This document shows, in pieces, positions 1 to 52,388 of a stretch of DNA of 52,388 nucleotides. The position numbers and the translations under genes are program-made. The DNA is taken from assembly GCA_000961765.1 (NCBI GenBank), contig LADT01000068.1, forward strand, positions 1-52,388, read 5' to 3'. Origin of the DNA: Clostridiaceae bacterium BRH_c20a (GTDB taxonomy: Bacteria; Bacillota; Peptococcia; Peptococcales; BICA1-8). Position 1 is the stretch's first letter, and every line of letters begins with the position of its first letter. The notes under the pieces were generated by a model, which was not told the origin of the DNA, searched no databases, and was given only the letters and a program-made list of their open reading frames with translations.

Positions 1-407
1 TTAATCCAAAAAGAATTAAAAGATTCAAAGACAAAATTCGCAGAAAGACTGTAAGAGGTACAGGTAGGAAAATAGAAGATATCATCAAAGACCTCAATCC
101 AGTACTGCGAGGATGGATTAACTACTACCGAGTAGCTAACATTAAATCCTTTTTAAGAGACTTAATGGGATGGATAAGAAGACGGCTGAGAATGATTAAA
201 ATAAGACAATGGAAATCCTATAAGGCTATGCACAAAGAAATGAGAAAACAAGGCATCAAAGGCAATGGGGAGAAAATGGCGATTACAAAGTGGAAAAACT
301 CCAATGTCCATATTGTACATATGCTACTCCCAAATAAACTATTTGAGAGTCTAGGTCTTATAGACATGCAGAAATATCAAGTTGGATTGTTGTCAAATTA
401 TTATTAA
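1..407 (+). CDS. ltrA: Group II intron reverse transcriptase/maturase, C-terminal part (5' end outside window)
   Basis: The frame is open from base 3 to the stop at 405-407. It encodes the last ~134 residues of an intron-encoded protein. The motif VLRGWINYYRVAN followed by basic residues (WIRRRLRMIKIRQW) is the maturase (domain X/GIIM) region, which binds intron RNA and promotes splicing and mobility. The reverse transcriptase fingers and palm must lie upstream of the window. Intron RNA domains V and VI follow directly, which confirms the assignment. The internal ATG at 165 is not a real start. Whether the element is intact cannot be judged from this end alone. Confidence 0.88.
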   Translation, partial: NPKRIKRFKDKIRRKTVRGTGRKIEDIIKDLNPVLRGWINYYRVANIKSFLRDLMGWIRRRLRMIKIRQWKSYKAMHKEMRKQGIKGNGEKMAITKWKNSNVHIVHMLLPNKLFESLGLIDMQKYQVGLLSNYY

Positions 408-425
408 TTTGGTGAGAGATTTCAG

Positions 426-507
426 GAGCCGGATACGGCAAACGTAAGTCCGGTTCTGTGAGAGCAAAGAAAACAGGATTAATTATCCTGTTTTCTAGCT
501 ACTCGAT
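426..507 (+). mobile_element. Group II intron 3' end: domains V and VI
   Basis: Bases 426-456 form the short domain V hairpin, from GAGCCGGATACGG to CCGTAAGTCCGGTTC-like bases, with the GAGCCG...CGGTTC closing strands typical of bacterial group II introns. Bases ~471-497 form a second hairpin (AAAACAGGAT/ATCCTGTTTT) as expected of domain VI. It is followed by CTACTCGAT, a common 3' terminus of bacterial introns, which puts the intron/exon junction near 507/508. The exact junction is inferred from sequence only. Confidence 0.7.
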
Positions 508-580
508 GTAGGGGGCAGTTCCTATGCCGCCCCGGGAAATATCGGTACAGTCGGGCGGGCATGGAAACCCGCCCCTACAA
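508..580. repeat. GC-rich REP-like repeat, copy 1
   Basis: This GC-rich stretch stands out from AT-rich surroundings. GTAGGGGGCAGTTCC at 508 matches GTAGGGGGCGGTTTCC at 11913, and GGGCGGGCATGG at ~553 faces CCCGCCCC at ~568, so it can fold into a hairpin. It begins exactly where the intron ends, so the intron may have inserted at the edge of such a repeat. The remaining bases to 683 hold only an AT-rich leader and the ribosome site of the next gene. Confidence 0.5.
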
Positions 581-683
581 ATTTTTTTTTGCATACCTTA
601 CATAAGTAATTTAAAATAAAATAAAGGAACAGCCTCTTATTTTAGCGAAGTATTTAATTTCAAACTAAATATAGGAGGTTCTA

Positions 684-995
684 ATGATGACTGAGCATCA
701 GTTTGATATAGCCAAAAATGCCAAAGTCCTTGATGAATTAAAAGCTGATTTAATTGGAACAATGGGGGCTCTATACAAAAACATAATTAAGGGTTCCCAG
801 GAAGCTATTGTCGGCTCCTTAGCCTCCTTGATAATTACCATATACATAATGGGACGACGCTTAGGTATAAAATTCTACCAAATTGATGAAGCTGTACGTA
901 TTCAGCTGCGCAACTCAATAGGTAGTGATCATGAAGTGGAAAAATGGTTTAATGATATTACATCCCTTAAACAATATTGGGATGATATGAAATAA
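684..995 (+). CDS. MazG-like family protein
   Basis: A 103-residue, mainly helical protein. Its layout (N-terminal acidic helix, LIGTMGALYKNIIKGSQEAIV, a hydrophobic helix LASLIITIYIMGRRLGI, then an E/D-rich tail with VEKWFNDI) resembles the MazG-like proteins that precede the DUF2232 gene in many Clostridia. True MazG enzymes hydrolyse nucleoside triphosphates through EExxE...ExxD helices; those ligands are not clearly visible, so catalysis is doubtful. The start is ATG 684 (a second ATG at 687) behind ATAGGAGGT at 671. The gap to the next gene is 14 bases, which suggests co-transcription. Confidence 0.55.
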   Translation: MMTEHQFDIAKNAKVLDELKADLIGTMGALYKNIIKGSQEAIVGSLASLIITIYIMGRRLGIKFYQIDEAVRIQLRNSIGSDHEVEKWFNDITSLKQYWDDMK

Positions 996-1009
996 TGAGG
1001 TGACAGCAG

Positions 1010-1993
1010 TTGCATAATACAGTTTCTACTAAGGCTTTAGCCGAAGGTGCTTTGTTGGCAATTATTACAGCAATTATAGCTCTAGCGGGAGCATATATCC
1101 CTTTAGCGAGTTTTGTGACTTTTTTAGTAGTGGCCATACCTATAATTATTGTTATTGTTAGGAATAATTTGTCTACCGGAATTATAGCATCTATTGTAGC
1201 AGCTTTTTTGGTAGGTGTTTTGGCAGGACCTCTTGTAGCCTTATTTTTCTATCTTCAGTTTATGTTAATGGCAATAGCATATGGTCATTTGTTTAAATAC
1301 AAATACAATTCAGGCCGTATCCTAGCAGTTGGTACTTTTGTGGCAGCTTTTTCTACAGTTTTAATTATTGCTATAACCATGCTTGTGGGGCAAGTTGGCT
1401 TAGAGCAGCAAAAGCAGGCTTTATTTGAAACTGTAGATAGAACCATAAATATATATGAAGATTACGGAATGATGAAACAGTTTGAAGATAAAGGGATTGA
1501 CCGAGAAGAATTACGGACTATGCTTGCTGATATGGTACAGTTATTTATCCGCGTTTTACCGGCTCTATTAATAATGGGTAGTGTGTTTACCGCTATAACT
1601 CATTTTATTGTAGCTAGAATAGCCTTAAAACGTTTGGGGCATGAGATTCCCAAATTTCCCCTCTTTAGTGAGTGGCATTTGCCTTGGTATGCTATTTGGG
1701 GATTAATAGTAGGCTTGGCAAGCTATCTATTAGGAGATATTTATAATCAAGATATTTGGAGAATATTAGGGCAAAATATAATGATAACCTATGGCCTAAT
1801 ATTATTTGTCTTAGGTCTTGCAGTAATTGCTTATTATATAAGAAAGCATCAGATCTCTAGGATAGTCCGCTTAATAATAATCTTGATGGCAGTTATTATG
1901 CTAAACGGCTTTATTATATCTACAATTTTCATCGGCATGTTTGACCTAGTAGTAGACCACCGCAAATTAAACACAAGACAAGAAGAAACTTAA
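1010..1993 (+). CDS. DUF2232 (YybS-like) membrane protein
   Basis: A 327-residue integral membrane protein with about eight hydrophobic segments (residues ~8-30, 32-50, 58-80, 95-125, 180-200, 225-245, 262-285, 293-318). A soluble stretch around 130-175 contains YEDYGMMKQFEDKGIDREELRTML. Topology, length and position directly upstream of gdpP and rplI match the DUF2232/YybS family, whose biochemical role is unknown. The start is TTG at 1010 behind GAGGTGAC at 997. It lies in an operon with the MazG-like gene and gdpP (13 bases downstream). Confidence 0.82.
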   Translation: MHNTVSTKALAEGALLAIITAIIALAGAYIPLASFVTFLVVAIPIIIVIVRNNLSTGIIASIVAAFLVGVLAGPLVALFFYLQFMLMAIAYGHLFKYKYNSGRILAVGTFVAAFSTVLIIAITMLVGQVGLEQQKQALFETVDRTINIYEDYGMMKQFEDKGIDREELRTMLADMVQLFIRVLPALLIMGSVFTAITHFIVARIALKRLGHEIPKFPLFSEWHLPWYAIWGLIVGLASYLLGDIYNQDIWRILGQNIMITYGLILFVLGLAVIAYYIRKHQISRIVRLIIILMAVIMLNGFIISTIFIGMFDLVVDHRKLNTRQEET

Positions 1994-2006
1994 AGGGGAA
2001 GCCAGG

Positions 2007-3929
2007 ATGAGCAGTTTAAAGGTTTTGTTAAGTCTGATTATTCCTTTTTCCTTATTAGTAGCTCTCCAGTTTAATAATGTTTTGAGCTGGGAAGGAGTTC
2101 TTATTTGGGGTCTCATTATAACTGCGGGCATTTACAGCTATTATTTATATCGAACTGAAAAGGGGAAACAAAGTAAAGAAAATCTAGAAAAGAGTATTTT
2201 AGAAAAAATGCCGGTAGGAATAGTAGCCATCGACTTGAATAGTGATATTTCTTGGTATAATAATAAATTTAAAGAGATAATAGGCAGAAAAGGTTTTTTT
2301 GCAGGTAGGTTGAATCAATACTTACCAAATTTACAATTTAAAAAGAACTCCCGTTTTCAGGAAATAGTGACACAGCAAATTGCTCTAAAAGACAAGCTTT
2401 ATCAGGTAAATGTATTACCCCTTAACGATACTTTGAGGTTGATATTATTGATGGATATTACAGAACATACTATTTATATTCAGAAAAACCAGGTAACTAA
2501 ACCTGTTATTGGCATTATTCAAATAGATAATTATTCTGAAGTATTAGAAGGGCTTGAAGAAGAAACGAAGCCTCTTCTATATGCAGAAATAGACAAATTA
2601 ATAAGTGACTGGGCAATGGAAAATGATGCATATATAAGGAAATTTGCAGATAATAAATATCTTTTGTTCTTAACTGAGGAATCCTTAAAACAAGGTGAAG
2701 AAAACAAGTTTGAGGTTCTCGATAAAATGCGAACTCTGGATTTTGGGAAAATACCAGTTACCATTAGCATGGGGTTTGGAATACAAGATGAAAGCTTAAT
2801 TGAGTTAGGTCGACTGGCCCATCTCTCCTTGGAATTGGCTTTGGGTAGGGGGGGTGACCAGGTGGTGGTAAAAAGTCCGGAAAAAGTTTGGTTTTACGGT
2901 GGTAAGACTCAAGCTTTAGAGAAAAGAACTAAGGTGAAGGCAAGAGTCATTGCCCATTCTCTACGAGATATGATTTTGGATGCAACCAGTGTTATTATTA
3001 TGGGGCATGAGTATTCTGATTTTGACAGTTTGGGCTCTTCCTTGGGGTTAGCCTCAGCTATCAGGAAATTAGGGAAGATACCCTATATAATGATTGATCA
3101 GCGTAATGAACCCTTCGATAAACTTATTGCGGTTTGTGGTAAGGATAAATTTGCAGGTACTTTCATCCGTCCAACTGATATCAGGCGGATAGAAACTGAT
3201 GGCTCCCTTTTGATTGTGGTTGATACCCACAAGCCTAGTATGGTTATAGAACCAAGTCTTTTGAAAATAGTACAGAGAATTGCTGTCATTGACCATCACC
3301 GTCGCTCGGAAGAGTTTATAAATAATGCCAATCTTGTCTATATAGAGACATATGCATCTTCAGCATCAGAATTAGTTACTGAATTGATCCAGTACTTCGG
3401 TGACCAGTTGGAGATAGACAGCTGGGCAGCTACAGCCTTGTTAGCCGGTATTACTGTGGACACTAAGTACTTTGTTTTTCAAACGGGCGTCAGAACCTTT
3501 GAAGCTGCATCGTATTTAAGGAGAATTGGTGCTGACCCAGTACTTGTGCAAAAACTACTAAGGGATGATTTTGACAAAGTAACCAAAAAGGCTATTATAG
3601 TTGAAAATTCCCAAGTTATTAAAGGACATATTGCTCTTGGCTATTACCCTGGCCCAGTTGATGATGCCCAAGTTTTAGCAGCCCAAGGGGCAGACGCACT
3701 GCTAAATATTAATGGAATTACTGCATCTTTTGTATTATGCCCTCTACTAGATGGTGGGATAACTATTAGTGCCCGCTCTACCGGAGAAACAAATGTGCAC
3801 GCATTAATGGAAAAGCTAGGCGGAGGAGGACATTTAACTGTTGCTGCTGCACAGTTAAAAGAGAACAATATTAATACTGCTTTGGAAACATTGTTGAAAT
3901 TAATAGATGAAAATTATTATGGGAGGTAA
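2007..3929 (+). CDS. gdpP: Cyclic-di-AMP phosphodiesterase GdpP (YybT)
   Basis: 640 residues in the full GdpP layout. Two membrane helices (~5-22, 28-47) are followed by a PAS-like domain (~60-150), a degenerate GGDEF domain (~165-295) with no GGDEF signature, and a DHH-DHHA1 phosphodiesterase module. Mn-binding motifs are visible: GHEYSDFDSLG (~336), VVDTHKP (~411), VIDHHRR with the DHH at ~428-430, and the DHHA1 glycine loop GGGGH (~605). The family hydrolyses c-di-AMP to pApA at the membrane and tunes potassium, osmotic and wall homeostasis. It ends 5 bases before rplI, within one operon. Confidence 0.95.
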   Translation: MSSLKVLLSLIIPFSLLVALQFNNVLSWEGVLIWGLIITAGIYSYYLYRTEKGKQSKENLEKSILEKMPVGIVAIDLNSDISWYNNKFKEIIGRKGFFAGRLNQYLPNLQFKKNSRFQEIVTQQIALKDKLYQVNVLPLNDTLRLILLMDITEHTIYIQKNQVTKPVIGIIQIDNYSEVLEGLEEETKPLLYAEIDKLISDWAMENDAYIRKFADNKYLLFLTEESLKQGEENKFEVLDKMRTLDFGKIPVTISMGFGIQDESLIELGRLAHLSLELALGRGGDQVVVKSPEKVWFYGGKTQALEKRTKVKARVIAHSLRDMILDATSVIIMGHEYSDFDSLGSSLGLASAIRKLGKIPYIMIDQRNEPFDKLIAVCGKDKFAGTFIRPTDIRRIETDGSLLIVVDTHKPSMVIEPSLLKIVQRIAVIDHHRRSEEFINNANLVYIETYASSASELVTELIQYFGDQLEIDSWAATALLAGITVDTKYFVFQTGVRTFEAASYLRRIGADPVLVQKLLRDDFDKVTKKAIIVENSQVIKGHIALGYYPGPVDDAQVLAAQGADALLNINGITASFVLCPLLDGGITISARSTGETNVHALMEKLGGGGHLTVAAAQLKENNINTALETLLKLIDENYYGR

Positions 3930-3934
3930 TAAAA

Positions 3935-4381
3935 GTGAAGGTTATTTTACAAGAGGATATAAAAACACTGGGTAAAAAAGGTCAGATAATTGAGGTAAAG
4001 GAAGGCTATGCTCGTAATTACCTGCTGCCTAAAAAACTGGCAGTGGAAGCTACTCAAGGAAATGTAAAGGAACTAGATCGTCAGAAGAAGAATGAAGAGC
4101 AGAAGGCTGAAAAAGAACAGCAGGCAGCAGAAAAACTGGCGACTCAAATTAATGCTGTCACAGTAACGCTTAAAGTTAAAAGTGGCGAAAATGGTAAGCT
4201 TTTTGGTGCGGTTACCAGTAAGGATATTGCTGAAAACCTAGTTAAACACCATAAAATTAATATTGATAAGCGTAAAATTGAATTAAGCGAAAATATAAAG
4301 TCGGTAGGGGAGTATGATATCAAGATAAAACTTCACCCCCAAGTAACTGCTGAGCTAAAGGTAAAAGTTCTGGCAGAATAA
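3935..4381 (+). CDS. rplI: 50S ribosomal protein bL9
   Basis: 148 residues, the normal length. The N-terminal rRNA-binding domain is clear: MKVILQEDIKTLGKKG, then VKEGYARNYLLPKKLA. A long charged connecting helix (~40-78) leads to the C-terminal domain with GKLFGAVTSKDIA. GTG start at 3935 with GGGAGGT at 3921. It is coupled to gdpP. The gap to dnaB carries a large inverted repeat described separately. Confidence 0.97.
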   Translation: MKVILQEDIKTLGKKGQIIEVKEGYARNYLLPKKLAVEATQGNVKELDRQKKNEEQKAEKEQQAAEKLATQINAVTVTLKVKSGENGKLFGAVTSKDIAENLVKHHKINIDKRKIELSENIKSVGEYDIKIKLHPQVTAELKVKVLAE

Positions 4382-4407
4382 TACTTCTGGGTCAGTTTTT
4401 AGGGTCA

Positions 4408-4549
4408 GTGAGCGCGTCTTAAAGTGAGCGCGTGGGCGAGTCAAAAATTATTAATTTTTGCAATAGAGCAAGTTGGCAGAAACATCTAAATATTATCTAA
4501 ACGCTGATAGTTTTAAATGTTTTCTCGCCCACGCGCTCACTCGCCCACG
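4408..4549. repeat. Long intergenic inverted repeat with duplicated words
   Basis: Between rplI and dnaB, 4423-4440 (AGTGAGCGCGTGGGCGAG) is the exact reverse complement of 4524-4541, an 18-bp perfect inverted repeat with an 83-nt AT-rich loop. The word GTGAGCGCGT occurs twice on the left (4408, 4424) and CGCCCACG twice on the right (4526, 4542). No T-run follows, so it is not a simple terminator. It stands out by base composition. Confidence 0.8.
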
Positions 4550-4590
4550 TGTTTACCGTTACGAAATATCGTCCCAAAGGAGAAAGAGCA

Positions 4591-5934
4591 ATGGAAATTT
4601 CGGCTTTTGATCGTATACCTCCACAAAGCCAGGAGGCAGAACAGGCGGTCTTGGCAGCTATGATGCTTGATAGAGATGCCATCTATGAAGCGGTGCAGAT
4701 TATTAAAGATAAGGATTTTTATCGGGAATCCCATGGTATTCTTTTTCAAACTATTGTGGAGTTGGTTGACAAGGGTAACCCGGTAGATTTAATTACTATA
4801 ACCGAAAAATTAAGAAAAGGTGGAAATTTAGAGAAAGTCGGTGGTGTAGGTTATATTGCTGAGGTAGCAAATTCTATTGGTACTGCCGTTAGTGTAGGGC
4901 ATTATGCTCAGATGGTTAAAGAAAAGTCCTTAATGAGGAATTTAATAACAATTTCCAGTAATATTGTTAATCGCGGTTATGAAGCAGGTGAAGAGCCAGA
5001 GCTGCTTTTAGATGATGCTGAACGGATGATTTTAGAGATTTCTCAGGGTCGAATTCGTGGTGGCTTAATCCCTATTAGTGAAGTCATAGAAAGTACTATT
5101 GAAAAGCTAGAATATTTGCATAAGAAAAAAAGTGAAATTACTGGTCTTACTTCCGGCTTTAGGGACTTAGACGGTTTTACTTCCGGTTGGCAGAGATCCG
5201 ACCTTATTATTGTTGCTGCTCGACCTGCTATGGGTAAAACTGCATTTTGTCTTAATATTGCCCAAAATGCAGCTGTAAAAAGTGATATACCCGTTGCGGT
5301 ATTTAGTCTAGAAATGTCCCGTGAACAGCTAGTACAGAGAATGATTTCCTCAACAGCTGAGATTGATCAGCAAAAGCTGAGAACAGGCAGACTTTATGAT
5401 AAAGAGTGGATTGCCCTAACAGATGCTATTGGACCTTTAGCAGAGGCGAATATCTATATAGATGATACTCCAGCTATCTCACCTCGTGAGATTAGAGCAA
5501 AAACTAGAAGGCTAAAGGCGGAAAAAGGTCTAGGTCTTATTGTTATTGACTATTTGCAGCTAATGTCCGGTGGAAAACGTATTGAAAGCAGACAGCAGGA
5601 AATATCGGAAATTTCCAGATCCTTAAAGGCATTAGCTCGAGAGCTCGATGTTCCCGTTATTGCCCTATCTCAGCTTAGCAGGGCAGTTGAACAAAGCCAA
5701 GATAAGCGTCCTAGCCTAAGTCATCTGCGGGAATCTGGGGCCTTAGAGCAGGATGCTGATATAGTTATGTTTATTTATCGTGATGAATACTATAATCCTG
5801 AATCAGAGAAATTAGGTATTGCTGAAATAATTATTGCTAAACACAGAAACGGGCCAGTGGGAAGTGTGGAACTAACCTTTAGAAAAGAATTCACTAAATT
5901 TGGAGATGCCGCCAAGAGGGAAGAGGGCTATTAA
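4591..5934 (+). CDS. dnaB: Replicative DNA helicase DnaB (DnaC in Bacillus)
   Basis: 447 residues from ATG 4591, chosen because AAAGGAGAAA at 4576 sits at proper distance and MEISAFDRIPPQSQEAEQAVL is the usual family N-terminus; an upstream GTG at 4549 lies in the inverted repeat. The N-terminal domain (~8-110) is followed by a linker and a RecA-like helicase domain with Walker A AARPAMGKTAF (~208), VFSLEMS, Walker B LIVIDYLQLM, LSQLSRAVEQ and the ESGALEQDADIV motif. It forms the ring hexamer that unwinds DNA at the replication fork. There is no intein and no truncation. Confidence 0.97.
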   Translation: MEISAFDRIPPQSQEAEQAVLAAMMLDRDAIYEAVQIIKDKDFYRESHGILFQTIVELVDKGNPVDLITITEKLRKGGNLEKVGGVGYIAEVANSIGTAVSVGHYAQMVKEKSLMRNLITISSNIVNRGYEAGEEPELLLDDAERMILEISQGRIRGGLIPISEVIESTIEKLEYLHKKKSEITGLTSGFRDLDGFTSGWQRSDLIIVAARPAMGKTAFCLNIAQNAAVKSDIPVAVFSLEMSREQLVQRMISSTAEIDQQKLRTGRLYDKEWIALTDAIGPLAEANIYIDDTPAISPREIRAKTRRLKAEKGLGLIVIDYLQLMSGGKRIESRQQEISEISRSLKALARELDVPVIALSQLSRAVEQSQDKRPSLSHLRESGALEQDADIVMFIYRDEYYNPESEKLGIAEIIIAKHRNGPVGSVELTFRKEFTKFGDAAKREEGY

Positions 5935-5995
5935 GATAAAGCAAGTAATAGTACAGAGACAGAAGCCTTTATAACAAAATTACTTAATTATATTG

Positions 5996-6036
5996 GGACA
6001 TTTTCCTGGTTTTTTCAGGAGGATGTCCTCCTTTTA
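5996..6036 (+). terminator. Terminator after dnaB
   Basis: Stem 5996-6008 pairs with 6016-6028 (13 pairs with two G-T wobbles) around a T-rich loop, followed by TCCTTTTATT. It closes the 684-5934 operon. Confidence 0.7.
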
Positions 6037-6116
6037 TTAGTGACATTCCTCCTTATGAATATGTGAGTATATACACTTATGAAGAAAAGGATAATAGAGG
6101 ATAATAATAACACATA

Positions 6117-6175
6117 GAATATTCGATATATTTTTAGATGAGATTGCTATTATTTTCACGCTACAACGAATATTC
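6117..6175. promoter_or_regulatory. Inverted pair of GAATATTCG motifs upstream of the DoxX-like gene
   Basis: GAATATTCG at 6117-6125 and its reverse complement CGAATATTC at 6167-6175 lie 41 bases apart, 30 bases before the DoxX-like start. The same half-site is inside a palindrome upstream of the minus-strand dehydrogenase operon (35333-35346). A shared regulator is possible, but nothing in the sequence identifies it. Confidence 0.3.
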
Positions 6176-6205
6176 TTAATATTCATACTTGAGGAGGAGA
6201 TAAGA

Positions 6206-6778
6206 ATGAATTCCTATGTCAATGAAGTAAAGGATCAACTGAAAGATTGGAAACTTGCCACCTTAGTACTCGTCTTTACTATAGCAAGAGTGGTTTATGG
6301 ATGGGCATGGATGAAATCCGGGATAGGCAAACTAGCGTGGTTGAGTGATGGAAAGCTTAACTCTGTCGGAAAGATTCAAACTATGATTACTAACATTGCA
6401 GGTCCTGAGGTTTCTCGATTTGATCCCCTTATGATTAACAAAATATTTGCTGCTATTTCCGAGAATATCTTTCTGGGTATGCCAGGACTTACTGATGCTT
6501 TAGTCGTTGTTTTTGAGATTGGAGTAGGATTGGCAATGATTTTGGGATTTAAGGTATTTTGGGCTGCTTTAGTCGCTTTATTCATGAATACACAGTTCAT
6601 AGCAGGTGGCTCATTCAACAACTTCGGCTATATATGGACCAACATTGCGGTTATGAATTTCGTAAAACAAACTGAACTTTTAGGATTATCAGGATACTTA
6701 CAATTCAATGGAATTAATATATTTAACTCTATGCAACCTAAAGTTAACCAAGATATGGCTATCCAAACATCTAAGTAA
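6206..6778 (+). CDS. DoxX/DoxD-like membrane protein
   Basis: 190 residues with four predicted membrane segments (~17-37, ~95-115, ~118-135, ~140-155). The motif ARVVYGWAWMKSGIGKL after helix 1 and NTQFIAGGSFNNFGYIWTNI near the end fit the DoxX superfamily, close to the DoxD subunit of thiosulfate:quinone oxidoreductase. In bacteria such proteins are often implicated in redox stress, but no partner subunit lies nearby, so enzymatic activity is not claimed. The start is ATG 6206 behind GAGGAGGA at 6191. Transcribed alone, with its own terminator. Confidence 0.65.
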   Translation: MNSYVNEVKDQLKDWKLATLVLVFTIARVVYGWAWMKSGIGKLAWLSDGKLNSVGKIQTMITNIAGPEVSRFDPLMINKIFAAISENIFLGMPGLTDALVVVFEIGVGLAMILGFKVFWAALVALFMNTQFIAGGSFNNFGYIWTNIAVMNFVKQTELLGLSGYLQFNGINIFNSMQPKVNQDMAIQTSK

Positions 6779-6808
6779 GCTAAAAATTCATATTTAAACG
6801 GTTTTTTG

Positions 6809-6842
6809 GAGGATAGTAGTTTTTTACTATCCTCTTTTTATT
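6809..6842 (+). terminator. Terminator after the DoxX-like gene
   Basis: Perfect 10-bp stem GAGGATAGTA / TACTATCCTC (6809-6818, 6825-6834) with a T-rich loop and a trailing T5-A-T6. Confidence 0.9.
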
Positions 6843-6961
6843 TTTTAGAAGATTATCCTGCTTCCTGTCTCATGCATCCTGCCTCATGGGCTGAGGAATA
6901 TCCCCTTCCCTCTTAAACCCGAATATTAACCAAAAAAATGTATAAATAATTCGTGTTTTAC

Positions 6962-6990
6962 TTGACCTCCATTAAGGTTACTGGTAAAAT
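6962..6990 (+). promoter_or_regulatory. Sigma-A-type promoter of the COG2509 flavoprotein gene
   Basis: TTGACC (6962-6967) and TAAAAT (6985-6990) are separated by 17 bases. This predicts a leader of about 130 nt before the start at 7125. The bases from 6843 to 6961 hold only low-complexity CCTGCTTCCTGTCTCATG-type sequence. Confidence 0.65.
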
Positions 6991-7015
6991 AGCATTGGTT
7001 TGATATAAATAGCAT

Positions 7016-7087
7016 CCCAAGTAATTGGAGGCGTGGTTAAGAATAAACTCAAGTAGATTATTGTAAGCTATCTATTTGGGTATTTTT
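7016..7087 (+). promoter_or_regulatory. Possible transcription attenuator in the flavoprotein leader
   Basis: CTCAAGTAGAT (7048-7058) pairs with ATCTATTTGGG (7070-7080) and is followed by TATTTTTG, a terminator-like hairpin 37 bases before the start codon. An upstream copy of the 5' strand, CCCAAGTA (7016-7023), can pair with the same TATTTGGG (7073-7080). The two pairings exclude each other, as in terminator/antiterminator switches. No known riboswitch or T-box consensus was recognised, so the ligand, if any, is unknown. Confidence 0.45.
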
Positions 7088-7124
7088 GTGTGTTGTTAAT
7101 AGAAACATAGGGAGGAAGACCATT

Positions 7125-8534
7125 ATGCACAATAAATATGATGTTTTAATTATCGGTGCTGGACCTGCGGGAATATTCACAGCATTAGAGCTTAATAAAA
7201 CAAATAATAATTTAAAAATTTTGATTGTTGATAAAGGAAGAACTATTGAAAAAAGAAAGTGCCCAGAAAGAACACAAGGATATTGCAGTAAATGTGCGGT
7301 CTGTGGAATTACTTCCGGATGGAGTGGTGCCGGAGCTTTTTCCGACGGTAAGCTGTCATTATCACCGGAAGTAGGTGGCAGATTAACTGAGTATATGTCA
7401 GAGGGAGAAGCCCAAGAATTAATTGATTATGCCGACAAATATTACTTGGGTTTTGGAGCCCGTGATGTCGTTTTTGGCTTAAATAATCAGCGTGTTGAGG
7501 ATATTGCTTATGAAGCTTCTAAGCACGCCATTCAGCTTATTGCCTGTCCTGTTAGACATCTGGGTACGGAGCATGCGTATAAAGTGTTAAAGGAAATGCA
7601 CGATTTCCTCATCAACCAGCCTAACATTGATTTTTGGGAGTTAACAAAAGCGGAAGATTTAATAATTGAAGGCAATAAAATTACCGGGGCAACTTTAGTT
7701 TCGAAGGGCGAGAGAATAGAGCTTAAGGCCCAATATGTTGTGGCGGCACCAGGACGAGGCGGGGCTGAATGGTTAAAAGAACAAACGGATAAATTAGGTA
7801 TAATTACAGAAAATAATGAAGTAGATATCGGAGTAAGGGTGGAAGTACCCAATTCAGTAATGGATCATCTTACAAAAGATTTATATGAGGCTAAACTAGT
7901 ATATTATTCCGATAGCTTTGATAATAAGGTCAGATCTTTTTGCATGAATCCTGGCGGTGTGGTATCCGGTGAACATTATGATGGAGATGTGGCAGTGGTA
8001 AATGGTCATAGCTATGCTGATCCTAGCTTAAAAACTAAGAATACTAACTTTGCCCTATTGGTCTCCACCCGTTTTACAGAGCCTTTTAACCAACCTATTG
8101 AATATGGGAAATATGTAGCCAGGCTGGCTAATATGCTTACTGGTGGCGGCATAATGGTCCAACGGTTGGGAGATTTATTAAAGGGTAGAAGAACTGATTA
8201 TGACCGTTTAAAAAAATCTACTACAGTACCAACTATGCAGGGCGCAGTGCCTGGTGATTTGAGTTATGTGTTGCCAGAAAGATACCTGACATCAATAACA
8301 GAAACCTTGAAAGCCTTTGATAAAATTGCTCCTGGTCTTTATAGTAGAAATACCCTACTATATGGTGTTGAAGTAAAGTTCTATTCATCAAAGGTTAAGG
8401 TTAATAATGATTTTAGAACGCAAATTGATAATCTCTATGCAATTGGTGATGGTGCAGGAATAACCCGTGGTCTTATGCAGGCATCAGTTACAGGAATAGT
8501 AGTTGCTAGGGATATACTAGGAAAACAAGGTTAA
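7125..8534 (+). CDS. FAD-dependent dehydrogenase, COG2509 family
   Basis: 469 residues from ATG 7125 (GGGAGGAAG at 7110 decides the start over an upstream in-frame GTG). N-terminal Rossmann FAD site YDVLIIGAGPAGIFTALEL with the acidic strand end ILIVDKG. A cysteine cluster KCPERTQGYCSKCAVCGITSG (quoted here as pieces: KCPERTQGYC, KCAVCG) at ~45-60 is followed by WSGAGAFSDGKLSLS. The C-terminal FAD contact is YAIGDGAGITRGLMQAS. This is the uncharacterised COG2509 oxidoreductase family; its substrate is unknown. It stands alone behind a long structured leader. Confidence 0.85.
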   Translation: MHNKYDVLIIGAGPAGIFTALELNKTNNNLKILIVDKGRTIEKRKCPERTQGYCSKCAVCGITSGWSGAGAFSDGKLSLSPEVGGRLTEYMSEGEAQELIDYADKYYLGFGARDVVFGLNNQRVEDIAYEASKHAIQLIACPVRHLGTEHAYKVLKEMHDFLINQPNIDFWELTKAEDLIIEGNKITGATLVSKGERIELKAQYVVAAPGRGGAEWLKEQTDKLGIITENNEVDIGVRVEVPNSVMDHLTKDLYEAKLVYYSDSFDNKVRSFCMNPGGVVSGEHYDGDVAVVNGHSYADPSLKTKNTNFALLVSTRFTEPFNQPIEYGKYVARLANMLTGGGIMVQRLGDLLKGRRTDYDRLKKSTTVPTMQGAVPGDLSYVLPERYLTSITETLKAFDKIAPGLYSRNTLLYGVEVKFYSSKVKVNNDFRTQIDNLYAIGDGAGITRGLMQASVTGIVVARDILGKQG

Positions 8535-10108
<1,574 letters not shown>

Positions 10109-10123
10109 ATTATATTTAATTTT

Positions 10124-10164
10124 AAAAAGTGTTACCCTATTCTTGTTTAGGGCGCACTTTTTTA
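10124..10164 (+). terminator. Terminator after purA
   Basis: AAAAGTGTTACCCT (10125) pairs imperfectly with AGGGCGCACTTTT (10149-10161), followed by T-rich bases. Confidence 0.75.
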
Positions 10165-10211
10165 TTGACAAGAACGTATTTAATGTAGAATGTAGTTTTA
10201 CATTAATTAAG

Positions 10212-10240
10212 TTGACTTAAAGATTAATACTATTTAAAAT
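10212..10240 (+). promoter_or_regulatory. Candidate promoter of larEBC
   Basis: TTGACT (10212-10217), 17-base spacer, TAAAAT (10235-10240). A TATAAT at 10246 is spaced too far from this -35 box. The leader would be ~100 nt and includes the direct repeats at 10255-10292. Confidence 0.5.
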
Positions 10241-10254
10241 TAGGATATAATTAA

Positions 10255-10292
10255 ACCATGAAGGTTTGCACATTTATGACCATGAAGGTTTG
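10255..10292 (+). repeat. Direct repeat in the lar operon leader
   Basis: ACCATGAAGGTTTG occurs at 10255-10268 and again at 10279-10292 (24-base period). The first copy is part of a palindrome AAACC-ATGAA-GGTTT. It could be an operator or an RNA element. It does not look like the GTATGA-type NikR site. Confidence 0.5.
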
Positions 10293-10345
10293 GTATTTAC
10301 CAATGCCTTTTTGGTCTTTATTTCTTTAATAAAGGTGGGCTATAT

Positions 10346-11149
10346 GTGGAGGATAAACTTAATAAACTAAAGAAATGGTTTGCAAATAAAGAAGGTGTTT
10401 TGGTAGCATTTTCTGGTGGTGTTGATAGTGCACTGCTTTTAAAAGTTGCCCAAGACGTACTAGGGAATAAGGTCTTGGCCGTAACAGCTAATTCGCCTTT
10501 AAATACTCCTGAGGAAAAAGAGGGAGCGGTTAGCGTAGCCCGAGAGATAGGTGCAGAGCACTTGGTAGTAGAATTGAATGACTTAGAAAACCCCCAAGTA
10601 AGTTCTAATCCACCAGATCGTTGCTACTATTGTAAAAAGGCTCGCTTTGAGGCTATGCTTAAGCTTGCTGAGGAAAAGGGTTTAGAAGTAGTTGTAGATG
10701 GTTCAAATATTGATGACCTAAATGATTACCGTCCTGGATTAAAGGCGGTTAAGGAGTTGGGAATAGCAAGTCCCTTAGAGGAGGTAGGCTTTAATAAAGA
10801 GGAAATTAGAGGTGTTGCCAAGGAACTCGGACTTTCCGTTTGGGATAAGCCCTCAGAGCCTTGTTTAGCAACTCGTATACCCTTTGACACGGAAATTACT
10901 AAAGAAAAGCTTGTCAGGGTAATTAAGGCTGAACGATACTTGAAATATACCCTAGGGCTAAGTCAAGTAAGAGTCAGAGATCATAATGGTTTGGCTCGGA
11001 TTGAGGTAGAAAAAAAGGACTTAGAGAAAATCCTAACTCGGCGTGATGAGGTAACAAAGCTTTTACTTGAAGAAGGCTTTTATTATGTTACCTTAGATTT
11101 AGAAGGTTATCGTACTGGAAGTATGAACAAGGTTGGAGGGGAAATTTAG
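10346..11149 (+). CDS. larE: Sacrificial sulfur transferase LarE
   Basis: 267 residues. N-terminal PP-loop ATP pyrophosphatase motif AFSGGVDSALL (SGGVDS ~22-27). LarE adenylates the carboxylates of the pyridinium precursor made by LarB and swaps them for thiocarboxylates. Three cysteines are visible: C93 and C96 in RCYYCKK, and C173 in SEPCLATRIP. C173 matches the sulfur-donating cysteine of Lactobacillus LarE. The extra pair matches the LarE type reported to carry a [4Fe-4S] cluster as sulfur carrier, so this protein may not be sacrificial (inference). GTG start 10346 behind AAAGGTGGG. Confidence 0.93.
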   Translation: MEDKLNKLKKWFANKEGVLVAFSGGVDSALLLKVAQDVLGNKVLAVTANSPLNTPEEKEGAVSVAREIGAEHLVVELNDLENPQVSSNPPDRCYYCKKARFEAMLKLAEEKGLEVVVDGSNIDDLNDYRPGLKAVKELGIASPLEEVGFNKEEIRGVAKELGLSVWDKPSEPCLATRIPFDTEITKEKLVRVIKAERYLKYTLGLSQVRVRDHNGLARIEVEKKDLEKILTRRDEVTKLLLEEGFYYVTLDLEGYRTGSMNKVGGEI

Positions 11150-11150
11150 T

Positions 11151-11897
11151 ATGCAGGAAAAAGAATTAAGAAAGCTTTTAGAACAGTTACAAAAGGGAAA
11201 TATAGATATCAATGGAGCTGTAAATGAATTAAAGCTTTTACCCTTTAAAGATTTAGGCTTTGCCAAAGTTGATTTTCATCGAGAGCTGCGGCAGGGGCAT
11301 CCAGAGGTTGTTTTCTGCCAAGGTAAGACTCCGGAACAAGTTAAGGAAATTGTAAAGGTTCTGGCCGATAGAAGTAAAAATATCCTGGCAACCAGAGCAG
11401 ATGAAGCAGCATATGAGGCGGTTCTCGAGGTACTGCCTGAGGCTCAGTATTTCAAAGCAGCGAGGATAGTAAAGGTAAATGAGGAAAAAGTAATAACCGG
11501 TAAAGGGACGATCCTAGTAGTCAGTGCCGGTACAGCAGATATTCCTGTAGCTGAAGAGGCCGTTATAACTGCAGAAGCCTTTGGCAATAAGGTGGAACGC
11601 CTTTATGATGTTGGAGTAGCGGGCTTACATCGGCTTTTGACAAATATTGATAAATTGAATGAGGCTCGGGTTATAATTGTTGTAGCAGGAATGGAAGGCG
11701 CTTTGGCCAGTGTCGTAGGTGGTTTAGTTAATGTGCCTGTAGTTGCCGTCCCTACAAGTGTTGGCTATGGTGCCAGTTTTAATGGACTAAGTGCTTTACT
11801 GACAATGTTAAACAGTTGTGCCGCCGGAGTTGGGGTGGTAAATATTGATAATGGCTTTGGTGCCGCCCGCCTGGCTAGTGTGATTAATTCTTTGTAG
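11151..11897 (+). CDS. larB: Pyridinium-3,5-biscarboxylic acid mononucleotide synthase LarB
   Basis: 248 residues from ATG 11151, one base after the larE stop; GGAGGGG at 11135 lies inside larE. The C-terminal AIR-carboxylase (PurE)-like domain is marked by VVSAGTADIPVAEEA, YDVGVAGLHRLL, VVAGMEGALASVVGG and VPTSVGYGASFNGLSALL. LarB carboxylates and hydrolyses nicotinic acid adenine dinucleotide to give the biscarboxylated mononucleotide, the first step of nickel-pincer nucleotide synthesis. DFHRELRQGHPEVVFCQGK is the family's N-terminal signature. Confidence 0.94.
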   Translation: MQEKELRKLLEQLQKGNIDINGAVNELKLLPFKDLGFAKVDFHRELRQGHPEVVFCQGKTPEQVKEIVKVLADRSKNILATRADEAAYEAVLEVLPEAQYFKAARIVKVNEEKVITGKGTILVVSAGTADIPVAEEAVITAEAFGNKVERLYDVGVAGLHRLLTNIDKLNEARVIIVVAGMEGALASVVGGLVNVPVVAVPTSVGYGASFNGLSALLTMLNSCAAGVGVVNIDNGFGAARLASVINSL

Positions 11898-11899
11898 GG

Positions 11900-11985
11900 A
11901 GACCGAGGTGCGGTAGGGGGCGGTTTCCATGCCGCACCGCAAACAGTAGGGGCAGACCCGTGTGTCTGTCCTGAAGGATACGCAG
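11900..11985. repeat. GC-rich REP-like repeat inside the lar operon, copy 2
   Basis: GTAGGGGGCGGTTTCCATG (11913) resembles the copy at 508. GGTGCGG...CCGCACC and GGGGCAGAC...GTCTGTCC can form two adjacent hairpins. It separates larB from larC by 122 bases without an obvious terminator tail. Confidence 0.6.
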
Positions 11986-12019
11986 AATATCCCAATAGTA
12001 GAGAAAGGATTGAGATAGT

Positions 12020-13198
12020 TTGACCACAGCATATTTTAATTGTTCCTCGGGAATCAGCGGTAACATGATTTTAGGGTCATTTGTGGCTGCTGGATTGGAT
12101 TTAGATGAATTTAAAACTGTCTTAGCAACATTACCCATCTCGGGTTATGAAATTATGGTGCAGGACGTAGTAAAAAAAGGCATAAGTGCAAAGCATTTAG
12201 ATGTTAAACTAACAGAACAGCAGCCCCATAGGCATTTATGGCATGTTGAAAAGATAATTAAAGACGGACAACTCCCCATTGGGGTCAGGGACCTGGCATT
12301 AAAAATATTTAATAAATTAGCAGAGACAGAAGCCAAGGTTCACGGGACCAGTATAGAAAAGGTGCATTTTCATGAGGTAGGGGCGGTCGATGCGGTTGTT
12401 GATATTGTTGGTGCGGCTTGGGGTATTTATAAAATGGGTATTAAGAAAGTATATTCTTCGCCATTAAATGTTGGACAAGGTACAGTGAAATGTGCCCATG
12501 GACTTATGCCGATACCTGCACCGGCAACTGCGGAGCTTTTAAAGGGTGCTGTGACGTACTCTAATGAGGTCAAAGGTGAGTTAGTAACCCCGACAGGTGC
12601 TGCTATCATAATCTGCCTCACATCCCATTTTGGCAGTCAGCCCCTTATGAAAATTCAGCAGACAGCCTATGGTGCCGGTACTTGGGATTTACCCATTCCT
12701 AATGTATTACGCTTGACTTTAGGGGAAGAGGTTCAAAAAGATATTCCATCTGAAAATGAGAAAGCGATGGTAATTGAAACAAACATCGATGACATGAATC
12801 CCGAGTTTTATGAATATTTAATGGAAAAGCTCTTTGACGCCGGGGCAGTAGATGTATATTTCACTCCGGTACACATGAAGAAAAACCGGCTAGGCGCATT
12901 GATCTCCGTCACTAGCAATCTAAAGGACCACAGTCCAATAATTGATATTATTCTAAAAGAGTCAACTACACTAGGCTTGAGGATGTACCCTGTAGATAGG
13001 GTTAAACTTGCCAAAGAGTATCAGGAAGTGATGACACCTTGGGGAAAGGTAAGAATTAAGTTAGGCAAATTTGATAACAAAATTTATAATATTAAACCAG
13101 AATACCAAGATTGCAAGGCACTGGCTCTACAGCATGGGATTCCTCTAAAGGAAGTATGGCAGAAGGCATACAACGCCTTTACAGGTGAGGATAACTAA
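12020..13198 (+). CDS. larC: Nickel insertion protein LarC
   Basis: 392 residues in one frame, covering both LarC1 and LarC2 regions. Start TTG 12020 with AAAGGAT at 12004, giving AYFNCSSGISGNMILG. This corresponds to the usual DCFSGISGDM motif, with N in place of D. HFHEVGAVDAVVDIVG, PLNVGQGTVKCAHG and PTGAAII follow. LarC inserts nickel into the bisthiolated pyridinium nucleotide in a CTP-dependent reaction. In Lactobacillus plantarum the full protein needs a programmed frameshift; here no shift is needed. No larA-type enzyme follows. Confidence 0.93.
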   Translation: MTTAYFNCSSGISGNMILGSFVAAGLDLDEFKTVLATLPISGYEIMVQDVVKKGISAKHLDVKLTEQQPHRHLWHVEKIIKDGQLPIGVRDLALKIFNKLAETEAKVHGTSIEKVHFHEVGAVDAVVDIVGAAWGIYKMGIKKVYSSPLNVGQGTVKCAHGLMPIPAPATAELLKGAVTYSNEVKGELVTPTGAAIIICLTSHFGSQPLMKIQQTAYGAGTWDLPIPNVLRLTLGEEVQKDIPSENEKAMVIETNIDDMNPEFYEYLMEKLFDAGAVDVYFTPVHMKKNRLGALISVTSNLKDHSPIIDIILKESTTLGLRMYPVDRVKLAKEYQEVMTPWGKVRIKLGKFDNKIYNIKPEYQDCKALALQHGIPLKEVWQKAYNAFTGEDN

Positions 13199-13215
13199 AT
13201 AGCCAAATATTACCC

Positions 13216-13244
13216 TTGACTTTAAGGTCTGAGCCTAGTAAAAT
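13216..13244 (+). promoter_or_regulatory. Promoter of the tRNA cluster
   Basis: TTGACT (13216-13221), 17 bases, TAAAAT (13239-13244), 25 bases before the first tRNA. Confidence 0.75.
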
Positions 13245-13268
13245 ATACAAATGTGAGACGCAAAAAAA

Positions 13269-13344
13269 GAGCCATTAGCTCAGTTGGTAGAGCACCTGAC
13301 TTTTAATCAGGGTGTCCCGCGTTCGAGTCGCGGATGGCTCACCA
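13269..13344 (+). tRNA. tRNA-Lys (TTT)
   Basis: Acceptor GAGCCAT pairs with ATGGCTC. D arm TAGCTCAGTTGGTAGAGCA, anticodon loop CTTTTAA (TTT) and T arm GTTCGAGTC are present. CCA is encoded at 13342-13344. Confidence 0.96.
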
Positions 13345-13345
13345 T

Positions 13346-13420
13346 GGCCCATTGGTCAAGCGGTCAAGACATCGCCCTTTCACGGCGGTAACGGGGGTTC
13401 GATTCCCCCATGGGTCACCA
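13346..13420 (+). tRNA. tRNA-Glu (TTC), copy 1
   Basis: 75 nt. Acceptor GGCCCAT/ATGGGTC (one G-T pair), anticodon loop CTTTCAC (TTC), T arm GGGGGTTCGATTCCCCC, encoded CCA. One base after tRNA-Lys and identical to copy 2. Confidence 0.96.
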
Positions 13421-13496
13421 AAACAGAAGTTGGAAGTCTGAAATCAGAAGTGGGAAAAAGTCTGACCTCTGATTTCGGACCTCTGACCTCCGATAT
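13421..13496. repeat. Hairpin-forming tRNA spacer 1
   Basis: GAAATCAGAAGT near 13439 faces ACCTCTGATTTC near 13465 (11 of 12 complementary). Outer words GGAAGTCT and GGACCTCTGACCTCC extend the pairing. It is built from variants of the word GAAGTC/GACCTC. Confidence 0.7.
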
Positions 13497-13572
13497 GGGC
13501 GATTAGCTCAGCTGGGAGAGCACCTGCCTTACAAGCAGGGGGTCGGCGGTTCGATCCCGTCATCGCCCACCA
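13497..13572 (+). tRNA. tRNA-Val (TAC)
   Basis: Acceptor GGGCGAT/ATCGCCC, D arm TAGCTCAGCTGGGAGAGC, anticodon loop CTTACAA (TAC), T arm GGCGGTTCGATCCCGTC, encoded CCA. Confidence 0.96.
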
Positions 13573-13651
13573 ATAACGGAAGTCGGTAATCGGAAGTCTG
13601 GAGTCGGAGAAAATCCGACCTCTAACATCTGACCACTGACCTCTGAAATAT
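13573..13651. repeat. Hairpin-forming tRNA spacer 2
   Basis: GTCGG-AGAAAAT-CCGAC forms the core. GGAAGTC words on the left face GACCTC/GACCACTGACC words on the right. It has the same style as spacer 1 but is not an identical sequence. Confidence 0.65.
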
Positions 13652-13726
13652 GGCCCATTGGTCAAGCGGTCAAGACATCGCCCTTTCACGGCGGTAACGG
13701 GGGTTCGATTCCCCCATGGGTCACCA
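13652..13726 (+). tRNA. tRNA-Glu (TTC), copy 2
   Basis: Identical to 13346-13420, with encoded CCA. The duplication is exact within the tRNA but not in its flanks. Confidence 0.96.
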
Positions 13727-13830
13727 AACTAGTAACTAGAAGCTGGAAACTAGAAGCTAGATAGGATAACAATCCCAAAGGATTTAAAATTCAATCTAGC
13801 TTCTAGCGTCAAGCCTCTAGCATCCAGTAT
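13727..13830. repeat. Hairpin-forming tRNA spacer 3
   Basis: ACTAGAAGCTAGAT (~13751) pairs with ATCTAGCTTCTAG (~13792), with further CTGGAA/CTAGTAACTAG words outside. This spacer uses a different word (CTAG-AAG) from spacers 1 and 2. Confidence 0.7.
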
Positions 13831-13906
13831 GGAGCTGTAGTGTAGCGGTTAACATGTCGGCCTGTCACGCCGAAGATCGCGGGTTCGATTCCCGTCAGCT
13901 CCGCCA
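13831..13906 (+). tRNA. tRNA-Asp (GTC)
   Basis: Acceptor GGAGCTG/CAGCTCC, anticodon loop CTGTCAC (GTC), T arm CGGGTTCGATTCCCG, encoded CCA. Confidence 0.96.
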
Positions 13907-13909
13907 TAT

Positions 13910-13985
<76 letters not shown>

Positions 13986-13990
13986 ACAAA

Positions 13991-14026
13991 AATCAGCTGC
14001 ACTCTGTAGCTGATTTTTTTGTTTTT
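13991..14026 (+). terminator. Terminator of the tRNA cluster
   Basis: AATCAGCT (13991-13998) pairs with AGCTGATT (14008-14015), followed by a T-run. Confidence 0.9.
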
Positions 14027-14060
14027 ACTACAAATAATCTATAAAAATTTATACTATTTT

Positions 14061-14190
14061 GTCATCGCGAGCGTAGCGTGGTGATCCCCCGACCCAATAT
14101 TTATTCCCTTAGTCGGTAGCACGATCGCACATCAGGAAAGCTAGACGTTCATGATCACATATCATATCATTCCTAGCCACTAGCCACTAA
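14061..14190. repeat. Dispersed intergenic repeats
   Basis: GTCATCGCGAGCGTAGCG (14061) matches the copy at 8650. CCTAGCCACTAGCCACTA at ~14172 matches the CTAGCCACTAG words near 8767 and 42089. No gene is visible here. Confidence 0.5.
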
Positions 14191-14208
14191 TTATTGAGGA
14201 GGATTATT

Positions 14209-15024
14209 ATGCAGAAGGAAAAATTATTTAAATACGGTATTATCTTTTTATTAGTTTTAAATATTTTTTCAATTGCTAAATTAAGTAGTATTGAAAATGA
14301 GCTTAATAACCAAAGAAATTACATAAATAGCCGGATGGATTCGGTGGCAAGTGAAGTGCGGTCCGCTAGCAGTAATATTTCTAACTTTGTTAGAGACGAG
14401 CAGTGGATTGCTGGTAGCTACAGTAAATTAAACTTAGATCCAACTACCCAAGTATTTACTACTGATGTTTACTGGACATTTAGAGAGTTAGCCAAGGATA
14501 ATGCCAAGGTTTTTCTATTATATAAAAAAGTTAATGAAGCAGGCTGGGAAAAGGTTGAAGCTAAGAATACCGGGGGTCTCAATTATGCTGCGGTTTTTGA
14601 ACTAACTTCTGAGGAAAATTATGATACCCAGGTTCTAGTGGAAAGCTCTTCTGGAGAAAAAAGCCAACAGTTAACATTTGTTAGGGCGGAAAACTTATTT
14701 CAAGGAGTTTATGATCTGAACTTTGGTAGCTTCCGTTCTTCTTCACAAAACAATGGAGAACTCAGTTGGGATATTAATTTGGTTGAGTTTAATGGTTATA
14801 GAGAACCGGGTCTAGAATCTTTTATAATAAAGGATGTCCAAGCAGAACTTTATGAAGGGGATAAGTTCATAGGCAAGAAGGCTTTTGTAAAGGGTGAAAA
14901 TATAGATATACCGGAGCATATTACTAATTGGCAATTAAATGGCCAGACCAAGGGGAATATAACGGGGACAATCTATATCTATTTTGAGAATGGGTATGTT
15001 CGACAAGAAGAAATAAGGGTTTGA
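14209..15024 (+). CDS. Membrane-anchored protein of unknown function
   Basis: 271 residues from ATG 14209 (GAGGAGGA at 14196). One N-terminal hydrophobic helix (~8-22, YGIIFLLVLNIFSIAKL) without lipobox is followed by a short coiled coil (~24-60, IENELNNQRNYINSRMDSV). The rest is mainly beta-type sequence facing the outside (inferred), with repeated patterns such as TTDVYWTFRELAKDNAKVFLLY and an ending GTIYIYFENGYVRQEEIRV. I do not recognise a family. The beta-rich ectodomain after a coiled-coil stalk suggests a surface or periplasm-facing role, but that is weak inference. It has its own terminator. Confidence 0.75.
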   Translation: MQKEKLFKYGIIFLLVLNIFSIAKLSSIENELNNQRNYINSRMDSVASEVRSASSNISNFVRDEQWIAGSYSKLNLDPTTQVFTTDVYWTFRELAKDNAKVFLLYKKVNEAGWEKVEAKNTGGLNYAAVFELTSEENYDTQVLVESSSGEKSQQLTFVRAENLFQGVYDLNFGSFRSSSQNNGELSWDINLVEFNGYREPGLESFIIKDVQAELYEGDKFIGKKAFVKGENIDIPEHITNWQLNGQTKGNITGTIYIYFENGYVRQEEIRV

Positions 15025-15032
15025 CTTTTTAA

Positions 15033-15067
15033 GCTTGCTATCTCAAGGAGGGCAAGCCCTTTTTTAT
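15033..15067 (+). terminator. Terminator
   Basis: GCTTGC (15033-15038) pairs with GCAAGC (15052-15057), then CCCTTTTTTATT. Confidence 0.7.
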
Positions 15068-15098
15068 TAATAACCTCCCTTTTATTGTAAAAGGGGGT

Positions 15099-15139
15099 TT
15101 ACATAATAAACAAACAACCTTATAATAGTAAATAGGTTG
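15099..15139 (+). promoter_or_regulatory. ablAB promoter with flanking palindrome
   Basis: TTACAT (15099-15104), 16 bases, TATAAT (15121-15126). ACAACCT (15114-15120) and AGGTTGT (15133-15139) form a 7-bp inverted repeat centred on the -10 box and probable start site, a position suited to a repressor. Confidence 0.5.
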
Positions 15140-15203
15140 TGGGATCATTGGAATATTATTACATATTTTCTACTCATTAATTGTAAAGGAGTGTGAACCA
15201 AAG

Positions 15204-16517
15204 ATGGTTTACTATAATGAACGTCAGCAAAAAATCGCGAAGAAATTTAGCCCCGATGTCATTAAAAGCAATTGGACCGATTGGAAATGGCAAATTAAGC
15301 ATACTATTAAGGATATTGCTACCCTAGAAACACTTTTAAATATTAGCTTTGATGAGGTGGAAAGAAAAAAGCTAGAAAAGACCCTTGCCAAGTTTCCTCT
15401 ATCAATTACACCATATTACTTATCCTTAATTAATCCTGAAAACTTCAGAAAAGACCCAGTATTTAAGCAGGCTTTCCCCTCCCCGGCTGAATTGCAGGTT
15501 GGTACCTGGGAAATGGAGGACCCTCTATCTGAAGATAAAGATAGTCCAGTTCCTGGAATAACCCATAGATACCCCGATAGAGTCTTGTTTTATATCAGTC
15601 ATGTCTGCTCAATGTATTGTCGCCACTGTACAAGGAAAAGAAAAGTTGGTGATAAAGACTCCATCCCCAACAAAAAAGAGATTATTAGGGGTATTAAATA
15701 TATTCAGAGTCACCCGGAAATACGTGATGTTCTTCTCTCAGGTGGTGATCCTTTGATGCTATCAGATGACTACTTAGACTGGATCTTGACTGAATTGAGG
15801 AAAATTCCCCATGTACAGGTAATAAGGTTTGGTTCAAGGATGCCCGTTGTTTTACCCTACCGAATTACTGATGAATTGGTAGCTATCTTTAAAAAACATC
15901 ATCCTATCTGGCTAAATACTCATTTTAATCATCCCCGGGAAATAACACCCTCTTCCAGAGAGGCATTAAGAAAATTAGCTGATGCAGGGATACCTTTGGG
16001 TAATCAATCGGTTTTATTATCAGGAATTAATGATTGTCCCCAGATAATGAAAAGATTGGTCCATAAGCTTGTAGAAAATAGAGTGCGGCCATACTACTTA
16101 TATCAGTGCGACTTATCAGAGGGGCTTAACCACTTTCGGACGTCCATTGGTAAGGGTATTGAAATAATGGAAAACTTAATAGGTCATACCAGCGGCTTTG
16201 CGGTACCTACATATGTAATAGATGCACCAGGAGGTGGCGGTAAAATACCGGTTATGCCAAACTATCTGGTTTCCTGGTCGTCTAACAAGGTAATACTAAG
16301 AAATTATGAAGGTGTTATTACAACTTACGAGGAGCCGGAGAATTATAAATCTATAAGGTGTAATAATAATTGTGAGCAGTGCGATTTACAGTTGAAGCCA
16401 TACGAAACAGGGGAATGTGAATATATCGGGATTGCTCGTTTGATGGCTGATTCAGAAAAAATAATTTCTCTTACTCCGGAAAATAACGAAAGGCTGGGGA
16501 GACGTCTTGCAGAGTGA
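15204..16517 (+). CDS. ablA: Lysine 2,3-aminomutase
   Basis: 437 residues. Radical SAM enzyme converting L-alpha-lysine to L-beta-lysine with [4Fe-4S], AdoMet and PLP. Cluster motif C135-SMY-C139-RH-C142. SGGDPLM is the AdoMet-side glycine motif. The PLP lysine is K347 in APGGGGKIP. The substrate region [16 protein letters not shown] is conserved. A cysteine-rich tail CNNNCEQCD (~391) is an additional element. ATG 15204 lies behind AAAGGAGTG. The overlapping ablB gene shows that the product feeds osmolyte synthesis rather than lysine fermentation, since no kamDE or other fermentation genes are nearby. Confidence 0.95.
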
Positions 16518-17346
16518 TAAGATTGAAAGTATTGGTTCATCCATAGTTCAGCATGGCAAATATAATAGTAGGATATATTTAATGAAGCTGGCATCTGGGG
16601 ATTCACCGCAGATAATAGATAAATTGGATAGGCTAGCCCAGGAAAATGGTTATACGAAGATATTTGCCAAAGTACCGGCATCTGAAAAAGATATATTTAG
16701 CAAGCGGGGCTATGTAGAGGAAGCGGTTATTCCGCTTTTTTCCCATGGTTTAGAGGATGTTTGTTTCTTGGCTAAATATTTTTCTGAAAAAAGAGCCCTA
16801 GAAACAAATCAAGAGGAGATAACAACTATTTTGGAAGCATGTAAAGAAAGACAAAAAAATGCAAAAAAAATTGAGCTGCCTGAGGAATTGGGTTTTAGAG
16901 TTTGTGCAGATAGGGATGCTGTGGAAATGGCATCACTTTATCAAGAAGTATTTGAGTCTTATCCCTTTCCCATATTTGATCCGGAATATCTTAAAAAAAC
17001 AATGCAAAGCCATGTGATCTATTTTGGAATCTGGCATAATGGGGAGCTAGCGGCATTATCCTCGTCAGAAATGGATATAGAATCACAAAATGCGGAAATG
17101 ACGGATTTTGCTACCCTACCCCAATACCGGGGCAAGAGCCTAGCTTCTTATTTGCTGAAGCATATGGAAGCGGAAATGAAGGAGCGGAAAATTAAAACAG
17201 CCTATACAATAGCCAGAGCATATTCCTGGGGAATGAATTTAACCTTTGCGGGATTGAACTATAAGTATGGAGGTACCCTAATAAATAATACAAATATCTG
17301 TGGAAGGCTAGAAAGTATGAATGTATGGTACAAGACCCTACTCTAA
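16507..17346 (+). CDS. ablB: Beta-lysine N6-acetyltransferase
   Basis: 279 residues; TTG start 16507 inside the end of ablA (11-base overlap), so translation is probably coupled. A C-terminal GNAT fold (~125-279) shows the acetyl-CoA loop [18 protein letters not shown] and [21 protein letters not shown], as in AblB/YodP proteins. It acetylates beta-lysine to N-epsilon-acetyl-beta-lysine, a compatible solute known from methanogens and some Firmicutes. Its presence suggests exposure to salt or osmotic stress. Confidence 0.93.
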
Positions 17347-17360
17347 AAAGCGATGGGGTG

Positions 17361-17405
17361 TGTCTGGGGACGGTGGGTATGTCTGGGGACGGTCCTTTGA
17401 CACGG
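17361..17405. repeat. Tandem GGGGACGGT repeat
   Basis: TGTCTGGGGACGGT occurs at 17361-17374 and 17380-17393 (19-base period), followed by CCTTTGACACGG. It sits between convergent genes. It is similar in style to GGGGTCAGGC just before the RAYT gene (51870). Confidence 0.6.
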
Positions 17406-17419
17406 TCAATAGTTATTAA

Positions 17420-18943
17420 TTATGCACTAAAACTTATTTGGTTTCTCCCATTATTTTTTGCTTGATATAAAGCCATGTCTGCATTATTAATTAATTCATT
17501 AACACTAAAGTTTTCGTCATTGATTATAACTGTTTCGATACCAATACTTATGGTAATCTTTATAATCTCATCTTTAAAAACAAGCTCCGTATTAGCTATG
17601 TATTCTTGGATGTCTTTAGCAACCCTAAAGGCATCTTCTTTATTGGCCTCAGGCAATATGATTAAAAACTCTTCACCACCATATCTCCCAAGGATATCAG
17701 TACGCCTAATCCTGTCCTTGCATGCTTTTGCTAACACCTTCAATACTTCATCTCCTGCCAGATGTCCATGCTTATCATTAATCAGCTTGAAGTGGTCAAT
17801 ATCAATCATTAGAATAGATATATAGTGGCCAAGTCTTCTGGATCTTTGCAGTTCTTTTTCGGCTTCTTCCATAAGCCCTCGCCTGTTATAAATTTGGGTT
17901 TGGAAATCATAGCTGGCCATATTGTTCAGAGCCTGGATCATTTCCTTCTGCCTTGAAATATCTTGAATAAAGTAAACACGGCCAACATTATTATTATTTT
18001 CATTGAGCACAGAGGTGCGAATTTCATAATACTTCTGTGTACCCTTATTTAAGATTTCCATTTCAAACTGATCGGTCTTTTGCTTTAGAATATACTGACA
18101 CTCTTTAAAAATGGAAACATCAGTTCCAATACGTTTTAAATCCAGCCACGCAAATATATTTTTAGCGGACTTATTAAAATCAATTAATCTATTCTTATCA
18201 TCTATTACAATAATACCTTCATTAATTTCTGAAAAAGTAACATCCCTTACTATTTCTTTCAGTTCAAGAAAATCATAACGGAATAAGGCAACATAAAAGA
18301 ATATGGCAGATAAGCTCAGACCAAAAGGTGTAAGATCTAGATTCAAAGGCGACAAACCTGCAATATAGATCATATTTACTGACATTGGCCAAATTGAGCC
18401 AAAAAACATCCAATAAGCCTGGGTACCAAATTTATATCCGTTTTTACGCCAAGCTCCGAAAAAAACAGACATCCCAAATAACTGTACTAAATAAGCGTAA
18501 GCAATATTTACGAAATACCAGGGTCCTCCTGATAGCTTAGCTAATAAATAGCCTTCAAATTCAAAAGCTGAAACATTAGTATAAATTAATTTATGGTATT
18601 CGTTTGTAACATTGAAAAAAAGTGTCAAGAAGGGGATAACCATTATCATTATAGTTATCTTTAAAGAGGCTGCCTTTTTAAAATGAAACTTATAAGCAAA
18701 AATCATCCAAAAAGCAGACATAAATGGCGCACCAAAATACTCCATTTTTAGGAAAAATTTTATCTGCTCAATATTATCAGCCTTCAGCTCAAAGCTGTAA
18801 CCTGTAATGTAAATAGCAATTGCTAAGCACATGATAGAAAAGGGAGCGGAGAGAGCGTTCCTCTGTTTGGACAATGAATATAAAAAGATAACAAAAAATG
18901 ATGCCCCAAAGAAAAGTAAGATATTTGAGATATACCCAATCAG
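17420..18943 (-). CDS. Membrane sensor diguanylate cyclase (7TM-PAS-GGDEF)
   Basis: About 507 residues if started at CTG 18943; a TTG at 18874 gives 484. The longer form is preferred because GGAGGG sits six bases before CTG, the frame is open back to a stop at 18958-18956, and the added residues (IGYISNILLFFGASFFVIFLY) make the first of seven membrane helices. A PAS domain (~220-340) is followed by a GGDEF domain with RYGGEEFLIIL, an active-site signature, and RRTD five residues upstream, an intact inhibitory I-site. It should make c-di-GMP from GTP with product feedback. The sensed signal is unknown. Transcribed convergently to ablB. Confidence 0.9.
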   Translation of the reverse strand: MIGYISNILLFFGASFFVIFLYSLSKQRNALSAPFSIMCLAIAIYITGYSFELKADNIEQIKFFLKMEYFGAPFMSAFWMIFAYKFHFKKAASLKITIMIMVIPFLTLFFNVTNEYHKLIYTNVSAFEFEGYLLAKLSGGPWYFVNIAYAYLVQLFGMSVFFGAWRKNGYKFGTQAYWMFFGSIWPMSVNMIYIAGLSPLNLDLTPFGLSLSAIFFYVALFRYDFLELKEIVRDVTFSEINEGIIVIDDKNRLIDFNKSAKNIFAWLDLKRIGTDVSIFKECQYILKQKTDQFEMEILNKGTQKYYEIRTSVLNENNNNVGRVYFIQDISRQKEMIQALNNMASYDFQTQIYNRRGLMEEAEKELQRSRRLGHYISILMIDIDHFKLINDKHGHLAGDEVLKVLAKACKDRIRRTDILGRYGGEEFLIILPEANKEDAFRVAKDIQEYIANTELVFKDEIIKITISIGIETVIINDENFSVNELINNADMALYQAKNNGRNQISFSA

Positions 18944-19201
18944 ATGAATCCCTCCCTATTTATCAAATGCCCTCTTTAAAAAATATTTTATATTATTTTA
19001 TGGGAATATGCACCCAATAATTTAAGGAAGGTCCTCAGGCACCTTTGTTAACCTTTGGAAATGGGAAGTAAGCATAAATGTGAAATTTAAAGATAAAAGT
19101 AGGAAATACTTTTTGCTTTGTCGAATGGGATAATAAATAATGTTCAATGAAGATATTGGATGATGATGAAGAAGTTTATAGAATGAAAGTGAGCTGGCTA
19201 A

Positions 19202-19474
19202 ATGAGAGCAGTATGCATTGATTTTGAAACAGCTAATAGCTTTGTTGGGAGCATTTGTTCTGTGGGGCTGGCAATAATTGAGGGCGGCAGTGTAGTTGAT
19301 ACCAAATATTGGCTAGTTAAGCCACACCACAGGTATTTTTATTTCGACCCATTTAATGTAAGGATTCACGGAATCGATAAAGAAGCTGTTAAAGATGCAC
19401 AGGAATTTGATGCTATTTATAATCAGATAAAACCTTTATTCGATATATTACGCCTTTTCTCATCAACGGGTTAA
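19202..19474 (+). pseudogene. Truncated DEDD 3'-5' exonuclease (DnaQ-like)
   Basis: 90 residues keep only the first exonuclease motif: AVCIDFETANS (D and E metal ligands) and ICSVGLAII, then FNVRIHGIDKEAV. ExoII and ExoIII motifs, which supply the other catalytic acids, are missing because the frame stops after KPLFDILRLFSSTG. The full family is about 180-200 residues. A remnant is the best reading; a short functional protein is unlikely. A terminator follows at 19523. Confidence 0.7.
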
Positions 19475-19522
19475 CGGTATTTTTGTTGAATAATATCATA
19501 GAAATAAAAAAGACACGCAATT

Positions 19523-19563
19523 AAGCTACCTTACCCTGAAAGAGTGGGAGGTAGCTTTTTTAT
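19523..19563 (+). terminator. Terminator
   Basis: AAGCTACC (19523-19530) pairs with GGTAGCTT (19550-19557), followed by T-rich bases on the plus strand. Confidence 0.8.
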
Positions 19564-19644
19564 TTAGTCTCAACAAATAGGTGACATTAAGGAATTAGAA
19601 GATTTCACAAAAAAATAGAGGATCATAAAGTAGTGATTGAGTTC

Positions 19645-20772
19645 TCATTTGAACAACCCCGTTGATTTAATGGAAAATTTGGTATGCACATTAATAATGG
19701 CGACTGGATATACCTGATGCCAGTCAATATTCGCCCACTGTCTAGGATATTTAATACGATACTTTCCGCCAAAACCTACTGGATCTGAATTCAAGCCCTG
19801 GAGTTTGGTTAGCAGGGCTTCGATCTTCCTCTTGGTCAGGGTTTCGGCTTCATTTTCTATCCTTTCCGTTTCATCTTTGGAAATTATCCGTTGAGGTTTG
19901 CTTTCCACCACTCCACCTGTGATTTTTAACTTCACGTCAAAAGTCACAATGCCAGTGTCGGAAACGGTGATTTCTGTCTTTGTTTGTGATTTGATCTTAT
20001 GAAAAGCGACTAACTTAACATCATTTAGTGGTAGAGTTAAATAACCAAGGTCAGACCCCATAATTAAAGCCAGAGTCTGAGTTTCATCCATATCAAGCTC
20101 CCCAACCATCGAGTTTTCAGAAAAGACCGCTGTTCCAGCAATTCTGTAATTGTCCTGGGATTGTTCTATGATGGGCAGATAAGAATCTTGCCACTTTTTA
20201 TCTACAATAGAGTTAACCCGCCAAAGGTCAAGGGGCAAAGCTAGGGTTCTTTTGCCAGGAATCTGAAAATAAAAGTCAATATAATTCCCCGGTAGTAGGT
20301 TGGCCTCATTTTTCAGATCTAAGAGCTTTTCCGGGTCATTTTTGGTCAATAGAACATTAGTGTTGGGAGGAATTAAGGGAAATCGCCCGACAAAGTCCAG
20401 AACATCATTAATATTACCTCGGGCTACTTCTTCAGAAAGGATGATTGCTCTAATTTGACCGAAAAAAATATCGGTGGCCACATTACTGTGGACTTTTGTC
20501 CAGGCCTCCAATGCAGACTTTCCCTCTCCTAAAATAATAAAATGACGTTTTTGGAACTGCTGGGTGGTTCCCTGGACTGGCGGAATTTGGGTACCCGGGA
20601 CTGGTATAACGATACCAATTTTCACTGAGGAGGTTTTTCCACTATCAAAAAATACTGTAGAAGCAATCCCCCGCCTACTTATCTCCTGCACATCCCAGCA
20701 GCCGGAGGTAAAGGACATTATAATAAATAACAGTAGTATAATTAAAGTTTTACGCAGCATCCTTTTTCCCAC
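19645..20772 (-). CDS. gerC: Spore germination lipoprotein, Ger(x)C family
   Basis: 375 residues. Signal peptide RKTLIILLLFIIMSFTSGC with the lipobox cysteine at ~25, so the mature protein is lipid-anchored outside the inner spore membrane. GCWDVQEISRRG is the family's typical start, and RYPRQWANIDWHQVYPVAIINV is the conserved C-terminal region. It is the C subunit of a germinant receptor. GTG 20772 overlaps gerB by 23 bases; ATG 20760 is an alternative start. Confidence 0.93.
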   Translation of the reverse strand: MGKRMLRKTLIILLLFIIMSFTSGCWDVQEISRRGIASTVFFDSGKTSSVKIGIVIPVPGTQIPPVQGTTQQFQKRHFIILGEGKSALEAWTKVHSNVATDIFFGQIRAIILSEEVARGNINDVLDFVGRFPLIPPNTNVLLTKNDPEKLLDLKNEANLLPGNYIDFYFQIPGKRTLALPLDLWRVNSIVDKKWQDSYLPIIEQSQDNYRIAGTAVFSENSMVGELDMDETQTLALIMGSDLGYLTLPLNDVKLVAFHKIKSQTKTEITVSDTGIVTFDVKLKITGGVVESKPQRIISKDETERIENEAETLTKRKIEALLTKLQGLNSDPVGFGGKYRIKYPRQWANIDWHQVYPVAIINVHTKFSIKSTGLFK

Positions 20773-21850
20773 CCCGTCTTCTGATAACTGCCAATAACCA
20801 TACGAACAAAAGGAAACCTATGGTAAAGACAAAGCCACTGACGCGAAAGAAAGAAAAAATATACCTAACTTCAATTATTTCAGTAAGTAATATCATTCCT
20901 GAATAGATAATCGGGAACAAAATAAGGGTAAACCATTTATAATTAAGTACCCCTAAGAGCTGAGCAATGCCTTCGGCAAGTATATAATAGAGAAACCCTA
21001 ACCCTGTTAATGTCAGGGTTAGCCAAGAGACGGTAAAAAACAGGCCGAAGGATTGCAGGATAAAAGGCAGGTTAGCCTTGCGCGTTACCTCTATAACCGG
21101 CCAGCTGTAACGGAGGACACCTGGTGCACTGTAATTTCCTATTCCGCTTATAATAGTTGCTAAGATCATAAAAAAAGCAAGTGTTGTAGCTCCTAAAATA
21201 GTTTTAAACCCTTTTCTTTTTTCTGTTAAATAGGGGTATATCATCAATACTGTGATCAGGGGGAAAAAAGGGTAAAACAATTGCACCGCGCCTAGAGGAA
21301 TCTTTAGTCCGTCTATAAAAAAGATGGGACGAATATTATCAAGTTCAAAGCTCTGAAAAGAGAAACCTATAGCCATTAGGCTTAAAATAAAGGTAACGGG
21401 GAAGATAAAAGCAGCCAGGCGGGTTATCCCTTCTATTCCCTGGTGGGCGATATAAGTTAAAACACCAAGATAAAGCAGAAAAATTGCCCAGGAAGGCGTC
21501 CTAAAGAGAAAATAGGTTCCGCTCTGTAGAGCAGTCATGTTACTGGATAAGATTAAGATGGCAAAGATAAACGTTAGATAAATAAGCCCTAATATTTTCC
21601 CCAAGAAAGTGCCGCAAACAACGGGGAGGTATTGGATGATGGATTTCTTTGGGAACTTACGTCCTAAGGAGTTTAGTAATATAATCAGTCCAACTGTCAG
21701 GACAAAGGCTAGTACTAAGCCCCAGTAACCATTGTTTCCAATATACTCAGCAGCTACATAAGGTGACTGCATTACACCAAGGCTGAACAAGGTAGCATAC
21801 AAAATCATAAATAAGAGTCCTGGGCCAATTCCTGTTTTTTCTTTTAACAT
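20750..21850 (-). CDS. gerB: Spore germination receptor B subunit (GerAB/ArcD/ProY family permease)
   Basis: 366 residues with about ten membrane helices in an APC-transporter-like pattern. N-terminal IGPGLLFMILYATLFSLGVMQ (part: FMILYATLFSLG) and GNNGYWGLVLAF are typical. Genetic work in Bacillus places germinant binding in this subunit. It starts at ATG 21850, overlapping the last base of gerA, so translation is coupled. Confidence 0.93.
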   Translation of the reverse strand: MLKEKTGIGPGLLFMILYATLFSLGVMQSPYVAAEYIGNNGYWGLVLAFVLTVGLIILLNSLGRKFPKKSIIQYLPVVCGTFLGKILGLIYLTFIFAILILSSNMTALQSGTYFLFRTPSWAIFLLYLGVLTYIAHQGIEGITRLAAFIFPVTFILSLMAIGFSFQSFELDNIRPIFFIDGLKIPLGAVQLFYPFFPLITVLMIYPYLTEKRKGFKTILGATTLAFFMILATIISGIGNYSAPGVLRYSWPVIEVTRKANLPFILQSFGLFFTVSWLTLTLTGLGFLYYILAEGIAQLLGVLNYKWFTLILFPIIYSGMILLTEIIEVRYIFSFFRVSGFVFTIGFLLFVWLLAVIRRRGGKKDAA

Positions 21851-23403
21851 TAAGCCTCATCCTCCCCTTCATTTTTGCCCAACCTATCCTCCTGTTGGGG
21901 ACGATAAGTTGGAGGTCGCCTGTAACTTAGCCACCAGGGCAACCGGATAGGGGAATCTGCCATATCAACTATTATGGGTGGTCCCCATGGGGCTAGATAA
22001 GATACCCCGAAGGACTTCAAGCTTGCCATGTGGGCTAAAATCAAAACACCTGCGCAAATCACACCTATAAAGCCAAAAACCGCCCCCGCAGCAAACAAAA
22101 CGTATCTTATCCATCGCCAGGCCTGTTCTTTAGCCAGGTTTGACGTACAAAAGGTGGCCAAAACGCAAAATACTACTACAGTTACAGTAATACCGGAGAC
22201 TAAACCGGCGTTAATAGCAGCAAGACCCATCACAATGCCTCCGCCTACACCAAGTATCATGTTGATATTTACCGGGGAGCGTGCGCTTGCCTCCCGCAAG
22301 ACCTCAAAGGCAAAAAAGGTAATACCCATTTCTAAGATGGCTGGAAAAGGCACTTGAGTGCGAACAGATGCTTCCAACTGTACCACTGAAGGGGGGAGTA
22401 ATTCGGGATTAATAGTAACCATGGAAAGGTAAAATCCCGGTAAAGTAACAGCAATAATTGTACCTATGGCTCGAATCAGTCTGAGGGCTGTACCTGTAAT
22501 CCAGTTGAAGTAGAAATCCTCGGCGGTTTGATAAAACTCGTTTGACGTTGCCGGAACTATAATATTAAAGGATGACCTGTCCACTAGGATGGCTACCCTT
22601 CCTTCCAAGATAGCTGACATAACTTTATCGGATCTCTCTGTTTCTTGAACAAGAGGGAAGGGGGTTAGCCTTCTATCACTAATAAACTCGGCGATATAGC
22701 CGGTTTCTAATATGCCGTCAATCTTTATCTGCTCAAGCCGTTTATGAACCTCCTGAACGATATCGGGATTGGCCACATCATTAAGATATATGATCGCAAT
22801 TTCCGTTTTTGTACGTTCTCCCACAATTTTTTTTTCCAGTTTCAGGTTAGGGTCTTTGATAGATCGTCTGATCATGCTGATGTTGTCGCTTAAGGTCTCG
22901 TTAAAACCTTCCCGTGGTCCCTTGATAGTTTTTTCTGTAACTGCTTCTTCTATGGGACGTTTAGCGAAACTTAGTAGAGGTACGGCCAAAATTATGCTAA
23001 CATCACCAATAATAACTAAAGCGTATCCGGATAATAGTTTTTCAATACCATTATGAAGGTTATCGACTTCAACAGACTTTGATGCCGAGATAATTAATTT
23101 TAGTTGACTAGCACCAAGTACGGCTGTTTTTTCTTGGATAAACTTATTAATTGGTTCAATAACGTGCTGCCCCAGCAAATTTCCGTCTACTAGTGTTTCC
23201 AGGTAAATTACAGCTGCTGCAGTATCCCCATTATCTTCAAAGCGACGAATTACTAAGTCACCAGGGCTTCCCGTAGACTGGAGAATAACCTGGATGATGT
23301 CATCAATACTTCCCTTGATTTCCCCGTGTTTTAGTACAGAGGAGCCTATTTTTATTGGGATAGGCTTTTTTTTAGGTGATTTAAGAAATTTATCGAAAAA
23401 CAT
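21850..23403 (-). CDS. gerA: Spore germination receptor A subunit (GerA/GerKA family)
   Basis: 517 residues. A soluble N-terminal domain (~1-260) includes DIIQVILQSTGSPGDLVIRRF and EFISDRRLTPFPLVQETERSDK. The membrane region shows EGRVAILVDRSSFNIIVPA, AVTLPGFYLSMVTINPELLP, and FFAFEVLREASARSP, all GerA hallmarks. This is the first gene of a complete A-B-C receptor operon that lets dormant spores respond to germinants. The charged C-terminus RPPTYRPQQEDRLGKNEGEDEA is normal for the family. Confidence 0.95.
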   Translation of the reverse strand: MFFDKFLKSPKKKPIPIKIGSSVLKHGEIKGSIDDIIQVILQSTGSPGDLVIRRFEDNGDTAAAVIYLETLVDGNLLGQHVIEPINKFIQEKTAVLGASQLKLIISASKSVEVDNLHNGIEKLLSGYALVIIGDVSIILAVPLLSFAKRPIEEAVTEKTIKGPREGFNETLSDNISMIRRSIKDPNLKLEKKIVGERTKTEIAIIYLNDVANPDIVQEVHKRLEQIKIDGILETGYIAEFISDRRLTPFPLVQETERSDKVMSAILEGRVAILVDRSSFNIIVPATSNEFYQTAEDFYFNWITGTALRLIRAIGTIIAVTLPGFYLSMVTINPELLPPSVVQLEASVRTQVPFPAILEMGITFFAFEVLREASARSPVNINMILGVGGGIVMGLAAINAGLVSGITVTVVVFCVLATFCTSNLAKEQAWRWIRYVLFAAGAVFGFIGVICAGVLILAHMASLKSFGVSYLAPWGPPIIVDMADSPIRLPWWLSYRRPPTYRPQQEDRLGKNEGEDEA

Positions 23404-23437
23404 TATCTAGCCCCCATAGAAAAAACATTATCCAAAT

Positions 23438-23466
23438 TAGTTTGCCGTTTCAGGTGAAGACTATTC
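23438..23466 (-). promoter_or_regulatory. Candidate sigma-G promoter of the ger operon
   Basis: On the minus strand GAATA (23466-23462) and CAAACTA (23444-23438) are spaced by 17 bases, near the forespore consensus GMATA-N17/18-CATNMTA. Start of gerA is 35 bases downstream. Forespore expression is expected for ger operons. Confidence 0.4.
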
Positions 23467-23559
23467 ATTTATTCTTTTTTTAAGAATAGCCTCTACATGG
23501 TATGACTGAGGCAAAGCGAAACTAATTGCCCATAGGGGTGCCAATGGGTTTTGATATTG

Positions 23560-23700
23560 AACAGTATGTGCATTGCGTCATAAAAGACGCAGGTAGGTTT
23601 CGCTTCGCTAGGTTAAGGTTAAAAAGAAACTTGATAACTAAGATTACATTTTTAAGGTTTAAACTTTTTTAACTTAGCGCAGCGAAAACTAGCATTGTTT
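23560..23700. repeat. TTCGCT-AGGTTAAGG repeat with inverted arms
   Basis: AGGTTTCGCTTCGCTAGGTT (23592) resembles the block at ~8537-8570. Its arms face TTAACTTAGCGCAGCGAAAA at ~23669, so the region can fold back. The remaining ~100 bases to 23801 are AT-rich leader only. Confidence 0.5.
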
Positions 23701-23801
23701 ATCAACCAATCATCAACCTTAAATTTATTTAATATGAAATAATATGGTACAATATATTTAAATTAATATAAAAGTGTTAATTTTACGACTGGGGTGAAAA
23801 T

Positions 23802-24707
23802 ATGAAAATCGTAATAGCTGGTGGTTCAGGGTTTATTGGAAAGCGATTGACTGACAACCTTGTTGAGCACGGGCATGAAGTTGTTATATTAACTAGAAAA
23901 GGAAAGATTCCAGCGAAGGCCGTATCATATGTGAATTGGCTCAAAGAAGGTGCTGCTCCAGAAAAGGAGTTAGGAAAGGTTGATGTTTTTATTAACTTAG
24001 CAGGTGTTTCGATAAATGATGGAAGATGGGATGCTAAACACCAAAAAGAAATATATTATAGTCGGATGGTAGCTACAGAGGAGTTATTAAGAATAATCTC
24101 CATATTGCCTCAAAAACCGTCTGCATTTATTAACGCGAGTGCTATCGGTATTTATCCGACATCATTAGAAACTGCTTATGCAGAAGACTCTTTAGCAACA
24201 TCAAATGATTTTCTAGGTAATACTGTAAAGGACTGGGAAAATAAAGCAAATAAAGTGGAAAAGTATGGGGTGCGTACTGCTTTTATGAGATTTGGCCTTG
24301 TACTTGGTAATGAAGGCGGTGCCTTTCCTCTAATGGCACTTCCGTATAAAGTATACCTTGGTGGAACAGTTGGTTCGGGGGAACAGTGGGTCTCTTGGGT
24401 TCATATTATTGATGCTATACGAGCTATAGAATTTGTTATTGAAAATGAAATTTTGTATGGACCTGTTAATGTCACATCACCATCCCCTTTAAAGATGAAA
24501 GATTTCGGTAAAACAATTGGGTCTGTATTAAAAAGGCCACATTGGTTTCCTGCACCTTCATTTGTTATGAAGGTGGCACTAGGGAAAAAAAGTAAACTCG
24601 TTCTTGAAGGCCAACGGGTCATACCTAAAGTTTTAATGGAAGCAGGATTTGAATTTTTATTTCCGACACTTAATTTAGCTTTAGAGAATTTGCTTATAAA
24701 AAAGTAG
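23802..24707 (+). CDS. TIGR01777 family SDR-like protein (YfhF/YfcH type)
   Basis: 301 residues. N-terminal Rossmann motif MKIVIAGGSGFIGKRLTDNL, INLAGVSINDGRWDAKHQKEI, a SAIGIYP region in the position of the catalytic serine/tyrosine, and C-terminal DUF1731-like VLKRPHWFPAPSFVMKVALG. These define the NAD-dependent epimerase-like TIGR01777 family. Its reaction is unknown. In Bacillus it is linked with division or recombination genes, which is not the case here. It is a single gene; ATG 23802 follows GGGGTGAAAAT. Confidence 0.9.
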   Translation: MKIVIAGGSGFIGKRLTDNLVEHGHEVVILTRKGKIPAKAVSYVNWLKEGAAPEKELGKVDVFINLAGVSINDGRWDAKHQKEIYYSRMVATEELLRIISILPQKPSAFINASAIGIYPTSLETAYAEDSLATSNDFLGNTVKDWENKANKVEKYGVRTAFMRFGLVLGNEGGAFPLMALPYKVYLGGTVGSGEQWVSWVHIIDAIRAIEFVIENEILYGPVNVTSPSPLKMKDFGKTIGSVLKRPHWFPAPSFVMKVALGKKSKLVLEGQRVIPKVLMEAGFEFLFPTLNLALENLLIKK

Positions 24708-24780
24708 GGTTACCCTGGGTTATTGGTTGGTTATTAGTATTTAAAGCCAATAAAAGCAAAGAAAAAAGGAGGAGGTAGAA

Positions 24781-25300
24781 GTGAAAATTTTTAAGAAGTA
24801 TAAATTAGTAAAACAGGCTTTGTTGTGCTGCATTTTGCTATTTGCCATTTATCCAGTAGGAGTTTTAGCAAACTCGTCATGGCATTGGGTAACAGTAAGC
24901 CCTATGAGGATTTTGCCAATAGCAATAATATTAACACTTGCTATTGAGACTTGGGGAGTAATAGTATATGGGAAAGTTGAGGAAAAAGTAAGGGTCTTTT
25001 TTATTGTTACTTTTGCAAATATTACTTCTTTTACAGCACCTTATATTTATAGCACATACTTCTTAAATGGGTTTTATTATTCAGGCTGGGGTTATGCATG
25101 GGAAAGAGCATTCAATATATATAATTAGGCTTATATATTTAGTGCTAACTTTGTGTATTGAAGTTCCCCTGGTATATTTTCTACTTAATAACCGAAGCAA
25201 AAATAAGAAAATATTATTACTTATAATAATAGCTGTAAATGTAATTACCACGATAATTGTTGCAGTTCTAGAAAGACGTCTTTGCCAGGGTCGATGGTAG
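24781..25300 (+). pseudogene. Four-helix membrane protein gene broken by a frameshift
   Basis: GTG 24781 (AGGAGGTAG at 24770) opens a frame with a signal-like helix and membrane helices, ending at 25128 in WERAFNIYN. The frame shifted by one base continues at once with IIRLIYLVLTLCIEVPLVYFLL, a charged loop and a fourth helix, ending RRLCQGRW at 25300. Joining the two frames near 25112-25125, in an ATATATATAA run, gives one ~173-residue protein. This indicates a one-base insertion in a dinucleotide-like run, a sequencing error, or phase variation. The family is not named with confidence. Confidence 0.65.
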
Positions 25301-25422
25301 CGTTGCATCTGACTCCTTATTTTATTTGCTTAAGTTCAAAAATTGAGTATAATATGTATTATAGAAATTACTTAGTCCGAAGTTCCTAAAATTGTTTTCA
25401 ATAAAAAACCCTTATAAAATAA

Positions 25423-25497
25423 GCGGATGTAGCTCAATGGTAGAGTATCGGCTTCCCAAGCCGAGGGTTGCGGGTTCGAGCCCCGTCGTCCGCTCCA
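25423..25497 (+). tRNA. tRNA-Gly (TCC)
   Basis: Acceptor GCGGATG/CGTCCGC (one G-T pair), D arm TAGCTCAATGGTAGAGTA, anticodon loop CTTCCCA (TCC), T arm GCGGGTTCGAGCCCCGT, encoded CCA. Confidence 0.95.
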
Positions 25498-25514
25498 AAA
25501 TTATATTGTAAATC

Positions 25515-25546
25515 AAGGCCTCCCGAGTGATGGGAGGCCTTTTTGC
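25515..25546 (+). terminator. Terminator after tRNA-Gly
   Basis: AAGGCCTCCC pairs with GGGAGGCCTT around GAGTGAT, followed by TTT. Confidence 0.9.
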
Positions 25547-25814
25547 AAACATTTTGCTAACAGTACTTATCTGGTATAGAAAATTTTATAAAGCCTCGCT
25601 TACATACTATATACTAACAATGTAAAATCAGTTGAAAATAAAATAAGGGTAATAGTACCAGTAGCTTCAAATTACCAAGCCAAGAACCTATTAGCCGGAT
25701 TGCTCTTCAGCACTGCTCTATTCGTTTAAAGAGTAAGGGCCATTTATAGCCAAATAAAGCTAAAATCAAAATTTATACCATCGATTCTTCAGGTTCTATA
25801 TTTGCTAATCAAAT

Positions 25815-26083
25815 TTATTTATTAATTTTATAAAAAGAAGATAAAATTATGAGACCAAAAACTACTTCACTAACTGTATGAGGTAACATTGAAGTTGTAA
25901 GCACAGAAAGTGTTATATATAATGTCGGAAGTCCAACAGCTATGAATTTAATCCAATCATATTTCCATAAACCATTTTTGTGAAATTTACAAAAAAAATT
26001 AGGCACAGTAGTTATGCACCAATAATTACAGGAAATGTTGAGATGAAAATTAAACGGAAAAGAAAATTAGATGTATTAAACAT
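25815..26083 (-). pseudogene. Decayed small membrane protein
   Basis: ATG 26083 (minus, after ATGGGGA) opens MFNTSNFLFRLIFISTFPVIIGA and then hits TAA. After a frame change the sequence continues as CLIFFVNFTK and then as KNGLWKYDWIKFIAVGLPTL with two more hydrophobic segments, ending SSFYKINK at 25815. Read together this would be a ~90-residue protein with about four membrane helices, now interrupted by a stop and a shift. The family is unknown. The flanks 25547-25814 hold nothing recognisable. Confidence 0.35.
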
Positions 26084-26149
26084 TTCCCCATAAAAAAGTA
26101 ACAAAACAACAAGTAATGTATATAAAAATATACCTGTAAATCTTTGAGA

Positions 26150-26295
26150 GCACTGAAAAAGTCCAGTTCCGTGTCATTCTGAATGAAACGAAGTGTAATG
26201 AAGAATCTTGAAAGCCTCGTAAATGCTCAGATCCTTCGCTATCGCTCAGGATGACAAGCTTGGCTATTTGCCTTATTACTTAACTTTTTCAGTGC
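26150..26295. mobile_element. MITE-like element with 13-bp terminal inverted repeats
   Basis: GCACTGAAAAAGT (26150-26162) is the exact reverse complement of 26283-26295. The 146-bp interior contains TGTCATTCTGAATG and CTCAGGATGACA facing each other (GTCATTCT...GGATGACA), with GAAGAATCTTG and AGATCCTTCGCTATCGCTC. No coding capacity. Size and arrangement fit a non-autonomous element or a dispersed intergenic repeat. Confidence 0.7.
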
Positions 26296-26433
26296 CTTGA
26301 AATCTTTTAAGGTTATTTTTCAGACTTAACTACCCCCATAACTACTTCTATTTGATATTTAGTATCATTGTAATAATTAAGTTAGACATCATCAACTTTT
26401 ATCTATATAAAGTTATGTCGTAAACAACCAAGA

Positions 26434-26481
26434 GGTCCATTATCAAAGCCTAGGGATACCCCTCGGCTTTGATAATGGACC
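26434..26481. repeat. Near-perfect 48-bp hairpin
   Basis: GGTCCATTATCAAAGCC (26434-26450) is the exact reverse complement of 26465-26481. AGGG/CCCT continues the stem to an ATAC loop after one T-C mismatch, giving 21 pairs. No T-run follows, so it is not a classic terminator. AACAACCA (26423) and TGGTTGTT (26520) make an outer inverted pair. Confidence 0.75.
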
Positions 26482-26652
26482 CCATGTAAAAATTGCGGCA
26501 CAAATTTTGTTGTGCTAACATGGTTGTTAGTGTTATTTTGGTAATCAATACTAAAGGAAAATATTTAGGAACTTTTTTTAGAAGACAAGTGAGCAGAACA
26601 TAATGGGAAGATTCTATTAATTCAAAATATTATTTTAACAAGGAGGTTGTTT

Positions 26653-27498
26653 TTGTTGTCAAAGTTTATACCATATATTTTAATTATTTTTGCTATTATA
26701 ATTATAGTTATAGCTATATCTTCTATAGCAAACTATTATTTTAATCGTTCAGCAAATAAAGAGGTTGAAAACTTACTTAGTAAGAGTGAAAGTGCTGATG
26801 AGAAAATAATTAAAGAAGCCGACATTAAAAGCTTACCTAGTAGTGTTCAGAAATGGCTTGAATTTTCCCAAGTATTAGGTAAAGAGGGAATTATTACAAT
26901 TAAAGTTGATCAGAAAGCAGAAATGAGGCTTAAAAAAGAACAGGCATGGATGCCTTTAACAGCGAGGCAATACTTTACCACTAATGAACCTGGTTTTATT
27001 TGGATTGCTAAAATAAAAGCCGCACCACTAATTCATATTGTTGGTAAGGATAAGTATGTCGATGGTAAAGGTAATATGCTAATAAAAATTATGTCTCTAG
27101 TAACGGTGGCTGACGGTAAAGGTAAGGAAGTAGACCAAGGAACATTGCTTCGTTTTCTAGCCGAAACTGTGTGGTTTCCTACTGCTGCTTTAGAAGATTA
27201 TATTAAATGGGAAGAAATTAATGATAATTCTGCAAAAGCCACTATGACTTACGGGAATGTAAAGGCATCAGGAATATTTACCTTTGGTGATAATGGTGAA
27301 GTTAAGAATTTTGCTGCTCAAAGGTACAAAGAACTTGATGGTGAGTATAGTTTAGAGACTTGGAGTATCGATGTTTCAGCTTATAAAGATTTTAGCGGTA
27401 TTAAAATTCCAACTAAAGGTGAGATAATATGGAAATTAGCCGAAGGGGATTTTAACTGGTATAACTTTAAGGTATTAAATGTGGAATATTACACTTGA
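26653..27498 (+). CDS. DUF6544 family membrane-anchored protein
   Basis: About 281 residues. AGGAGG at 26641 is too close to a TTG at 26647, so TTG 26653 or 26656 is preferred. One N-terminal helix (FIPYILIIFAIIIIVIAIS) is followed by LPSSVQKWLEFSQVLGKEGI, MRLKKEQAWMPLTARQYFTT, GKGNMLIKIMSLVTVADGKG and a VWFPTAALEDYIKWE motif, the conserved blocks of DUF6544. The function is unknown; the sequence suggests a lipid-anchored-like beta-rich outer-face domain. A single gene, framed by decayed sequence on both sides. Confidence 0.78.
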   Translation: MLSKFIPYILIIFAIIIIVIAISSIANYYFNRSANKEVENLLSKSESADEKIIKEADIKSLPSSVQKWLEFSQVLGKEGIITIKVDQKAEMRLKKEQAWMPLTARQYFTTNEPGFIWIAKIKAAPLIHIVGKDKYVDGKGNMLIKIMSLVTVADGKGKEVDQGTLLRFLAETVWFPTAALEDYIKWEEINDNSAKATMTYGNVKASGIFTFGDNGEVKNFAAQRYKELDGEYSLETWSIDVSAYKDFSGIKIPTKGEIIWKLAEGDFNWYNFKVLNVEYYT

Positions 27499-27687
27499 AA
27501 ATGCAAGTTGAAATACTAGCTGTTTACTGAACAGTACAACGAATAACTATACTAGTGAATAGATGGTATTCATAGTTTTCTATGAAACTAAACTTACCTT
27601 AAAAGACACTAAATTAATCTGGTTATTTTGATATGAAAATAATTTCTCATAATAAATTAAACCCTGAGTTTGATTCGAAGGTGTTAA

Positions 27688-27990
27688 ATCAATAACCTGC
27701 AAAAAATTCCGAAAGATATTGGTGTTAAAGGCAAGGAAGTTGTTCATATATATTGTAATAATGGGCGAGAATTATTGTCTTTGATAAATATAGGTGCAGA
27801 ATCGGGAGTTGGATTCGACATATCGGATGAGGCTATAAAGGAAGCAAATGAACTTAAAGAGATATCTGGATTAAACTGTGACTTTATTAGAACAGATGTA
27901 TATGACATAGATGAGAAATATAACAATAGATTTGATTTGGTATACATTAGTATTGGGCAATTCAGTACCACACCTGCGAGCCTAAGCTAA
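27688..27990 (+). pseudogene. Class I SAM-dependent methyltransferase remnant
   Basis: After an in-frame stop at 27685 the frame reads KIPKDIGVKGKEVVHIYCNN, GRELLSL, then GVGFDISDEAIKEANEL (motif I/II region of the AdoMet site) and FDLVYISIG. The protein is cut at both ends: no proper start before the Rossmann core, and the sequence after ISIG is replaced by unrelated residues to the stop at 27990. MKIISHNKLNPEFDSK in another frame at ~27633 may be the detached N-terminus. From 27499 to 27687 nothing else is recognisable. Confidence 0.65.
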
Positions 27991-28072
27991 GAGCTAGCTA
28001 AGGCTCTCGGCGTCGCGAGTGCCTAAACGTTATCTAAAAGTCGGCAGAAAAGAAGAAAAAGTAGCTCTTAGG

Positions 28073-28351
28073 CTACTTTGGTGGAAAAACATCATCATGG
28101 GTTCCAATAATATAGCGAGTGTTAATCTGGTCGTTTCCTTCGGTAGTTACTTCTACAATAATTCTTATAGACATATTAACACTGATTTCATAGAAGTTGT
28201 TTGTTCCTTGTATTTTCTTGAATCGTAGGGAGGGGTGGCTGGGATCGGAGATGAATAATTCAATAGCTTTTGCTGCTTGTTTCGAAGCTTTTGCCTTTAG
28301 CTGTTTAAACTGCTTATCGAATTTTCGAGTAGATTTAAATCGGCTCGTCAT
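28073..28351 (-). CDS. RelE/ParE-family toxin
   Basis: 92 residues. Basic N-terminus TSRFKSTRKFDKQFKQL, central SDPSHPSLRFKKIQGTNNFYEISVNMSIRIIVEV and ending IGTHDDVF match type II RelE/ParE-like toxins that cut mRNA at the ribosome or inhibit gyrase. R-rich beta strands and the IRIIVEV strand are as expected. It overlaps by 4 bases the antitoxin frame upstream. That antitoxin lacks its N-terminus, so toxin activity or expression may also be lost. Confidence 0.75.
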   Translation of the reverse strand: MTSRFKSTRKFDKQFKQLKAKASKQAAKAIELFISDPSHPSLRFKKIQGTNNFYEISVNMSIRIIVEVTTEGNDQINTRYIIGTHDDVFPPK

Positions 28352-28599
28352 TGTTTAATGCCATTGAGAAATTCACTAATGGTTTTAAACTCACGAACAT
28401 CTCCGGAATTAACATCCTTTTTTGCTTCAAGCATATCATTTTGGGCGGTGTCGGACCAAAAGTATGCTTGACTAGAAGGAACAAGTTTCATCGGTTCAAT
28501 AATAATTTTATTGTTATCCATCCGAACATCAAGCACATCACCTTCATTAATATAAAGTTGTTTTCTGATATCTTTGGGTAAGCTTATAAGATTTCGTTC
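28348..28599 (-). pseudogene. AbrB/MazE-like antitoxin, N-terminally truncated
   Basis: The minus frame reads ERNLISLPKDIRKQLYINEG, DVLDVRMDNNKIIIEP, the swapped-hairpin AbrB DNA-binding fold, then an acidic toxin-binding tail ending ISEFLNGIKQ. A TAA at 28602-28600 directly precedes it and no ATG/GTG/TTG occurs before the GTG at 28536, which would cut the fold. The first ~10 residues seem to have been removed at a junction near 28600, beside AATTACAGTATAAGCGTAATTA, which is palindromic. Confidence 0.6.
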
Positions 28600-28756
28600 T
28601 TAATTACAGTATAAGCGTAATTACGTAACATTGCAAATATAAAAATAGTTTCATTAGTATATATTTGGGGTGCCGACCTCCAGATAACACATCCAATACA
28701 ACTTTCCTTTGTTTGTTGATGAATTGTTATTGTTGAACTGTCCAGACTCAATATAT

Positions 28757-28797
28757 AAAGGCATCCAACCAAGGTTGAATGCCTTTATTATTTTTAC
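28757..28797. terminator. Terminator downstream of the PFF-repeat gene
   Basis: AAAGGCATCCAACC and GGTTGAATGCCTTT form a stem with T-rich ends on both strands. It lies just past the minus-strand gene's stop. Confidence 0.7.
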
Positions 28798-29021
28798 CTC
28801 CAGAAAAATGGGAAAAACGGAAAAAACGGAAAGAACGGGAAGAATGGAAAAAATGGAAAAAATGGTGGTCGTGGTCTACCATAAAACGGACCTCCAAACT
28901 GGGTCATTTGGAATTGACCATTGGGATTGCCATAATTTTGACCCATTTGGTATTGATCATACATGGGATTTGGCCCTACTGTGTATTGATTATAGGGATT
29001 GCCCATCATTTCATCATACAT
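28794..29021 (-). CDS. Small N/Q/Y/G-rich protein with PFF tandem repeats
   Basis: 75 residues. The N-terminal part (MYDEMMGNPYNQYTVGPN...) is rich in Asn, Gln, Tyr and Gly. The C-terminal part is RPRPPFFPFF followed by further PFF units, about seven in all, ending FFWR. The DNA shows a matching 9-base period of GGAAAAAAC/T on the plus strand. AAAGGAGGATT lies six bases before ATG 29021, so translation is likely. No domain is recognised. The composition is that of a structural or coat/surface protein; a spore-coat role is possible but unproven. It could be missed by automatic callers as low complexity. Confidence 0.7.
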   Translation of the reverse strand: MYDEMMGNPYNQYTVGPNPMYDQYQMGQNYGNPNGQFQMTQFGGPFYGRPRPPFFPFFPFFPFFPFFPFFPFFWR

Positions 29022-29049
29022 TTAATAATCCTCCTTTCATCTACCTAAT

Positions 29050-29285
29050 AACATAATATGTTTTGAAAGAGGAAGGATTCTCATAGTAATTCTATAGGTA
29101 GTGAAATACAGGAGTTGAGTGCGGTAAGTAGGAATAGTCTTCCGCAGCAGAACAGGTCTCGGCCGCTGTATAGCAGCTTGTTGCCCAATTACATCAAATT
29201 AATTTAATGGTAAGTTGCAAAATGAATTGCTGTAACATAGAATATATTATAAATAAAGGCCTCCTGAGAAAAGGGAGGCCTTTTC
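29050..29285 (+). ncRNA. Possible structured non-coding RNA
   Basis: A 336-base gap without a gene contains a GC-rich island at 29118-29190 in AT-rich flanks. GCGG-T-AAG pairs with CTTCCGC, GCT-GTAT-AGC is nested in AACAGG/CTTGTT. TTGAAA at ~29059 with an A/T-rich -10 could start a plus transcript, and the stem AAGGCCTCC/GGAGGCCTT (29256-29282) with TTTT could end it. No known RNA family was recognised. Confidence 0.35.
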
Positions 29286-29302
29286 CCATTCTAATTTGAA
29301 CT

Positions 29303-29342
29303 AAAAAAGGCTTTAACCCTTTTCTTGGGTTAAAGCCTTTTT
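29303..29342. terminator. Terminator of the cold shock gene
   Basis: AAAAAGGCTTTAACCC pairs perfectly with GGGTTAAAGCCTTTTT (16 bp including A/T tails). It works on both strands and ends the minus-strand csp transcript. Confidence 0.9.
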
Positions 29343-29357
29343 AGTAGTTGTTATATA

Positions 29358-29561
29358 TTATAACTTAACTATATTTTCTGCTTGTGGGCCACGACTGCCT
29401 TGCACCACATTGAATGAAACCCGCTGACCTTCGTCAAGGGATTTGAAACCATCGCCTTGAATTGCACTAAAGTGTGCAAATACATCAGCGCCGCCGCCTT
29501 CAACTTCGATAAAACCGAAACCTTTTTCTGCATTAAACCATTTAACTGTACCTGTTTGCAT
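29358..29561 (-). CDS. csp: Cold shock protein, CspA family
   Basis: 67 residues, standard length. RNP1 KGFGFI (13-18) and RNP2 VFAHF (27-31) are intact; [16 protein letters not shown] and the GPQAENIV end are typical. It binds single-stranded RNA/DNA and acts as an RNA chaperone. ATG 29561 with GGAGGT at 29567-29572 (minus). The AT-rich ~200-base region upstream may hold a long 5' leader as in other csp genes, and the divergent promoter of hflK. Confidence 0.96.
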
Positions 29562-29797
29562 TGTATTACCTCCAAAATTTTTTTAGTATGTCTTTTGTAG
29601 TGTTCCACAAAAATATAAAATTCACACATTTAAAATAGATTACCAAAACATTTTATTCCAAACTGGATTTTGTCGTTGCGGTTTAAATTACCAGGAGAAT
29701 TATGTATTTTCAGCTATATCTTATATGTGTTACTAATTGAATATACCTGAAACATATGATAATGTAAACAAGTAATATAGACGAAGGGAGAAATTAA

Positions 29798-30715
29798 ATG
29801 AAAAAAGGAGTAATTGTAGGTGTTGCTATTATTGCCCTACTGCTATTTACAGCAGGAAGCTTTGTTTTTACAGTTGACCAGACAGAACAGGCATTTTTGG
29901 TAACTCTCGGTGTACCCCAGGCTGATTTATTAAAACCTGGCTTGAACTTTAAGCTTCCTTACCCCATTCAGAGATTGGTGGTAATGAGCAGAGAGACATT
30001 CTCTCTCACCATAGGTTATGCGGAAGACAAAGATGGAAAGATAACTACGAATGTAAGAGAATCTAAAATGATTACCGGTGATGAAAATATTATTCAAGTA
30101 GATTTGGAGGTGCAATACAGGATAACAGATCCTATTGCCTATACCTTTAATACCGAAGATCCTAAAACAATTCTCTATAATATTTCGTCAGCAGCCTTAA
30201 GGGGTATAATTGGAAGCTATAAAGTAGATGATGCCCTTACTGATGGCAGAGGTCAAATTACTAATGATATCAGGGACTATGTGGCAGAAGGAATTAACAA
30301 GTATAATTTGGGAGTTACCGTAGTAGGAGTAAACCTGCAGGATGTAGATCTTCCTAACGAGGAAGTCAGTCAAGCCTTTAAACAGGTAAATGATGCTCGG
30401 GAAGAACGAATGACCAAGATTAACGCAGCTAATCAGCATAAAAATAAAGTTACAAATGATATTTTAGGGGAAATTGAAGCTATAACAAATGATGCTTTGG
30501 GTCAGAAGGCAGAAAGAATTAAAACAGCAAACGGTGATGTTGCAAAATTTAACGCAATCTATGAAGAATATGCTAAAAGCAAAAATATAACTAGGAATCG
30601 TTTAACAATTGAAACCTTAGAGGCTATATTACCTAGTGCTCAAATTTATATTATGGATGATAGTTCAGGGACAGTTAAATACTTGCCACTTAATACGCTA
30701 AGGAAGGGGGAATAA
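29798..30715 (+). CDS. hflK: SPFH membrane protein HflK-like
   Basis: 305 residues. One N-terminal membrane helix (~5-26), then an SPFH/band 7 domain: VDQTEQAFLVTLGVP, LKPGLNFKLPYPIQRLV, IIQVDLEVQYRITDP, IGSYKVDDALTDGR and VTVVGVNLQDVDLPNEEV. A coiled coil follows (~200-260). With HflC it forms the large cage around FtsH that modulates membrane proteolysis in other bacteria. No ftsH gene is adjacent. ATG 29798 behind GAAGGGAG. The hflK/hflC order rests on position and sequence character; the two paralogues are similar. Confidence 0.85.
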   Translation: MKKGVIVGVAIIALLLFTAGSFVFTVDQTEQAFLVTLGVPQADLLKPGLNFKLPYPIQRLVVMSRETFSLTIGYAEDKDGKITTNVRESKMITGDENIIQVDLEVQYRITDPIAYTFNTEDPKTILYNISSAALRGIIGSYKVDDALTDGRGQITNDIRDYVAEGINKYNLGVTVVGVNLQDVDLPNEEVSQAFKQVNDAREERMTKINAANQHKNKVTNDILGEIEAITNDALGQKAERIKTANGDVAKFNAIYEEYAKSKNITRNRLTIETLEAILPSAQIYIMDDSSGTVKYLPLNTLRKGE

Positions 30716-30719
30716 CTCG

Positions 30720-31688
30720 ATGCAATTCGATATTAATAATTTGCCTTTTGGCAAGAAAAACAATCAGTCTAGTGATGGAAATGAACCACCATTTGGCAAA
30801 GGGAAAAATACAAAAATGCAAATTCCCCGCTTCTTTTATTTTCTGCCTATTATAGTTATTTTACTGGTTGCCCTCTCTTCAAATATAGTTATTGTCAAAA
30901 CAAATGAATATAGAATAATAAGGCAATTTGGAGAAGTTGTAAATATTCTAGACAAACCTGGGCTCCATGTAAAAATACCTTTTATCCAAACTGTTACTAC
31001 TTTGCCAAAACATCTCTTATTTTATGATGTAGTTCCTGCGGAAATCAACACTCTTGATAAAAAGAGGATTACAGTTGATCATTTTGCAATATGGCGTATT
31101 TCTAATCCTCGAGAAATGATTGAATCCCTAAGAACTGTTCAGGGAGCTGAAGGTAGATTAGGTGATATTATTTATTCCAACATCAGAACGGAATTAGGCA
31201 AGCTTAATTTTGAAGATATAATTAATCAGGATACATCTTCTCGGGGTGATGTAAACAATACAGTACAGGATGTTGTCAATAAAATACTAGAGACAAACGG
31301 AAACGGAATTGAAGTTGTATCAATTGAGATGAAACGGGCAGATTTGCCTCAAGAAAATGAGCAAGCTGTTTTTAGAAGGATGATATCTGAAAGGCAGAGT
31401 AAAGCCCAGGAGTATTTATCTCAGGGTGATGCTGAAGCAAACAAGATAACATCAGAAGCTGATAAGACAGTAAGAGAAATGAGAGCAGAAGCTGGTGAGA
31501 GGGCAAAAATAATTATCGCAGAAGGGGAACAGGAAGCAGCTAGAACTTATAATAATGCCTATGGTAAGGATCCGGAATTCTATAACTTCTATCGAACTCT
31601 GGAATCCTATAAGGTAACCCTTAAAGGAGAACCTGTTATTGTCCTGCCGATAGGCTCACCATATGTAAGATTGCTAATGGGTAACTGA
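30720..31688 (+). CDS. hflC: SPFH membrane protein HflC-like
   Basis: 322 residues. A cytoplasmic N-terminal stretch with two PPFGK/LPFGK words (~8-27) is followed by one membrane helix (~38-60). The SPFH domain shows VKTNEYRIIRQFGEVV, KPGLHVKIPFIQTV, and TVDHFAIWRISNP. The C-terminal coiled coil reads ISERQSKAQEYLSQGDAEANK and ends with VLPIGSPYVRLLMG. It starts 4 bases after hflK with GGAAGGGGG overlapping the end of hflK, so a two-gene operon. Confidence 0.87.
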   Translation: MQFDINNLPFGKKNNQSSDGNEPPFGKGKNTKMQIPRFFYFLPIIVILLVALSSNIVIVKTNEYRIIRQFGEVVNILDKPGLHVKIPFIQTVTTLPKHLLFYDVVPAEINTLDKKRITVDHFAIWRISNPREMIESLRTVQGAEGRLGDIIYSNIRTELGKLNFEDIINQDTSSRGDVNNTVQDVVNKILETNGNGIEVVSIEMKRADLPQENEQAVFRRMISERQSKAQEYLSQGDAEANKITSEADKTVREMRAEAGERAKIIIAEGEQEAARTYNNAYGKDPEFYNFYRTLESYKVTLKGEPVIVLPIGSPYVRLLMGN

Positions 31689-31693
31689 ATTGG

Positions 31694-31870
31694 ATAGGGG
31701 ACACACCTCATCTTGGGATTCACTTCATGCTGAGGAATGTCCCCAACGAATATAGGGGACACACCTCGTAACAGGAGGCAGGATGCAGGAGACAGGAAGC
31801 AGGAAATTCCAGTTCTTGCCTCTTACTTCTTGTTTCATGCTTCTTGAATGAGAAATGTCCCCAACGAATA
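31694..31870. repeat. Nested GGGGACAC...GTCCCC repeat
   Basis: ATAGGGGACACACCTC occurs at 31694-31709 and 31752-31767. ATGTCCCCAACGAATA occurs at ~31738 and ~31855. Each 5' copy can pair with a 3' copy (GGGGACA/TGTCCCC). Between them lies a GGAGGCAGGATGCAGG / CCTCTTACTTCTTG word array with internal complementarity. No gene. Confidence 0.65.
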
Positions 31871-31906
31871 AAAGGCCTCCCGCTGAGAAGCGGGAGGCTT
31901 TATTTA
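31871..31906. terminator. Bidirectional terminator between hflC and the dehydrogenase operon
   Basis: GCCTCCCGCT-GAGA-AGCGGGAGGC hairpin (31875-31898) with a tetraloop and T-rich sequence on both sides; it serves both converging operons. Confidence 0.9.
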
Positions 31907-33088
31907 TTTTGCGGCACAATTTAATGAAAAGCGGTGGGGGCTTAAAGCATTTATATCAATGGGACTTTTTCCATCAATAATCAATTGGGATATAATTTTA
32001 CCGGTAAGAGGGGCTAGAGCAATTCCGTCACCTTCGTGGCCAGAAGCCAAATAAAAGCCTTCCGGTTGAACGATGGGGCCAAGGAGAGGCAGACCATCAG
32101 GTGTATAGGGACGGAGTCCGGCGATAGTGCGAATGATATTGATGTCCTTTAAGGCAGGAATAAGCCGAACGGCATTTTTCAAAACTTCCCGTATCCCTTC
32201 CCGGGTATTTCTAGTGTCATAGCCCACAAATTCCCGGGTAGCACCTATTAAAATATTGCCTTTTTTAGTTTGACTCAAGGATAAGCCTACTCCTAGTTTT
32301 TTGGCTAGACTTGTTTCATTCTGTGTTAGCTCAGGATTGTACTTGGCTGCTATATATTGAGCTGAGAGGACATCACCCATAACAAGGGGAGGTACTGCCT
32401 CAGTAACCACAATCTGCCCTCTGCGGGGCTCTATAGGCAGCTCTTGTCCAACCATTTTAGCGATTAGCGGTGCCCAGGCTCCGGCGGCATTAATAACTAC
32501 GGGGGCATAAATGATTCCTTTTGATGTATTCACACCTTCAATGCGGTCATTCTTCACTAAGATATCTGTTACTTCGGTAGCTAGGAGTATCTCAGCGCCA
32601 TATCTTTGGGCTCCCAGGGCAAACCCTAAATTTAGGCGGATAGGGTTTACATGGGCATCCTGGGGGCTGTAGGTAGAGCCTAGAATATGAGGAGCAAGAT
32701 CCCTCTGAAGCTTTAAGGCTTCCTTATAGTCTAATATACTTACTTCCAATCCTAGAGCCTTCTGTCTAGCAACGAACTCCTCCATTATTTCGAGTTCATC
32801 AGGTGTTTCAATAAGAATCATACCACCATAATTCTCGTATTCAATATCATAATCCAGTTCCAAAGCCAAATCCGTGTACATCTTAGCACTAGCAAGAGCT
32901 AGCTCCAAGTGAACCCCGGGATTTTTGGACTGGAGGATAATATCTTGGTCACAAGCCCCTGAAGCCCCGGAAGCCAGGTCGTTTTTCTCTATAAGAATAA
33001 CCTTTTGACCTTCTTTGGCTAAATAATAGGCACAGGCAGAACCGATTACTCCGCCGCCTATTACTATAATATCTGTGGTTTTATTCAT
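31904..33088 (-). CDS. DAO-family FAD dehydrogenase (sarcosine/glycine oxidase beta or HcnC-like)
   Basis: 394 residues from ATG 33088 (GAGGAGGACC upstream decides the start). FAD fold [19 protein letters not shown], then [34 protein letters not shown], and the C-terminal [11 protein letters not shown] and [17 protein letters not shown], hallmarks of the D-amino-acid oxidase/ThiO/SoxB fold. It is the last gene of a five-gene operon and overlaps the BFD-like gene by 8 bases. It probably oxidises a secondary amine or amino acid and passes electrons to the partner proteins rather than to oxygen. The substrate is not readable. Confidence 0.88.
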
Positions 33089-33359
33089 ACTGGTCCTCCT
33101 CGAGATATTCCTTGATTTTGGCTGCTCTAACCGGTGGGCGAGCAGTCGGAGGAAGTAGCTGGGCTGGGTCCTGCTGCCGTGAAAGCATGCCAGAAATAAG
33201 CTTACCGCAGGTTCTCCCTTGGCAGAGTCCCATACCGGCATGGGTTCTTTTTTTTATGCCGGATAAGGTTTGAGCACCTTCGGCTATTGCCTTTTCAATT
33301 TCTTCCTTGGTAACCTCTTCGCAGCGGCAGATATATATTTTATCAGCAGTATTAGACAT
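33081..33359 (-). CDS. BFD-like [2Fe-2S] protein
   Basis: 92 residues. [38 protein letters not shown]: the four cysteines (C-x-C ... C-x4-C) match the bacterioferritin-associated-ferredoxin-like domain found inside sarcosine oxidase alpha chains and next to opine oxidases. Here it is a separate protein with a proline-rich tail ([14 protein letters not shown]). It overlaps the 4Fe-4S gene by 8 bases and the DAO gene by 8 bases. Confidence 0.85.
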
Positions 33360-33873
33360 CCTTTAGCCCCTCCTTTATTCGGCATATGGTTCGAACCTCG
33401 AGGCAGTAGTTTTTGGGAATTTCTACTGTGATAGCAGCTGTATGGTCCATCTTTTTATTATTTTTTACTTTTAATACTTTTCCTTCAATTAAATATTTTC
33501 CTGACCTATCGCCACAGGGGATAATATCCCCTATTTTAGGCAGCGGGCAATATTCGTAAGGAAATTCTACAAGTCCAGTTTCTTTGGAATAGGACAAATC
33601 TATAATAAAAATTGCCAGACCGGGGCAAGCGGATATGCATACTCCACAGCCTGTACACTTTTCTTCGTTTAGTCTCGGTAGATTTGTAATAGACTCTCCT
33701 ATTGTAATCCCACCGAAGGGGCAGGCCTTCTCACAGGGATTACAGGGTATTTCCTGGACGCATTCTATAAAAGCAACAGAACCTTTTTCCAGCCTTTCTA
33801 AGCTTGGCGTGCCCGGGACCGCTTCTAACTCGGCTTGTGCCGGTACACCAGTATATTTTACACCCTCGTTCAT
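33352..33873 (-). CDS. Two-[4Fe-4S] ferredoxin-like subunit
   Basis: 173 residues. Cysteine motif 1: [13 protein letters not shown]; motif 2: [16 protein letters not shown], so probably two [4Fe-4S] clusters. Then a beta-rich C-terminal region ([33 protein letters not shown]). It sits between the flavoprotein genes and likely wires electrons between them or out to the respiratory chain or a ferredoxin. Sarcosine oxidase complexes lack such a subunit, so this points to an anaerobic electron acceptor (inference). Confidence 0.82.
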
Positions 33874-33894
33874 ATTTTACCTCCATAGTTTGGT

Positions 33895-34977
33895 TTACAA
33901 CACATTTAAAAGCTCTTCCTTTGCTTGTCTTCTTCCTTCGCCAAAGGGCCCGGTTCTTAAGGCATTTAAACGATCCCAAACCTGATCCTTTAAAATCAGG
34001 GCTCTTTCAGCATCATATAAACCTAGGGCTTGAGCGCAGGCGATGCCGGCTAAGCGACCTTCCTCCATAGCAGAACTTGCCTCTTCTACACCAGTAATAT
34101 CCCCGGCAACGTAGATGCCTGGTACCGTTGTTTCCATATCACTGTTATGGATGGGTACATGGCCCCCGAGACGGGGGATATAGGTAAACCTGCAGCCCGC
34201 AAGCCAAGCTAATTCAGTAAGGGGAGATAATCCCACAGCAATACATATTGTATCAATATCGAAGTGCTTCTCTGTGTGGGGAACGGGCTGCCAGTCCTTA
34301 TCAATCTGGGTAACCATAGCTCCTTCTACTTCGTCATTTCCCCAGACTTCTTTGATAGTATGGGAGATAAGAATAGGAACTCCTGCTCGCCGAATCTTGG
34401 CGGCATGTACTCCATAACCACCTATTTGCGGTGCGGCTTCAATCAGGGCCAAGACATCGGCACCTGCCTGCAGAAGCTGATAGGTAACGATAAGGCCCAC
34501 GTTACCAGTGCCCACCATTAATATCTTTTTGCCTGGCAGAACCTGGTGAACGTTTATCATTGTTTGAGCCGCTCCGGCACCCATTACCCCCGGTAGGGTA
34601 CTGCCGGGAAAAGCTAAAGTATTTTCTGATGCGCCGGTTGCTAAAATAATTTTTTGGGCAGCAATAGATTGCTCTTTTCCTTTGTGGGAAAAGCTAACTA
34701 CCCTATCATGATATATGCCATGGACCGGCGCATCTAATATTACTTCTACACCTAGATCTTTGGTAGTTTCCAATAATTGCTGCCCAATATTGTAGCCCCG
34801 GGTTCCTGCTAAATGCTCACTTGAACCAAAAAATTTATGAATTTGTTTAAAAAGCTGGCCGCCCGGTTTGTTATTTTCATCAAGGAGGGTAACTTGACCG
34901 CCGGCTTTAGCAATTTCCACAGCGGCTGCTAATCCGGCAGGCCCTGCCCCTATAATTACTGCATCACTATATTTCAT
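33895..34977 (-). CDS. FAD/NAD(P)-type oxidoreductase subunit (SoxA-FAD/HcnB/OoxA-like)
   Basis: 360 residues. Pyridine-nucleotide-disulfide-oxidoreductase fold: SDAVIIGAGPAGLAAAVEIA (split here at GPAGLAAA), KPGGQLFKQIHKFFGS, IILATGASENTLAFPGSTLPG, and second nucleotide site ILMVGTGNVGLIVTYQLL, then GIYVAGDITGVEEASSAMEEG. Its closest kinds are the FAD domain of sarcosine oxidase alpha, HcnB and octopine oxidase A. Starts at ATG 34977, overlapping the 2Fe-2S gene by 4 bases (ATGA). Confidence 0.88.
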   Translation of the reverse strand: MKYSDAVIIGAGPAGLAAAVEIAKAGGQVTLLDENNKPGGQLFKQIHKFFGSSEHLAGTRGYNIGQQLLETTKDLGVEVILDAPVHGIYHDRVVSFSHKGKEQSIAAQKIILATGASENTLAFPGSTLPGVMGAGAAQTMINVHQVLPGKKILMVGTGNVGLIVTYQLLQAGADVLALIEAAPQIGGYGVHAAKIRRAGVPILISHTIKEVWGNDEVEGAMVTQIDKDWQPVPHTEKHFDIDTICIAVGLSPLTELAWLAGCRFTYIPRLGGHVPIHNSDMETTVPGIYVAGDITGVEEASSAMEEGRLAGIACAQALGLYDAERALILKDQVWDRLNALRTGPFGEGRRQAKEELLNVL

Positions 34978-35291
34978 TTACTATCACTCCATTTTCCTAA
35001 ACCTTGTTGATTTTCAATAATCATGCCCTCTTCCACTAGTGTAATACAGGTTCGGATATTTGGTTGTCCATTTACGGTCATGATACAGTCAGTGCAGCGG
35101 CCAATTCCACAAAAAATACCCCGTGGGTTGCCTTCTTTTGCGGTTATTCTAAATTTCCTGATACCTGCTGCTAATAAAGCTGCGGCAATGGGCTCACCCT
35201 TTTTGGCCTGAAGTGTTTTCCCATCAACATTGATAGTTACCCATTGACTGTCGGTACCATCCCCTAAAATTGGATGATTTACAATTCTCAA
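34974..35291 (-). CDS. Ferredoxin-like [2Fe-2S] subunit (SoxA N-terminal/HcnA-like)
   Basis: 105 residues from TTG 35291 (GGGAGGGG nine bases before). VTINVDGKTLQAKKGEPIAAALLAAGIRKFR and GIFCGIGRCTDCIMTVNGQPNIRTC show the plant-type [2Fe-2S] site C-x4-C-x2-C ... C. This domain forms the N-terminus of sarcosine oxidase alpha; here it is its own gene and leads the operon. An upstream ORF extension to 35357 lacks a ribosome site. Confidence 0.88.
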   Translation of the reverse strand: MRIVNHPILGDGTDSQWVTINVDGKTLQAKKGEPIAAALLAAGIRKFRITAKEGNPRGIFCGIGRCTDCIMTVNGQPNIRTCITLVEEGMIIENQQGLGKWSDSK

Positions 35292-35332
35292 TGCATGTCC
35301 CCTCCCAAACTGTATTTTGAAGTTAAAATAAG

Positions 35333-35357
35333 AATATTCGAATATTTCAGCTGTCAA
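35333..35357 (-). promoter_or_regulatory. Possible promoter/operator of the dehydrogenase operon
   Basis: TTGACA on the minus strand (35357-35352) is followed by a 14-bp palindrome AATATTCGAATATT (35346-35333) where the spacer would be. A good -10 box at 17 bases is not evident. The palindrome shares GAATATTCG with 6117-6175. Confidence 0.35.
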
Positions 35358-35408
35358 TTTTTTTATGCCATATTCCTATTTTCATCTAATATGACAGGGA
35401 TTTCAACC

Positions 35409-35441
35409 AAAAAAAACTTTTTGGCAAGAGATACCAAAAAG
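35409..35441 (-). terminator. Terminator-like hairpin upstream of the dehydrogenase operon
   Basis: CTTTTTGG/CCAAAAAG (8 bp) followed on the minus strand by eight T's. It lies between the divergent scfA gene and the operon, ~118 bases before its first start. It either blocks read-through from antisense transcription of scf or is an attenuator in a long leader. Confidence 0.55.
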
Positions 35442-35484
35442 AAGCCTGTAGTATGCAAACATATATATTCCCAACATACCCTTA

Positions 35485-35513
35485 TTGTGCAATGAAGTTT
35501 AGCATGATATAAT
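35485..35513 (+). promoter_or_regulatory. scfA promoter
   Basis: TTGTGC (35485-35490), 17 bases, TATAAT (35508-35513), 38 bases before the scfA start. Confidence 0.7.
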
Positions 35514-35550
35514 TTTACTGTTTAAGGTATTTATGGAGGAGGTTTAGACG

Positions 35551-35700
35551 ATGGAAAAGCGAGTACATATTAAAACAATTTCTAGTAACCAGTTGGCTAA
35601 TACACTAAAAACAGGCGGGTGCGGAGAATGTCAGACTTCCTGCCAGTCTGCTTGTAAAACATCCTGTACAGTAGGAAATCAAGTTTGTAAAAATAACTAA
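35551..35700 (+). CDS. scfA: SCIFF peptide (six Cys in forty-five), RiPP precursor
   Basis: 49 residues, ATG 35551 behind ATGGAGGAGGT. Conserved leader KRVHIKTISSNQLANTLKTG and a core with six cysteines at 24, 27, 31, 35, 39 and 46 (CGEC, SC, AC, SC, VC). SCIFF peptides are near universal in Clostridia; the partner radical SAM protein forms a Cys-to-Thr thioether in family members studied. Thr29, Thr37 and Thr40 are possible acceptors here. Biological role unknown. It is too short for routine gene finders. Confidence 0.95.
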   Translation: MEKRVHIKTISSNQLANTLKTGGCGECQTSCQSACKTSCTVGNQVCKNN

Positions 35701-35704
35701 AGAA

Positions 35705-35732
35705 TAGACCCTTAATGGGTCTAGTTTTTTTT
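35705..35732 (+). terminator. Terminator between scfA and scfB
   Basis: TAGACCC (35705-35711) pairs with GGGTCTA (35717-35723), followed by eight T's. It would let most transcripts stop after scfA and so make much more peptide than maturase. Confidence 0.85.
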
Positions 35733-35753
35733 GAATTGATAAGGGTGGTAATA

Positions 35754-37142
35754 ATGAAGGAATTGAATTTCAATAATATTCATAAATTTTGCTTTGAAGA
35801 GTTGAAAGTACTGTTGGATATAAATAGTGGATCTGTACATATCATTGATGATACTACCTGGGATTTCCTTGACCAGCTAAAAATAGAACAAGGGGATTGG
35901 GAAAAGGCCCAGGCTGCTCTTATAGATAGGTACGGTGATTCCATCTTACAAGGTGTTGCTAAGGAGCTTAATCAGCTTATTGAAAGTAATCTCCTATTTT
36001 CTCCGGATATTGATCTTCTAGAATACCAGCCCAGCCCTCATCCGGTTGTTAAGGCTCTATGTTTACATGTTGCCCATGACTGCAACCTCCGTTGTGGCTA
36101 TTGCTTTGCTGGAACAGGTGCTTTTGGTGGTCAGCGGCTCCTAATGGACCGGGAAGTTGGTGAAAAAGCCATTGATTTCCTTTTGGCTAACTCCCAAAAC
36201 CGTAAGCATGTAGAAATAGACTTTTTTGGAGGAGAGCCGCTTTTAAATTTTAATGTTGTCAAGGAACTAGTGGCTTATGGTAACGAGCGGGCTGAAAAGC
36301 TAGGCAAAATAATAAAATTCACCATAACTACTAATGGTGTTCTTTTATCTGATGAGGTGCAGGACTTTTTAAATAATAACAATATGAGTGTTGTTTTAAG
36401 CTTAGATGGACGAGAAGAGATTAATGATAAAATGAGGCCTTTTCCTAATGGCTCAGGTTCATATTCAATCATTAAAGATAAAATACTTGATTTTGTAAAA
36501 GGACGCAAGCAGAAGGACTACTACGTCCGGGGTACCTACACCCACCATAATTTGGATTTTGCAGCTGATGTGAAACATTTAGCCGGGCAGGGCTTTAGAG
36601 AAATTTCCATTGAACCTGTTGTTGCTGATCCTACCTGTGATTATGCTTTTAAGAAAGAAGATTTACCTTTTTTAGAGGAGCAGTATGAAGTTTTGACTAG
36701 ATATTACTGGCAGTCCTATGTAAATGGTAAAGGCTTTAACTTTTTTCACTTCAACATAGATTTAAACCATGGGCCCTGCCTGCCTAAACGCTTATCAGGC
36801 TGTGGTGCAGGCCATGAATATTTGGCTGTTAGCCCAGAAGGGGACTTATATCCCTGCCATCAGTTTGTGGGTCAGGGGAACTTTAAAATTGGCAGTGTCT
36901 ATTCAGGTACTGCCCAAAAGGCTATAGCCTTAGAATTTCAGAAGAGCCATGTTTTAAATAAAGAAGAATGTAGAGGGTGCTGGGCTCGTTACTACTGCAG
37001 CGGTGGTTGTCATGCCAATAATCTTGTCTATGGGGGCTCCTTACTAAAACCTTATATTTTTGTCTGTGAACTGCAGAGAAAAAGATTAGAATGTGCTCTA
37101 TATCTTCAGGTAAAAAAACACTTATTTGCTGCAAATGTTTAG
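35754..37142 (+). CDS. scfB: SCIFF radical SAM maturase
   Basis: 462 residues from ATG 35754 (AAGGGTGG at 35741). An N-terminal RiPP recognition-type region (~1-85) is followed by the radical SAM core with C110-NLR-C114-GY-C117, DFFGGEPLLNFNVV and TITTNGVLL. A SPASM domain at the end carries the auxiliary cluster cysteines CGAGHEYLAVSPEGDLYPC and CRGCWARYYCSGGCHAN. It installs thioether cross-links in ScfA. Always paired with scfA, here 54 bases downstream behind the partial terminator. Confidence 0.95.
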   Translation: MKELNFNNIHKFCFEELKVLLDINSGSVHIIDDTTWDFLDQLKIEQGDWEKAQAALIDRYGDSILQGVAKELNQLIESNLLFSPDIDLLEYQPSPHPVVKALCLHVAHDCNLRCGYCFAGTGAFGGQRLLMDREVGEKAIDFLLANSQNRKHVEIDFFGGEPLLNFNVVKELVAYGNERAEKLGKIIKFTITTNGVLLSDEVQDFLNNNNMSVVLSLDGREEINDKMRPFPNGSGSYSIIKDKILDFVKGRKQKDYYVRGTYTHHNLDFAADVKHLAGQGFREISIEPVVADPTCDYAFKKEDLPFLEEQYEVLTRYYWQSYVNGKGFNFFHFNIDLNHGPCLPKRLSGCGAGHEYLAVSPEGDLYPCHQFVGQGNFKIGSVYSGTAQKAIALEFQKSHVLNKEECRGCWARYYCSGGCHANNLVYGGSLLKPYIFVCELQRKRLECALYLQVKKHLFAANV

Positions 37143-37257
37143 AAAAGAAATGTAGGATAATTTATTTATGATCTGCTAAGGGTGACCATTAATGGATAAA
37201 AATGCATATAATGTATATTAGAGGGGAATAATTTCATAATAAATGGCAAAATGTTCA

Positions 37258-37285
37258 TTACACAATTTAAGAATTGTGATATAAT
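37258..37285 (+). promoter_or_regulatory. Promoter of the M23 peptidase gene with internal palindrome
   Basis: TTACAC (37258-37263), 16 bases, TATAAT (37280-37285). CACAATT-TAAG-AATTGTG (37261-37278) is a perfect 7-bp inverted repeat lying between the boxes, a likely repressor or activator site. Confidence 0.55.
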
Positions 37286-37376
37286 GATTATGTTTCTTGG
37301 GTTTGTCCAAGTGAGCATGGTCAAAAAGGGAGGTGAAGATCTCTGCAGGTGGTGTGAAATTGGCCTGCAGGAAGAT

Positions 37377-38753
37377 ATGTCACAGATAACTGATTGGTTG
37401 GAGATTAGAAGGAGTAAGTTAATACTGTTTTTCATATTTGGTATTATTGCCGTCTTAATGATAACAGGCATTTCTCAGCTATTAACCCCTAAAGAAGGTT
37501 TTGTTCTAACAGTTGATAATAAAAGATTAGCTGTTGTTGAAAATGAGGCAATAGTTATTGAAGCTCTAGACGAGCTTAAAGCTCAGAAATCACAAGAAGA
37601 AGGTCTTTTATATAAAGAGGTAACCAATAAAGTAACGGTAGAAACTGTTCGCGGTTTAGATGAAGAGCCTGTTGGCAAAGAAGAGCTTATTAAGACGTTA
37701 GCTCTAAATCTAGACTGGGTAGTTCAAGCTACTGCTCTTACTATTAACGGAAGTCCTAAATTGAATGTGGCTACACCGGAACAAGCCGAAGAAATTCTTA
37801 ATAAATTAAAAGAAGAATTTACAGTAGATACTGAAGATAAAGAGTTATTAGCATTAGATTTTGAAGAGGAGATTATCTTAAACACTGTTGATGTTAAATT
37901 AGAAGAGTTGGTTGACCCTGCTCTGGCAGTTACCTTAATCTTAAATGGAACTGATAAAATTGAAACATATAAGGTTAAAAAAGGTGACACTTTGTGGGAT
38001 ATTGCCTATGCTAATAATATGACAGTAAATGAGCTTAAGGAAGCTAATCTGGACTTAAAGAGAGATGTACTTTCTATTGGTCAGGAATTAAAGCTCGTGA
38101 AAACTGAGCCCATGGTTAATGTAGTTACAGCTGTTCAGCTGACAAAGGAAGAGAATATCCCCTTTAACACCAAATATATAAGCAGCTCCGATTTATGGCG
38201 GGGACAAAATAGTGTTAAAGAAACTGGGAAAAGTGGAAAGCAGCGGGTTACATATAAAATTGTAGAAAAAAATGGTGTTGAAATAGATAGGGAAATTCTT
38301 GAGAAAGAAGTCCTAGAAGAACCCAAAACCAAGGTAGTTTATCAAGGAACTAAGGTAATGGTCGCATCCCGGGGTGGTGGAGGTAGTGGAGCGTTAGCTT
38401 GGCCTTTACGGGGGAGGATTACTTCAGGTTACGGCTGGCGTAGTTTAGGCTATCATACGGGTATGGATATTGATGGTGTTACTGGAGATCCTATATTTGC
38501 TGCAGGAAGTGGAACGGTAATTAGTGCTGGTTGGGCCGGTAATTACGGTTACTGTGTTGATATTGACCATGGGGATGGTTTATTAACAAGGTATGCTCAC
38601 CTATCTAAGATGGATGTAAAAATTAGTCAAAAGGTAAACCGGGGTGACCTTATTGGCAGGGTCGGTAATACAGGCCGTAGTACAGGTTCCCATCTGCATT
38701 TCGAGGTAAGGGTTAATGGTGTCCATACTAACCCTATAAAATATTTAGATTAA
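37377..38753 (+). CDS. Cell-wall peptidase: LysM, G5 and M23 domains
   Basis: 458 residues from ATG 37377 (AGGAAG before it). An ATG at 37251 in the same frame lies upstream of the promoter's -10 box and cannot be the start. One membrane helix (~20-38), a long region (~45-190) of unknown fold, LysM (~195-243, YKVKKGDTLWDIAYANNMTV), G5 (~245-328) and an M23 Zn-peptidase (~341-458) with HTGMD and HLHFEV ligands. Such proteins cut peptide cross-links in peptidoglycan; an outer-face, membrane-tethered location is inferred. Single gene with own promoter and terminator. Confidence 0.92.
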   Translation: MSQITDWLEIRRSKLILFFIFGIIAVLMITGISQLLTPKEGFVLTVDNKRLAVVENEAIVIEALDELKAQKSQEEGLLYKEVTNKVTVETVRGLDEEPVGKEELIKTLALNLDWVVQATALTINGSPKLNVATPEQAEEILNKLKEEFTVDTEDKELLALDFEEEIILNTVDVKLEELVDPALAVTLILNGTDKIETYKVKKGDTLWDIAYANNMTVNELKEANLDLKRDVLSIGQELKLVKTEPMVNVVTAVQLTKEENIPFNTKYISSSDLWRGQNSVKETGKSGKQRVTYKIVEKNGVEIDREILEKEVLEEPKTKVVYQGTKVMVASRGGGGSGALAWPLRGRITSGYGWRSLGYHTGMDIDGVTGDPIFAAGSGTVISAGWAGNYGYCVDIDHGDGLLTRYAHLSKMDVKISQKVNRGDLIGRVGNTGRSTGSHLHFEVRVNGVHTNPIKYLD

Positions 38754-38760
38754 TTTTAAA

Positions 38761-38790
38761 GCACAGGCGTAAATGCCTGTGCCTTTTTTA
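38761..38790 (+). terminator. Terminator
   Basis: GCACAGGC/GCCTGTGC hairpin (38761-38782) with T6. Confidence 0.92.
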
Positions 38791-38819
38791 GCTACAGATA
38801 AACACTTATGACGATAGAA

Positions 38820-38844
38820 GATAGACTATAGTCCATAGTCTATC
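38820..38844. repeat. Short palindrome GATAGACTAT...ATAGTCTATC
   Basis: Perfect 10-bp arms (38820-38829, 38835-38844). The same word family (ATAGTC, CTATCGAC) recurs at ~8731 and ~40160. Confidence 0.6.
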
Positions 38845-38937
38845 GACAGTATCTAGAAAAGAAAGTTTCCTTTATAAACATTTATTCAGATGGTATACTA
38901 AGAAATAGTAAAGGAATAAGGGAATAGGAGGAAGTTC

Positions 38938-39858
38938 ATGTACGATGTTATAATAATAGGAGCGGGACCAGCGGGAATGACTGCTGGTATATATGCAGCC
39001 CGGGCTGGGTATAAAACTATGATTATGGAAACAGGGGCGCCAGGCGGGCAGGCCAGTACTACGGAAACTATTGAAAATTATCCTGGTTTCCCTGGTGGAG
39101 TATCAGGACCAGAATTAATGATGAAGTTTTACGAACAGACAGTAAGCTTCGGGGTGGAAACGGTTTTTCAGCATGTTACTTCCATCGAAGTAGAGGGCAA
39201 TATAAAAAAGGTTATTGGCGATGCTGCCTATGAGGCCCGATCTATTATTATTGCTTCAGGGGCACGACCTAGGGTCTTAGGTGTTAATGGTGAATCTAAG
39301 TTTCGCGGCAAAGGCGTCTCCTACTGTGCTACCTGTGACGGATTCTTTTTTAAGAATCGGGAAGTTGCAGTAGTTGGTGGTGGCGATGCAGCCATTGAAG
39401 AAGCACTTTATTTGAGTAAGATCTGCAGTAAGGTTACAGTTATTCACCGTAGAGATAAGCTTAGAGCGACAAAAATTGTCCAGGATAGGGCTCTAAAAAA
39501 TGAAAAAATTCACTTTATATGGGACAGTGTTGTTGATGATATTATTGGAGAAAACAGCCTCACTGCATTATCTTTGCATAACGTTAAGACCCAGCAAAGG
39601 CAATTATTCACTGTTGACGGCGTTTTTATTTTCGTGGGATATATACCAAATAGTGACTATCTTCCAGCATCTATTATCTTAGACCAACGGGGCTATCTTT
39701 TAACTGACGACTACCTGCAAACAAATATTTCGGGTATTTTTGGTATTGGTGATATACGCCAGAAAAATCTAAGGCAGGTTGCTACCGCCGTTGGTGATGG
39801 TGCAGCTGTGATAACTGCGCTAGATAAATATTTTGCCGATAAGGAGGGGGAAAGTTGA
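38938..39858 (+). CDS. trxB: Thioredoxin reductase-like flavoprotein
   Basis: 306 residues. FAD site YDVIIIGAGPAGMTAGIYAAR, EGAPGGQ-like ETGAPGGQASTTETIENYPGFP, redox pair C130-AT-C133 in SYCATCDGFFFKN, NADP site VAVVGGGDAAIEEALYL with HRRDKLRA, and FGIGDIRQKNLRQVATAVGDGA. All expected catalytic elements are present. It reduces thioredoxin or a similar partner with NAD(P)H; no thioredoxin gene lies beside it. ATG 38938 behind GGAGGAAG. A 40-residue gene overlaps its stop. Confidence 0.93.
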   Translation: MYDVIIIGAGPAGMTAGIYAARAGYKTMIMETGAPGGQASTTETIENYPGFPGGVSGPELMMKFYEQTVSFGVETVFQHVTSIEVEGNIKKVIGDAAYEARSIIIASGARPRVLGVNGESKFRGKGVSYCATCDGFFFKNREVAVVGGGDAAIEEALYLSKICSKVTVIHRRDKLRATKIVQDRALKNEKIHFIWDSVVDDIIGENSLTALSLHNVKTQQRQLFTVDGVFIFVGYIPNSDYLPASIILDQRGYLLTDDYLQTNISGIFGIGDIRQKNLRQVATAVGDGAAVITALDKYFADKEGES

Positions 39859-39977
39859 GAAAGAATAGGAAAAAAGAAGGGGCGAGGAGAATTGCCCTAA
39901 TAATATTGGTGTCTTTACTGGCCTTGGGTCTTTTGTTGCCTTCTTTTATGAGTTTGTTTGGTAGCTGGAGCTATTAG
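39855..39977 (+). CDS. Small basic single-span membrane protein
   Basis: 40 residues, TTG start at 39855 overlapping the trxB TGA (TTGA), with AAGGAGGGGG directly upstream inside trxB. The basic N-terminus MRKNRKKEGARR is followed by one membrane helix IALIILVSLLALGLLLP and the tail SFMSLFGSWSY. The near-ideal ribosome site and stop/start overlap support translation. No family recognised. Too short for usual cut-offs. A terminator follows at 40011. Confidence 0.65.
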   Translation: MRKNRKKEGARRIALIILVSLLALGLLLPSFMSLFGSWSY

Positions 39978-40010
39978 TTTCTAAATATCCGATTCATTTT
40001 CAAGTATTTG

Positions 40011-40042
40011 CCTCTAGAGGGTTTACTCTAGGGGTTTTTTGG
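40011..40042 (+). terminator. Terminator after trxB and the small gene
   Basis: CCTCTAGAG (40011-40019) pairs with CTCTAGGGG (40026-40034), one G-T pair, then T6. Confidence 0.85.
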
Positions 40043-40059
40043 TTAGTCCACGGGATAGA

Positions 40060-40240
40060 CAATAGTCACCAGTAACTATTTCACAGAAGGCATCTTTAAC
40101 ATAATTTGGCGTATATGTTTAATGGGGGAACCATGTTATACTACACTTTACGGTAGAGAACTACCGTCTATCGACTGTTGTCCATAGACCGTTAGTTAAG
40201 TTTACTAGTCACCAGTCACCAGTAACTAGTCACTATCTTT
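40060..40240. repeat. AGTCACCAGTAACTAG / GTCTATCGAC word repeats
   Basis: TAGTCACCAGTAACTA at ~40069 and ~40216, CACCAGTCACCAGTAACTAG at ~40208, CTACCGTCTATCGACTGTTG with CCATAGACCG at ~40160. These direct and inverted short words fill the gap before the gluzincin gene. No gene. Confidence 0.55.
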
Positions 40241-40259
40241 ATAGAGAGGGGTGAGGGGT

Positions 40260-41114
40260 ATGCAAATCCTAAGCAATAATAAATTCATATTATTCTTAAT
40301 TGCCGTTATTTTAATAATTTCATTACTAATACCAACTACTTGGTCGAAGGTGAAGATTCAGGCTTATAAAATGATTCGGAACTTTTCTAAGGTTCATTTA
40401 GCTCTAACTACTAGAGAATACAGTACATTGAGTGATAGTAACTTTACTGTTAAATATAAATCAGATAATCAAGAAAGCGCTCAGTTGATTTTAGAAACGG
40501 GTAATGAGATTTTAACTCAGGTTAATAATACGTTAGGTTATGTTAACAGGGGGAGTATACCGGTAATTGTTTATTCTTCCATGGAAGAGCTTAATAAAAG
40601 CTTTGGCTGGGAGGGAGATAGAAGTCCTATGGGTGTGTATTGGATGGGCAGCATCCGCATACTTACTCCTGAAGCCTGGGTGGGAGCCGATGAGGATAAA
40701 GAGGTAATTTTTAAAAATATGGGACCCATGGCCCATGAGTATACCCACTTGGTAGTTGATTATAAGACTAATGGGAATTATACCCGTTGGTTTACAGAAG
40801 GGATTGCTCAATACGTAGAAAAAGAAATTACCGGCTTTACATTGGATGAGCCTACCCAACAAGCAAAAGGAAATCTTTACCCATTTATTGAGCTTGATCA
40901 AACCTATGATGAACAGGCTGATCAGGAATTGGCTTACTGGCAATCGTTGATAGCTATCGAATATCTAATTGATAAAAATGGAGAAATAATTATTAATGAA
41001 TTTTTAAGAGAACTTAATCAAGGACAAAGCTTTAATAAAGTATTTAAGAACCTTGTTGGGCAAGACTTAAGTTCCTTTGAAAACGATATACGAGAATATG
41101 CAAAAAACAAATGA
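40260..41114 (+). CDS. Gluzincin (peptidase MA-like) membrane-anchored protein
   Basis: 284 residues from ATG 40260 (GAGGGGTGAGGGG just before). One N-terminal helix (~7-23), then an extracytoplasmic domain with the zinc motif H159-E160-YT-H163 in MAHEYTHLVVDYK and the downstream ligand E180 in WFTEGIAQYVE. This HExxH...E arrangement defines the gluzincin peptidase MA family. An active protease is likely; the substrate is unknown. Stop overlaps its terminator. Confidence 0.88.
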   Translation: MQILSNNKFILFLIAVILIISLLIPTTWSKVKIQAYKMIRNFSKVHLALTTREYSTLSDSNFTVKYKSDNQESAQLILETGNEILTQVNNTLGYVNRGSIPVIVYSSMEELNKSFGWEGDRSPMGVYWMGSIRILTPEAWVGADEDKEVIFKNMGPMAHEYTHLVVDYKTNGNYTRWFTEGIAQYVEKEITGFTLDEPTQQAKGNLYPFIELDQTYDEQADQELAYWQSLIAIEYLIDKNGEIIINEFLRELNQGQSFNKVFKNLVGQDLSSFENDIREYAKNK

Positions 41115-41146
41115 ACAGCCGAGCTTCTTGGCTGTTCATTTGTTTT
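41113..41146 (+). terminator. Terminator overlapping the gluzincin stop
   Basis: GAACAGCC/GGCTGTTC hairpin then ATTTGTTTTG. Confidence 0.85.
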
Positions 41147-41211
41147 GTAGTATTCAAAATACTGATTAGGGTAACACTAGTTTTAAGAAATTGTAGTGAG
41201 GGGGAACGAAA

Positions 41212-42090
41212 GTGACAAAGGATGACCAATTAAAAGCTAATATAGAAGAAACCTTAAGTAATAATATGCACAATACTGCCTTAGGTATCAATGTCCAGGT
41301 AGAAAAAGGCTATGTAAAGCTGCACGGAATGGTTGATACTTTGGCTGAAGGAGAATTTGCTGCTAAGCTGGCAACTAGAATTCCTTTTGTTAAAGGGGTA
41401 GATAATGGCCTTACTGTAGCTATGGATAACCTACGGGAGGATGATGAAATAACTGAGTTAGTCTTGAAAAAATTTATGAATGAACCAAAGCTAGACATTA
41501 AGAAAATCGGTGCTGATTGTGAAAAAGGTATAGTTATTTTACGGGGGCAGGCATCATCTTTGGGGGAAATTGAGCTGGCTAAGGAATTGGCTACCCAAGT
41601 TCATGGTGTACGGGAAGTAAAAGCCTTGGTTAAATTCAGTGAGGAAACAAAAGATGCTGATGATGCCTCAATTGTTAACGGGGTAGAGGTTGCCTTGGCA
41701 GCTTCAGGTATGGTTGAGGCAGAAGATGTAGATACTACATGCACTAAAGGGATCGTTAAGCTAGACGGAATAGTAGATAATAATGAACAAAAAGAGGCTG
41801 CAGAGCTTTTTGCCAAAACTGTCCCTGGGGTACGAAAAGTAATCAATAAGCTAGCGACCCGACATGATAATGAAAAGGGTGACGGCTATCTAACAAATGT
41901 TCTAAGAAGGGCCTTAAATAAAGACGACAGAGTTAGCCCTGCCCAGGTAAAAGCCTATGTAGTTGATGAAACAGCTTATCTGAGCGGTAAAGTTTACAGT
42001 GTTGATGCTAAAAAAGCTGCAGAGGAAGTAGCGCGAAAAGTTGAGGGGATTAGCGACATCGTTAATGATGTTACTGTTGCCTACCACTAA
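41212..42090 (+). CDS. Protein with four BON domains
   Basis: 292 residues, GTG 41212. Four tandem copies of ~72 residues, each with an alpha-beta start (e.g. LKANIEETLSNN), a VKLHG/VILRG/VKLDG/AYLSG strand, and a VPGV(R/K)xV closing strand: units end at about 70 (GVDNGLTV), 145 (VREVKALV), 218 (VRKVINKL) and 292 (ISDIVNDV). No signal peptide or membrane helix, so cytoplasmic. BON domains are thought to bind phospholipid or other ligands; a four-copy soluble protein is unusual compared with the one- or two-copy OsmY/Kbp types. Confidence 0.85.
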   Translation: MTKDDQLKANIEETLSNNMHNTALGINVQVEKGYVKLHGMVDTLAEGEFAAKLATRIPFVKGVDNGLTVAMDNLREDDEITELVLKKFMNEPKLDIKKIGADCEKGIVILRGQASSLGEIELAKELATQVHGVREVKALVKFSEETKDADDASIVNGVEVALAASGMVEAEDVDTTCTKGIVKLDGIVDNNEQKEAAELFAKTVPGVRKVINKLATRHDNEKGDGYLTNVLRRALNKDDRVSPAQVKAYVVDETAYLSGKVYSVDAKKAAEEVARKVEGISDIVNDVTVAYH

Positions 42091-42107
42091 CTAGCCACTA
42101 ACCAATT

Positions 42108-42136
42108 AAAAAAACGAGCCCTGCTCGTTTTTTTAA
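42108..42136 (+). terminator. Terminator
   Basis: AAAAAAACGAGC/GCTCGTTTTTTT hairpin. CTAACTAGCCACTAACC just before it is one of the dispersed CTAGCCACTA words. Confidence 0.92.
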
Positions 42137-42231
42137 TTATATTTACCCTTTATTTCATTTTTTTATAAAGGTAGCTGCTAGTTAAAAGTAGAAAACTAGT
42201 AAAAAGAAAATGAAATTAAGGGGGAGATAAG

Positions 42232-42951
42232 GTGAAAATTGATAAAGATTTATGTATTGGTTGTGGTAATTGTCTAATATATTGCCCTGTAGATGCAATT
42301 TTGGAGGAAGATGGGGTTATTGATATTGATTTTAATGAATGCGTAGAATGTGGTAACTGTCTCCGTATGAGTAATTGCCCAACCGATGCAATTTATAGCC
42401 AGGCAATGGATTACCCAAGAGTTATTCGGGCAGTTATGAGTGATCCCTATGTAGTAGCGCCAAATACAGGCATTCCAGGTCGGGGTACTGCGGAAATAAA
42501 AACAAATGATGTTACGGGTAGATTTAAGAGGGGATGGATAGGTATGGCAGTAGAGCTAGGTCGGCCAATTACAGGTGTCTGGCTTAGTGATGTAGAGAAG
42601 GCTGCAATGGCTATCAGCAAGCATGGGATAGATTTTGAAAAAATAAACCCTGTTACAGCAATGATGCAGGATGCAAAGGTTGGAAAGTTCAAAGATGAAC
42701 TGCTTAAGGAAAAGGTGCTTTCTGCTATTTTAGAATTTGCCGTTGAACCGGAGAAAATTCCGGCTCTGCTCAATACTTTAGAAGAGGTGCAAGAAGAGGT
42801 GAATTGTGTATTTAGTGTTGATATTGCCAGCAGATGTAATCCTGATTTAAGTGTACCCCATGAAGAGATAATTGCAAAAACCGGTCACTGGATTTCCTTA
42901 AATGCAAAAACTAACCTTGGGCTAGGCAAGCCCTTGGTAAAGGAGGATTAA
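42232..42951 (+). CDS. Ferredoxin-domain protein with unknown C-terminal domain
   Basis: 239 residues; GTG 42232 after GGGGGAGATAAG. N-terminal 2[4Fe-4S] domain: CIGCGNCLIYCPVDAI and CVECGNCLRMSNCPTDAI (the second motif has an extra three residues before the last Cys). Residues ~65-239 are a conserved-looking unknown domain: GIPGRGTAEIKTNDVTGRF, WIGMAVELGRPITGVWLSDVEKA, INPVTAMMQDAKVG, and VNCVFSVDIASRCNPDL. I do not recognise it. It is coupled to 42955 (3-base gap), so the two proteins probably act together in an electron-transfer-dependent step. Confidence 0.75.
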   Translation: MKIDKDLCIGCGNCLIYCPVDAILEEDGVIDIDFNECVECGNCLRMSNCPTDAIYSQAMDYPRVIRAVMSDPYVVAPNTGIPGRGTAEIKTNDVTGRFKRGWIGMAVELGRPITGVWLSDVEKAAMAISKHGIDFEKINPVTAMMQDAKVGKFKDELLKEKVLSAILEFAVEPEKIPALLNTLEEVQEEVNCVFSVDIASRCNPDLSVPHEEIIAKTGHWISLNAKTNLGLGKPLVKED

Positions 42952-42954
42952 GAC

Positions 42955-43581
42955 ATGACACATACTTTACATAGGGTAGGTACATTAGAGGAACTCAAGA
43001 AGGATTATATTATTTTTATTATGGCTGAACGAGGTTATAACTTAGAAGGCTCCAAAGAAAAATACCAGGAGTTTGTAATAAAAGCCCACGAATTAGGAGC
43101 TATTAAAATTGGAGATGCTTTGCATGGTAATATTCTCTCACAAAAAGGGTTGGATAATCTTTTGAAGAATATTACAGATCAGGCTGCACCATTACATGCA
43201 ATATTTAATGATGAGGAAAAATTGAAGGAAATGCTCAAATGGCTTAAGGAAAGAGATCTAGGCATCTCAGCTGTGATTTCTGGCTTAGCAGACCATGTTC
43301 ACAGATGCTGTCAGGAAGTAGGTATTAGTCGGCATACTGTTGAACATTCCCTAGGACGCTGGGGAAGAGTAGAGAGACTTCCCACCGAAGAAGTCCTAAA
43401 GGTTAATACTATGTGCGGTCATCAAATGGTGACAGTAGGTATGATTAAAAAAGCTGTTGAAGATATCAAATCGGGCCGCATTACACCGGAAAAGGCTGCT
43501 GATGAATTATATGTAAGCTGTGCTTGTGGTGTATTTAATACTGAAAGGGCGGCAAAAATTCTCAAGAGTATGGCAGAATAA
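42955..43581 (+). CDS. Cys/His-rich protein of unknown function
   Basis: 208 residues; ATG 42955 with AAAGGAGG at 42939 inside the preceding gene. His-rich start MTHTLHRVGTLEELKKDYI, central DHVHRCCQEVGISRHTVEHS, then MCGHQMVTVGMIKKAVEDI and CACGVFN. The set of Cys/His pairs (HRCC, CGH, CAC) suggests a metal or Fe-S site. No signal peptide or membrane helix. Always-alone gene pairs of this kind with a ferredoxin could be a reductase with its electron donor, but this is inference. A weak GC-rich stem follows the stop at 43585-43625. Confidence 0.7.
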   Translation: MTHTLHRVGTLEELKKDYIIFIMAERGYNLEGSKEKYQEFVIKAHELGAIKIGDALHGNILSQKGLDNLLKNITDQAAPLHAIFNDEEKLKEMLKWLKERDLGISAVISGLADHVHRCCQEVGISRHTVEHSLGRWGRVERLPTEEVLKVNTMCGHQMVTVGMIKKAVEDIKSGRITPEKAADELYVSCACGVFNTERAAKILKSMAE

Positions 43582-43747
43582 AAGGAGGGGGAGCTGGCTT
43601 TTTGCCCAGTTTCTCCTTCTTCTATTATAAAAGGGTTATTTTAAAAAAGAATAAGCTTGACGCAAGCCGAGTTTTCTTTATAAAATTAAATAATAAGAAC
43701 ATATTGTAGCTTAGTTATCTTAAAAATTGACTGATGGGTGTGAATAT

Positions 43748-44533
43748 ATGAAATTTTGTTCTCTGGCTAGCGGCAGCAGTGGTAATTGCTATTACCTAGG
43801 TACGGAAAAGGCCAATATTTTAATAGATGCAGGTATAAGCGGTAAAAGGGTTTGCAATGATCTAGAGGATAAGATGGGTCTAAATGGTGTTGATCTGGAT
43901 GGTATTTTCATCACCCATGAACATATAGATCATATTCAGAGTGTAGGGGTTTTAGCGCGTAAATTTAAAACTCCCCTTTATGCCACTAGTGGGACCTGGG
44001 CGGGGATGCAGAATAAAATAGGCAATGTTGACCAAGATCTCTGCCACGTATTACCTGAAACAGGCTCAATAGAAATTAATGATGTAAATATTGAGTGGTT
44101 TCCCATTTCTCATGATGCCAATGAACCGGTAGGATATTTAGTAGAAAATGATAATAAAAGGATTGGTATAGCCACTGATACGGGTATGATAAACAAAGGG
44201 ATGGCAAAGGCTTTATTTGATGTGAACTTATTAATATTAGAAGCTAACCATGATGAAAAGATGCTTTTTAACGGCAAGTACCCTGCTTATCTAAAAAAAA
44301 GAATTCAAAGCTCCCATGGGCATCTATCTAATATTGCTGCCGGACAGGCCTTATTAGACTTAGCGGGTGATAAAACTAAAACTGTTTTTTTAGCCCATTT
44401 AAGCCAAGAAAATAATTTACCAAGTTTAGCTTTGCGAACTGTAGGGGATATATTAAGTGAGAATAAAATTCCTTATTCTTTTGATATAGAAGTAGCTCCA
44501 CGGTCACAAGCTACTTCTTGTATTAAGCTTTAG
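43748..44533 (+). CDS. walJ: Metallo-beta-lactamase-fold nuclease WalJ (YycJ)
   Basis: 261 residues from ATG 43748; a start at 43727 in the same frame lacks the conserved N-terminus MKFCSLASGSSGNCYYLG. Metal site H57-E-H59-I-D61-H62 in FITHEHIDHIQSVG, further ligands in FPISHDANEPVGY and IATDTGMI, and SSHGHLSN / FLAHLSQENN. The YycJ family shows 5'-3' exonuclease activity and is linked to wall or DNA-repair coordination in Firmicutes. In most genomes it follows walRKHI, which are not in this window; htrA and rlmH follow as usual. Confidence 0.93.
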   Translation: MKFCSLASGSSGNCYYLGTEKANILIDAGISGKRVCNDLEDKMGLNGVDLDGIFITHEHIDHIQSVGVLARKFKTPLYATSGTWAGMQNKIGNVDQDLCHVLPETGSIEINDVNIEWFPISHDANEPVGYLVENDNKRIGIATDTGMINKGMAKALFDVNLLILEANHDEKMLFNGKYPAYLKKRIQSSHGHLSNIAAGQALLDLAGDKTKTVFLAHLSQENNLPSLALRTVGDILSENKIPYSFDIEVAPRSQATSCIKL

Positions 44534-44608
44534 TATTGTTTAAATAAAATAAGTACATATTAAAAGATCTAAATTAACTACCTGTTATTTTTGATGGGAG
44601 GTATGATG

Positions 44609-45739
44609 ATGAGTTACTTTGATTATGAAGAGTATGGAAGAAGGCCTAGTAAGCTTAGCTACTTTCTCGTGGCTTTAGTTGCTTCCATAATTGGGGGAAT
44701 TGTTGCCTTAACCCTTGCCCCAACACTACTAGGAACCAATAATTTTTTAGGTATTAATCCACCTGGTTTAAATCAGCCTAAGCTGCCCGAGATTACTGGG
44801 GGAAGTCTTGATGTTTCCCCGGTGGTTACAATTGCTGAGCAGGTTGGTCCTACAGTAGTAGGTGTCAGTAACCGAGGAAGAGTTCAGGATTTTTTTGGCG
44901 GAACAAGTGTTGAAGAAAGGGGCAGCGGCTCCGGGGTAATAATCGATGATAGAGGCTATATTGTTACTAACTTTCATGTAATTGAAAAGGCCAGCGAAAT
45001 TATTGTAAGTTTGGCTGATGGACGCAAAATAGAAGCTGAGCTAGTAGGCTCTGACCCTCGGACCGATTTGGCTGTATTAAAGGTCAATGCTAAAGACCTT
45101 CCGGTTGCTGTTTTGGGTGATTCAACGAAAATTAAAACCGGTGAACTAGTCGTAGCTATTGGCAATCCTTTAGGCATAGAATTTGCTCGGTCTGTTACTG
45201 TAGGTGTAGTCAGTGCAACTGATAGAACATTAACTATAGGCGATAGGCAGTTTAGTCTAATACAAACCGACGCAGCAATTAACCCCGGCAACAGCGGAGG
45301 TGCTTTAGTAAACAGTCAAGGTCATGTTATTGGGATAAACAGTGCTAAATTGGTTATTTCCGGCGTAGAAGGCATGGGCTTTGCTATTCCTATTAGTGAT
45401 GCCAAACCCATTATTGACGAGCTTATTACTAAAGGCTATGTATCTAGACCTTATTTAGGGATAGCAGGGACAGTAGTTGATGAAATAACAGCAAAACGAA
45501 TGGGTGTGCCTGAAGGTATAGTGGTAAGGCAGCTAGTTGCCGCAGGTCCGGCCCACAAGGCAGGGTTAAAGGAAATGGATATTATAACTGCAGTTGATGG
45601 CAAAACAGTAAAAGATTTTAATGACTTAACAAATATCCTAGAGAAGCACAAGCCTGGTGACCAGATAAGTGTAGCTATTGACCGAGAAGGTGAAAAACTG
45701 GAGATTCCATTGACTTTGGGTGAAATGCCGAGAGATTAA
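44609..45739 (+). CDS. htrA: HtrA-like serine protease (S1C) with PDZ domain
   Basis: 376 residues from ATG 44609, the third of three ATGs, with GGGAGGT at 44596 placing it best. Cytoplasmic tail, one membrane helix (~16-36), trypsin-like domain with catalytic H123 (VTNFHVIE), D153 (DPRTDLAVLKV) and S229 (NPGNSGGAL), then a PDZ domain (~275-370) with GLKEMDIITAVDGKTVKDFNDL. Surface quality control of misfolded proteins is the known family role. Confidence 0.95.
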   Translation: MSYFDYEEYGRRPSKLSYFLVALVASIIGGIVALTLAPTLLGTNNFLGINPPGLNQPKLPEITGGSLDVSPVVTIAEQVGPTVVGVSNRGRVQDFFGGTSVEERGSGSGVIIDDRGYIVTNFHVIEKASEIIVSLADGRKIEAELVGSDPRTDLAVLKVNAKDLPVAVLGDSTKIKTGELVVAIGNPLGIEFARSVTVGVVSATDRTLTIGDRQFSLIQTDAAINPGNSGGALVNSQGHVIGINSAKLVISGVEGMGFAIPISDAKPIIDELITKGYVSRPYLGIAGTVVDEITAKRMGVPEGIVVRQLVAAGPAHKAGLKEMDIITAVDGKTVKDFNDLTNILEKHKPGDQISVAIDREGEKLEIPLTLGEMPRD

Positions 45740-45786
45740 CTTCTGGTTAAGCTTAAGGGTGAGATGGGCTTCTAGGTTAAGATTGA

Positions 45787-46021
45787 GCGTCTGACATATA
45801 CTTAAGGGTTGAAATTGCTAGTCCGACAATACTTCTGGGTGAACATTACGCGTCTGACACGGGCATTTACGAAAAATAGAATGTTTTGTTGTAAGGTTTG
45901 CGTCTGGTACAATGATTGTGTCAGACGCAATATTTTTACCCAAAAGGACTGTCAGACCCTATAGGCTTACTTTTTAGTAACTGTCAGACGCAAGAGAAGG
46001 ACCAATAAGTACATCAGACGC
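45787..46021. repeat. Array of GCGTCTGAC words in both orientations
   Basis: GCGTCTGAC at 45787 and 45850, GCGTCTGG at 45900; inverted GTCAGACGC at 45920 and 45983, GTCAGACC at 45951 and ATCAGACGC at 46013. The core TTGCGTCTG...CAGACGCAA (45898-45930) is a 9-bp hairpin with an inner ACA/TGT extension. AATACTTCTGGGT (45827) also occurs at 4380 downstream of rplI. No gene in 45740-46058. Confidence 0.75.
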
Positions 46022-46058
46022 AATAAGTAACCCAATAGGCAAAGAAAAGGAGAAAATC

Positions 46059-46538
46059 ATGAATATTAAGGTGTTAACGGTAGGTAAACTGAAAGAAAAA
46101 TATTTAAAAGATGGGATAAATGAATATCTCAAAAGGCTCCAGTCCTATGCCAAAATGGAGATCATTGAGGTTGCTGATGAAAAAGAGCCTGCTAATGCAT
46201 CACCGGCTGACGAAGAGACAGTGAGGGAAAAAGAAGCAGAGCGTATTCTAAAATATCTGAAGCCTGATACATATCTTATTGTATTGGCGATAGATGGACT
46301 GCAGCTTTCTTCCGGGGAGCTGGCACAAAAGCTTGAAGGATTAGCCCTGGCAGGGAAAAGTGACATAACAATGGTCATCGGCGGCTCATTAGGCTTAAGC
46401 AGAAGTATATTACACAAAGCGGATTTTAAGCTGTCCTTCTCTAAAATGACCTTCCCCCACCAGCTAATGCGGCTAATTTTAATGGAGCAGATTTATCGTG
46501 CTTTTAAGATTATTAAGGGTGAACCGTACCACAAGTGA
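46059..46538 (+). CDS. rlmH: 23S rRNA pseudouridine-1915 N3-methyltransferase RlmH
   Basis: 159 residues, full length. SPOUT fold: MNIKVLTVGKLKEKYLKDG start, IVLAIDGLQLSS, MVIGGSLGLSRS (AdoMet knot) and the invariant end MTFPHQLMRLILMEQIYRAF...KGEPYHK. Methylates pseudouridine 1915 in helix 69. ATG 46059 behind AAAGGAG. Conserved neighbour of htrA. Confidence 0.97.
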   Translation: MNIKVLTVGKLKEKYLKDGINEYLKRLQSYAKMEIIEVADEKEPANASPADEETVREKEAERILKYLKPDTYLIVLAIDGLQLSSGELAQKLEGLALAGKSDITMVIGGSLGLSRSILHKADFKLSFSKMTFPHQLMRLILMEQIYRAFKIIKGEPYHK

Positions 46539-46607
46539 CGGCGGTTTTTTAAGTTGACTTGACTATAACCTCATGCTTTATAATAAAGAGAAGGGAGAGG
46601 TGTTAGC

Positions 46608-47078
46608 TTGAACAATAAGGGAAAATTAATACAAAACTATCAACAAACAATAGTAGGAAGTAAAGAAGAAATATTTCCATTGTTATGCCCCGTTCGTGAG
46701 AAAGAGTGGCTACAGGGCTGGGAATACACTATGGTTTATTCAGAAAGTGGATATGCAGAAAAAGGCTGCATATTTGAGACGGATAACAATTATGGCAGCT
46801 ATCGCTGGATAATAACAAAGCATGATAGTAATAATTTTGAAATACAATTTGTTAAGACTATGAAGGACGATATTATCGTTATAATAGATATTGATTTAGA
46901 AGAAAAAAGTGAAAAAATAACCTTCTGTAATATTCAATATACTTTCATACCTTTGTGTGATGAGGCAGTAGAGGATATGTATAAAGAAAATACAGAAGAG
47001 AATTTTAATATACATATGAAAATATGGGAAGATTCATTGAATTATTACCTGAAGTTCGGTGAAAAGTTAATGTATTAA
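46608..47078 (+). CDS. SRPBCC (START-like) family protein
   Basis: 156 residues, TTG 46608 after GGGAGAGGTG. Pattern of a short N-terminal strand, helix IVGSKEEIFPLLCPVREKEWLQGWEY, a series of beta strands and a long C-terminal helix ENFNIHMKIWEDSLNYYLKFG, which is the SRPBCC ligand-binding fold. No catalytic residues can be named. TTGACT near 46553 and TATAAT at 46577 make a possible promoter, though the 19-base spacer is long. Followed by an inverted repeat CTAGTATTGAGT/ACTCAATATTAG at 47092. Confidence 0.7.
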   Translation: MNNKGKLIQNYQQTIVGSKEEIFPLLCPVREKEWLQGWEYTMVYSESGYAEKGCIFETDNNYGSYRWIITKHDSNNFEIQFVKTMKDDIIVIIDIDLEEKSEKITFCNIQYTFIPLCDEAVEDMYKENTEENFNIHMKIWEDSLNYYLKFGEKLMY

Positions 47079-47281
47079 TCCTATGGTAACTAGTATTGAG
47101 TCTTGGGTACCTAACTCAATATTAGAAGTTTCCTCTTTGGTAGAACATTTATTACTTATAACAACGAGAATAAGGGATTAATGGGTTATCAATTTTAGAT
47201 TTGTGAGGAAGTAGGAATGGTATTAGAAAGGGTGCGGTCTAAATAAAAGAAAAAATACATTTAAAGCAATTTATTCTTCCC

Positions 47282-48205
47282 TTGACCTTTTTTATTATTT
47301 TTCTCGGTATCGCTGTTTGGACCTGGCTTTCTACAGGATATATTTTTTATTTATTTAATTTTATGTATATTGGAATTTCTATTTGTGTGGCCATGATACT
47401 GGACATATTATTACCTAGAAAACATAAGCCCTGGGGGAGGAGAATTTCACAAATCCTGATAGGTTGTTATATGCTTGTTTTCTTGGGTTTCTTTGGTAGG
47501 GAGAACATGCAAATAGAAGGTTTTTTTATGTTCGTATTTCTGGGGATTTTTGCTGCTGCTACAATGCATTACGTAATAGCAAAGATTATTGGACCACTAG
47601 TATTCGGTCGTGCCTGGTGCGGTTATGCATGTTGGACAGCAATGGTTTTAGACCTGTTACCTTTTAAAGTATGCAGTCGCGGGAGATATAGATACTTTGG
47701 AATTATTAGATATGTTCATTTTGCCCTCTCCTTGGGGCTGATACTGATTATCTGGTTTGTATTAGAGCGTCGACCAGTTTATCAGTCAACTGAGGAGCTT
47801 TATTGGTTGCTAGCAGGCAATCTAATCTATTATATTATCGGCATTGGGTTAGCCTTTAAACTTCAGGATAATAGAGCTTTCTGTAAGTATGTCTGCCCTA
47901 TCCCAACGCTGCAGAAGATTGGGGCTAAGTTCTCTTTAATGAAGATAAGAATTAATAAAGATAAATGTAATGATTGTGGAATCTGTGAGAAAGTTTGCCC
48001 CATGAATGTAAAGCTTCTGCAGTATAAAGGCCTTAATAAGAGGATTCTATCTACCGAGTGTATAATTTGTAGTACCTGTGTTAATACTTGCCCTAAAAGT
48101 GCTATCAGTGTAAATTTTGGCTTGGATGCAGGGCTTATTGATTTTTTGAACTTTGCGGAAGATGGCTCGAACATCAAATCTAGACAAAAGAACCACACGG
48201 TCTAA
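47282..48205 (+). CDS. NapH-like membrane [4Fe-4S] protein
   Basis: 307 residues from TTG 47282. About five to six membrane helices; WCGYACWTA between helices and CKYVCPIP after the last helix are typical of NapH/YccM/CcoG-type quinol-interacting proteins. Two [4Fe-4S] motifs follow: CNDCGICEKVCPMNV and CIICSTCVNTCP. It probably moves electrons across the membrane to an unknown acceptor. The frame stays open upstream to 47243 with KEKIHLKQFILP, and AAGGGTG at 47227 would fit an ATA start there, so the real N-terminus may be 13 residues longer. Confidence 0.85.
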   Translation: MTFFIIFLGIAVWTWLSTGYIFYLFNFMYIGISICVAMILDILLPRKHKPWGRRISQILIGCYMLVFLGFFGRENMQIEGFFMFVFLGIFAAATMHYVIAKIIGPLVFGRAWCGYACWTAMVLDLLPFKVCSRGRYRYFGIIRYVHFALSLGLILIIWFVLERRPVYQSTEELYWLLAGNLIYYIIGIGLAFKLQDNRAFCKYVCPIPTLQKIGAKFSLMKIRINKDKCNDCGICEKVCPMNVKLLQYKGLNKRILSTECIICSTCVNTCPKSAISVNFGLDAGLIDFLNFAEDGSNIKSRQKNHTV

Positions 48206-48222
48206 ATGTGTGGTTCTTTTAA
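48188..48222 (+). terminator. Terminator overlapping the NapH-like stop
   Basis: AAGAACCACAC/GTGTGGTTCTT (11 bp) plus TTT. Confidence 0.92.
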
Positions 48223-48300
48223 TTGGACGGGTTTCCATAATTTGTCCATTAACTGTAGGTATTTTAGTGATATATTAATAAGGGAGGGGGAGTTATTAGT

Positions 48301-48891
48301 ATGAACAAAACAATAAAAGGTTTTATTATGGGTCTGTTGGTAGGAGTTTTCTTTATGGTCTCTACTGCTTCATTAGCGGGTTCGATTAAAGATTATGTTT
48401 TAGTTAAATCTGAATATCCTATCTATGTAAACAAAAATTTATATGAATCCATGGATAGACCTATTCTAAATTATGAAGGACATACTTATGTGCCATTAAG
48501 AGCTATAGGAGAGCTTCTTGGTGCTGGGATTAAATGGGATGAAAAGGTAAGGCAAGTAGAAATCACTTACGGAGAACAGTCTTTAGAGAATCAAGCATTT
48601 CGAAATATAGAAGTTAGTGGTACTCAAGGCAACTATACTATTACGGGGGAAGCCCGTGTATACGAAGCCACTTTTAATTATGAGATATCTGATGGACATG
48701 TCGTTTTTTTCCAAGGATTTAAAACTACCAGTGCTGGAGCACCGGATTGGGGAACATTTACCCTTGAGTTTAATATTCCTAAAGGGGATCTACCAGTAAA
48801 CGGTACGCTAGTACTTTCCTTATTCGAAGAAAGCGCAGATGACGGTTCAATAATTAATGAACTGCCAATAGTCTTGGAAATCTTTCCTTAA
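48301..48891 (+). CDS. Secreted protein with stalk domain and Gmad2 domain
   Basis: 196 residues, ATG 48301 behind GGGAGGGGGAG. Signal peptide (~8-27, ending STASLAGS). Copper-amine-oxidase-N-like stalk (~35-92) with YPIYVNKN, HTYVPLRAIGELLGAGIKWDE. Then a Gmad2 domain (~100-196): ITGEARVYEATFNYEISDG, FKTTSAGAPDWGTFTLEF, LFEESADDGSIINELPIVLE. Gmad2 occurs in spore germination proteins such as GerM-like factors. Cell-surface or spore-envelope role is inferred. Confidence 0.85.
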   Translation: MNKTIKGFIMGLLVGVFFMVSTASLAGSIKDYVLVKSEYPIYVNKNLYESMDRPILNYEGHTYVPLRAIGELLGAGIKWDEKVRQVEITYGEQSLENQAFRNIEVSGTQGNYTITGEARVYEATFNYEISDGHVVFFQGFKTTSAGAPDWGTFTLEFNIPKGDLPVNGTLVLSLFEESADDGSIINELPIVLEIFP

Positions 48892-48971
48892 GGTCAATGA
48901 TATAATAATAGTGATTAACCCTAGTCATAGAAGGACTATACCTGTAAGTTTATGATCACTGCTTATGGATC

Positions 48972-49014
48972 AAAGATCCGCCTTTATTATAATAAATAAG
49001 GGTGGATCTTTTTG
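48972..49014 (+). terminator. Terminator
   Basis: AGATCCGCC (48974) pairs with GGTGGATCT (49001-49009), one G-T pair, then T-rich. The rest of the gap to 49211 is AT-rich with no recognised RNA. Confidence 0.8.
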
Positions 49015-49211
49015 TAAGGCATACTGGGTATTATATAGTGGGATTAGGAGCAACAAAACTGGCGATATCGGAGGAATATGTATATTTTTGTCGAATTATT
49101 ATATAAAACTACGTAAAATTAAGAAAGTTTGCATTAAATAGCAGATCCTAATGATTTTATCCAGCCCATTTGTTTACATAGAGACATCTCCCAAATTTCA
49201 GGAGGATAATA

Positions 49212-51839
49212 ATGAAAAAGTTTAAGATAAGTATTACCCTTCTTATAGTTGTTACTCTAATATTCGGTCTTGGAGGCATTTCTTTAGTCACCTACAATGA
49301 AACAAGAAAGCTTTTAACTGCTCATCTAGAAGAGTCAATTTCTTCCTTAGCTTTGTCGTCCAGTTCAGAAGTTGGTCAGTGGCTAGTTACTCGTAAGAGT
49401 GAAGTAGAGCTAATGGCCGATATACCTTTAATTCAATCCGAAGATATTTACGATTATGACATTATCACATATCTTAATAAAGAAACTCACAGAAATAGGG
49501 TGTACGAGCAGTTTTTTATTGCTAATAGTGAGGGAGATTATGTTTTGAACTCCGGCAGTATCGGAAGCGTTGCAGATCGAGAGTATTTTAAAGCAGTAAT
49601 GGCTACCGGTAATACGACCATATCCGATCCGCTGATATCAAGAGGAAGTGGAAACCAAATTATTGTAGTGGCAGCTCCTATTAAAAAGGATGGTCGGGTG
49701 GTTGGTTTACTTGGTGGTAATGTTAATATTAAAGAGCTCAATCAGAAAGTAACAGAGACCCAAATTGGGGATAACGGCTACGCTTTTATGGTTCAGGAGG
49801 ATGGGCTGATTATTTCCCACCCGGATCAGGCTTTATTAATGAAATACAATTCCTTTGAGGAAAAGGATTCGCCACAAGATTTAAAAAATGCTACAGAAAA
49901 AATGATCAACGGGGAGACGGGGTTCTCGAAGTACCTTTTTCAGGGTGAGGATAAATATATGGCATTTGCGCCTGTACCAGGTGTTAAATGGTCCATGGGA
50001 TTTACTGTTCCGGTATCTTATATTACTAATCAGCTCCATTTCTTACCGATATTTTTTATTTTAATTACTGTCTTTTTTGGCGTTATAATGGCCCTTTTAT
50101 TTAGGCGATGGCTGGGTGTTCCCCTCATACGGCTGGCAAAAATAACTACTGAAGTTACTGATAAATTAGAAGACGACAACGAGCATAATTTGATTGAAAG
50201 TCCAGTGTTGGAGGTTGAATCTTTAACCGGAAACTTCCGAAGCATGGTGGTTGCACTGAGAACAAATTTCCAACAACTCAAGTTTGTGAATGCTAACCTA
50301 GAGGCGGAGATAGAAGAAAGAATAGCCATTCAGGCAAACCTTAGTAGAAGCTATGAAGAGCTTGGAATGACAGAGGAAAAATTGCGGCATAACTACGAAA
50401 AACTTAAGGTAAATGAAAAAGCTTTACAAGAATCCGAGTCCAGATTTAGGCTGATGTTAGAAAACGTACAGCTGCTCACTATGATGATTGATAAAGATAA
50501 CCGTATTAAGTTTTGTAATGACTTTATGCTGGAATTAACCGGGTTTCAAAGGGATGAAGTAATCGGGCAGGATTTTTTTGATATATTTGTTCCTCCTAAA
50601 ATACGAAATGAAAATAGAAACAGGTTAAACAAGCTACTAGAAAGTGGAGAGCTTTGGTTTCCTCTGACCAACCATATTCAAACAAAGAACGGAGAAAGTC
50701 ACTTAGATAATTGGAATAATACCTTGTTATTTGACCAGTCAGGTAATGTCATTGGCTTTGCTTGTATTGGAGAAAATATAACTGAAAGAAAAAAAATGGA
50801 GGAAAAGTTAATATTTCAAAGCTTGCACGATTCACTAACCGGCTTATTTAATCGTACTTATTTCGAAGAAAGATTGCGCCATATAGAAGAACATCCCTTA
50901 GAACAGGTAGGTATTATAGTGTGTGATGTTGACGGCTTAAAATTTGTCAACGATACCCTAGGACATAGTATGGGAGATAAATTGCTTAAACTTGCGTCAA
51001 GTATAATTAAAAAATGCTTCCGAAAAGAAGATGCAGTTTGTAGAATTGGAGGCGATGAGTTTGCAGTAATTCTGCCAAATGCTAATATTGTGGCGGTGGA
51101 ACAGTTATGCCGTAAAATTAAAAAAGCCGTTGAAGATTATAACCTTAAGAACTCGGAGCTCCTTTTGAGCCTTTCCGTGGGGTTTGCTGTAGATGACACA
51201 AGAAAAAGGACTATTAATGACATATTTAAAGAAGCGGATAATAACATGTACAGGGAAAAACTGCATCGCAGCAAAAGTACGCGCAGTGCATTAGTACATG
51301 CCTTAATGAAGGCATTGGAAGCGAGAGATTTTATTACAGAGGGTCATGCAGATCGTCTCCAAAACCTGGTGGCTGCTATGGGAAAATCAATTGGAATATC
51401 AGATAGAGCACTTGTGGACCTACGGTTACTAGCTCAATTTCACGATATTGGCAAAGTAGGTATTCCTGACCGAATACTTTTTAAACCAGTGGCACTTACC
51501 CGCGAGGAGTTTACCGAGATGCAGCGGCACTGTGAGATTGGTCATCGAATTGCACAATCCGCTCCAGACTTAATACCCATTGCTGACTGGATTCTTAAAC
51601 ATCACGAATGGTGGAATGGTGAAGGGTACCCCCTTGGAATAAAGGGAGAAGATATTCCGATAGAGTGCCGTGTTTTGGCAATTGCCGATGCTTATGATGC
51701 CATGACAAGTGATCGTCCTTACCGAAAGGCAATGGGTCATGGGAAAGCCATTGAAGAATTAAAAAGACAAGCCGGGATCCAATTTGACCCAAAACTGATA
51801 CCCGTATTTATTGATATTTTTAAAAACGCCTATAAATGA
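49212..51839 (+). CDS. Cache-PAS-GGDEF-HD-GYP signalling protein
   Basis: 875 residues. Membrane helix 1 (~5-27), extracellular dCache sensor (~35-270, with QFFIANSEGDYVLNSGSIGSV split motif FFIANSEGDYV and VVAAPIKKDGRVVGLLGGNV), helix 2 (~278-298), a HAMP-like linker with coiled coil (~345-400), PAS (~410-530), GGDEF (~540-690) with RIGGDEF at ~613 and an RKED I-site five residues before, and HD-GYP (~695-865) with HDIGKVGIPD (~744), HHEWWNGEGYP (~800) and ADAYDAMTSDRPYR. Both c-di-GMP-making and -degrading motifs are intact, so the sensor may switch between outputs. Confidence 0.95.
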   Translation: MKKFKISITLLIVVTLIFGLGGISLVTYNETRKLLTAHLEESISSLALSSSSEVGQWLVTRKSEVELMADIPLIQSEDIYDYDIITYLNKETHRNRVYEQFFIANSEGDYVLNSGSIGSVADREYFKAVMATGNTTISDPLISRGSGNQIIVVAAPIKKDGRVVGLLGGNVNIKELNQKVTETQIGDNGYAFMVQEDGLIISHPDQALLMKYNSFEEKDSPQDLKNATEKMINGETGFSKYLFQGEDKYMAFAPVPGVKWSMGFTVPVSYITNQLHFLPIFFILITVFFGVIMALLFRRWLGVPLIRLAKITTEVTDKLEDDNEHNLIESPVLEVESLTGNFRSMVVALRTNFQQLKFVNANLEAEIEERIAIQANLSRSYEELGMTEEKLRHNYEKLKVNEKALQESESRFRLMLENVQLLTMMIDKDNRIKFCNDFMLELTGFQRDEVIGQDFFDIFVPPKIRNENRNRLNKLLESGELWFPLTNHIQTKNGESHLDNWNNTLLFDQSGNVIGFACIGENITERKKMEEKLIFQSLHDSLTGLFNRTYFEERLRHIEEHPLEQVGIIVCDVDGLKFVNDTLGHSMGDKLLKLASSIIKKCFRKEDAVCRIGGDEFAVILPNANIVAVEQLCRKIKKAVEDYNLKNSELLLSLSVGFAVDDTRKRTINDIFKEADNNMYREKLHRSKSTRSALVHALMKALEARDFITEGHADRLQNLVAAMGKSIGISDRALVDLRLLAQFHDIGKVGIPDRILFKPVALTREEFTEMQRHCEIGHRIAQSAPDLIPIADWILKHHEWWNGEGYPLGIKGEDIPIECRVLAIADAYDAMTSDRPYRKAMGHGKAIEELKRQAGIQFDPKLIPVFIDIFKNAYK

Positions 51840-51933
51840 TACGTTTAACCGCACCATTTATAGGCTGGGGTCAGGCTTTTATAATTTGGTAATGTAGTAT
51901 ATAATAAAGAAAAGTTTCTTTATAGGTGATTAT

Positions 51934-52388
51934 ATGGCGAGAAAACCAAGAGTACATTTCGAAAATGCACTATATCATGTTATATGCAGAGGTAATAATA
52001 AAGAGGGGGTTTTCCTGAATGAGGAGGATAAAAAAGAGTATCTAGATGTTATAAAGCGATACAAGAATAAATATAACTTTAGGGTGTATGCATACTGTAT
52101 TATGGATAACCATGCTCATATGTTAATCGAAGTAGAATATACTCCATTGTCAAAAATCATGCAGGGGATACAACAAGTATATACATTGAAATATAATAAA
52201 AAGAATAGCCGGAGCGGTCATGTATTTGAACAAAGATATAAAAGTATTCTGTGTGACAAAGAAAATTATCTGTTAGCATTAATCAAATACATACATGAAA
52301 ATCCATGGAAAGCCGGGTTAACTGAAGGACTTAATTATAAATGGAGCAGCCACCAAAATTATATTAATAGAAAAATAAGCAATTTAGT
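51934..52388 (+). CDS. REP-associated tyrosine transposase (RAYT, Y1_Tnp), 3' end beyond window
   Basis: At least 151 residues from ATG 51934, open to the window edge. N-terminus MARKPRVHFENALYHVICRGNN is the family signature. The HUH metal motif is in YCIMDNHAHMLIE, and the nucleophile region YIHENPWKAGL supplies the tyrosine. RAYTs are single-strand DNA nucleases of the IS200/IS605 superfamily, domesticated or semi-mobile and tied to REP repeats. GGGGTCAGGCTTTTATAAT at ~51870 lies just upstream. Completeness cannot be judged. Confidence 0.92.
   Translation, partial: MARKPRVHFENALYHVICRGNNKEGVFLNEEDKKEYLDVIKRYKNKYNFRVYAYCIMDNHAHMLIEVEYTPLSKIMQGIQQVYTLKYNKKNSRSGHVFEQRYKSILCDKENYLLALIKYIHENPWKAGLTEGLNYKWSSHQNYINRKISNL

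Follow-up and report, generated by a model that had tools for sequence, protein, structure and literature searches.

The L-aspartate semialdehyde sulfurtransferase consists of a cysteine-dependent COG1900/DUF39 subunit (MA1821) and a NIL-ferredoxin (MA1822), the latter being a small ferredoxin with an extra domain, thought to give electrons to its cysteine-functional partner (PMC12068725, PMC5764234). For CO dehydrogenases, excerpts of the survey by Inoue et al. (2019) list FNOR, CooF and "functionally unknown proteins" among the associated genes (PMC6344411), and the excerpted text of CO dehydrogenase genomic surveys mentions unknown neighbors, the pair described below not being named in these excerpts (PMC6344411, PMC11338639).

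Here we describe two adjacent genes, A and B, in a window of Clostridiaceae bacterium BRH_c20a, the window being the whole stretch of 52,388 nt that was analyzed. This is a real, widespread and undescribed pair, and its function is predicted in outline only; no paper describing it has been found in the literature searched, where the coverage of subscription journals is sparse. There is good support for A and B being the subunits of an undescribed and obligate two-subunit Fe-S module, given their co-occurrence, adjacency, mirrored evolutionary distances, operon contexts, fusions with flavoproteins, and the invariant residues of B. The original prediction is upheld in part. Its dedicated two-gene redox module is supported, being undescribed in the libraries and literature searched and showing perfect co-occurrence of A and B over 299 genomes; the roles suggested in it, B as an enzyme and A as its electron donor, are tentative. 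The pair, which has no family entry, recurs in fermenters, syntrophs and gut bacteria, a single genome having as many as about ten copies, and knowledge of its role would allow for the annotation of one element common to many carboxylate operons and show the route of operon electrons to or from the ferredoxin pool.

Gene layout in the window

Both genes, as well as all their features listed below, are on the plus strand. Gene A (42232..42951) has a GTG start and a TAA end and encodes 239 amino acids; gene B (42955..43581) starts with ATG and encodes 208 amino acids. These coordinates and the gap of three bases (gac) coincide exactly with those predicted. Shine–Dalgarno-like stretches read from the sequence precede both genes, GGGGGAGATAAG at 42220..42231 for gene A and AAGGAGG at 42940..42946, within the 3' end of gene A, for gene B; the suggested "own leader" is weak, with promoter-like matches not exceeding those in shuffled sequences and no match in Rfam. 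In agreement with the soluble nature suggested for both proteins, no transmembrane segment is observed, and the highest 19-residue hydropathy is 1.4 for A and 0.8 for B.

The pair is isolated in the window, being flanked by a BON-domain gene and a metallo-beta-lactamase-fold gene. Its nearest relative is 75% identical in A and 65% identical in B, with pN of 0.15 and pS of 0.94 for A, and pN of 0.23 and pS of 0.83 for B. Non-synonymous change is thus far below the synonymous one in both genes, hence A and B are real proteins under strong purifying selection; together with ten paralogous pairs in the host genome, this shows that the open reading frames did not arise by chance. Downstream of the sister of the window pair, in Candidatus Acetocimmeria (L034), an LdhH-like gene comes first and then the beginning of a LutB-like one, and TRAP/HIBDH or TTT operons predominate in the wider clade. 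The pair had no match in the plasmid search. In comparison with PADLOC profiles of known defense systems B had no match, and the sole match of A was BrxP (17.8 bits), over the ferredoxin cysteines.

Three further regions of the window were judged by eye. Three adjacent genes at 10346-13198 resemble larE, larB and larC, presumably for nickel-pincer cofactor synthesis; at 15204-17346, what looks like a lysine 2,3-aminomutase gene precedes an acetyltransferase-like one, an order reminiscent of N-acetyl-beta-lysine synthesis; and the radical SAM protein encoded at 35715-37142, which has Cys clusters at its C-terminus, is presumably a SPASM-like maturase.

Conserved features of the A and B proteins

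Residues 1-60 of A constitute a two-cluster ferredoxin domain, identified as a 2[4Fe-4S] ferredoxin by the Fer4 profile (43.8 bits against the cut-off of 21.1, E=1.8e-11). Both [4Fe-4S] motifs noticed originally, C8-C18 (42253..42285) and C37-C49 (42340..42378), are covered by the Fer4 match, and each contains four invariant cysteines. Ferredoxin structures are the top structural matches of the A model, the ferredoxin domain being the only one identified in it.

The C-terminal region (residues 61-239) is conserved and present in every relative of A that was collected. In agreement with the original description of about 175 unassigned residues, nothing relevant has been found for it in Pfam, NCBIfam and PDB with the single sequence, nor in Pfam and PDB after 38 diverse relatives had been added, and structure comparison of A yielded no diagnostic match outside the ferredoxin domain. 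A single weak match of residues 111-168 to the Thermotoga glycerate kinase (2b8n; E about 0.002-0.007) is taken as chance, and homology of the A C-terminus with B is rejected, the hhalign probability being 4%. The structure models of both proteins were built from ten-row alignments, and due to this the C-terminal region of A is poorly modeled: the overall pLDDT is 72, dropping below 50 for residues 65-98 and 224-239.

Essentially invariant in about 90 sequences of A are the eight cluster cysteines, Gly-Arg-Gly-Thr, Glu88, Lys90, and Gly-Arg-Pro. The GRP motif occupies residues 110-112 (42559..42567), and the near-invariant loop GRGTAEIKTNDV, residues 83-94 (42478..42513), corresponds to GRGTEExKTNDV in the family. 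The window copy retains all of these residues and, among positions with at least 95% conservation, departs solely at position 87, where it has Ala and 98% of sequences have Glu. Judging from this pattern, there are more invariant polar and charged residues at a distance from the cluster cysteines than a plain electron carrier needs, which suggests a binding or active site.

B matches no family: no relevant match has been observed in Pfam, NCBIfam and PDB for the single sequence, or in Pfam and PDB with 39 diverse relatives. Weak matches of the B profile to XPA and DNA polymerase are taken as chance, and weak Pfam matches to Astacin, SHOCT-like and DUF749 occur in just one or two of the 39 members.

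Eight residues are identical in all 91 B sequences (Cys154, Gly155, His156, Cys189, Cys191, Gly192, Asn195, and Arg198), and all eight lie outside both patterns used in the genome search. Candidate metal ligands are Cys154 and His156 of TMCGH (43408..43422), and Cys189, Cys191 and Asn195 of CACGVFN (43519..43539), and so two of the three motifs formerly read as a metal-like site, MCGH and CACGVFN, hold invariant residues. The third, HRCC (43300..43311), varies, with C118 found in 40 and C119 in 54 of the 91 sequences, and is no longer considered a part of the site. The N-terminus MTHxLHRxG (42955..42981), conserved at 98–100% and seen also among the ten B copies of the host genome, and His127 (43333..43335; 90 of 91 sequences) fall within the two search patterns, and hence their conservation is biased by selection of the sequences.

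For B, AlphaFold2 predicts (at pLDDT 84) a ferredoxin-like first half, with strands 18-23, 51-54, 80-84 and 105-109 and helices between them, and a C-terminal part comprised of a run of four helices. Therefore, the early statement that B has no known fold needs qualification, as the first half is a generic ferredoxin-like beta-alpha-beta arrangement; its structural matches are not diagnostic, VIA-align Z being at most 8, the level of common ferredoxin-like arrangements. Comparison with the viral structure library gave nothing under E 0.001. In the model, Cys154 and His156 precede helix 161-172, and Cys189 and Cys191 follow helix 178-188. In an antiparallel hairpin these ends would be adjacent, and it is plausible that all four residues share one site at the same end of the helical hairpin.

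The original prediction named two outcomes that would speak against it, a clear match to a characterized family and loss of the Cys and His residues in homologues. Neither is observed in the sense meant, as no characterized family was matched and Cys and His residues of B outside HRCC are retained.

Distribution, pairing and operon contexts

Scanning of 84,980 species genomes yielded at least 150 loci. The search relied on two short patterns only, so this number is a lower bound; it was obtained via alignment-based search, and a single-sequence search of genome contigs gave no match. Relatives of the pair are found in anaerobes of several phyla, the record titles naming Clostridia, Peptococcaceae, Syntrophaceae and other Deltaproteobacteria, Dehalococcoidia, Synergistales, Halanaerobium, Dialister, Sutterella, Mesosutterella, and Aminicenantes.

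A and B are almost always found as partners. When 299 genomes sampled from the phylum of the host were compared, the profile of B and that of the A C-terminal region matched the same 19 genomes, none of them having one protein alone, which is the co-occurrence proposed as a check on the prediction. Out of 108 B genes in 86 loci, 103 are accompanied by a co-directional A at a distance of no more than 500 bases; among the five B genes without adjacent A, two start within ten bases of a contig end. A is upstream of B in 79 of 80 pairs, with gaps clustering from –4 to +25 bases and frequent overlaps of start and stop codons. Moreover, pairwise distances between A C-terminal regions mirror those between B proteins (r = 0.81 for 60 non-redundant pairs, the maximum in 2000 permutations being 0.17); common ancestry of the loci adds to this correlation, so it demonstrates joint inheritance, and by itself does not demonstrate contact. 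A single open frame with both A and B sequence was observed once (L082, 7158-8630); the stretch at the end of its A part is altered, so that it looks like a frameshift and not a natural fusion.

The host genome (4.5 Mb, 92 contigs) has ten A and ten B genes, always paired, nine pairs being in the A-B order and one in the B-A order (contig C92; L022, 13936-15289). The richest other genome has 9 places of B and 11 of A, two of the latter being fragments. Two host pairs (L017, 5090-6462, and L018, 8657-10026) are near-identical, with 99.6% identity in A, 95% in B and dS of about 0.16-0.19, and constitute a recently copied module reused in another operon, as one lies in a TRAP operon on contig C73 and the other in a TTT operon with PdxA on contig C26. 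Tandem arrays, observed elsewhere, comprise three A-B pairs (L047, 395-5862) or the order A-B-B-A-B (L049, 1736-5131), and their members are possibly different subunits of one assembly.

The genomic neighborhood is dominated by two kinds of genes. Transporter genes of TTT, TRAP or MetQ type are present in 42 out of 66 loci, FNOR, CODH, AOR or CooF-like genes in 33, and at least one of the two kinds in 58, leaving eight loci with neither. Other neighbors encode 3-hydroxyisobutyrate/threonate-dehydrogenase-like proteins, Ldh2, PdxA, DHDPS-family proteins, LarA, GlcD, glyoxylate-carboligase-like enzymes, PanB, methylisocitrate-lyase-like enzymes, and GntR or PrpR regulators. The operons carrying the pair are of lactate (LutB, LdhH-like), 3-hydroxyacid, arginase-family, methylisocitrate-lyase, aconitase, and glycyl-radical types. 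In three loci (L075, L090, L099) A is fused behind a GltD-like flavoprotein, which in L075 is comprised of Pyr_redox_2 and Fer4_20.

On the tree of B, the redox-gene context changes 13 times and the transporter context 18 times, the means for shuffled contexts being 26 and 31, respectively; the contexts of the pair are thus partly inherited and often switched. The host genome encodes 15 TctA genes and 27 places of the AOR N-domain, a few of the latter being fragments; these numbers are strikingly high for carboxylate uptake and for tungsten- or molybdenum-dependent aldehyde oxidation. Four of these TctA genes have a pair within 3 kb, and three of the AOR places have one alongside. The gut bacteria Mesosutterella, Dakarella and Dialister (L076, L081, L058) have in common a compact cluster of MetQ, A, B and a methylisocitrate-lyase-like gene, a small system where the substrate might be found.

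Predicted role and alternative explanations

We assign a probability of approximately one half to the reading in which A and B are obligate subunits of a soluble Fe-S redox complex, added by strict anaerobes to operons through which small carboxylic acids are imported and oxidized. In the likeliest scheme, A passes electrons between the predicted metal site of B and catabolic oxidoreductases. The two [4Fe-4S] clusters of A would exchange electrons with the low-potential partner of the operon, candidates being an NAD(P)H flavoprotein of FNOR or GltD type, an aldehyde:ferredoxin oxidoreductase, Ni-CO dehydrogenase with a CooF-like protein, or the free ferredoxin pool. The C-terminal region of A would pack against B, and electrons would pass to or from the putative site formed by Cys154, His156, Cys189 and Cys191, which could be a three-Cys/one-His Fe-S cluster or similar. 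The invariant Arg, Lys, Glu, His and Asn nearby are probably active-site residues acting on a small anionic substrate. While the pairing, co-inheritance, residue conservation, operon contexts and flavoprotein fusion have been shown, we infer that A and B associate physically, that B binds a metal, which way electrons flow, and that catalysis takes place. A more far-reaching proposal, that the pair represents a new class of ferredoxin-linked enzyme with a new type of metal site in B, carrying out a redox step common to many anaerobic carboxylate-degradation pathways in several phyla, is possible, and we put it forward as tentative.

Several observations count against the carboxylate-oxidation complex. 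No chemical step common to all operon types with the pair is visible, structural matches beyond the ferredoxin domain of A are not diagnostic, and the window pair has no adjacent catabolic partner gene. What speaks most strongly against a substrate-specific enzyme is the presence of near-identical pairs in TRAP and TTT operons, which a generic redox or regulatory part fits better. The same observation favors the main rival, a serious one, albeit rather unlikely in our opinion: a redox- and ligand-sensing regulator of the neighboring carboxylate transporter or oxidoreductase, acting as PII-like proteins do on transporters, with the clusters reporting on the ferredoxin pool and ferredoxin-like domains binding an effector. 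Frequent transporter neighbors agree with it, as does one pair located between TctC and TctB (L101), and structural comparison of the first half of B places several PII-like proteins (SbtB, CPII, TM0021) near the top, with Z of about 7. However, Z under 8 indicates no more than a common ferredoxin-like arrangement, Pfam shows no match of A, B or their relatives to PII, ACT or NIL families, transporters do not adjoin the pair in many CODH-FNOR and AOR loci, and eight loci have neither a transporter nor a counted redox gene.

There are two further explanations. AOR, CODH, LarA, aconitase-family and PFL-like enzymes in the neighborhood would suit a maturation or protection factor, which would keep the operon's AOR, CODH, aconitase-type, glycyl-radical or nickel enzymes, all sensitive to oxygen, assembled or reduced; this is improbable, as many pairs occur only with transporters and ordinary dehydrogenases (e.g., L056, L079, L087), and only three of the 27 AOR places in the host genome adjoin a pair. 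Even less probable is ferredoxin-driven thiol or persulfide chemistry on an aldehyde or oxoacid, with cysteines of B as sulfur carriers, after the L-aspartate semialdehyde sulfurtransferase. Both systems are built on a similar plan, in which a cysteine-dependent protein is paired with a ferredoxin bearing a further domain (PMC12068725, PMC5764234), and HIBDH and AOR families, which form or use aldehydes, are frequent neighbors; against this, A has no NIL match and B matches no Pfam family, the NIL search of the host genome gave one place, which is not a copy of A, and about ten copies in catabolic operons misfit a biosynthetic sulfur step.

Comparison with known systems

The A-B pair shares single features with several known systems. 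Residues 1-60 of A resemble 2[4Fe-4S] clostridial-type ferredoxins both in sequence and in predicted structure, whereas the conserved C-terminal region of about 175 residues is an addition to these ferredoxins. B has frequent transporter neighbors in common with the PII-like SbtB and CPII and may resemble them in the predicted ferredoxin-like fold of its first half, but Z is at most about 7, no Pfam match to PII-like or ACT-like profiles is observed in A, B or relatives, and B differs in its additional helical part with Cys and His and in its obligate pairing with a ferredoxin. In many loci of Syntrophales, Deltaproteobacteria and Clostridia, the pair lies within or adjoins the Ni-CODH/CooF/FNOR cluster, whereas about half of the A-B loci contain no CODH, FNOR, AOR or CooF-like gene.

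The L-aspartate semialdehyde sulfurtransferase remains the nearest precedent in plan, sharing the two-subunit organization in anaerobes. At the family level, no NIL (PF09383) match is seen in A or its 38 relatives, and no Pfam match, COG1900/DUF39 included, in B (E up to 1) or in 39 aligned members (E up to 0.1). The genomic setting differs as well: the A-B pair is present in multiple copies, and in catabolic rather than methionine operons.
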